Source: Sedimentisphaerales bacterium
GTDB lineage: Bacteria > Planctomycetota > Phycisphaerae > Sedimentisphaerales > Anaerohalosphaeraceae
Length of the DNA stretch: 33,462 nt
Reading direction: 5' to 3'
Assembly: GCA_016926155.1 (NCBI GenBank)
Contig: JAFGPC010000141.1
Coordinates: 1 to 33,462 of the forward strand
How positions within the stretch are numbered: position 1 is the stretch's first letter; every line of letters begins with the position of its first letter. The notes under the pieces were generated by a model. The model saw nothing but the letters and a program-made list of their open reading frames with translations. It did not search any database and was not told the origin of the DNA. Below are positions 1 to 33,462 of this stretch, in pieces. A program made the position numbers and the translations under genes.

Positions 1-771
1 CAATCGACCTGTCAGCCCGTCGATGAGAGTCTGATGGAGCTGCTGATCTTTCTGGACTGTCTCAAGCGAGCCAGTGCCGCCCGGATTACCGCTGTGGTTC
101 CCTATTTCGGCTATGCTCGTCAGGACCGTAAAGACGCCGGACGCGTGCCGATTACGGCCAAGCTGGTAGCCAACCTGATATTCAGCGCCGGAGCCGATCG
201 TGTGTTATCCATAGATCTTCACGCCAAGCAGCTCCAGGGCTTTTTCGATATTCCCGTCGATCATCTGACGGCCGTGCCGGTCTTTGTGGATTATCTGGTG
301 CGGAAGAACATTGATGATCTAACGGTGGTAGCTCCGGATGTGGGCAATATGAAAACCGCGTCTTTGTACGCTTCGATCCTTGGCGCCGAGCTGGCAATCA
401 TCCATAAGCGGCGGATCACCGGCAATGTGGTCGAATCGGTCGAGATGATCGGCACGGTTGACGGGCGAAATGTTCTGATGTGTGACGATATGATCTCTAC
501 GGCCGGTACGGTATGCAGTGCCGCCGAGATGCTCAAATCACGCGGAGCCAGGCAAATTATCGTTGGCGCCACACATGGTGTGTTTGCCGGACAGGCGGTC
601 GAACGACTCAAGGAAGCGCCGTTTGACGAGATCATCGTTACCGATACAATTCCGCTCAACGGCGCCGTCAAGGAACTGAAAAACATCCGTGTGCTGTCGG
701 TTGCCGAATTGTTGGGCGAAGCGATTCGACGCATTCATAATAACGAATCAATCAGTAGTATGTTTGCATAA
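1..771 (+). CDS. prs: Ribose-phosphate pyrophosphokinase (PRPP synthetase), 5' truncated by window edge
   Basis: This enzyme makes phosphoribosyl pyrophosphate from ribose 5-phosphate and ATP for nucleotide, His and Trp synthesis in the cytoplasm. The reading frame is open from base 1, so about 60 N-terminal residues of the usual ~315 lie outside the window; 256 residues are visible. The flexible-loop motif YFGYARQDRK, the metal-binding segment around SIDLHAKQLQGFFD, the PDVGNMK segment and the PRPP-binding loop CDDMISTAGT are all present. The C-terminus ends in the family-like SISSMF. The position just ahead of rplY and pth is a common bacterial order. The first ATG in the window, at 34, lies inside the conserved domain and is not the start. 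Confidence 0.96.
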   Translation, partial: QSTCQPVDESLMELLIFLDCLKRASAARITAVVPYFGYARQDRKDAGRVPITAKLVANLIFSAGADRVLSIDLHAKQLQGFFDIPVDHLTAVPVFVDYLVRKNIDDLTVVAPDVGNMKTASLYASILGAELAIIHKRRITGNVVESVEMIGTVDGRNVLMCDDMISTAGTVCSAAEMLKSRGARQIIVGATHGVFAGQAVERLKEAPFDEIIVTDTIPLNGAVKELKNIRVLSVAELLGEAIRRIHNNESISSMFA

Positions 772-826
772 TCCGAAAAATGCGCCAAATCGGCGTCTCG
801 GAAAGGGAAACGTTTGTGAGGTTAAA

Positions 827-1471
827 ATGAGTCAGACATTGGGATTAAAAATGGAAGTTCGAAAGGATATTGGTTCCAAACCCGCATCACGGCTTCGTTG
901 CGACGGCAAGCTGCCCGCGATTGTGTACGGTCACCGGAAGGAACCGATCACGGTAACCATGAATCGACATGATTTTACCGAGGCGCTGCATCACGGGCAT
1001 CGTTTATTTGATGCCGAGCTGGACGGTCGCAAAGAGACAGTTCTGGTCAAGGCATTGCAATACGACTATCTGGGAAAAGACATCATTCATGTCGACCTGA
1101 TCCGTGTGGATCTCAGCGAAACCATACGCGTTACCGTTCCGATCAAGCAGGTCGGAACCAGCAAGGGCTCCCATGAGGGCGGCATGATCGATGAGATCCT
1201 GGACCATCTGGAAATTGAATGCCGTGTGAGCGAAATACCCGAAGTGATTCTGATTTCGGTCAAAGAGGTCGGCGTGGGCGATTCGGTGCATGCTCGCGAT
1301 GTACAGCTTCCGGCCGGCGCCAAGTTGATTACCGATTCCGAATCGCTGGTGCTGCATTGCCATACGGTTGCGGCGGCCAAGACGACCGAGGAACTGGAGG
1401 CCGAAGCGCCGGCGGCGCCGGAAGTGATCGGCGAGGTAAAGGAAGAAGAACCGGCCGAACCGTCGGAATAA
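827..1471 (+). CDS. rplY: 50S ribosomal protein L25/Ctc (long form)
   Basis: L25/TL5/Ctc binds 5S rRNA in the large subunit. The 214-residue product has the N-terminal L25 beta-barrel domain (DIGSKPASRLRCDGKLPAIVYG) and the extra C-terminal beta domain of the long TL5/Ctc form. It ends in an Ala/Glu-rich acidic tail from about residue 187. The frame stays open upstream to 689, but that would overlap prs. The ATG at 827 follows a GAGG about 5 bases upstream and gives the family-like N-terminus; an internal ATG at 851 is an alternative. It lies 55 bases after prs and 65 before pth, consistent with one transcript. Confidence 0.93.
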   Translation: MSQTLGLKMEVRKDIGSKPASRLRCDGKLPAIVYGHRKEPITVTMNRHDFTEALHHGHRLFDAELDGRKETVLVKALQYDYLGKDIIHVDLIRVDLSETIRVTVPIKQVGTSKGSHEGGMIDEILDHLEIECRVSEIPEVILISVKEVGVGDSVHARDVQLPAGAKLITDSESLVLHCHTVAAAKTTEELEAEAPAAPEVIGEVKEEEPAEPSE

Positions 1472-1536
1472 TCCGACGGCTTTGGCGATGCATGATGTGC
1501 CGATGGCGGCAGAAAGAAACAGGCTCAGCCGGATCC

Positions 1537-2136
1537 ATGACAGAAACAAAATTGATTGTTGGATTGGGCAACCCCGGCGCCGAATATGTCGGCACACGGC
1601 ATAATGCAGGCTTTGAGACGATCGATCGCCTCGCCGAGCGATTGGGTGTGGATGTAAAGAAAAAAAAATTCGGCGGGCTCTTTGGCGAAACCATATACGA
1701 AGATCGCAAGCTGCTGTTGCTGAAGCCGCAACAGTATATGAATTGCAGCGGACAGATAGTGGCGACGGCCATGGGCTTTTTCAAGCTGTCGATGGACGCT
1801 TTGCTGGTGATTACCGATGACATGGCCTTGCCGCCCGGGCGGATTCGCCTGCGGGCTCAGGGCTCAGCCGGCGGGCATAACGGGCTGGCCGACATCATTG
1901 GGTGTCTCAACAGGGATTTTGCCCGTTTGCGTATTGGAATAGGCACAGCGGGGACATCCGTTACACGGGATTATGTATTGTCCAGACCGGGCTCTGACGA
2001 TCGCGAACAGATCGATGACGCTATTAGCCGTGCTGTGCTGGCGGTTCTGTGCTGGGCCGCCGAAGGGATGGATCGAGCGATGAACCTGTTCAATGTGAAA
2101 TCAACAGATAACGAAACAGAGGTAAACAATCAATAA
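1537..2136 (+). CDS. pth: Peptidyl-tRNA hydrolase
   Basis: Pth hydrolyses the ester bond of peptidyl-tRNAs released from stalled ribosomes. The 199-residue length matches the bacterial family. Visible signatures are GLGNPGAEYVGTRHNAGF with the catalytic His at residue 22, the Asn in MNCSGQ (N69), the Asp in TDDMALPPG (D95) and GGHNGL near residues 112-117. The ORF is open far upstream, to 1219, inside rplY; that part is rejected because the conserved domain begins at once after the ATG at 1537. No strong ribosome binding site is seen before 1537. Upstream ATGs at 1492 and 1495 are possible but would add a non-conserved leader. Confidence 0.95.
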   Translation: MTETKLIVGLGNPGAEYVGTRHNAGFETIDRLAERLGVDVKKKKFGGLFGETIYEDRKLLLLKPQQYMNCSGQIVATAMGFFKLSMDALLVITDDMALPPGRIRLRAQGSAGGHNGLADIIGCLNRDFARLRIGIGTAGTSVTRDYVLSRPGSDDREQIDDAISRAVLAVLCWAAEGMDRAMNLFNVKSTDNETEVNNQ

Positions 2137-2154
2137 ACGATTGGAGGTACAAGT

Positions 2155-2637
2155 TTGGAAACGGTGACCAAGAGATTATATGAGGCGATGTTCCTGGTAG
2201 ACACGGCCCTGGCCGCGTCCGACTGGCAGGGTGTCAACGACACGATCGGGCAGGTTCTTGCCAAGGCAGACGCCGATATTGTGTCTATGAAGAAGTGGGA
2301 TGAGCGTCGATTGGCCTATGACGTGGACGGAAAGAGCCGCGGGACGTACATCCTCGTGTATTTCCGTTGTGATACGGATAAAATCACGGACATCGAACGC
2401 TCCGTCCGGCTTTCCGAGCGGATCATGCGAGTGCTGGTGCTTCGCACCGACCGGATGAGTGCCGATGACATGAACAAGCAGACACCGCTGGAAGAGGTTG
2501 AGTCCTCCGATGCCGCGGCGGTTGAGGCCGCCCGCGCTCGTGCTGAAGCACGCCGCCTTTCCGAGGAAGAAGAGGACAACAAAGACGAGATAGATGACGA
2601 TGATTTTGATGATACCGACGAGCAGGACAATCAATAG
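2155..2637 (+). CDS. rpsF: 30S ribosomal protein S6 with long acidic C-terminal tail, TTG start
   Basis: S6 binds the central domain of 16S rRNA as a partner of S18, encoded two genes downstream. The domain occupies about residues 5-105 (YEAMFLVDTALA, KKWDERRLAYDVDGKSRGTY, VLRTD). The start is TTG at 2155, chosen because GGAGG at 2143-2147 sits 7 bases upstream and no ATG fits. The protein is 160 residues, well over the usual ~95-135. The excess is a charged extension in which 16 of the last 24 residues (137-160) are Asp or Glu. Acidic S6 tails occur in some bacteria (E. coli S6 receives added glutamates), so the tail is plausible as well as unusual in size. Confidence 0.94.
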   Translation: METVTKRLYEAMFLVDTALAASDWQGVNDTIGQVLAKADADIVSMKKWDERRLAYDVDGKSRGTYILVYFRCDTDKITDIERSVRLSERIMRVLVLRTDRMSADDMNKQTPLEEVESSDAAAVEAARARAEARRLSEEEEDNKDEIDDDDFDDTDEQDNQ

Positions 2638-2681
2638 TTTGTCACTGAACTCGGACTTGCGGTTAAGGAAGGGATACAGCG

Positions 2682-3140
2682 ATGGCAAGCTATAACAAGG
2701 TAATTCTGCTGGGCAACCTGACGCGGGATCCGGAGTTGCGGTATACTCCCTCCCAGACGGCGGTGGTGGACTTTGGGCTGGCGACCAATCGGCGTTGGCG
2801 CGGGCAGGACGGCAGCGAACGCAATGAGACGTGTTTTGTCGATTGTACGATGTTCGGAAAACGAGCCGAAGTGATCAGCCGGTATTTCAAAAAGGGAACG
2901 CCCATTTTTGTCGATGGCCGTTTGACGTATGATACCTGGACGGCTCAGGACGGTTCGAAACGCAGTAAGCTCAAGGTTACTGTCGAAAATTTCGAATTCG
3001 TCGGTCAGGGCAACCAATCCGGCAACGGGGGCGCGGGGCGCGGAGGCGCTTTCGGGGGTGGCGGACCCGCCGACCAATCGGCGCCCACGGACGACGACTT
3101 CGGACAAGCCCCCTTTGGGAGCGACGATATCCCGTTCTAA
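2682..3140 (+). CDS. ssb: Single-stranded DNA-binding protein
   Basis: SSB coats single-stranded DNA and recruits replication and repair enzymes. The OB fold covers about residues 1-107 (YNKVILLGNLTRDPELRY, FVDCTMFGKRAEV, KGTPIFVDGRL). A Gly-rich linker follows, and the acidic tip ends in DDIPF, the standard partner-docking motif. The length of 152 residues is normal. The ATG at 2682 has an AAGGAAGGG sequence upstream. It sits between rpsF and rpsR, the classic rpsF-ssb-rpsR order. Confidence 0.97.
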   Translation: MASYNKVILLGNLTRDPELRYTPSQTAVVDFGLATNRRWRGQDGSERNETCFVDCTMFGKRAEVISRYFKKGTPIFVDGRLTYDTWTAQDGSKRSKLKVTVENFEFVGQGNQSGNGGAGRGGAFGGGGPADQSAPTDDDFGQAPFGSDDIPF

Positions 3141-3211
3141 ACTGTAAAGACAAACCGACTTTCGGATTGTAATCAGGTCAAAACTAGTGTAGGGTATGTG
3201 GGAAATAAAAA

Positions 3212-3472
3212 ATGAGAGGCACCAGACAGGTAAAAAAACGAAGAAAAAAACGATTTACGACCGGAATTCGCGAGCAAAATCAATGTCGATTCTGCCGGGA
3301 AGGGGTCAAGTACATTGACTACAAGGACGTTGCGGTCCTGCAGAAGCTGTTGACCAACCGCGGCAAGATTTTTAGCCGCAAACGAAGCGGCAACTGCGCC
3401 AAGTGCCAGCGGATGGTCAAACGGGCGATCAAACGGGCCCGGTATATGGCCTTACTGCCGTTTACCAATTGA
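3212..3472 (+). CDS. rpsR: 30S ribosomal protein S18, zinc-binding form
   Basis: S18 pairs with S6 on the platform of the small subunit. The 86-residue product has the conserved core ([34 protein letters not shown]). Four cysteines in two CxxC pairs (C25/C28 and C62/C65) mark the zinc-binding, C-plus version of the protein rather than the zinc-free paralogue. The N-terminus is strongly basic. The gene lies 71 bases after ssb and 71 before rplI. Confidence 0.95.
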
Positions 3473-3543
3473 TCGCGCCGGAATGGACGAACCGTTTGTC
3501 CGACGGCAATGCAAAAACCGCAATCCAATCCTGGAGATGATGT

Positions 3544-4026
3544 ATGAAATTGTTATTATGTGAAGATGTGGAAAAGCTAGGCTATCTCGGCGACATAATC
3601 GAGGTCAAGAACGGCTACGCCCGTAACTACCTGCTGCCGCAAGGTTTGGCGATGGTTCCCAGCGAGACCAATATCAAATCTCTGGCTGAAGAAAAGGGCC
3701 AACGTGCCGAACAGCGGAAACTGGCCAGGACTCAACTGGAAAAAGCCGCCCAGGCTGTCGAGGGCGCTGAGGCGGTGATCGCCGCTAAGGCCAACGAGCA
3801 GGGGCACCTGTTCGGATCGGTCAACGAAAAGCAGATTGCCGACAATCTGCGGGCTCAGGGCTTTGACATTGCCGATCGGATGGTATATCTGGGCGAGCAT
3901 ATTAAGGAGGTAGGGACTCACGAGGTCACTCTAAAGCTGGCTGCGGACCTGACCGCTACAATAAAAGTAGTGGTCGTATCTCAGGATGAGACCGTTGAAT
4001 CCATCAACCCGGACAAGGAAGGATAA
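3544..4026 (+). CDS. rplI: 50S ribosomal protein L9
   Basis: L9 binds 23S rRNA and spans the subunit interface. The 160-residue product has the N-terminal domain signature (MKLLLCEDVEKLGYLGDIIE, KNGYARNYLLPQGLA). A long central helix (about residues 43-75) and the C-terminal RNA-binding domain (GHLFGSVNEKQIAD) follow. GGAG about 9 bases ahead of the ATG supports the start. Its 3' end may overlap dnaB by 41 bases if the longest dnaB start is used. Confidence 0.96.
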   Translation: MKLLLCEDVEKLGYLGDIIEVKNGYARNYLLPQGLAMVPSETNIKSLAEEKGQRAEQRKLARTQLEKAAQAVEGAEAVIAAKANEQGHLFGSVNEKQIADNLRAQGFDIADRMVYLGEHIKEVGTHEVTLKLAADLTATIKVVVVSQDETVESINPDKEG

Positions 4027-5407
4027 CGATTCGGCGACGGCCGTGGTTCATCGCCCGGTCGAAATGCCCGGTCGTCCCATGCCCGAAAGCCTCGAAGCCG
4101 AGGCGGCCGTGCTGGGATCTATGGTTCTGGATCGCGAGTGCATCGGCCTGGTGATCCAGGTCTTGACGACCGAGTCTTTTTATCGCCCGGAACACCGGAT
4201 GATTTTCGATGCGCTGGTGGCGTTGTATGAACGCAACAGCGATATCGACCTGGTCTTGTTGCGCAATGAATTGCGGACTCGCAAACAGCTCGAAGCGGTC
4301 GGGGGGGTGGACTATCTTGTACAGGTTGCCGAGTCGGTTCCATCGGCGGCCAGCGCCGAATATTATTCCCGCATTGTGCACGACAAGTCCCTGCTGCGTC
4401 AACTGGTTCACGCCAGTAACGACATTCTGAACGATGCCTATGATGAAGGCGGCGAGGTGTCTGAAAAGCTGGATGCCGCCGAGCGGCGTATTTTTTCTGT
4501 GACGGAGAAAAAGCTGTCCGGATCGGCGATCCCGATTAAAAGCCTGCTGACCGAGGCGTTCGAAAGTATCGAATCCCGCAAGGGAGGTTTAACGGGTTTG
4601 CCAACCGGATTTTATGAGTTGAATGACAAGTTGTGTGGACTGCAGAAGGGAGAAATGATCATTGTTGCCGCCCGCCCGAGTATGGGCAAAACCAGCCTGG
4701 CGATGAATATCGCCGAGCATATCGGTGCCGACAACGACCTTCCGGTAGCGATTTTTTCGCTGGAAATGGGTAAGCGGCAACTGGTCGAACGGCTGTTGTG
4801 TAGCCGCAGCCACATTGATGCCCAGTTGGTTCGCCGCGGCACCCTGAGCACAGAGCAGTTCGAAGAACTGACCAGGGCCGGCAGCGAGTTGTTTGAAAAG
4901 CCCATTTATATTGATGATACACCCGGTTCTACCCCGCTGGAAATCCGCGCCAAGTGCCGCCGGCTCAAGAGCCAATACGATATTCAGTGCGTGTTTATCG
5001 ATTACTTGCAATTGATGAGCCTGGGTGGGCGGGTCGAATCGCGTCAACAGGAAGTCAGCGCAATCTCGCGCGGGCTCAAGGCCCTGGCCCGCGAACTGGA
5101 AATACCCGTTGTGGTGCTCAGCCAGCTCAACCGTGCCGCCGAGGGCCGCGAAGGACACCGGCCTCGTATGAGCGATCTGCGTGACAGCGGCAGTATTGAA
5201 CAGGATGCCGATGTGATCCTGTTGCTGCATCGAGAATCATATTATCATCGTGGCGACCCGGAATATCCCCAGGATGGACCCGACACCAACAAAGCCGAGG
5301 TGATCATTGCCAAACAGCGTAATGGCCCCACCGGGGTTGTCGAGCTGATCTTCGACGGAGCGATCACGCGTTTCAAGAATCCTTACGAAGGATCCGAACC
5401 ATACTAG
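3986..5407 (+). CDS. dnaB: Replicative DNA helicase DnaB
   Basis: DnaB is the hexameric helicase of the replication fork. The N-terminal DnaB domain starts at PESLEAEAAVLGSMVLD. The RecA-like motor follows, with Walker A ARPSMGKTS (Lys 235), the FSLEMGKRQLVERL motif, Walker B VFIDYLQLM, and the C-terminal SQLNRAAE and SDLRDSGSIEQDAD motifs. The length of 473 residues is typical and no intein is seen. The start is uncertain: ATG 3986 overlaps rplI by 41 bases, while GTG 4043 and ATG 4064 are in frame and would avoid the overlap. The stop is only 8 bases before bamA, which suggests co-transcription. Confidence 0.94.
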   Translation: MRPLNPSTRTRKDNDSATAVVHRPVEMPGRPMPESLEAEAAVLGSMVLDRECIGLVIQVLTTESFYRPEHRMIFDALVALYERNSDIDLVLLRNELRTRKQLEAVGGVDYLVQVAESVPSAASAEYYSRIVHDKSLLRQLVHASNDILNDAYDEGGEVSEKLDAAERRIFSVTEKKLSGSAIPIKSLLTEAFESIESRKGGLTGLPTGFYELNDKLCGLQKGEMIIVAARPSMGKTSLAMNIAEHIGADNDLPVAIFSLEMGKRQLVERLLCSRSHIDAQLVRRGTLSTEQFEELTRAGSELFEKPIYIDDTPGSTPLEIRAKCRRLKSQYDIQCVFIDYLQLMSLGGRVESRQQEVSAISRGLKALARELEIPVVVLSQLNRAAEGREGHRPRMSDLRDSGSIEQDADVILLLHRESYYHRGDPEYPQDGPDTNKAEVIIAKQRNGPTGVVELIFDGAITRFKNPYEGSEPY

Positions 5408-5415
5408 GAGACAGC

Positions 5416-7794
5416 ATGACGTTGGGTACGGCGGGAAGAAAAACACAAGGTATGGCATGGATTGTCATCTCTATACTGCTGTTTGGTGTGGGATGGTGCA
5501 GCGCCCAGGAACCATCGCAAGTGAATCTGGAATCACTGCGGATCGGCAGTATTGAGGTCAGCGGAAATGTAAGCCTTGGCCGTGCAGATATACTCTCGAG
5601 CGTACGTGCTCGGACGGGGGAGTTGTTTGACACCGCTTCAGTCGAGGAGGATATCAAACGTCTGGCTAGGTTGGAAGGTGTAGAATACGCCTATTATAAC
5701 ACGGCAGTGGCGGACGGACAGATCAAGCTGACCTACGTTGTCGTGGAGCGGAACCTAGTGCGCGAAATCGTTTTCATCGGCAATAAACATTTTAAAGATG
5801 TTTCTCTGACCAAGGAACTGGGATTCAAGGTTGGGGATTATCTCGATGCGTTCCAGGCCGGTGCGGCGGTGGAGGCGATTGCGGAGAAATATCAAAGTAA
5901 GGGCTACGCCTTCGTCGAGGTCATATTAGACGAGGCCAAGATGAATCGGGGTCGGGTCGAATACGCCATTCAGGAGGGGCCGCGCGTCAAGGTCAAGGAC
6001 GTCCGGTTTCGCGGCAACCAGTCTCTGGAATCGGAGGAACTGAAAAAAGTAATCAAAACGCGAACCCGCAAATTTCTTTTCTGGTCAGTGGACTACACCA
6101 AAGAAAAACTGGAAGCCGATGTGCTCAAGTTGCAGGAGGCCTATCTGAAAGCCGCCTTTCTGAATGCTGCGATTACGACCGAGACCGAATTTCTCGAGGA
6201 CAGGACGGGGACCATCGTCACATTTGTAATCGACGAAGGCCGGGAATACATCGTGCGACAGATCACGTTCCAGGGCAATACATACTTTGACGAAGACACG
6301 CTCCGGCAGAATTTAAAACTCGTCGAAGACAATAAATATACTCCGCAGCGTGCCGAACGCGATATCAAGGAAATACGAGACTTATATCTGGCCGAGGGCT
6401 TTGTGGATGCGGCGGTAACGCATAGACGCAGCTTTGTGGGCGATTCTCAAGTGGATGTGGATTTCGAAATTGTCGAAGGCCGGCGTTTTAAAATCGGCCG
6501 TATCGACATCGCCGGCAATGAAACGATTAAAGACAACGTCTTTCGCCATGTACTCGACGAAGAGGGTTTTACGCCGGGACAGTGGTATAATGCCGAGATC
6601 GCCCGCGGAGACGGAAAGGGAGACCTGGAAACGATTGTGCGTCGCACGACCATTACTCAGTCGGCCAAAATCACGCCGGCCCCGCCCGAGCCGGATAGCG
6701 ATTTGCGTAGTGCTACCCTCAGTGTAATCGAAGGCCAGACCGGATCGATCATGTTCGGTGCCGGAGTTGCCAGTGACAGCGGCGTGATGGGACAGATCGT
6801 TTACGATCAGAGAAACTTCGACATTTCCGACTGGCCGGAAAACCTGGCCGAATTGATTCATGGCAAGGCCTTCAAGGGAGCCGGACAGCAGTTTCGTATC
6901 AGCCTCAATCCCGGAACCGTAGTCAGCACCTGGCAGGTCAGCTTTACTGAACCGTACCTGTACGATCTTCCCGTTTCATTTGAGGTTGGCGGTTACGGCT
7001 TTGAACGCTGGCGCGAGTCGTACGACGAAGATCGAACCAAGGCATATGTCACTTTGGAAAAGCGATACCAGGACGATTGGCGTCGCGGTATCAGTTTTCG
7101 TGCCGAGAATGTGAAAGTGACGGATCTGGAATGGGATACACCAAGGCAAGTACGGGACGATGAAGGAAGCAATACTTTATTCGGGGCTCGTTTCTTCTTT
7201 CGAAAGGATACCACCGACAATCGCTACACTCCTAGTTCGGGGTACAATTTCACCGCCGGATATGAACAGGTGGTGGGCGACTATACGTTCGGGATTGTCA
7301 GTGCAACACAACGATGGTATCGTACGGTCTATGAGGACCTGGCCGAGCGAAAAACAGTGCTGGAGACCAAACTGTACGGGGCCGGCATCGTTGGCGGGGA
7401 TGCCCCCGTCTATGAAAAGTTCTATGCCGGCGGCACCGGTTCGATCCGCGGCTTCGATTATCGCGGCGTCAGCCCCCGCGGCCTGCAGTACAATCCTTAC
7501 ACGCCCATCACCAATCCTGAGCGGAAAGACCCGATCGGAAGCGATTGGATCCTAACCGGCAATGTGGAACTTGCGGTACCGCTGGAAAGCGATGTCTTGT
7601 CATGGCTCTTTTTTGTCGATGCCGGCGCCGTCGACACTGGTGGAGTACGTGCTTCGGTCGGTACGGGAATTCAGATCTTGCTACCGCAGTGGTTCGGTCC
7701 GGTTCCCATGCGTTTCGAAATTGCCGCTCCATTCATGAAGGAAAGTGAGGATGAAACGCGCACTTTCAGCTTTTCGGTCGGAGCTTTATTCTGA
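5416..7794 (+). CDS. bamA: Outer membrane protein assembly factor BamA (Omp85)
   Basis: BamA inserts beta-barrel proteins into the outer membrane. The 792-residue product begins with a signal peptide (hydrophobic residues about 13-28, cleavage likely after CSA near 30). POTRA repeats follow over about residues 40-430, recognisable from recurring blocks such as VRFRGNQSLESEELKK and ITFQGNTYFDEDTLRQ. The C-terminal half is the barrel. The loop-6 motif SIRGFDYRG places the conserved RGF at 678-680, and the protein ends in Phe as barrel proteins do. AGGAG at 5406-5410 precedes the ATG. It heads the outer-membrane part of the gene train with ompH/skp, lpxD, lpxC-fabZ and lpxA. Confidence 0.95.
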   Translation: MTLGTAGRKTQGMAWIVISILLFGVGWCSAQEPSQVNLESLRIGSIEVSGNVSLGRADILSSVRARTGELFDTASVEEDIKRLARLEGVEYAYYNTAVADGQIKLTYVVVERNLVREIVFIGNKHFKDVSLTKELGFKVGDYLDAFQAGAAVEAIAEKYQSKGYAFVEVILDEAKMNRGRVEYAIQEGPRVKVKDVRFRGNQSLESEELKKVIKTRTRKFLFWSVDYTKEKLEADVLKLQEAYLKAAFLNAAITTETEFLEDRTGTIVTFVIDEGREYIVRQITFQGNTYFDEDTLRQNLKLVEDNKYTPQRAERDIKEIRDLYLAEGFVDAAVTHRRSFVGDSQVDVDFEIVEGRRFKIGRIDIAGNETIKDNVFRHVLDEEGFTPGQWYNAEIARGDGKGDLETIVRRTTITQSAKITPAPPEPDSDLRSATLSVIEGQTGSIMFGAGVASDSGVMGQIVYDQRNFDISDWPENLAELIHGKAFKGAGQQFRISLNPGTVVSTWQVSFTEPYLYDLPVSFEVGGYGFERWRESYDEDRTKAYVTLEKRYQDDWRRGISFRAENVKVTDLEWDTPRQVRDDEGSNTLFGARFFFRKDTTDNRYTPSSGYNFTAGYEQVVGDYTFGIVSATQRWYRTVYEDLAERKTVLETKLYGAGIVGGDAPVYEKFYAGGTGSIRGFDYRGVSPRGLQYNPYTPITNPERKDPIGSDWILTGNVELAVPLESDVLSWLFFVDAGAVDTGGVRASVGTGIQILLPQWFGPVPMRFEIAAPFMKESEDETRTFSFSVGALF

Positions 7795-7831
7795 GAAACA
7801 GGAATCTTTTTTGTGACGGAAGGAAAACAGT

Positions 7832-8425
7832 ATGAAATCATCGAATTTCGTGATGGCTTTATTATTCGTGGCGGCGTTGGTATTTGCTCTGGGGTATAAT
7901 CACGGCAACGCCAATGCCCGGATTACCGTGGTTCCAGCCAAAGTGGGCGTAGTGAACGTCAACAGCATTTTGCAGAACAGCAAGAAACACAAGACCTGGC
8001 AGGAAAAAATGGGAGTCGAAGAAAGCCAGATCCAGGCAGAAATGGATAAACTCAAGAGCGAGCTGGAATTTATCAATAAAGATATGGCTACATTGAAAAA
8101 AGGTTCACCCGAACATATCAAACTCCTCCGGGAAGTTGCCGAGAAGGACGGCATTTATCAGGCCAAACAGCAGTACTATGAACAGGAAATGACCATGAAA
8201 GTCAAGGCCTGGACCGAAAGCCTCTATCAGGATATCCAAACCAAGATTGCCGAAGTCGCCAAAGCCAATGGTCTGGACGTTGTGCTCGGGGCCGAGGATG
8301 TGGAGTTGCCCGGCGCCAATATGCGTGAGCTTCTGCTGGACATCAAGACCAACAAAGTGCTCTACCATGCCGAGGGGCTGGACATCACCACCGAAGTTCT
8401 GGCGGCTCTGGACGCCGGGTCCTAG
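7832..8425 (+). CDS. Periplasmic OmpH/Skp-family chaperone
   Basis: Skp-type chaperones hold unfolded outer-membrane proteins in the periplasm for BamA. The 197-residue product has an N-terminal signal segment (about residues 7-29, ending GNANA) and the OmpH opening [11 protein letters not shown] long charged coiled coil covers about residues 55-125 (EEKMG-like heptads, [19 protein letters not shown]). The C-terminal strand region includes [16 protein letters not shown]. The size is close to the family norm of about 160-200. The gene order bamA-skp-lpxD matches the order in many proteobacteria, supporting the call despite weak sequence conservation in this family. Confidence 0.87.
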
Positions 8426-8442
8426 TCGGGAGAACAGTCAGG

Positions 8443-9495
8443 ATGGACCAGTCGGTAGTGATGTTGACACTCGATCAGATCGCCGAAACAATTGGCGGCA
8501 GGGTGATTGGAGACGGCTCGATCAAGATCCGTTCGGTTAATTCCCTTGCCGAAGCCCAACCCGGACAGATCACATTTATCACATCCGAACGGCATGCCGG
8601 CCTACTTTCCGGCTCGAAGGCCTCGGCGGTGATGGTTGCTGTGCCGCTTGAGGATGTCCACATTGCCCAACTCCTGGTGGCCGATTTGCAGTCTGCCCTG
8701 ATCGCAGTTCTTGATTTGTTTGCTCCCCATCTTAAAAAGCCTTCTGTTGGGCTTCATCCGACGGCGGTTGTGGACGAATCAGCCACGATCCATCCGAGTG
8801 CTTGTATCGGCCCGCATTGCACGATAGGGCCCAATGTAGCTATTGGCGAGGAAACGGTTCTGGAATCCGGATGCAGGGTAGGGGAGAATTCGTCTATTGG
8901 CCGGGGGAGCTACCTCCATGCCAACGTGGTTATATACCCGAATTGTCACATCGGAAATACCTGTATTCTCCATTCCAACTCGACCATCGGAGCCACCGGT
9001 TTCGGGTACTATCCGGTCGAAGGAAGACCAAAGTTGATTCCCCATAACGGCGGGGTTATAATAGAAGACGGCGTGGAAATCGGCGCTAATAGTTGTGTCG
9101 ACAGAGCCAAATTTGGCAATACGGTAATCGGGGCCGGCACCAAGATCGACAACCTGGTGCAGATTGCCCATAATGTAATCATCGGGCGTTGTTGTCTGAT
9201 CGCCGGGCAAACCGGGGTAGCCGGGAGTACTTGCTTGGGCGACGGGGTGATTATGGCCGGCGATTCTGGAGCCAGCGACCATATTACCATCGGTGATGGA
9301 GCTATAGTTGGCGCTTGTTCCAAGTTGTTTGATGATATCGGGCCCGGGGAAAAGGTGTTTGGCGTTCCGGCCATGGATGTGGGTAAGGCCCGTCGGATCA
9401 ATGTTCTGACAAGGCGTCTCCCAGATTTGGCGACTCGACTCAAGACACTGGAAAAACAGGTCGATCAACTGTTAGCCGAAAAAGACAACCGGTAG
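8443..9495 (+). CDS. lpxD: UDP-3-O-acylglucosamine N-acyltransferase LpxD
   Basis: LpxD adds the second acyl chain in lipid A synthesis, at the inner face of the cytoplasmic membrane. The 350-residue product has the N-terminal uridine-binding domain (about 1-100). A left-handed beta helix of hexapeptide repeats follows ([20 protein letters not shown] and onward), including the GATGFGYYP segment. The family His lies in QIAHNVIIG at residue 243, matching E. coli His239. The C-terminus is a short helix. GGGAGA lies about 10 bases before the ATG at 8443; an ATG at 8461 is a possible alternative. The gap to the OmpH/Skp gene is 17 bases. Confidence 0.95.
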
Positions 9496-9541
9496 CGCCA
9501 CGTCCGGTAAAATGTGGTACGGATAAGGAAATCGCGCTGTC

Positions 9542-10852
9542 TTGATACAACAAAAAACAATTGGAAGTGATGTCAAACTTTCCGGAAAGGGCCTTTTCAG
9601 CGGCCAGGACGTCAAGGTGACGTTCAAGTCTGCCGAGCCTGATACGGGAATTGTTTTTGTACGTACCGACCTGTCCGAATCGGTTCGCATCAGCGCCGTC
9701 GCCGACAATATCGTAGAGCGGGACCGGAGGACAGCTCTGCAAAACGGTTCGGTCGGGATTGAGACGCCCGAGCATTGTCTTGCCGCGGTCAATGCCCTGG
9801 GGATCGACAATCTGATCGTCGAGATCGATGGTGTTGAGCTGCCTGGCTTTGACGGCAGTTGTGACGAATATTTCAAAGTGCTTGAGAAAGCCGGTATCGT
9901 TGAGCAGCAGAAAGAACGAAAAAAACTGGTAGTCCACGATGCGATCAGCCTCAGCGACGGAGACAAATCGATTTATGCTCTGCCCTATGGGGACAATGGT
10001 CTGCATATCACCTATGAGCTGGATTATACCGAGCATACCGGCATCGGCAGCCAGGTCTATACGTGTCATTTGACGCGGGACCATTTTGCCCGTCATTTAT
10101 CCACAGCACGGACCTTTGTCCTGGAGGCTGAAGCCCGGCAGATGCAGGCGGCCGGTATCGGAACGCACTTGACGCCCAAGGACATCCTCGTGATCAATTC
10201 CGATGGCCCGATCAAGAACAGTTATCGATTCCCGGATGAATGCGTCCGTCATAAAGTTATTGATCTGATCGGCGATCTGATGCTGGTGGGTCGGCCTGTG
10301 TCCGGCCGGATTGTGGCCTGCAAAAGCGGCCATCTGCTCAATCAGAAACTGGCGCGCAAACTGGTGCAGATGGCCCAGCGCGTGGATTTCAATGGCGACA
10401 TGGGTGGAAAAACCATCCTGGATATTCGTCGCATACAGAAAATCCTTCCACATCGCTATCCGTTCCTGTTGGTGGATAAGGTGGTGGAGATCGAAGGCGA
10501 CAAGAGAATCAAAGGTATTAAAAATGTCACGTTCAATGAACAGTTTTTCCAGGGTCATTTTCCCAGTACCCCAATTATGCCCGGTGTGCTGATCGTTGAG
10601 GCTCTGGCGCAGGTTTCCGGTCTGCTCTTTGCCCAGAAACTGGAACATACCGGCAAGCTGGCTGTGCTGCTGACGATGGACGGCGTCAAAATTCGAAAGT
10701 CTGTAGTGCCGGGCGATCAGCTTATTCTGATTGCCGAAGCGGCACGGTTGCGGAGCCGGGCGGCTTTATGTAATTGTATGGCTATGGTCGGCGATGAAGT
10801 CGTTGCCGAAGCCCGGCTCAAGTTCATGCTCGTGGACGATGAAATGGTGTAA
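9542..10852 (+). CDS. lpxC-fabZ: Fused LpxC deacetylase and FabZ dehydratase
   Basis: This single 436-residue ORF joins UDP-3-O-acyl-GlcNAc deacetylase (the committed step of lipid A synthesis) to (3R)-hydroxyacyl-ACP dehydratase (fatty acid elongation). The LpxC part (about 1-285) keeps zinc ligands His78 (TPEHCLAA), His237 and Asp241 (HKVIDLIGD) and the catalytic His264 (SGHLLN). The FabZ part (about 292-436) keeps ILPHRYPFLLVD, the catalytic His339 in GHFPSTPIMPG and Glu353. The same fusion is known in Bacteroidetes and some other diderm phyla. The start is TTG 9542, with only a distant AAGGAA upstream, so the exact start is uncertain. Both activities compete for hydroxyacyl-ACP, so a fixed 1:1 ratio may balance lipid A against phospholipid supply. 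Confidence 0.95.
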   Translation: MIQQKTIGSDVKLSGKGLFSGQDVKVTFKSAEPDTGIVFVRTDLSESVRISAVADNIVERDRRTALQNGSVGIETPEHCLAAVNALGIDNLIVEIDGVELPGFDGSCDEYFKVLEKAGIVEQQKERKKLVVHDAISLSDGDKSIYALPYGDNGLHITYELDYTEHTGIGSQVYTCHLTRDHFARHLSTARTFVLEAEARQMQAAGIGTHLTPKDILVINSDGPIKNSYRFPDECVRHKVIDLIGDLMLVGRPVSGRIVACKSGHLLNQKLARKLVQMAQRVDFNGDMGGKTILDIRRIQKILPHRYPFLLVDKVVEIEGDKRIKGIKNVTFNEQFFQGHFPSTPIMPGVLIVEALAQVSGLLFAQKLEHTGKLAVLLTMDGVKIRKSVVPGDQLILIAEAARLRSRAALCNCMAMVGDEVVAEARLKFMLVDDEMV

Positions 10853-10918
10853 ACGGGAAGGATTAGCAGGAACGTGTTAACAGAGCAGCAAAAAAATACG
10901 GGAGGTCGAGAAAATTTC

Positions 10919-11734
10919 ATGAATGTCAGGATTCATCCAAGTGCGGTGATTGACAAGACAGCCAACATTGCAGATGATGTGATCATCGGCCCTAATAGTG
11001 TCATTGACGCCGGCGTGCAAATTGGCGATGGTTGTATTCTGGACGCGAATGTGGTTATCGGCCCGAATGTGCAGTTGGGCAACAACAATTTATTATATGC
11101 CAATTGTGCAATCGGCCGGCCGCCGCAGTTGTTGGGACTTCGGCCGGATTCGCCCATGGGTAAGTTGCGCATCGGCAACAACAATGTAATCCGTGAGCAG
11201 GTCACGATTCATCCGAGCATCTATCCCGACCAGGCGACGATTGTCGGAAACGACAATCTGATTATGGTTGGCGTCCATCTGGGACATGATTGTGTACTGG
11301 AAGATAAGATCGTCATCAGTAACTATACGCAGATCAGCGGCCACTGCAAGATCGAAACGGGCGTCTGGCTCAGTGGTATGGTCGCCGTGCATCAATTTGT
11401 CACCTTCGGCAAGTGGTGCTATGCCGCCGGTTTTTCCGGGGTAAACCACGATGTGCCCCCGTTTGTGATCGTCAGCGGGCATTACCCGCCGGAAGTGCGG
11501 TCCATCAACAAACGCGGGCTTAAACGTGCCGGGCTGACCGAGGACCAGCAAAAGAAGATCATGGATGCTTTCCGACGGATCTATCGCGATGAGGATGGAG
11601 TGCTGTTGGAGCGTGTCAAGACTGTGGCCGCCCAGGATGGTCTGGATGAAAATGTGCAGGCCATGGTGCAGGCGATCCTGCGCAGCAGCCAGCACCGTTT
11701 CGGGCGGCATCTGGAAAAATTCCGCGAACACTAA
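10919..11734 (+). CDS. lpxA: Acyl-ACP--UDP-GlcNAc O-acyltransferase LpxA
   Basis: LpxA transfers the first hydroxyacyl chain in lipid A synthesis. The 271-residue product is close to E. coli LpxA (262). It shows hexapeptide repeats from IHPSAVIDKTANIADDVIIG onward. The catalytic motif reads VGVHLGHDC, with the active-site His at 123 (His125 in E. coli). The helical C-terminus begins near NKRGLKRAG. A GTG at 10874 is in frame, but the ATG at 10919 is preferred because the domain begins directly there and GGGAGG lies at 10900-10905. The neighbour downstream is a sugar oxidoreductase, which bears on what sugar this LpxA accepts. Confidence 0.94.
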   Translation: MNVRIHPSAVIDKTANIADDVIIGPNSVIDAGVQIGDGCILDANVVIGPNVQLGNNNLLYANCAIGRPPQLLGLRPDSPMGKLRIGNNNVIREQVTIHPSIYPDQATIVGNDNLIMVGVHLGHDCVLEDKIVISNYTQISGHCKIETGVWLSGMVAVHQFVTFGKWCYAAGFSGVNHDVPPFVIVSGHYPPEVRSINKRGLKRAGLTEDQQKKIMDAFRRIYRDEDGVLLERVKTVAAQDGLDENVQAMVQAILRSSQHRFGRHLEKFREH

Positions 11735-11789
11735 TCGCGTTTTGGGAGTTCGATATTGACATTCCCAATCCGTATCATGGACGAGTCGA

Positions 11790-12794
11790 ATGAGTAAAAT
11801 ACGTACCGCCGTCATCGGCGCCGGCAAGATGGGCGCCATCCATGCCAAGGTTTACAGCAAGATCGAAGAGTGTGAGTTGATCGCGATTGTCGATCCGGAC
11901 CGCAAACGAGCGGAGAAGCTGGCAACCCAGTATAACTGCCGGGCTTTGACCGAATGCGATTCCCTGCCTGATCAGGTCGATGCGGTGACGATTGCAACGC
12001 CGACGATCCTGCATCGCGACCTGGCGGTGAAATTTATCGAAGCCGGGGTTGCGGTGATGATCGAAAAACCACTGGCCGCGAGTGTGGAGCAGGGTCGGGA
12101 GATCGTCGATCTGGCCCGGCAGCGTGGCGTCGTGGTCGGTGTCGGTCATTCCGAGCGGTGTAATCCCGTCGTTCAGGCCATGAAACGCCTGCATATCGAG
12201 CCCCGGTTTATCGAGGCCAATCGGATCAGCCCGTATCCGTTTCGTTCCATCGATGTGGGCGTGGTGCTGGATGTAATGATCCACGACATCGATATCATTC
12301 TCTCGCTGGCGGCCTCATCCGTGCGAAAGGTCGATGCCGTCGGCGTCAGCGTCATCGGGCAGCATGAGGACATCTGCAGCGCGCGAATCACCTTCGAAAA
12401 CGGCTGCGTCGCCAATGTGACCGCCTCGCGCCTGGCCCTAAAGACCGAGCGTAAGGTCCGCGTCTTCAGCCGGCAGGCCTACCTGAGCCTGGACTTCTTC
12501 AAGAAGGAAGGCATCGTGATCAAGGCCGATCCCAACGTCAACGTTGTCGAATGGGTCCGGCAGCATCAGCAGGAAGAGGATTTCGATTTTTCCGAGGTCA
12601 ACTGGCCCGACCTGCTGCATATCGAACAGCTCGAAATCACCGACGCCGAACCGCTCCGTGTCGAACAGCAGTCCTTCCTCAGGGCGGTCGTCGATCCGTC
12701 CGCCCGGCCGGAGGTCACCGGCGAAGAGGGTCTGGCGGCCCTGGAGTGCGCGGAAATGATCCTGGCCTCGATCAAAGAACACAAGTGGGAGTAA
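11790..12794 (+). CDS. Gfo/Idh/MocA-family oxidoreductase, candidate UDP-GlcNAc 3-dehydrogenase (GnnA-like)
   Basis: The 334-residue protein is an NAD(P)-dependent sugar oxidoreductase. It has a Rossmann motif GAGKMG at residues 10-15, the family EKP motif at 92-94 and the catalytic-site segment DVMIHDID at 161-168. It follows lpxA by 55 bases on the same strand. In Acidithiobacillus and Leptospira, a family member (GnnA) next to lpxA oxidises UDP-GlcNAc at C3 so that an aminotransferase (GnnB) can make the diamino sugar of amide-linked lipid A. The position and HSER..P motif fit that role. No GnnB-like aminotransferase is in the window, so the exact substrate is an inference. Confidence 0.85.
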   Translation: MSKIRTAVIGAGKMGAIHAKVYSKIEECELIAIVDPDRKRAEKLATQYNCRALTECDSLPDQVDAVTIATPTILHRDLAVKFIEAGVAVMIEKPLAASVEQGREIVDLARQRGVVVGVGHSERCNPVVQAMKRLHIEPRFIEANRISPYPFRSIDVGVVLDVMIHDIDIILSLAASSVRKVDAVGVSVIGQHEDICSARITFENGCVANVTASRLALKTERKVRVFSRQAYLSLDFFKKEGIVIKADPNVNVVEWVRQHQQEEDFDFSEVNWPDLLHIEQLEITDAEPLRVEQQSFLRAVVDPSARPEVTGEEGLAALECAEMILASIKEHKWE

Positions 12795-12826
12795 AAAAAG
12801 GTTTTACATCCTTTCAAGTAAAGAAT

Positions 12827-13501
12827 TCACAATTCATTCCTCAGAACCGTGACAGCCTGATGGGCTAGTCGCGTAGGTTCAGGCAGGCGGTATCGGGAGG
12901 TCCATTGCAGCGCAATCTCTATCGCATCATCCCGCGTACATTGATTTCCGACAGAGATAAATAAAGGCTTGACATCCGTTCGTGTCCGCACAACCGCGCC
13001 GATCTGTTCTGTCTTGTCATACAGAAGTGACCAGTTTCCCTTTTTGGATTTCGGCTCATCATAAGTGCCGATCAGACGGCTTTTTGCACAGCCGATAGTT
13101 GGTCTGTCCAGAAACAGCCCCAGATGTGCTGCCAGCCCCAGCCGCCGCGGATGAGCGATCCCCTGGCCGTCAATGAGAAAGGCATCCGGCGTGGTCTTGA
13201 GTTTTTCGGCTGCCGCCAGGCAAACCGGCGCCTCCCGGAAGCTCAACAATCCCGGAATATAGGGAAACGTTACATCGGATACAGCCCGAACGGTTTCGAT
13301 CACCCTGAAATCCGGATGCTCCAGCACTACAATAACCGCACAAATCCGCTTTTTATCCCCGCTGAAAGCGCAATCCATGCCTGCCACAACCCGAGGCGAG
13401 CGTCCCAGGGGCGTATGCCGTACCTGTCCGGCCAATTCTTCCTGCAGGGCCCGGGCGGCCCCGTAATCCAAGTCCCAGCTATGCAATGACTTAACCTTCA
13501 T
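12827..13501 (-). CDS. nfi: Endonuclease V (deoxyinosine 3' endonuclease)
   Basis: Endonuclease V nicks DNA one base 3' of deoxyinosine, repairing adenine deamination. The 224-residue product matches E. coli Nfi (223). Metal-binding residues fall where expected: D43 in AGMDCAF, E90 in SFREAP, D111 in the signature DGQGIAHPRRLGLAAHLG, and K140 in GCAKSRL. The ORF stays open to 13558, but the ATG at 13501 is used because GAGGG sits 5 bases upstream and the family length then fits. It is convergent with the oxidoreductase gene (32-base gap, no clear terminator) and divergent from uvrA. Confidence 0.95.
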   Translation of the reverse strand: MKVKSLHSWDLDYGAARALQEELAGQVRHTPLGRSPRVVAGMDCAFSGDKKRICAVIVVLEHPDFRVIETVRAVSDVTFPYIPGLLSFREAPVCLAAAEKLKTTPDAFLIDGQGIAHPRRLGLAAHLGLFLDRPTIGCAKSRLIGTYDEPKSKKGNWSLLYDKTEQIGAVVRTRTDVKPLFISVGNQCTRDDAIEIALQWTSRYRLPEPTRLAHQAVTVLRNEL

Positions 13502-13535
13502 TTTGCCCTCGAAACAGGCGTTTTTAAGCAAAACT

Positions 13536-13566
13536 ATTGTACGCGATACTCCGATCATGGTACAAT
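13536..13566. promoter_or_regulatory. Symmetric divergent promoter between nfi and uvrA
   Basis: ATTGTAC at 13536-13542 and GTACAAT at 13560-13566 form a perfect inverted repeat. Read on the plus strand it gives TTGTAC, 18 bases, TACAAT. Read on the minus strand it gives exactly the same -35, spacer length and -10. Both fit a sigma-70-type promoter, with uvrA (ATG 13621) and nfi (ATG 13501) suitably placed downstream. A third GTACAAT lies at 13598-13604. The symmetry could equally be an operator for a dimeric regulator. Confidence 0.5.
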
Positions 13567-13620
13567 CATTCGTTTAATTCTGCGCTGAATTCGCAGAGTA
13601 CAATAGACAGGTAGGATCCG

Positions 13621-16500
13621 ATGGGTAAAGACCAACAGGACGTGCAGAGAGCCATCCGCATCACAGGTGCGGCCGAACATAATCTTAAGAATCTGAATGT
13701 CGATATCCCGCGCGACAAGCTCGTAGTGGTTACGGGCATTAGCGGTTCGGGCAAAAGCAGTCTGGCCTTCGATACCATCTATGCCGAAGGGCAGCGTAAA
13801 TATGTCGAGTCGCTCAGCGCATATGCCCGGCAGTTTCTCGAGCAGATGCAAAAGCCGCAGGTCGAGCACATTGAGGGGCTCCCACCCACGATCGCCATTG
13901 AGCAGCGTAGCGCTTCGAGCAATCCCCGTTCGACCGTCGCAACGACCACGGAGATCTACGACTATTGCCGGCTCCTGTTTGCCCGTGTGGGCGAGCCCCA
14001 TTGCTGGAAATGCGGCAAGCCCATCTCTAGCCAGCATGCAACACAGATTGTCGACTCGATCCTTTCCCGACCCGAGGGCACCAAGCTACAGGTCTGCGCC
14101 CCCTTGATTCGCGGTCAAAAGGGCGAGCATCGTGAGGTATTTATGCGGATTCAGCGCGAAGGATTTGTGCGGGTTCGGGTGGATGGTACAGTCTACGATG
14201 TCCGTAATGCCCCCATGCTTGACAAGAATAAAAAGCACGATATTGCGGCGGTCATCGATCGGCTCATTATCAAGGATTCGATCCGCATCCGCCTGGCCGA
14301 CTCGATTGAAACAGCGCTCAAGGTCGGGGAGGGCGTTGTTCTGGCCATGTTACAGGAGCCTCATGAAGACAAGAAAAATAACGGTAACGGGGATTGGACG
14401 GATGTCATCTACAGCGAAAAATTCGCCTGTATCGAGCATCCAGAGGCGTCGTTGGCCGAACTGTCTCCACGTCTCTTCAGTTTTAACAGTCCTTATGGCG
14501 CCTGTCCCAGTTGCGACGGGCTTGGTACGATCCTGGAGTTCGATCCGGATCTGATTGTACCGGACAAGACCGTGTCGCTGGAAAATGGCGCCGTTGATGC
14601 CTGGCGTAAGGGCGGCAAGCGGATGAATATTTACTACAATCGTCTCATCAAACGATTCTGCCGCAACTTCGGCATCAGCAAATCAATTCCTTATAAAGAG
14701 ATTGATCCCGAGATTCAGAGAGTTCTTCTTTATGGCACCAGATCCGCTGATGAACGCCGCTATGAAGTGTCGTTCGAGGGAGTCATTCCGAACCTGATGC
14801 GGCGATGGGAATCGACCACCAGCGAATATGTCAAGGCTCGTCTCCATGGCTATCAATCCGAGCAAGCGTGTCGCGATTGCACGGGGACCCGGCTGCGCCC
14901 CGAGGCGATGGCCGTCACGATTGGAGGTAAGAATATCAGCGATATAACCTCTATGAATATCGAGCAGGCGGGCGAGTTTTTCCACAATCTCACCTTCGAT
15001 ACTGAACGGGAACAGATCGCCACTCAGCCGCTCAAGGAAATTCGAGCCAGACTGCGTTTTCTGATGGATGTCGGACTGGGCTACCTGACTCTGGACCGTC
15101 GCAGCGGCAGTATGTCCGGTGGTGAAGCCCAGCGAATCCGCCTAGCTACCCAGGTCGGTAGTGGTCTGGTCGGATGCTGCTATGTACTGGATGAGCCAAC
15201 GATCGGCCTGCATCGCCGTGACAACAGCCGATTGCTGACGATCCTTAAACAACTCCGCGATATCGGCAATACGGTGTTGGTTGTTGAGCATGACGAGGAT
15301 GTCATCGCCTCTGCCGATCATATCATCGATATCGGCCCGGCAGCCGGGAAACATGGAGGCGAACTGGTCGTCGAGGGTACATTGGACGATATCTGTCGTT
15401 GTGAGCGATCCATCACCGGAAAATATCTCAGCGGAGTCTGTCGGATCGAGCTGCCCGCTTCCCGACGCAAATACAGCCTGCGCAACTGCCTGGAGGTCAA
15501 GCAGGCTGAAGAGAACAATCTCAAAAAAATCGATGTCAAATTTCCCTTGGGTGTCTTCACCTGTGTTACAGGTGTATCCGGCTCAGGCAAGAGCACCCTG
15601 GTTACCGAGATACTGCTTAAGAGCTTGAAACGTCGCCTGTACAGCTCACGAGAAAAACCCGGCAAGCATAAAAACATTCTCGGTGTGACACGGGTGGATA
15701 AGGTAATCGAGATCGATCAGTCGCCTATCGGAAGAACACCACGCAGCAACCCGGCTACGTATACCGGTGTGTTTGACCTGATCCGACAACTCTTTGCCAT
15801 GACACGCGAGGCCAAAATTCGCGGTTATAAACCCGGCCGGTTCAGCTTCAATGTCAAAGGAGGGCGGTGCGAGCACTGTCAGGGTCAGGGGACCAGGAAA
15901 ATTGAGATGCACTTTTTGCCGGATGTTTATGTGACCTGTCAGCAGTGTAAGGGCAGACGTTACAATCCCGAGACACTGCAGATTGCATACAAAGGCAAAA
16001 ACATCGCCGACGTGCTGGATATGCGCATTGATGAAGCGCGCGACTTCTTTGCCAATTTCCCCAAAATCCTGCGTTTGCTTAAAGCCCTGTGCGATGTCGG
16101 ATTGGGATATATGACCTTGGGTCAATCCTCGACCACCATGTCCGGCGGCGAGGCTCAGCGGGTCAAACTGGCTTCCGAACTGGGTAAACCCGGAACCGGA
16201 CACACACTCTATCTCCTGGATGAACCTACGACCGGCCTGCATTTTGCCGATATTCACAACCTGCTCAACGTCCTGCGGCGGCTTTGCGATCTGGGCAATA
16301 CGGTCATTGTCATTGAACACAATCTTGACGTGATCAAGATGGCCGACTATATCATTGACCTTGGCCCTGAAGGCGGCGACGGCGGAGGGCAGGTCATCAC
16401 TGCCGGCTCGCCGGAACAAATCGTCAAGGCAAAGAACAGCTATACTGCCCGGTATCTTCGGGAAAAACTCGCCGCCGAAAAACGAAAGGCCGCCAATTGA
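13621..16500 (+). CDS. uvrA: Excinuclease ABC subunit A
   Basis: UvrA is the damage-sensing ATPase of nucleotide excision repair. The 959-residue protein has two ABC modules. The first Walker A is GISGSGKSS at 39-47 and the second is GVSGSGKST at about 651-659. Two ABC signatures are visible ([26 protein letters not shown]), each followed by LDEPT. Zinc-finger cysteines are at CWKCGK, CPSCDG, CEHCQG and CQQCKG. The length is normal (E. coli 940). AGGTAGGA precedes the ATG. A GC-rich inverted repeat (16489-16511) covers the stop codon but has no T-run. Confidence 0.98.
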
Positions 16501-16597
16501 AAAGCGGCGGCTGTAAAATCTTCCACTCTGCCGTCTTGGCCTGGTTGAGGAAACAGAATAATAAGAACGTAATAACGATCTCGGATTGGAGATGTCG

Positions 16598-17671
16598 GTG
16601 AAAATAAAAACGCTGGAGTGGATCGGTGATATTGACGGCTTTTTGCGGCTGATCGATCAGCGGGTGTTGCCCCATGTTCTGCCCCGTCGGTTGGTCTACA
16701 TGGATTGTTATGATGTTCCGACACTGGTCGAGGCAATTCGCATGCTGGCAGTTCGAGGCGCCCCGGCCATTGGCATTACTGCCGGTTATGGAATGTCTCT
16801 GGCGGCTCAGAAGATCAATGACCATACAGATTTGGCGCAGGCCTTGCAAGCTCTGCGAAAGCAGGCCGATGTTCTGGCTTCATCACGTCCCACGGCTGTC
16901 AACCTCTTCTGGTCTCTGGATCGGATGATGACCTGTGCGGCTACATTCATCGCGGACAATTCAGGAGCTTCCATAATTGATCTTCAGCGAGCACTACTTT
17001 TGGAGGCTCGTGCAATTCATACCGAGGACCGGCAAATGTGTCAGGCTATCGGTGAGCACGGCGAAAAGTTGATCCCCGAGGGAGGATCGATCCTGACACA
17101 TTGCAATGCCGGGGCCCTGGCGACAGGAGGGATCGGCACAGCGCTTGCCCCTATGTATGTAGCGCATGAGCACGGCAAGCCGTTTCATGTATATGCCGAT
17201 GAAACCCGCCCGCTTCTGCAGGGGGCACGACTGACGGCATGGGAACTGCTTCAGGGCGGCATTGACGTTACCCTCATTTGCGATAACATGGCTGGAATGC
17301 TGATGAAGCAGGGAAAAATCGATACTGTGATTACCGGAGCCGATCGGATCGCCGCCAACGGCGATACTGCTAACAAGATCGGCACCTACGGCCTCAGTAT
17401 TCTTGCCGCCGCTCATGATATTCCCTTTTATATTGCCGCCCCGTCCAGCACCTTCGATTTGAAACTCTCTTGCGGCAATCAGATTCCAATCGAACAGCGA
17501 AGCCCGAATGAGGTTACTTCTTTTGGAGACCGACCGACTGCCCCGGAAGATGTTAAGGTGTACAATCCCGCCTTCGATGTGGTCGATGCATCAAAGATTA
17601 CTGCGATAATTACCGAAAAAGGGATTATTGAGAATCCCGACGCAGACAAAATTGCCGCTCATCTGGGATAA
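16598..17671 (+). CDS. mtnA: S-methyl-5-thioribose-1-phosphate isomerase
   Basis: MtnA converts methylthioribose 1-phosphate to methylthioribulose 1-phosphate in methionine salvage. The 357-residue protein carries RGAPAIGI, SRPTAVNLFW, THCNAGALATGGIGTA (catalytic Cys169), ETRPLLQGARLTAWEL and ITGADRIAANGDTANKIGTY (catalytic Asp249). The start is GTG 16598, because GGATTGGAG ends 6 bases upstream and it gives the usual opening KIKTLEW. ATG 16592 and TTG 16586 are in frame but lie on or beside the ribosome binding site. No other methionine-salvage genes are near it, so a separate role in ribose-phosphate metabolism cannot be excluded. Confidence 0.93.
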   Translation: MKIKTLEWIGDIDGFLRLIDQRVLPHVLPRRLVYMDCYDVPTLVEAIRMLAVRGAPAIGITAGYGMSLAAQKINDHTDLAQALQALRKQADVLASSRPTAVNLFWSLDRMMTCAATFIADNSGASIIDLQRALLLEARAIHTEDRQMCQAIGEHGEKLIPEGGSILTHCNAGALATGGIGTALAPMYVAHEHGKPFHVYADETRPLLQGARLTAWELLQGGIDVTLICDNMAGMLMKQGKIDTVITGADRIAANGDTANKIGTYGLSILAAAHDIPFYIAAPSSTFDLKLSCGNQIPIEQRSPNEVTSFGDRPTAPEDVKVYNPAFDVVDASKITAIITEKGIIENPDADKIAAHLG

Positions 17672-17711
17672 AAAGGCCGATGACCGAAGCCAAGAAAAAC
17701 GGAACGCTGCG

Positions 17712-18743
17712 ATGAAGATTCTGGTGGATATTATTCATCCTGCTCATGTGCATTTTTTCCGTCATGCCATCACCGAATGGCAGTCTCGCGGTCATACTGT
17801 GGCTGTTACTGCTCGGCAAAAGGATGTCACGATTGAATTATTGGACCGGTTCGGGATACCTTACACCTTGCTTAGCAAAGTCGGCCGTGGCCTTGGTGGG
17901 CTTGGTTGTGAATTGATCCGGCGGGACTGGCGGTTATGGCGATATTGTCGTCGATTCAAACCGGATGTGCTCACCGGAATCAGCGGCGTCTTTATCGCTC
18001 ATGTCGGATTTCTTTTACGCAAACCTTCCGTCATTTGGGATGATACCGAACATCAACAACTGGCCCACAGGATTACCTGGCCTTTCGCGACTGCGATCTA
18101 CAGTCCCGAAAGCTACAACAAGCCGCCTGTAAAAAAGCAGCACCTCTACCCCGGCTGTCACGAACTGGCGTACCTTCACCCCAAACGCTTCACCCCGGAC
18201 CGCGATCTCGTTGCACAGTTGGGCATCGATCCGGACAGTCGCTATTGCATCGTTCGCTTTGTGAGTTGGGGCGCTCATCACGATGTGGGCCAGCACGGCC
18301 TTGCCGACAGCGAAAAGCTGGACTTCATTAAATCCATCGAGCCGTTCGCCAAGCCGTATATTACTTCCGAGGGACAACTTCCTGAAAAATTGCAGCCGTA
18401 TCAATTGCACATTCCGGTTCACCTGCTTCACCACGTGCTGGCATTCGCCTCACTCTGTGTTGCCGAGGGTGCTACGGTCGCCTCTGAAGCGGCCCTGCTT
18501 GGTGTTCCCGCTGTCTATGTCAATACACTGCGTGCAGGCACTATTGATCGCCTGGAGCGGGCCGGTTTGCTTCGTCAAACCACCGAAACCCGACAGGCCC
18601 TTCAAATGAGCCTCGAATGCCTTGCCGATACAACTGCCGTGGAAACGGCCCGTCGCAATCGGGATATCCTGTTGCAAAAGGAACAGGATGTCACCCGCCT
18701 TGTCGTGGAAGCCGTCGAACGATTCGGAAAGGACGGCCGGTGA
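17712..18743 (+). CDS. DUF354-family glycosyltransferase-like protein
   Basis: The 343-residue product matches the DUF354 (COG1817) type, a GT-B-like fold found in bacteria and archaea near polysaccharide genes. It opens with MKILVDIIHPAHVHFFRH, the family N-terminus, and has the C-terminal EGATVASEAALLGVPAVYVN segment that resembles the sugar-nucleotide site of WecB/MurG-like enzymes. No signal peptide or membrane segment is seen. The ORF is open to 17628 inside mtnA, but the ATG at 17712 gives the family start. It overlaps the next gene by 4 bases (GTGA), so the two are probably translationally coupled. The substrate is unknown. Confidence 0.82.
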   Translation: MKILVDIIHPAHVHFFRHAITEWQSRGHTVAVTARQKDVTIELLDRFGIPYTLLSKVGRGLGGLGCELIRRDWRLWRYCRRFKPDVLTGISGVFIAHVGFLLRKPSVIWDDTEHQQLAHRITWPFATAIYSPESYNKPPVKKQHLYPGCHELAYLHPKRFTPDRDLVAQLGIDPDSRYCIVRFVSWGAHHDVGQHGLADSEKLDFIKSIEPFAKPYITSEGQLPEKLQPYQLHIPVHLLHHVLAFASLCVAEGATVASEAALLGVPAVYVNTLRAGTIDRLERAGLLRQTTETRQALQMSLECLADTTAVETARRNRDILLQKEQDVTRLVVEAVERFGKDGR

Positions 18744-19738
18744 CTGAGGATCATGTGCAATCCAGGCAGGCAAAAAATCATACGTTGAGGAAAATTATTC
18801 AATATGTCCTCCTGCTGTGTTGTGCGCTATATATTATTCGTTTCTTCTGGAAAAATCAGGATTCGATAAAAGCTCTTCTTTCATTACACCTGTGGGCTCT
18901 GGGAATGTTGGCTGTTCTTTCTGTAATTTCCCTGTTTCTACAAAGCTTCCGCCAGCGCATTGTCCTTCATAAAGTCAGTGCGGTTCATGTCCCTTATGTG
19001 CAGTGGTTTCGCATTTTCATCCTGGGCACATTTCTCAATCGTGTTTTTTCCCAGTTTGGCAATGTCTACCGCGGAATTCGGCTGAAAAAAGAATATAGCA
19101 TTTCTTACACGCGCTATATCAGCATCTATGTCTCCTTTAGCTGGCTCGATACGACTCTGAGTCTACTGGTCGCCATGGCTGTTATTGGTCTTTTGGATCC
19201 ATCCCTACGGATTGGTGGTTTTCCTGCCGTCTGGTTGTTATTGGCCCTTGCCGTTGCAGTCGCTCTGATTCCTCTTGTCCTTCATGGCCTGGCTTTGTTC
19301 TTCAGGACTCGAATTCGATATTGTTCCTGGCTTCAATCCAGATTGGGCCAGGTACTGCATGTGACCGTCTCAAGTGCCTCGGATCCGCTGTATCTGGCCA
19401 AAGTCGCCCTGACTGGTCTGCTTTCATTTACCTTGACGTTGAGCCTGTTTTATCTCAGTTTCAGGGCCCTTGGTGTGCAGGTTCCCTGGCCGGTCCTGGC
19501 CCTGTTCTGTGTGATCATGAAGTTCAGTAATCAGATCGTTCTGACTCCCGGCAATCTGGGTGTACGCGAGTTGGCCTATGGTATCTTGGGGGAATTAGCC
19601 GGCGTCGGTATGGCCCAGGCCCTGCTGGTATCGATCATTACTCGGATCATGACCACGGTCGTCATCATCCTGATGGGTATTGCCTTCGGCGGTCTGGGTC
19701 TCCTGTTCCAACGTGGTCAGTATGATACGAATGATTGA
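18740..19738 (+). CDS. Flippase-like integral membrane protein (LPG_synthase_TM/UPF0104 family)
   Basis: The 332-residue product is strongly hydrophobic with about eight membrane segments. The family pattern includes the early QSFRQRIVL segment, FLNRVFSQFGNVYRG, and the late PGNLGVRELAYG motif typical of the AglD/UPF0104 group, related to the membrane half of lysylphosphatidylglycerol synthase. Such proteins are often linked to lipid or glycan transfer and flipping. The start is GTG 18740, overlapping the DUF354 stop codon, with GGAAAGGA 6 bases upstream; the longer ORF from 18617 would begin inside the preceding gene. The coupling suggests that both act on the same lipid-linked glycan; this is inference. 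Confidence 0.82.
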   Translation: MTEDHVQSRQAKNHTLRKIIQYVLLLCCALYIIRFFWKNQDSIKALLSLHLWALGMLAVLSVISLFLQSFRQRIVLHKVSAVHVPYVQWFRIFILGTFLNRVFSQFGNVYRGIRLKKEYSISYTRYISIYVSFSWLDTTLSLLVAMAVIGLLDPSLRIGGFPAVWLLLALAVAVALIPLVLHGLALFFRTRIRYCSWLQSRLGQVLHVTVSSASDPLYLAKVALTGLLSFTLTLSLFYLSFRALGVQVPWPVLALFCVIMKFSNQIVLTPGNLGVRELAYGILGELAGVGMAQALLVSIITRIMTTVVIILMGIAFGGLGLLFQRGQYDTND

Positions 19739-19836
19739 TATACGTTAATTTCCCGTTCCAGATCACATCACGTCTGATAGCACTAGAATGGAAGTTGATA
19801 CATCACATCAGCAGGCTATTTTGTGTGGAGGCTTTG

Positions 19837-20943
19837 TTACTTAAGCCATTCCCCGGCGAAGGTAAGAAAGTCGTTCATATCGACAGAATGGTCTCCGTTG
19901 GTGTCGGAAAGCAAAAACGGTTTATCAGTGGGGACCATAAGAAACGGCTGTTGAGCCCCGTTGATATAACCGCAGCCGAGGATGGCGCCGTTGTTGGTGA
20001 GATGAAACCAGGGGAAAATATCCTGGCCATAGGGGATCATCAACTCCCAGCCGGAATTGCGTTCGATCAATTCTTGCAGACGCAGGATACGACCGTCATA
20101 CCAGAGGACCAGCGGCCGATAACCGGTTTTCGTTTCCGCCCAACCGAGGATAAGATCATCATCATTGACGGCAAAGGCCTGACTCTGATTGCCTCCCAGT
20201 GTACCCAGGTCATGGATCTGATCATTGTGCCAGAGACATGCATGCTGATAGCCGTTTTCAATTTCTGCCCAGCCGACAATCATACCCTCACGGTTGATAC
20301 TGAAAGCCATGCTTTCTTCCCCTCCAAGCGTGCCCAGATCAATCATGGATTGGTCTTGCCGGACAAACGCGTGCTTATTCCCTTCTGCGGTTTTCGAATA
20401 GCCAATGGGTATACCTGATTCGTTGATATCAAACGCCTCGCCATAGTCTCCGCCAAGCGTGCCAAGATCGACAATCTGTCCGTTTTCCCATAGAAAAGGC
20501 CGACTCTCATTGCCGTTACCAGTGCTGGAGCGGCCGACGATCTGATTCTGGTCATTAATCGTGTAAGCGATGGAACTTTCTCCACCAAGCGTGCCCAGAC
20601 TGGTCAGTGTGCTGCCGTTCCAGAATTGTGCACTGCCTATGGATCCACCCACTGTGAATCCGTGGTTATTAATGGCATGAACATGTGCCTTGCCGAAAGG
20701 TCCCTCCTGGAAAGGCACATCTTGCTTGGTCCCATCCTGCCAGATATATGCATTGACTAGGTCCATGCCAAAGTTTGGACCACAGATTTGCAGAGATTCA
20801 TTGATCCCGCCCGGCGCTTCAGCCACACCCCGTGGGGGATAATCCGGCAGACGGATGTCATAGTATGTGACATGTTCCTCCGCCAGAACGATCGAGATTG
20901 TCAAAGCAATATAAATACCGATGATATAACAGTTACGATTCAT
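19837..20943 (-). CDS. Secreted HAF-repeat protein with C-terminal dockerin-like EF-hand
   Basis: The 368-residue product starts with a signal peptide (hydrophobic residues about 6-20, then LAEE). It contains at least four HAF-type repeats with the consensus LGTLGG, a variable stretch, then A..IN..G.IVGW. These repeats are common in exported planctomycete and proteobacterial proteins; their function is unknown. The C-terminus has one EF-hand-like calcium loop (DTNGDHSVDMNDF) followed by FAGEWLK, the single dockerin-like tail frequent on Phycisphaerae exported proteins. ATG 20943 is chosen because AGGGGAA lies about 7 bases upstream; the ORF itself is open to 21018. It is convergent with the flippase-like gene, with 98 bases between them and no clear terminator. 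Confidence 0.85.
   Translation of the reverse strand: MNRNCYIIGIYIALTISIVLAEEHVTYYDIRLPDYPPRGVAEAPGGINESLQICGPNFGMDLVNAYIWQDGTKQDVPFQEGPFGKAHVHAINNHGFTVGGSIGSAQFWNGSTLTSLGTLGGESSIAYTINDQNQIVGRSSTGNGNESRPFLWENGQIVDLGTLGGDYGEAFDINESGIPIGYSKTAEGNKHAFVRQDQSMIDLGTLGGEESMAFSINREGMIVGWAEIENGYQHACLWHNDQIHDLGTLGGNQSQAFAVNDDDLILGWAETKTGYRPLVLWYDGRILRLQELIERNSGWELMIPYGQDIFPWFHLTNNGAILGCGYINGAQQPFLMVPTDKPFLLSDTNGDHSVDMNDFLTFAGEWLK
20193..20600 (-). repeat. HAF repeats inside the secreted protein gene
   Basis: Four related DNA segments encode the LGTLGG cores. They lie near 20193-20215, 20319-20340, 20450-20472 and 20578-20600, spaced about 126-131 bases (42-44 residues). The copies are diverged at DNA level, so this is an old protein repeat, not a recent tandem duplication. 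Confidence 0.8.
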
Positions 20944-21081
20944 AGTAATTCCCCTGAAAAGTGGACCTGAACTGTTTTTATCCCAGGAGACAAATCTTGC
21001 TGTCTTTTCCAGATTCATCGACGGAGAGAATATCGAGTCATTAATCTGTATCTGAATTAGCGGCGGTTGGAAGAAAAGGAT

Positions 21082-21915
21082 TCACAATTTTGCACCGCAG
21101 TGCTTACAGTGGGTTGCATCCGAATCATGACCTTCCAGAGAGCACTGGGGGCAGGCCTGTCGTGAGACAGTCCCCTCCTTGCGGGTTTCTTCGGCCAGGT
21201 GGACGGTGACAATGCCGGTAGGCACGGCAATGATCGAATAGCCCAGAATCATGATGCCGGAAGCCAGCAACTGCCCCAGCGGTGTTTGCGGGCTGATATC
21301 ACCATACCCGACGGTTGTCAAGGTCACAATAGCCCAATAAACGCTCTTGGGGATACTGGTAAAGCCGTATTTCGGGCCCTCAATCAGGTAAAGCAGCGAT
21401 CCCAGAATCACTACCATCGTCAAAACGGTAAACAGAAACACGAAAATCTTTCGCCGGGACGCCAGCAAGGCCTGCTTGAGCACTCGGGCCTCTTGCATAC
21501 AGGCGCCCAGTTTGAGAATTCGGAAAATTCGCAGAACCCGCAGAATACGCACAATCAGCAGATAACGCGTCCCGGGCAGCAGCAGACTGACATAGGTAGG
21601 TGCAATTGCCAGCAGGTCCACTAGGCCGAAAAAGCTAGCTGCGTACCTGCTCGGTCGACCTACGCAGAGCAAGCGTAGAATATATTCGACTGTGAATAGG
21701 ATTGTGAAAAACCATTCGGCCACCTGCAGGACAGAACCGGCCTTGTCACGAATCGAGGCGACACTGTCGAGCATGACCACGGCAACACTGGCTACAATGT
21801 TAATAATTAGAATCACATCGAACCACTTACCCGCCGGAGTATCAGTTTCAAAGATGACTTCAAATAACACCTTTCGCCAGCCTGAAACAGTCCGTTTGTC
21901 CTGCTTTTGAAACAT
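21082..21915 (-). CDS. Six-TM voltage-gated-type potassium channel with C-terminal zinc ribbon
   Basis: The 277-residue protein is a Kv-like ion channel. Membrane segments begin near residue 33. An S4-like helix at about 117-135 has Arg or Lys at every third position (R117, R123, R126, R129, R132, K135). The pore loop holds the potassium filter TTVGYGD (200-206). After the last helix, a short linker leads to a zinc ribbon with CPQC at 255-258 and CKHC at 270-273. ATG 21915 is chosen because AAGGAG lies about 10 bases upstream; the ORF extends to 21978 without a better site. The zinc ribbon is the unusual part and may sense metal or bind a partner. Confidence 0.9.
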   Translation of the reverse strand: MFQKQDKRTVSGWRKVLFEVIFETDTPAGKWFDVILIINIVASVAVVMLDSVASIRDKAGSVLQVAEWFFTILFTVEYILRLLCVGRPSRYAASFFGLVDLLAIAPTYVSLLLPGTRYLLIVRILRVLRIFRILKLGACMQEARVLKQALLASRRKIFVFLFTVLTMVVILGSLLYLIEGPKYGFTSIPKSVYWAIVTLTTVGYGDISPQTPLGQLLASGIMILGYSIIAVPTGIVTVHLAEETRKEGTVSRQACPQCSLEGHDSDATHCKHCGAKL

Positions 21916-22120
21916 ACCGATAAACTCCTTTGTGTTTGTGATTATCGGGCCTTTTCCCGGCAAAGCGAAAAAAGCCAATCAACATACTTAAACGACAGGA
22001 TGGGGTGAAGACAAGTGCTTTTTAATCCTTACTGGTTTTTTCTTGGGCAGACGCTTTTTAAAAAGAGGGGGATTGGATCGGGATTTTTACAAATATCGTG
22101 TTGTGAATTGATGGAAAGCA

Positions 22121-22149
22121 TTGACAAGGCCCAAATGGATGGGTAGATT
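22121..22149 (+). promoter_or_regulatory. Sigma-70-type promoter for tRNA-His
   Basis: TTGACA (22121-22126) is followed by a 17-base spacer and TAGATT (22144-22149). This near-consensus promoter would start transcription about 40 bases before the tRNA. Confidence 0.65.
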
Positions 22150-22195
22150 AACGCTTTGGCGGAAAGGGCTTGTGATTATCGGCCCACCGCGGGAC

Positions 22196-22270
22196 GGTGG
22201 ATGTAGCTCAGTCGGCTAGAGCACCAGATTGTGGTTCTGGGGGTCGCGGGTTCAAGTCCCGTCATCCACC
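22196..22270 (+). tRNA. tRNA-His (anticodon GTG)
   Basis: The sequence folds as a full cloverleaf. The acceptor pairs GTGGATG (22197-22203) with CATCCAC (22263-22269). The D stem is GCTC/GAGC. The anticodon stem CCAGA/TCTGG encloses loop TTGTGGT with anticodon GTG at 22231-22233. The T loop is TTCAAGT. A G at 22196 faces C at 22270, giving the extra G-1:C73 pair that identifies tRNA-His. The 3' CCA is not encoded. Confidence 0.96.
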
Positions 22271-22582
22271 CTTTCGGGGGCAGGGATGGATGATGTAGCA
22301 AGGGAATGCTGTTTGGCATGCCGTGGCGGTGTAAGTATTTAACTCAAAAGGCTTTGCGCTTATTTTGTTCGGTGGGAACAAGCGGTTTTTAGGTTTGGGA
22401 GCTTTAAATCTCTGTAAAAAGGGGTTTTTCGTTCGAAAAATCGGAAAAATGTTCAGCCCCCCAAAGTCTTCGTCCGACATATTTGATGTAACCGACTTAC
22501 TGATAACGATTAAGCGAGATTAATACAGGAGCAGAGCATAACTGTCATAGGAACCTGACCGGTTCCGCAGGAGGCATGTAGT
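22271..22582. other. Intergenic region between tRNA-His and the tailed tubulin-like gene
   Basis: I see no convincing gene in these 312 bases. A 72-codon minus-strand frame here overlaps the tRNA and has no family features. AGGAGG at 22569-22574 is the ribosome binding site of the next gene. A weak TTGATG at 22483-22488 followed by a poor -10 is the only promoter-like sequence noticed. Confidence 0.5.
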
Positions 22583-23104
22583 ATGGCAAAGAAGAAAAAA
22601 GCAGCGAAGAAAAAAGCCACGAAAAAGGCCGCCGGCAAGAAAGCCAAAAAGGCAGTCAAGACAAAAGCCGCGTCCAAGAAAACCGCTAAAAAGAAGGTAA
22701 CCAAAAAAGCGGTGGCAAAAAAAACCGGCAAGGCAAAGAAGAATGCGAAAAAGGCTGAGGCTAAAAAGGCTCCCAAAGTAAAGGCCAAGCCGAAAAAAGC
22801 CGCCAGGAAAAAAGCGGTCAAGAAATCAGCGCCGAAAAAACCTGCCAAAAAGAAAAAAGTTGCTCCTAAGGCCGCCAAAAGAAAAGCCGCGCCGAAGAAA
22901 AAAGCAACGCCTAAGAAAAAGGCCGTCAAAAATGTGGTGAAGAAGAAAAAAGTGGCAAAGAAGAAAACCGCGGCTAAAAAAGCTGTGAAATCCAGAAAGG
23001 TTTCTAAGCCAAAACCGGCACCGAAAAATAAAACAGTCAAAAAAGTCAGCAAAAAGGTGGCCGCTCCAGCCAAAAAAGCCGCCCGTAAACGTGCCGCTAA
23101 ACAC
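22583..23104 (+). repeat. Low-complexity Lys/Ala-coding stretch (H1-like tail)
   Basis: These 174 codons encode an almost uninterrupted mix of KK, KKA, KAA and AKK steps with occasional Pro, Val and Thr. The plus strand is strongly purine-rich, which creates a long spurious Phe/Leu-rich open frame on the minus strand (22510-23283). The repeat units are irregular, so length changes by slippage are plausible between strains. Confidence 0.85.
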
Positions 23105-24268
23105 ATCTCTCCTGTGGGAGAAACCAAAACATCCGTAAAAGTGTCGCGCGATGTATTGCCAGTTCTGGAAATGGAGAGTTTTGAACCGAAGCCGATGATT
23201 GAAGCCGGCGTGGAAGACAGCTTTGTCGGCTCGACGCGATACGCCTGGCTTGGCTCCGGACAATGTGGTGGCCGGCTGGTCAAGGCTTTCTATGACCTGG
23301 GATATAAGAAAGTGATCGCTGCTAACACTACGCACCATGATCTGGATCTGCTGGATATTCCCAAAAACCAGAAGTTTTTGATGGATATCGGGGAACTGGG
23401 TGCAGGCAAGGATATGAGCCGTGGTGCCGAAGCCGTCAGCCAGACACGTCAGGAACTCCTGCACGAAGCCCGACAGAAATTCGGGACTGAAGTCGAACAT
23501 ATTATGGTCTGTTTTGGTGCTGGTGGCGGAACCGGGGGTGGTAGCGCCAGGGAAATCGTAGGCGTGGCTAAGGATTATGCCCGCTCTATTGGCAAAGCCG
23601 ATCCGGCTCGTAGCGTCGGTGTGCTGATGACCCTGCCTACGGTCGGTGAATCCAGCAGTCCTCAGGTTGCCCAGAATGCCTATCAGGTGGCAACCGAGAT
23701 GGGACAACTGGCAATGGAAGGGCAGATCTCACCGTTGATCATTATCGATAACGAGAAAATCAGCAGAATGTATCCCGGCCTGACGGTCAAGGACTTCTGG
23801 CCCAGCATCAATAGCACTGTGGCGACGCTGTTCGATATCTTCAATCGGCTCAGCTCGCTCAGCAGTCCGTATACTTCACTGGATCCGGTCGATTACCAGA
23901 GTATTATTCGGGCCGGCGGCTGTGCGATCATGGGCTTGACCAAGGTTAACGAATACCAGGATCGTTTTGCTCTGTCCAGTGCGGTCCGAAAGAACCTGGC
24001 CAAGACATTGCTGTGTGATGGATACGACTTGGCGACGGCCAAGGTCGCCGGTTGTGCTGTTGTTGGCGGCAAGAGCATGATGGCCACCACGCCGGCATTA
24101 CAGGATAACATCAACTATGCATTTGATGTCCTGGCCGATATCACGGGCAATGCGACGATCCATCGTGGGATTTACGAGGATCAGCGCAACAGCCTTCGGG
24201 TGTACACGGTCATCGGCGGGCTGGATTTCCCCGCTGAAAGGATCGAGCAGCTAATAACGCCCGCGTAA
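22583..24268 (+). CDS. FtsZ/tubulin-superfamily GTPase with histone-H1-like lysine-rich N-terminal tail
   Basis: The 561-residue protein has two parts. Residues 1-174 are a low-complexity Lys/Ala tail (79 Lys, 5 Arg, one Glu, no Asp), like eukaryotic H1 and chlamydial Hc-type DNA-binding tails. Residues about 220-555 are a full FtsZ/tubulin domain. T1 reads GSGQCGGRL (224-232), T2 AANTTHHDL, T3 GAGKDMSRG, and T4, the tubulin signature, GAGGGTGGGS (312-321). T6 is IIIDNEKI and the T7 loop LDPVDY keeps both acidic residues. The C-terminal half matches the FtsZ_C region (GIYEDQRNSLRVYTVIGG). No FtsZ C-terminal docking peptide is present. AGGAGG lies 8 bases before the ATG. GTP binding and polymerisation are expected from the family; the cellular role is unknown. 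DNA binding by the tail is inference. Confidence 0.87.
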   Translation: MAKKKKAAKKKATKKAAGKKAKKAVKTKAASKKTAKKKVTKKAVAKKTGKAKKNAKKAEAKKAPKVKAKPKKAARKKAVKKSAPKKPAKKKKVAPKAAKRKAAPKKKATPKKKAVKNVVKKKKVAKKKTAAKKAVKSRKVSKPKPAPKNKTVKKVSKKVAAPAKKAARKRAAKHISPVGETKTSVKVSRDVLPVLEMESFEPKPMIEAGVEDSFVGSTRYAWLGSGQCGGRLVKAFYDLGYKKVIAANTTHHDLDLLDIPKNQKFLMDIGELGAGKDMSRGAEAVSQTRQELLHEARQKFGTEVEHIMVCFGAGGGTGGGSAREIVGVAKDYARSIGKADPARSVGVLMTLPTVGESSSPQVAQNAYQVATEMGQLAMEGQISPLIIIDNEKISRMYPGLTVKDFWPSINSTVATLFDIFNRLSSLSSPYTSLDPVDYQSIIRAGGCAIMGLTKVNEYQDRFALSSAVRKNLAKTLLCDGYDLATAKVAGCAVVGGKSMMATTPALQDNINYAFDVLADITGNATIHRGIYEDQRNSLRVYTVIGGLDFPAERIEQLITPA

Positions 24269-24287
24269 AGCGCAGGTACTTTGTAAC

Positions 24288-24322
24288 AATCGCCGGTAGT
24301 TTTCGCTATCGGCGATTTTTTT
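24288..24322 (+). terminator. Rho-independent terminator after the tailed tubulin-like gene
   Basis: AATCGCCGGTAG (24288-24299) pairs with CTATCGGCGATT (24306-24317) over 12 base pairs, with one G-T pair and a 6-base loop. It runs into a T-tract ending at 24322. It lies 20 bases after the stop codon and implies that the second paralogue has its own promoter. Confidence 0.9.
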
Positions 24323-24566
24323 ATGCGCTGTATACGTCCGATAATCCAAAAAGTCGTTGATTGGGATCATGTCCAACAGAATTACTCCCTGTAGCAGATT
24401 GTATAGACTGGGCAAGATAGGGGGATTGTGAGCAACAGGAGGATATAACCGAAAAACCGGTCATGTTAAGCGATTTCCTTGCCGAAAGCACACTAACAGT
24501 ACGTCGGATATCGAGATGGACGCATTGCGCCCCTTGGAATAAGGGAGCGGTGGTTTTCGGAATTCT

Positions 24567-25748
24567 ATGGGTAGAACAGCAACGAAAAGTCAAAAACGGG
24601 CCAACCGAAAGTCCTCAACGGTGGACCTGCCGGAAAGCATCTCTCCATCGTTGGAACTGGAGCGGGCATCCGCAGCATGTAAGGTCAGTCGCGGTGTGGA
24701 AAATCGCTGTGCCGGATCGATTAACTTTGCCTGGCTCGGTTCAGGTCAGTGTGGTGGTCGGCTTGTTAAGACCTTTTATGATCTGGGATATCACAAGGCC
24801 ATGGCCCTGAATACCACCCAACGGGATCTGGACCATTTAAGTGTGCCGAAAAAACACAAGTTCCTGATGGATATCGGCTCCGAAGGTGCCGGCAAGGATA
24901 TGAACCGTGGCCGGGAAGCGGCGAGTCTTTACAACCAGCAGATTCTCCACGAGATAGAGCAGATTTTCGGAGGGGATGTGGATCATATCATGGTCTGTTT
25001 CGGCGCCGGCGGGGGCACCGGAAGCGGCAGTGCAACCGGCCTGATCGAGATTGCTCAGCAGTATGCCCGCTATATCGGCCTGCGCAATCCCTGCCGCAGC
25101 GTAGGGGCGTTGATGACCCTTCCGACCAATGGCGAAGCCGGCAGCCCCCGCGTGGCTGAAAATGCTTATACGATCGCCAGTGAACTGGCCGTGCTGGCCT
25201 GGCAAAACAAGATCAGCCCGCTGCTGATCGTCGATAACGACAAGATCAGCAAACTGCACCCGAACCTGACAGTCAAGCAATTCTGGCCGACGATCAATCG
25301 GACCGTGGGCGAATTGTTCGATATTTTCAATCGACTCACTTACCTGCCCAGCGAATATACCGCGTTCGATCCTACGGACTATTACAGTATCATTTCCGCC
25401 GGGGGCTGTACGATCATGGGCGTAACCTGCGTGCGCGACTTCAAGAACAAGTTTGCCATCTCAAGAGCAATCAAGGAGAACCTGCAGGATACGCTATTGA
25501 CCAGTGACTTTGACCTGAGCCGGGCCAAAGTCGCTGGCAGCATTATCGTCGGCGGAAAAAAGATGATGGGGACGATTCCCGGCCTGCAGGATGCCATCAA
25601 CTACGGCTTCGATGTGCTGGCCGACATTACCGGCCAGGCGACCGTCCATCGCGGCATCTACGAAGACAAACGTGAAGCCCTTCGCGTCTATACGATCATC
25701 GGGGGGCTTCCCGCTCCCTCCGCCCGCTTGGAACAACTCCGCTCATAA
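24567..25748 (+). CDS. FtsZ/tubulin-superfamily GTPase, tailless paralogue
   Basis: The 393-residue protein is a close paralogue of the preceding gene's globular domain. It keeps T1 GSGQCGGRL (58-66), T2 LNTTQRDL, T3 GAGKDMNRG, T4 GAGGGTGSGS (146-155), T6 IVDNDKI, T7 FDPTDY (267-272) and the FtsZ_C-like GIYEDKREALRVYTIIGG. The N-terminal 50 residues are only mildly basic (MGRTATKSQKRANRKS), like a short remnant of the long tail. ATG 24567 is the only in-frame start after a stop at 24540; its ribosome binding site is weak (GGGAG is about 19 bases away). Tandem tubulin-like pairs can co-polymerise, as BtubA/BtubB do, but that is only a hypothesis here. Confidence 0.87.
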   Translation: MGRTATKSQKRANRKSSTVDLPESISPSLELERASAACKVSRGVENRCAGSINFAWLGSGQCGGRLVKTFYDLGYHKAMALNTTQRDLDHLSVPKKHKFLMDIGSEGAGKDMNRGREAASLYNQQILHEIEQIFGGDVDHIMVCFGAGGGTGSGSATGLIEIAQQYARYIGLRNPCRSVGALMTLPTNGEAGSPRVAENAYTIASELAVLAWQNKISPLLIVDNDKISKLHPNLTVKQFWPTINRTVGELFDIFNRLTYLPSEYTAFDPTDYYSIISAGGCTIMGVTCVRDFKNKFAISRAIKENLQDTLLTSDFDLSRAKVAGSIIVGGKKMMGTIPGLQDAINYGFDVLADITGQATVHRGIYEDKREALRVYTIIGGLPAPSARLEQLRS

Positions 25749-25861
25749 TCTTTTTTGAAGAACGCGGTTATAATATATCTACCGCCGATCTTACATAGTT
25801 TATTGCCTGCTGAATACCTGTCTATCTTCTTTTGCATCAAGCATTTATCACATCCTCTTTA

Positions 25862-25891
25862 TTGACGTGGAAGACGGAGAACCGATATGAT
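25862..25891 (+). promoter_or_regulatory. Promoter upstream of the 46-residue ORF and the propeller-like gene
   Basis: TTGACG (25862-25867), an 18-base spacer and TATGAT (25886-25891) form a good sigma-70-type promoter. A second TATAAT overlaps it at 25891-25896. The nearest downstream start codon with a ribosome binding site is at 25974. Confidence 0.5.
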
Positions 25892-25973
25892 ATAATGTAT
25901 GCTCATCTGATTGACGGCCATGTGATACAGGGAACGGGAAAAGTATAGTATACCCTGATTGAGGAGCGAGTGT

Positions 25974-26114
25974 ATGAGGACTGCGCTACAACGATTCACC
26001 TCTTTTACCTCATTTATAATTCTTATCGGTTTTAGCGGTCCTCTTTGTAGGACTGCAAAGCCTGTATTGTCTGCGATTTCTGCGGTGATTGTTGCGATAG
26101 AGATAAAAGTGTAA
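25974..26114 (+). CDS. Possible 46-residue hydrophobic small protein
   Basis: This ORF is not assigned to any family I recognise. It starts at an ATG with GAGGAG 7 bases upstream (25961-25966), and a promoter-like sequence lies about 80 bases before it. The peptide has two hydrophobic runs, around residues 14-20 (FIILIGF) and 32-44, separated by a short segment with Cys and Arg. It ends with a TAA 63 bases before the start of the propeller-like gene on the same strand. It could be a small membrane peptide, a leader for the gene behind it, or chance. The support is the initiation signals only. Confidence 0.4.
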   Translation: MRTALQRFTSFTSFIILIGFSGPLCRTAKPVLSAISAVIVAIEIKV

Positions 26115-26177
26115 AATAAGAAACGATGATCGGAATAGTTTCATGGATAGTGGCGGAATTTGGGAAGGGAGAAAACA

Positions 26178-27857
26178 ATGAAGACGAGAGGGATGATGTG
26201 GGTGGGTGTAGTGGCAATAGGTCTGGTGGCTTCTGTTGCGCAGGGCTGGAGTTACAATCCGGAACCTTTCACGATTGCTCCCGTGGGTGGTGGCGGGATG
26301 AATACCCGGATAGCTGGAAATTTTATCATATGGCAGGACATGATGGGAATGCGGTGGTACGGTTATGATCTGGCGGCAAGAGAGCCATTCACAATCGCAG
26401 GATCGGAAGCGATGACGCTGATGTCGAACGAATCATATGCTGTCTGGCAGGATAACATGACGATGAGTTGGTATGGCTGTGAACTGGCCGAGAGACGTAA
26501 ATTTACCTTACATGTTACAGATGTCGATGGGATGAGTATTCGTTTGACGGAGCGGATTCTGATTTATCGGGGCATGATGGATATGATCCTGCATGGGATA
26601 AATCTGGAATCCGGAAATACCTTTGATATTGCTGCTGGTGACATCGATGGCATGAGTATTCTCGCGATGGGTGATTATGTGATCTGGCGGACCATGACAA
26701 CATCCCCTGCACTGATTGGATATGAGTTCTCAACAGGACAGACTTTTATCCTCAGCGAAGGGGACATCGATTCGATGAGCGTGGTGATGAGCGAACAGTT
26801 TGTGGCCTGGAAGGAATGGGCTTCGGAGGAGCCACTGTCAAGGATGTATGGATATGACCTGGCCGGACGGGAGAAATTCCTGATCACCTCCGAAGATATG
26901 GATTCGATGTCGTTGAAAGCCGCCGGCAGATATATCTTTGGCCGACATATAATGACAGGCATGCTCTATGGCTTCGACGGCATTTCACGCGAGATCTTTG
27001 AGATCGGTGAAAACATTGACAGCATGAACCTGCTTGTCAATGAACACTATGCGACCTGGAAAGATATGATGAACATGCGTATGTATGGATTCGACCTTCC
27101 AGATCATCGATTGATCGAGACAAATGTGGAAAGTATGTATACTCATAGTTTATCGGGCAGTTATATTTACTCTTTCTTTGATGATCCGGACCTGATGACC
27201 AGCGAACTGCATGGATTCGACCTGGCGACAGGCGAGGGATTCACCGTAGCATCACTGTCCTCGTCGGCCATGATGTCTCCGATTGCTGAAGGAGATTATG
27301 TAGCATGGACGGATTCCGTTCCACCCTCTGCTAACACCCAGCTTCTCGGCGCGCGGATCTGGAGGGTGCCCAACGATGCATGTGAGGATGCCGTGGAGGT
27401 CATGGCTGAAACGATATATATAGGCGACACATCAGGCGCAAGAGGAACTGATCAGACAGATTGTGGTTTTGACGATTGGAAAGATACGTGGCATGAGTTC
27501 CATCCACCAGTGGGAGGAGAATATACCCTCGATGTGCACAGCGAGGCTTTTGATACCTCGCTGGCGGTGTTCCCGGCCTGTACAGGGAGTGCGATGGATT
27601 GTAATGATGATGCAAATATCCAAACTACCGATTCGCAACTGGTGATGACGCTGGTGAAGGGCAAGAAGTATATAATTCGAGTCGCGGGAGTAGACGGGAC
27701 CGGCGGGACTTATGAACTGTTAATTTCACTGGGAAGCTGCACAACACCACCGCAGGCCGACCTGACCGGTGACTGTAAGGTAAACCTGAAAGATCTGGCG
27801 GTATTTTCTTCGCAGTGGTTGGATTGCGGTCTCAATCCGACGGACTTGTGTCTTTGA
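26178..27857 (+). CDS. Secreted Met-rich propeller-like repeat protein with PPC-like and dockerin-like C-terminus
   Basis: The 559-residue product has a signal peptide (about residues 5-23, ending AQG). Residues 41-371 contain about eight repeats of roughly 40 residues marked by YVIW..MM.M..YGYDL and DIDSMS, suggesting a beta-propeller-like fold. Methionine is extreme here: 31 of 330 residues. Residues about 400-525 resemble a PPC-type beta-sandwich (WHEFHPPVGGEYTLDV, TYELLIS). The C-terminus (ADLTGDCKVNLKDLAVFSSQW) is a single dockerin-like calcium loop. ATG 26178 follows AAGGGAG by about 7 bases. The specific function is unknown. The 3' end overlaps the minus-strand carboxypeptidase-like gene by 148 bases. 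Confidence 0.82.
   Translation: MKTRGMMWVGVVAIGLVASVAQGWSYNPEPFTIAPVGGGGMNTRIAGNFIIWQDMMGMRWYGYDLAAREPFTIAGSEAMTLMSNESYAVWQDNMTMSWYGCELAERRKFTLHVTDVDGMSIRLTERILIYRGMMDMILHGINLESGNTFDIAAGDIDGMSILAMGDYVIWRTMTTSPALIGYEFSTGQTFILSEGDIDSMSVVMSEQFVAWKEWASEEPLSRMYGYDLAGREKFLITSEDMDSMSLKAAGRYIFGRHIMTGMLYGFDGISREIFEIGENIDSMNLLVNEHYATWKDMMNMRMYGFDLPDHRLIETNVESMYTHSLSGSYIYSFFDDPDLMTSELHGFDLATGEGFTVASLSSSAMMSPIAEGDYVAWTDSVPPSANTQLLGARIWRVPNDACEDAVEVMAETIYIGDTSGARGTDQTDCGFDDWKDTWHEFHPPVGGEYTLDVHSEAFDTSLAVFPACTGSAMDCNDDANIQTTDSQLVMTLVKGKKYIIRVAGVDGTGGTYELLISLGSCTTPPQADLTGDCKVNLKDLAVFSSQWLDCGLNPTDLCL
26298..27290 (+). repeat. Eight ~40-residue propeller-like repeats within the Met-rich protein
   Basis: YGYDL-type marks fall at residues 61, 99, 139, 180, 224, 264, 303 and 345, a spacing of 38-44 residues. 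The copies are similar in protein sequence but diverged at DNA level. Confidence 0.75.
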
Positions 27858-28765
27858 TAAAAAATCAAAGGCAAGCCCAGCAAGAATAACAAGAACGTGG
27901 CCGGTTCCGGGATGAGTGTGTTATACAGGGCGATGCCGTATGTCCGGCCAAGGGCCAGGTAATCGGCCGGTTCTCCGATCATGTGCTGTTCCATGGTATA
28001 GGCATAATCGGCATTCAATCCATTGGTGGACATGGACCAGATCCGGGCCATCCCGCACGTTCCGTCGGAATATACGACTCCCACCTCCGGAGCAATCGCT
28101 CTCAGCTCTTGGACGAAGCGACTGTCTCCCAGTTCCGGTGTGAGAGTGACAAAGTTACTAGCCTGAAAAAAAGTGGAATGAAAATCAAAAAAATAGTCCA
28201 CAATACCCCCGGTATCATATTTCATTGCCGCTGTGAAGGCATCAATGGTGGACACTCCGGTTCGATTCCAGACACGGTTGTGATCATTACCCAGTCCGGC
28301 GGAGGTAAGTTCTGGATTGCCTCGGCCTGAGCCTAAAAATCGACCATCCGGATTGACCAGTGGATAGACGAAAACGTCGGCATGCTGTCGAAGCTGAGCG
28401 GCATACGGATCGTCTCCGGCCAGAAAATCCACCATGCCCTGCAGGGCCCAGTTGCCGGAGTGCTCTCCGTTGTGATTGCCGGAGATCATGACTATCGTCG
28501 TTTTCTCATAAGAACTTTCCGGATCGGTGATGCGATACCCATACAGATCGTGACTTGGAATCAGTGGGCTGCTCCAACCTCGAGAATGGCCGATTACACC
28601 ATTCTGATCGCCGCTGGCAGTGGGTGTTGTATAAGGATTTGTCAACAGAAAATGGGTGTGGTCCGCAACTGCCTGGGGCGTATAAGCTGTCAGTGCAACG
28701 CAAGCTCCTCCGACGCCACCCACGATGATCATGCAAAACAGAACTGTTCTGGCATGCACTGTCAT
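27710..28765 (-). CDS. Secreted M14 carboxypeptidase-like protein with PEP-CTERM anchor and read-past tail
   Basis: The 351-residue product begins with a hydrophobic signal (about residues 7-26). The M14 zinc site is visible as NHNGEHSG (His98, Glu101) and FFDFHSTF (His196). NPDGR lies at 138-142 and a candidate catalytic Glu is at 259 (YTMEQHM). A PEP-CTERM sorting signal follows: PEP at 286-288, a hydrophobic helix, then QRHK ending at 307. Such signals normally end the protein, but this frame continues 44 residues into the antisense of the neighbouring gene. ATG 28765 is favoured because a promoter-like sequence (28806-28834) would start transcription downstream of the longest possible start (TTG 28834). 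Its ribosome binding site is weak. Confidence 0.8.
   Translation of the reverse strand: MTVHARTVLFCMIIVGGVGGACVALTAYTPQAVADHTHFLLTNPYTTPTASGDQNGVIGHSRGWSSPLIPSHDLYGYRITDPESSYEKTTIVMISGNHNGEHSGNWALQGMVDFLAGDDPYAAQLRQHADVFVYPLVNPDGRFLGSGRGNPELTSAGLGNDHNRVWNRTGVSTIDAFTAAMKYDTGGIVDYFFDFHSTFFQASNFVTLTPELGDSRFVQELRAIAPEVGVVYSDGTCGMARIWSMSTNGLNADYAYTMEQHMIGEPADYLALGRTYGIALYNTLIPEPATFLLFLLGLPLIFYQRHKSVGLRPQSNHCEENTARSFRFTLQSPVRSACGGVVQLPSEINSS
27852..27870. other. Small A/T-rich hairpin at the convergent gene ends
   Basis: CTTTGAT (27852-27858) and ATCAAAG (27864-27870) are perfect inverted copies around five A residues. The hairpin overlaps the stop codon of the propeller-like gene. It might act as a weak bidirectional terminator, but the stem is short and lacks a T-run. 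Confidence 0.3.
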
Positions 28766-28805
28766 ACCACGATCGCCGGGTAAACGGCATTCTCCTCTGA
28801 GAGAT

Positions 28806-28834
28806 AGAATATCATATTCATCCGGCAAAATCAA
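28806..28834 (-). promoter_or_regulatory. Candidate promoter for the M14 gene
   Basis: On the minus strand TTGATT (28834-28829), a 17-base spacer and TATTCT (28811-28806) form a plausible promoter. It would give a leader of about 35 bases before ATG 28765. Confidence 0.35.
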
Positions 28835-28884
28835 CAGGTTTGTTGTTCAATCTACCTCCTGCCTGCATCGATCCGGGTTTTCGT

Positions 28885-28913
28885 TTGCCTCAAGCGAACC
28901 TAAGGATTATAAT
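28885..28913 (+). promoter_or_regulatory. Promoter for the HtrA-like protease gene
   Basis: TTGCCT (28885-28890), a 17-base spacer and a consensus TATAAT (28908-28913) lie about 30 bases before the protease start codon at 28945. Confidence 0.6.
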
Positions 28914-28944
28914 AGTTGAATTCATATAGGAGAAAGGCGATATT

Positions 28945-29910
28945 ATGAAATGTGTAGTTTGGATTTGGGTCGTGGTCTTGTCTGTGATGATGGTCTCCTC
29001 CCTACACGCGGAAACCATCGTTCTCAAGTCCGATGCGACTGTCACCGGTCAAATCCTTCAGCGGAGCCAGAATCGTACCGTCATCGATCTGGGTTATACG
29101 GTCCTGGTTATTCCGGGCGAGCAGATCCTGTCCATCGAAACCGACCAGCACAAGGCTGGCCCCGATTCTGCAAAAACAAATGAGACACAACGTTATCTCT
29201 TTCGCACTGCGGACCTCAGACCGCAATCCTTGCAGCAGTGTTATGAAATGGTTGCCGAGGCTGTGGTTATGGTATCCAGACCCGGTGGGCTGGGCAGCGG
29301 ATTCTTTATCAACGAACAGGGATATTTGATTACGAACTATCATGTGATCGAACAAGAGACACGCATCACAGTAACCTTGTTTAAGTCGGTTGAGAATGGT
29401 TTTGAGAAACAGCATTTTAAAAAAGTCCGTATCATCGCGATGAATCCCTTTCTTGATCTGGCTCTCTTGCAGGTGGAGGACCTGGGAGATGTATCGATTC
29501 CCTTTGTCTATATGGGACAGATGGAGCGGGTTCGGGTCGGACAGAATGTCTTTGTTGTGGGCAATCCGCTGGGATTGGAAAGGACGCTTACCGAAGGCGC
29601 TGTCAGTACCGTCAGTCGTCCCTTCGAAGGATTGGTTTATATTCAGACCAATGCCGACATTAATCCGGGCAATTCCGGCGGGCCGTTGTTCAACATGTCC
29701 GGCGAAGTAGTCGGGGTTACCAATATGGGGTATGTTTATATGGGGGGGCTGGGATTCGCTATTCCGGTTGATACGGTTAAATATTTCATCGAACATTATG
29801 ATGCTTTTGCCTATGATAAGGAAAACCCGAATACCGGCTATCGGTATGTGCAGCCGGACAAACGAAAAAACAAAAACAAACCGGTTTTGAATACCATTAA
29901 AGAAAAATAA
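28945..29910 (+). CDS. Exported trypsin-like (HtrA/DegP-type) serine protease without PDZ domain
   Basis: The 321-residue protein has a signal peptide (about residues 1-22, ending LHA). A short N-terminal beta region with TVTGQILQRS follows, then an S1C protease domain. The triad is complete: His133 in TNYHVI, Asp171 in FLDLALL and Ser244 in NPGNSGGP. The domain ends near GFAIPVDTVKYFI. No PDZ domain follows; instead there is a short Lys-rich C-terminus. AGGAGAAAGG precedes the ATG. The unrecognised exported protein gene begins 19 bases downstream, so the two are probably one operon and may act together in envelope quality control. Confidence 0.9.
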   Translation: MKCVVWIWVVVLSVMMVSSLHAETIVLKSDATVTGQILQRSQNRTVIDLGYTVLVIPGEQILSIETDQHKAGPDSAKTNETQRYLFRTADLRPQSLQQCYEMVAEAVVMVSRPGGLGSGFFINEQGYLITNYHVIEQETRITVTLFKSVENGFEKQHFKKVRIIAMNPFLDLALLQVEDLGDVSIPFVYMGQMERVRVGQNVFVVGNPLGLERTLTEGAVSTVSRPFEGLVYIQTNADINPGNSGGPLFNMSGEVVGVTNMGYVYMGGLGFAIPVDTVKYFIEHYDAFAYDKENPNTGYRYVQPDKRKNKNKPVLNTIKEK

Positions 29911-29929
29911 TTTTGGAGAGGGATGACGA

Positions 29930-31825
29930 ATGCGACATCGTAAAACAACCTGTCTCTTAGCGGTAACGGTTCTTCTGGCTATTGTGACAACCGGTCTTTG
30001 TGCCACCTTACCGGAGACCGCTGCGCTTTTACCCCAGGACACCATTTTTCTGATGGAGATCAGTGATTTTAGTGAGCTTCAAACGCAATTTGAAAAGACC
30101 ACCTTAGGCCGGTTGTATAAGGATCCGTCTATGGCTCGGTTTTTTGAAAAATGCAAGACCGGCTTTCACCAGTTGATTGAACAGGACGAAGAAACAAAGA
30201 GTATGGCCGATAAACTGGCCCTCCCGACCGGTCGCATGGCTCTGGCCATTTTGCCCGATGCAGACAAACCGGGTCTGGACGCAATCAAATTCCTGTTTTT
30301 GGCCCAGTGGGGAACGAATCTGGATTCCGGGAAGAAATTCATTGAAGCGGCCATAGAATCCGGCATGGAAGATCGAGATTCCATTTCCACGGAGACCTAT
30401 CGTGGCGTGCCGATCATTACCATCGCTTGGCCGGAAGAGACAATGGACATGTCCGAACAGACCGTTGAGATTTCTCCCGGTCAGACTGAGACCCCGGAGG
30501 TAAAGACAAGGACCGTGATAAAAAAAGTGACTCGTTGCTTTGTCGATGATGTATTTCTCATCAGCAATGATCCTGAACAAATCAAATTTGTCATTGCCCA
30601 TATCCCTGGGACATCAGGTGAGACTCTGATCCAAAACCAGGCGTATACCTCTGCGGTGCAGACGACCGGGCCATGGCGGGATCTGCGTTTGTATCTTGGA
30701 CTCGATACCCTGATCCAAAAAGCTACATCTTCCGATTCCGCCGGACAGGCCAAAACCATGATGGCCTCACTGGGGCTGGACAACCTTTCGTATGTGGCGA
30801 TGTCGATGGGTTTGGCACGAAAATCCGCTACCAGCTTTACCGGTAAAGCGGTCCTCCGTACCAATGGCCCTCGAAGAGGCCTGATGAAACTGTTCGAGAT
30901 GAAATCTCGCCCCTTCAGCGCTCCTGGTTTCCTCAGTGCCGAGGCCTGCTCGGTCACATTCATTCATTGGGATGTCAATACGGCTTTCGACGAAATATTC
31001 CGGATGCTCTCTTCCATGCAGCCGATGTTTGCGGCTCTTCTGGTCAGTCCATTGACGCCGGTACAGCAGGATGGCAGCGGCGGCATCCAGCTGAAACGCG
31101 ATATTATCAGTCATATCGGATCTCAGATCATTGTCGCCGAGTCTCTTAATAAATCCTCCAATGAAATCGGGGCGGCAGATATATTAATATGCGTGGAGAC
31201 AACTGATCGGGCCCGGCTGGAAGCGGCTTTGGGCGCCCTTCATTCACAGTACATTGCCACCGGCAAATCCGATACCCAGAGAGAATTTCTCGGCCATAAG
31301 ATATATACCATCGAATTACCCCGGGGCCTGTTTGATATGCCTGGAACGGAACAGCCTATGACGCTGGCCGAGAATGAAATGACTGTGGGGCTGACCGCTT
31401 CGGCAAAACTGGCCTTTTCGGTCACGGATACACATCTACTGTTCGGTGAGGAGGCTCAAGTTGAAAATGCATTACGGGCTTTACAGGATCGAGATTTTAA
31501 GTCGATTGTTTCAATGGATTGGTATCGTACGGCCCAAAGCCGAATGCCCGGTGCCGGCGCTCTGGCCTCTATGACGAATAACACGATGTACTGGGAACAC
31601 CTGTGGGAATTGTTCCGAAGCGGGCGTTACGAAAAAAGCACCCTTGGTTTTATTTTACAAATGCAGGGGGAGCAATCTGAAGCGATTCGCAAACTATTTG
31701 ATTTTACTCTACTGCCTCAGTTCAATGTGGTTCGCAAGTATTTTGGCATTAGTATCTCGCATGGACAATGTAAAGACGACGGATTGGAATTCGAATTTGA
31801 GAGCATTGATTCGGCTAGTCGCTAA
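29930..31825 (+). CDS. Large exported protein of unknown function
   Basis: I do not recognise a firm family for this 631-residue protein. It has a signal peptide (about residues 5-25, ending LCA), then LPETAALLPQDTIFLMEI, an opening seen in DUF3352-like exported proteins that begin with a statement-like beta strand. The rest is mixed alpha/beta with several FLISNDPEQIK- and LLFGEEAQVENAL-type segments suggesting an internal duplication. No catalytic motif or further membrane helix is visible. GGAGAGGG lies just before the ATG. Its 19-base distance from the HtrA-like protease suggests a functional link, for example as substrate, adaptor or folding partner; this is inference. Confidence 0.75.
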   Translation: MRHRKTTCLLAVTVLLAIVTTGLCATLPETAALLPQDTIFLMEISDFSELQTQFEKTTLGRLYKDPSMARFFEKCKTGFHQLIEQDEETKSMADKLALPTGRMALAILPDADKPGLDAIKFLFLAQWGTNLDSGKKFIEAAIESGMEDRDSISTETYRGVPIITIAWPEETMDMSEQTVEISPGQTETPEVKTRTVIKKVTRCFVDDVFLISNDPEQIKFVIAHIPGTSGETLIQNQAYTSAVQTTGPWRDLRLYLGLDTLIQKATSSDSAGQAKTMMASLGLDNLSYVAMSMGLARKSATSFTGKAVLRTNGPRRGLMKLFEMKSRPFSAPGFLSAEACSVTFIHWDVNTAFDEIFRMLSSMQPMFAALLVSPLTPVQQDGSGGIQLKRDIISHIGSQIIVAESLNKSSNEIGAADILICVETTDRARLEAALGALHSQYIATGKSDTQREFLGHKIYTIELPRGLFDMPGTEQPMTLAENEMTVGLTASAKLAFSVTDTHLLFGEEAQVENALRALQDRDFKSIVSMDWYRTAQSRMPGAGALASMTNNTMYWEHLWELFRSGRYEKSTLGFILQMQGEQSEAIRKLFDFTLLPQFNVVRKYFGISISHGQCKDDGLEFEFESIDSASR

Positions 31826-31845
31826 CGATTGGACATTTTATTTTC

Positions 31846-32643
31846 ATGGATGAAGTACAGTTTGCTTCACAATGGAAAACCGTTTTTCATGAAGCTGATC
31901 TGCGCACAGTGGAGGATTTCTTCTCCTTTAAACAGGGGCAAATCGTTAACGCAAATAAACGACGTAGCGTAATGTTTTTCAGCCTTACTACCGAACAGGG
32001 TCCGTGTAATTTTTTCATAAAACGGTTTTTCCATCCGCACCTTAAGGATATGTTGTTTACATTTCGTAACACTGGCCAGATCTGTTCGCAGGCAAGGTAC
32101 GAATGGATCAATATCCATACGCTGCAGAATCATAAAATAGCTACTTGTCATCCAGTATGTTTCGGGCAGATCATGCGGGGGCCATTGGAACGATTCTCTT
32201 TTTTGGTCACCCGGGAAATTCAAGGACAATGCATGGCTGATTATATAAAGCAAAATTGGGCTGCTATGTCTGCGTCCGATCGGCAGTCTCTCATTTCTTC
32301 TCTGGGATTGCTGGTTCGCCGAATACATCAGGCCGGCATACATTTACCCGATCTCTATGTCTGGCATGTCTTTGTCACGGAGTCAGAACCACATCATACT
32401 TTGGCTTTGATTGATTTGCACCGCGCGACAAACCGAGGAAAAAGTCGGTCCTTAAAGATACGCAGCCTCGGTGCCCTTGAATACAGTATGCTTGAGACCT
32501 ATTTTGATGCGGAAACCAAGGCGCATTTCTGGGATGCCTATTTTAATGGACAATCATCCGCGGATCGAAAAGCCTTTCTAAGAAAAGTGCGCTGTCGAGC
32601 ACGGGTATTACGCCGCAGGAGAAAACCCCCGTCGTATGATTAA
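31846..32643 (+). CDS. WaaP/InaA-family lipopolysaccharide kinase-like protein
   Basis: The 265-residue protein resembles the Kdo/WaaP kinase family, which phosphorylates LPS core sugars at the inner membrane. Candidate kinase elements are the ATP-binding Lys59 (FFIKRFF), helix-C Glu86 (RYEW), the catalytic loop LPDLYVWH with Asp169, and the metal-binding Asp190 in LIDLHRA, which matches the family's IDLHR. The usual His-Arg-Asp is Leu-Pro-Asp here. The C-terminus is very basic (RARVLRRRRK), fitting membrane-surface location. The ribosome binding site is poor. It is 20 bases after the large exported protein gene. Lipid A genes earlier in the window agree with an LPS substrate, but the sugar is unknown. 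Confidence 0.8.
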   Translation: MDEVQFASQWKTVFHEADLRTVEDFFSFKQGQIVNANKRRSVMFFSLTTEQGPCNFFIKRFFHPHLKDMLFTFRNTGQICSQARYEWINIHTLQNHKIATCHPVCFGQIMRGPLERFSFLVTREIQGQCMADYIKQNWAAMSASDRQSLISSLGLLVRRIHQAGIHLPDLYVWHVFVTESEPHHTLALIDLHRATNRGKSRSLKIRSLGALEYSMLETYFDAETKAHFWDAYFNGQSSADRKAFLRKVRCRARVLRRRRKPPSYD

Positions 32644-32738
32644 GCTGATAATCCCAATCAGCCAAATCCATCGCTTCCCTCGGTAGGAACAGGATTCCTT
32701 TCCCGAACCGTGATACCGGTTTCTTGATCCAGGTAGTA

Positions 32739-33462
32739 TTAAAAATCCGTATTCGGCTCCTGTATATCAAGCGTCTGGATCCAGGCATTACGGAAGAGCA
32801 CTTCATGGCCCTCGCACTGAAGTTTGAGTCCACCGGGAACATCCGTAATACCCGAACCGTCTTGATTACCGCCGTCGATTCCCGAGTTGGCTCCTCCCCA
32901 GACTTTTTGGATTTTGTGATTCGTATGTGCTTTTGCACCATTGAAATACATAGTAATAATAGCGTTTTCGACCCGTTTGGCATCCTTGAATCGGGCTGCC
33001 CGAAATTGAATGTCGTATGCATTCCATTGTCCAGTGCCCCGATAGGCATGGTAGGGACCCTCTGCTTCATTAATCACCGCCGCCATCCCGTGTTTTCCTT
33101 TATCACCATCCAGGATCTGGATTTCATATCGATTTTGTAAATAGACACCGCTGTTTCCACCCTTCTTGGGCACCAGGAATTCAATATGCAGCCTGAAATC
33201 CCGATATTTCTCTATCGTTACAATATCGGCTGCTCCATATTTCCCGTCGGCTGCGGCCGGATCGTAGCTCATGAGCACTTTACCCTCATCCACCGGATCA
33301 TCGACAAGCTTCCATTTGATTGGAAGTGAGGAACTGAATCGCGGGCCTTCCCAATAGGTCCATTTCGCATCCAGAAGTTCACGGCTTCCATCGATCAGGA
33401 TGTCGGCGCCGTCCGGCGGTGGAACCCCCAGACCGACATTTTTCGAGGGAGAGCGATTGATC
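32739..33462 (-). CDS. DUF1080 (3-keto-disaccharide hydrolase-type) protein, 5' truncated by window edge
   Basis: The frame is open from the window end, so the N-terminus is missing. The visible part shows the family pattern: an early ILIDGSRELLDAKW block, then FRLHIEFLVPKKGGNSGVYL, YEIQILD, GQWNAYDIQF, and the closing GGLKLQCEGHEVLFRNAWIQ. These concanavalin-like domains act on sugars, including 3-keto-glycosides, and are greatly expanded in planctomycetes. The protein ends normally at 32739. It is convergent with the WaaP-like gene, with 95 bases between and no clear terminator. Confidence 0.88.
   Translation of the reverse strand, partial: INRSPSKNVGLGVPPPDGADILIDGSRELLDAKWTYWEGPRFSSSLPIKWKLVDDPVDEGKVLMSYDPAAADGKYGAADIVTIEKYRDFRLHIEFLVPKKGGNSGVYLQNRYEIQILDGDKGKHGMAAVINEAEGPYHAYRGTGQWNAYDIQFRAARFKDAKRVENAIITMYFNGAKAHTNHKIQKVWGGANSGIDGGNQDGSGITDVPGGLKLQCEGHEVLFRNAWIQTLDIQEPNTDF

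Follow-up and report, generated by a model that had tools for sequence, protein, structure and literature searches.

The window, by which we mean the whole stretch of 33,462 nucleotides that was analysed (contig JAFGPC010000141.1 of a Sedimentisphaerales bacterium, phylum Planctomycetota), carries on its plus strand a cluster of genes in the order bamA, skp, lpxD, lpxC-fabZ, lpxA and a gene of the Gfo/Idh/MocA oxidoreductase superfamily. The individual features are as follows.

5416-7794, plus strand: bamA, with Omp85 and POTRA domains
7832-8425, plus strand: skp, matching OmpH
8443-9495, plus strand: lpxD, UDP-3-O-acylglucosamine N-acyltransferase (NF002060, 359.5 bits; TIGR01853, 324.9 bits against a cut-off of 242.5)
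9542-10852, plus strand: lpxC-fabZ fusion (PF03331, 274.7 bits; PF07977, 101.9 bits; NF009667, 417.5 bits, under its cut-off of 465)
10900-10905, plus strand: likely ribosome-binding site of lpxA, GGGAGG, read directly
10919-11734, plus strand: lpxA, with its ATG at 10919 (NF003657, 249.1 against 226 bits; TIGR01852, 239.8 against 231.05 bits)
11790-12794, plus strand: gnnA-like Gfo/Idh/MocA gene, encoding a predicted UDP-GlcNAc 3-dehydrogenase of 334 amino acids (PF01408, 106.5 bits against a gathering score of 24; match to 7bvj)
3' of the Gfo gene, minus strand: endonuclease V gene

The Gfo gene begins 55 bases after the lpxA stop codon on the same strand, which confirms its place directly behind lpxA as given in the sequence-only reading. 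Promoter-like sites (six, against 3.6 with an sd of 2.0 in shuffled sequences) and terminator-like sites (five, against 5.3 with an sd of 2.1) were close in number to the shuffle values, and these counts are therefore uninformative. The genome to which the window belongs (5.0 Mb in 222 contigs, 95.9% complete) also contains lpxB and lpxK, and one lpxA was found in it. The LptD family PF04453 had no match in this genome although lpxA, lpxB, lpxC, lpxD and lpxK are all present, which may only mean that its LptD is divergent.

The proposal that the Gfo protein resembles GnnA was supported by sequence, by fold and, across the phylum, by its proximity to lipid A genes. Its best sequence match in the PDB was 7bvj, titled UDP-N-acetylglucosamine 3-dehydrogenase GnnA from Acidithiobacillus ferrooxidans, with 174.9 bits (E 2.6e-50) against 71.7 bits for the runner-up, and the two proteins share 37.3% identity over 236 residues. 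The predicted model of the window protein (pLDDT 94.2, pTM 0.91) superimposed on 7bvj with a fold Z of 41.4 and an rmsd of 1.2 Å over 300 residues. In the fold ranking, 7bvj and 7bvk (Z 41.4 and 40.9 at 1.2-1.4 Å) preceded the next family (Z 35.9, 2.1 Å), and the Foldseek E value was 7.3e-35 for GnnA versus 2.3e-25 for the next family. WlbA/WbpB, the UDP-GlcNAcA 3-dehydrogenase (3q2k), belongs to the same superfamily and lies farther from the window protein than GnnA does (Z 34.0). The E-K-P and M-I-H-D motifs of the A. ferrooxidans enzyme are kept, and the residues E92, K93 and P94 and H165 and D166 were invariant across 35 aligned rows; the lysine of the former and the HD pair of the latter we take to be the catalytic motifs of the superfamily. 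The best NCBIfam family was the equivalog NF040723, under whose cut-off the protein fell (213.3 against 450 bits); this model is archaeal, so the score does not exclude a bacterial GnnA. We conclude that the gene behind lpxA very probably encodes a GnnA-type dehydrogenase, its activity being predicted from sequence and fold.

We also considered that the protein might be some other sugar dehydrogenase of the superfamily, of unrelated function, that stands beside lpxA by accident. The superfamily is broad, with 39 matches in this genome alone, and the score under the NF040723 cut-off would agree with such an origin, but the match is specific to GnnA in both sequence and fold, and the gene order is conserved in the phylum and beyond. 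The gene is moreover single-copy in the genome (728 bits to itself, 52 bits for the second-best match) and its order behind lpxA recurs in 37 of 60 stretches from relatives, so the adjacency stands above chance. We therefore give the accidental placement little credence.

The distribution of the pairing was assessed in a sample of 197 genomes of the phylum, each at least 80% complete, in which orthologues of the Gfo gene (threshold E<=1e-25) were found in 153. Sixty stretches were chosen from these 153 genomes, with near relatives and long contigs favoured. By open frames, lpxA was the next gene upstream within 500 bases in 37 of them and lay within 3.5 kb in another three, other lpx or bamA genes were nearby in nine, and 11 held no lipid A gene, which places gfo near lpx or bamA genes in 49 of the 60. 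No DegT-family aminotransferase matching the six full-length ones of the window genome was present in any of the 60 stretches, of which one (L055) comes from a contig that ends at gfo. Outside the phylum 576 loci were confirmed, and the best 80 of these, all named, were examined. Gfo was directly preceded by lpxA in 13 of them; lpxA lay within 3.5 kb in a further 10 and elsewhere in the stretch in seven, other lpx or bamA genes were present in three, and 47 had none. Among the same best 80, a GnnB-like DegT followed within 900 bases after Gfo in 20, and lpxK lay downstream of Gfo within the stretch in 13. The Geobacteraceae loci (L108, L116, L126) have the order lpxD-fabZ-lpxA-gnnA-gnnB, and the succession of lpxD, fabZ, lpxA and gnnA is common to them and the window; however, the window has an lpxC-fabZ fusion, and gnnB follows neither in the window nor in the 60 phylum stretches. 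A GnnA gene behind lpxA that has no neighbouring gnnB is thus common and is no peculiarity of the window.

The expected partner, GnnB, belongs to the DegT family (PF01041), and none of the nine matches to this family in the genome lies on the window contig (C199), in agreement with the earlier statement that gnnB is missing from the window. Six of the nine are full-length DegT proteins, two weak ones (36 and 27 bits) represent another type of aminotransferase, and the ninth scores 24.5 bits. Against a profile built from 20 GnnBs linked to gnnA, the highest-scoring of the six, named here by their contigs, were C67 (441 bits), C180 (404 bits) and C112 (286 bits). The score alone was rejected as a test for gnnB, since a solved enzyme of another name, 7b0d, reaches 498 bits on the same profile. 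A careful 58-row tree placed the 20 GnnBs in one clade (100/95), which included neither the 30 rows from relatives nor any of the six full-length DegTs (C67, C180, C112 and three more) of this 95.9% complete genome. The sequence-only reading had pointed to the full genome as the place to look for gnnB and had named the lack of a homologue there as a refutation; in the strict sense of a GnnB-clade member the search returned nothing, and in the loose sense it returned the DegT relatives just named.

The closest of these, C67, is a WlbC/WbpE-like protein with 45% identity to a Geobacter GnnB. Its neighbours are WlbA-like, WlbB-like and UbiA-like genes amid sugar-nucleotide genes, and a similar Wlb-type cluster surrounds its orthologues in four genomes of the same family or order (G132, G146, G192 and G117, the last with an extra solitary DegT); the orthologue in G053 had no WlbA or WlbB within the 11.5 kb read. 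C180 is QdtB-like, with 444 bits to 3frk. The C112 gene stands in a run of genes in one direction (L389:6002-16357) composed of lpxK, a heptose kinase/adenylyltransferase-like gene, a HAD phosphatase, a heptosyltransferase, a Kdo/WaaP-type kinase, a glycosyltransferase, plsY, the DegT itself and an FMN-reductase-like gene. As partner of the window GnnA, the C67 enzyme is the leading candidate, though a tentative one. Something else altogether, or a gene in the missing 4% of the genome, is a possibility to which we give somewhat less weight; the C112 enzyme of the lpxK-core operon would be an unlikely partner and C180 a very improbable one.

The gene content around C67 bears on a different reading, namely that the GnnA-type protein feeds a surface-polysaccharide sugar, for example UDP-GlcNAc3NAc made through the WlbB/WlbC-like pair at C67, while lipid A stays ester-linked and the place beside lpxA is ancestral. 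The presence of that pair in a sugar-nucleotide cluster and the lack of a GnnB-clade enzyme among the DegTs in the trees are consistent with it, as are the 11 of 60 stretches in which gfo lies away from lipid A genes and the finding, described below, that gfo-linked LpxAs do not differ in type from those of genomes that lack gfo. However, the C67 cluster has its own WlbA-like dehydrogenase, separate from the window gene, and gfo has been kept in 153 of the 197 genomes, in most cases close to lipid A genes (49 of 60 stretches). On balance we regard the polysaccharide reading as rather unlikely.

If the amide route operates, its second step might instead be carried by C112, a 4-aminotransferase-like DegT that would have been recruited for the 3-keto sugar in an operon of lpxK, hldE, gmhB, heptosyltransferase, Kdo kinase, glycosyltransferase and plsY. 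The content and common direction of this operon, with LpxK in it, argue for such a role. Against it, besides the low score of the protein on the GnnB profile, PseC is the NCBIfam model that it matches best (332.5 bits, short of the cut-off of 423.5), and its best solved chains are the scyllo-inositol transaminase 7b0d (249.7 bits), 7b0m (227.8 bits) and a perosamine synthetase (227.4 bits). Three stretches with its relatives in family f4, read over 17 kb, showed neither lpxK nor heptose genes. This version of the route appears improbable.

The association of DegT genes with gfo was examined across the phylum sample. A DegT match at E<=1e-80 to the GnnB profile occurred in 150 of 153 gfo-bearing genomes (101, 24 of 24 and 25 of 28) versus 27 of 44 gfo-less genomes, the matches in the relatives belonging to several kinds of DegT. 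A tie between DegT and gfo is weakly supported by these counts, because 12 of the 17 gfo-less genomes with no match come from two families, and nine of the 11 gfo-less families have a match in some genome. The p-values of the association (8e-4 at a threshold of 1e-115, 3.5e-10 at 1e-80) ignore kinship, and since related genomes are not independent we do not rely on them. In other phyla, all 17 Gfo-carrying genomes searched had a DegT at E<=1e-95, in one case the GnnB neighbour itself, a count that covers Gfo carriers only.

A second, quick tree of 160 DegT rows, from which duplicates, L004-L006, L272 and rows shorter than 300 residues were excluded, gave the same picture by SH-aLRT support. 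DNA for relatives' DegT loci was requested in sets of 30, 24, 30 and 28, and about 70 gfo-bearing genomes have no row in the tree. The GnnB clade was closed (95) and contained none of the 113 rows from relatives. A set of 97 rows (96) comprised 65 of the 79 from gfo-bearing relatives, all five C67-group rows, eight of the 22 from other phyla and 19 of the 30 belonging to gfo-less genomes. In family f45 a GnnB/WbpE-like DegT stands directly before lptD in all eight sampled genomes, lptD being recognized with a profile built up from a single LptD of that family and named by Pfam in one genome (L328:5858-9864; L182, L184, L186, L187, L191, L194, L199 and L209). Because lptD is a lipopolysaccharide export gene, this adjacency suggests a role of the f45 aminotransferase in lipid A. 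The idea that the aminotransferase generally lies beside lptD was rejected: the arrangement was seen in f45 only, and in each of three other families the full-length neighbour is not an LptD by Pfam, by which a divergent LptD elsewhere could be missed. In family f4 (G002, G032, G087, G159), gfo is away from lipid A genes and the best DegT match is C112-like.

The acceptor site of LpxA was compared with that of Leptospira, as the sequence-only reading had suggested. Leptospira LpxA reportedly takes UDP-GlcNAc3N. The catalytic His125 equivalent is kept in the window protein, and its loop reads QLLGL versus QDLKY (residues 73-77) in E. coli, so that Asp74 is replaced by Leu and Lys76 by Gly. The pocket of Leptospira has Asp69-Leu70-Gly71 at the place of Leu-Leu-Gly in the window, the Gly being shared and the Asp replaced by Leu (pocket residues of the E. 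coli and Leptospira enzymes as given in the accessible part of PMC7072397). Gly at the Lys76 place occurs in 14 of 135 aligned LpxAs of mixed kinds, and a hydrophobic residue at the Asp74 place in seven of the 135, namely the window protein, those of four relatives from its family and order, the first of the G053 copies and one more sequence. As judged from the aligned residues, the predicted pocket did change in this lineage in its own way, like neither that of E. coli nor that of Leptospira. LpxA was discarded as a diagnostic of the amide route, since among 14 positions compared in the 135 proteins none separates LpxAs linked to gnnAB from the others.

In a quick LpxA tree, likewise with SH-aLRT support only, from which L079b and L072 (broken or short) were excluded and for which L256 gave no LpxA, 46 gfo-linked LpxAs and 20 from gfo-less genomes shared one set of 73 rows (96), and the notion of a special gfo-linked clade was dropped. 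Fifteen of 34 copies away from gfo grouped with Leptospira LpxA (16 rows, 96), one of the 15 belonging to G061, a genome that lacks gfo. Two true LpxAs were confirmed, among the matches listed, in at least 15 genomes, 14 with gfo and one lacking it (for example G013, G118, G149 and G151), by both matches reaching 283 bits or more in 10 genomes and by reading both copies in five; this count does not test for a link with gnnA. An earlier count, in which two or more TIGR01852 matches at E<=1e-30 were present in 59 of 153 gfo-bearing versus two of 44 gfo-less genomes and a second lpxA seemed to track gfo, was withdrawn: on TIGR01852 the LpxDs from ten relatives reach between 60 and 107 bits, the threshold lies near 104 bits by an estimate from the listed scores, and some of the second matches may thus be LpxD. 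G053, a relative from the same taxonomic order as the window genome, has a tandem lpxA-lpxA-gfo (L046:5796-8582), with a window-like pocket change in the first copy.

Taken together, the gene behind lpxA would be an orphan gnnA. Its product, whose identity is strongly supported, is predicted to oxidize UDP-GlcNAc to UDP-3-keto-GlcNAc with NAD; this would then be converted to UDP-GlcNAc3N, most likely by an unlinked DegT-family aminotransferase outside the classical GnnB clade, and LpxA would attach the first acyl chain to the amino group at position 3. Because a single lpxA was found in the genome, both sugars would carry an amide at position 3 if the route works; in relatives with two lpxA genes a mixed backbone would be expected. 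The conserved order of gfo behind lpxA in the phylum, the GnnA match in sequence and fold and, weakly, the DegT in 150 of 153 genomes argue for the amide route, against which stand the lack of a GnnB-clade enzyme among the DegTs in the trees, the lack of a matching DegT in the 60 stretches, the WlbA-WlbB-WlbC type cluster with its own dehydrogenase around C67, the ordinary phylum type of the linked LpxA, the 11 stretches with no lipid A gene and family f4, which contradicts a simple story. We consider that the window GnnA probably serves lipid A synthesis, and that, of the readings compared, the whole route to amide-linked lipid A accounts best for this organism, a view held with a little less than even confidence.

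Comparable gene sets are found in published systems, here cited from the accessible parts of the papers. In Capnocytophaga canimorsus gnnA and gnnB are unlinked and stand outside the lpx operon, and the species has two lpxA genes and a mixed GlcN3N-GlcN backbone (PMC3342949); the relatives with two lpxA genes (at least 15 genomes) would fit its gene set, whereas a single lpxA was found for the window organism. In Mesorhizobium loti gnnA and gnnB lie apart from each other and from lpxA (PMC5644692), and Granulibacter has one putative gnnA and two possible gnnB genes (PMC8036547). Nearly all lipid A genes are essential in the planctomycete Planctopirus limnophila (PMC10632474). Among the papers found, none paired GnnA with planctomycete lipid A; the sole one with both words, PMC12783922, is apparently a virus survey. 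Unlinked gnnA and gnnB are already known, and the frequent pairing of a predicted GnnA with lpxA in this phylum is confirmed here. One member of the Bdellovibrio group (L105) has lpxA-gnnA and no DegT in the stretch, and Bdellovibrio lipid A is said to contain GlcN3N. It is described as unusual and neutral (PMC12228718).

A wider reading is that most of the phylum has a split GlcN3N lipid A pathway, in which gnnA is fixed behind lpxA, amination falls to a separate clade neighbouring GnnB, WlbC-like enzymes included, the aminotransferase is joined to lptD in one family, and mixed backbones are made where a lineage has a second lpxA of the Leptospira-like type. We think this extension unlikely as it stands. 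If it were true, alkali-stable lipid A would be present in a large part of a phylum, whose lipopolysaccharide would give misleading results in mild-alkali tests, and the second step of a known two-gene route would be replaceable.

Elsewhere in the window, two adjacent genes (22583-24268 and 24567-25748) encode related proteins that match PF00091, the Tubulin/FtsZ GTPase domain, with 39.3 and 46.2 bits against a cut-off of 33; the first of these proteins bears a long lysine/alanine-rich, histone-H1-like N-terminal tail.
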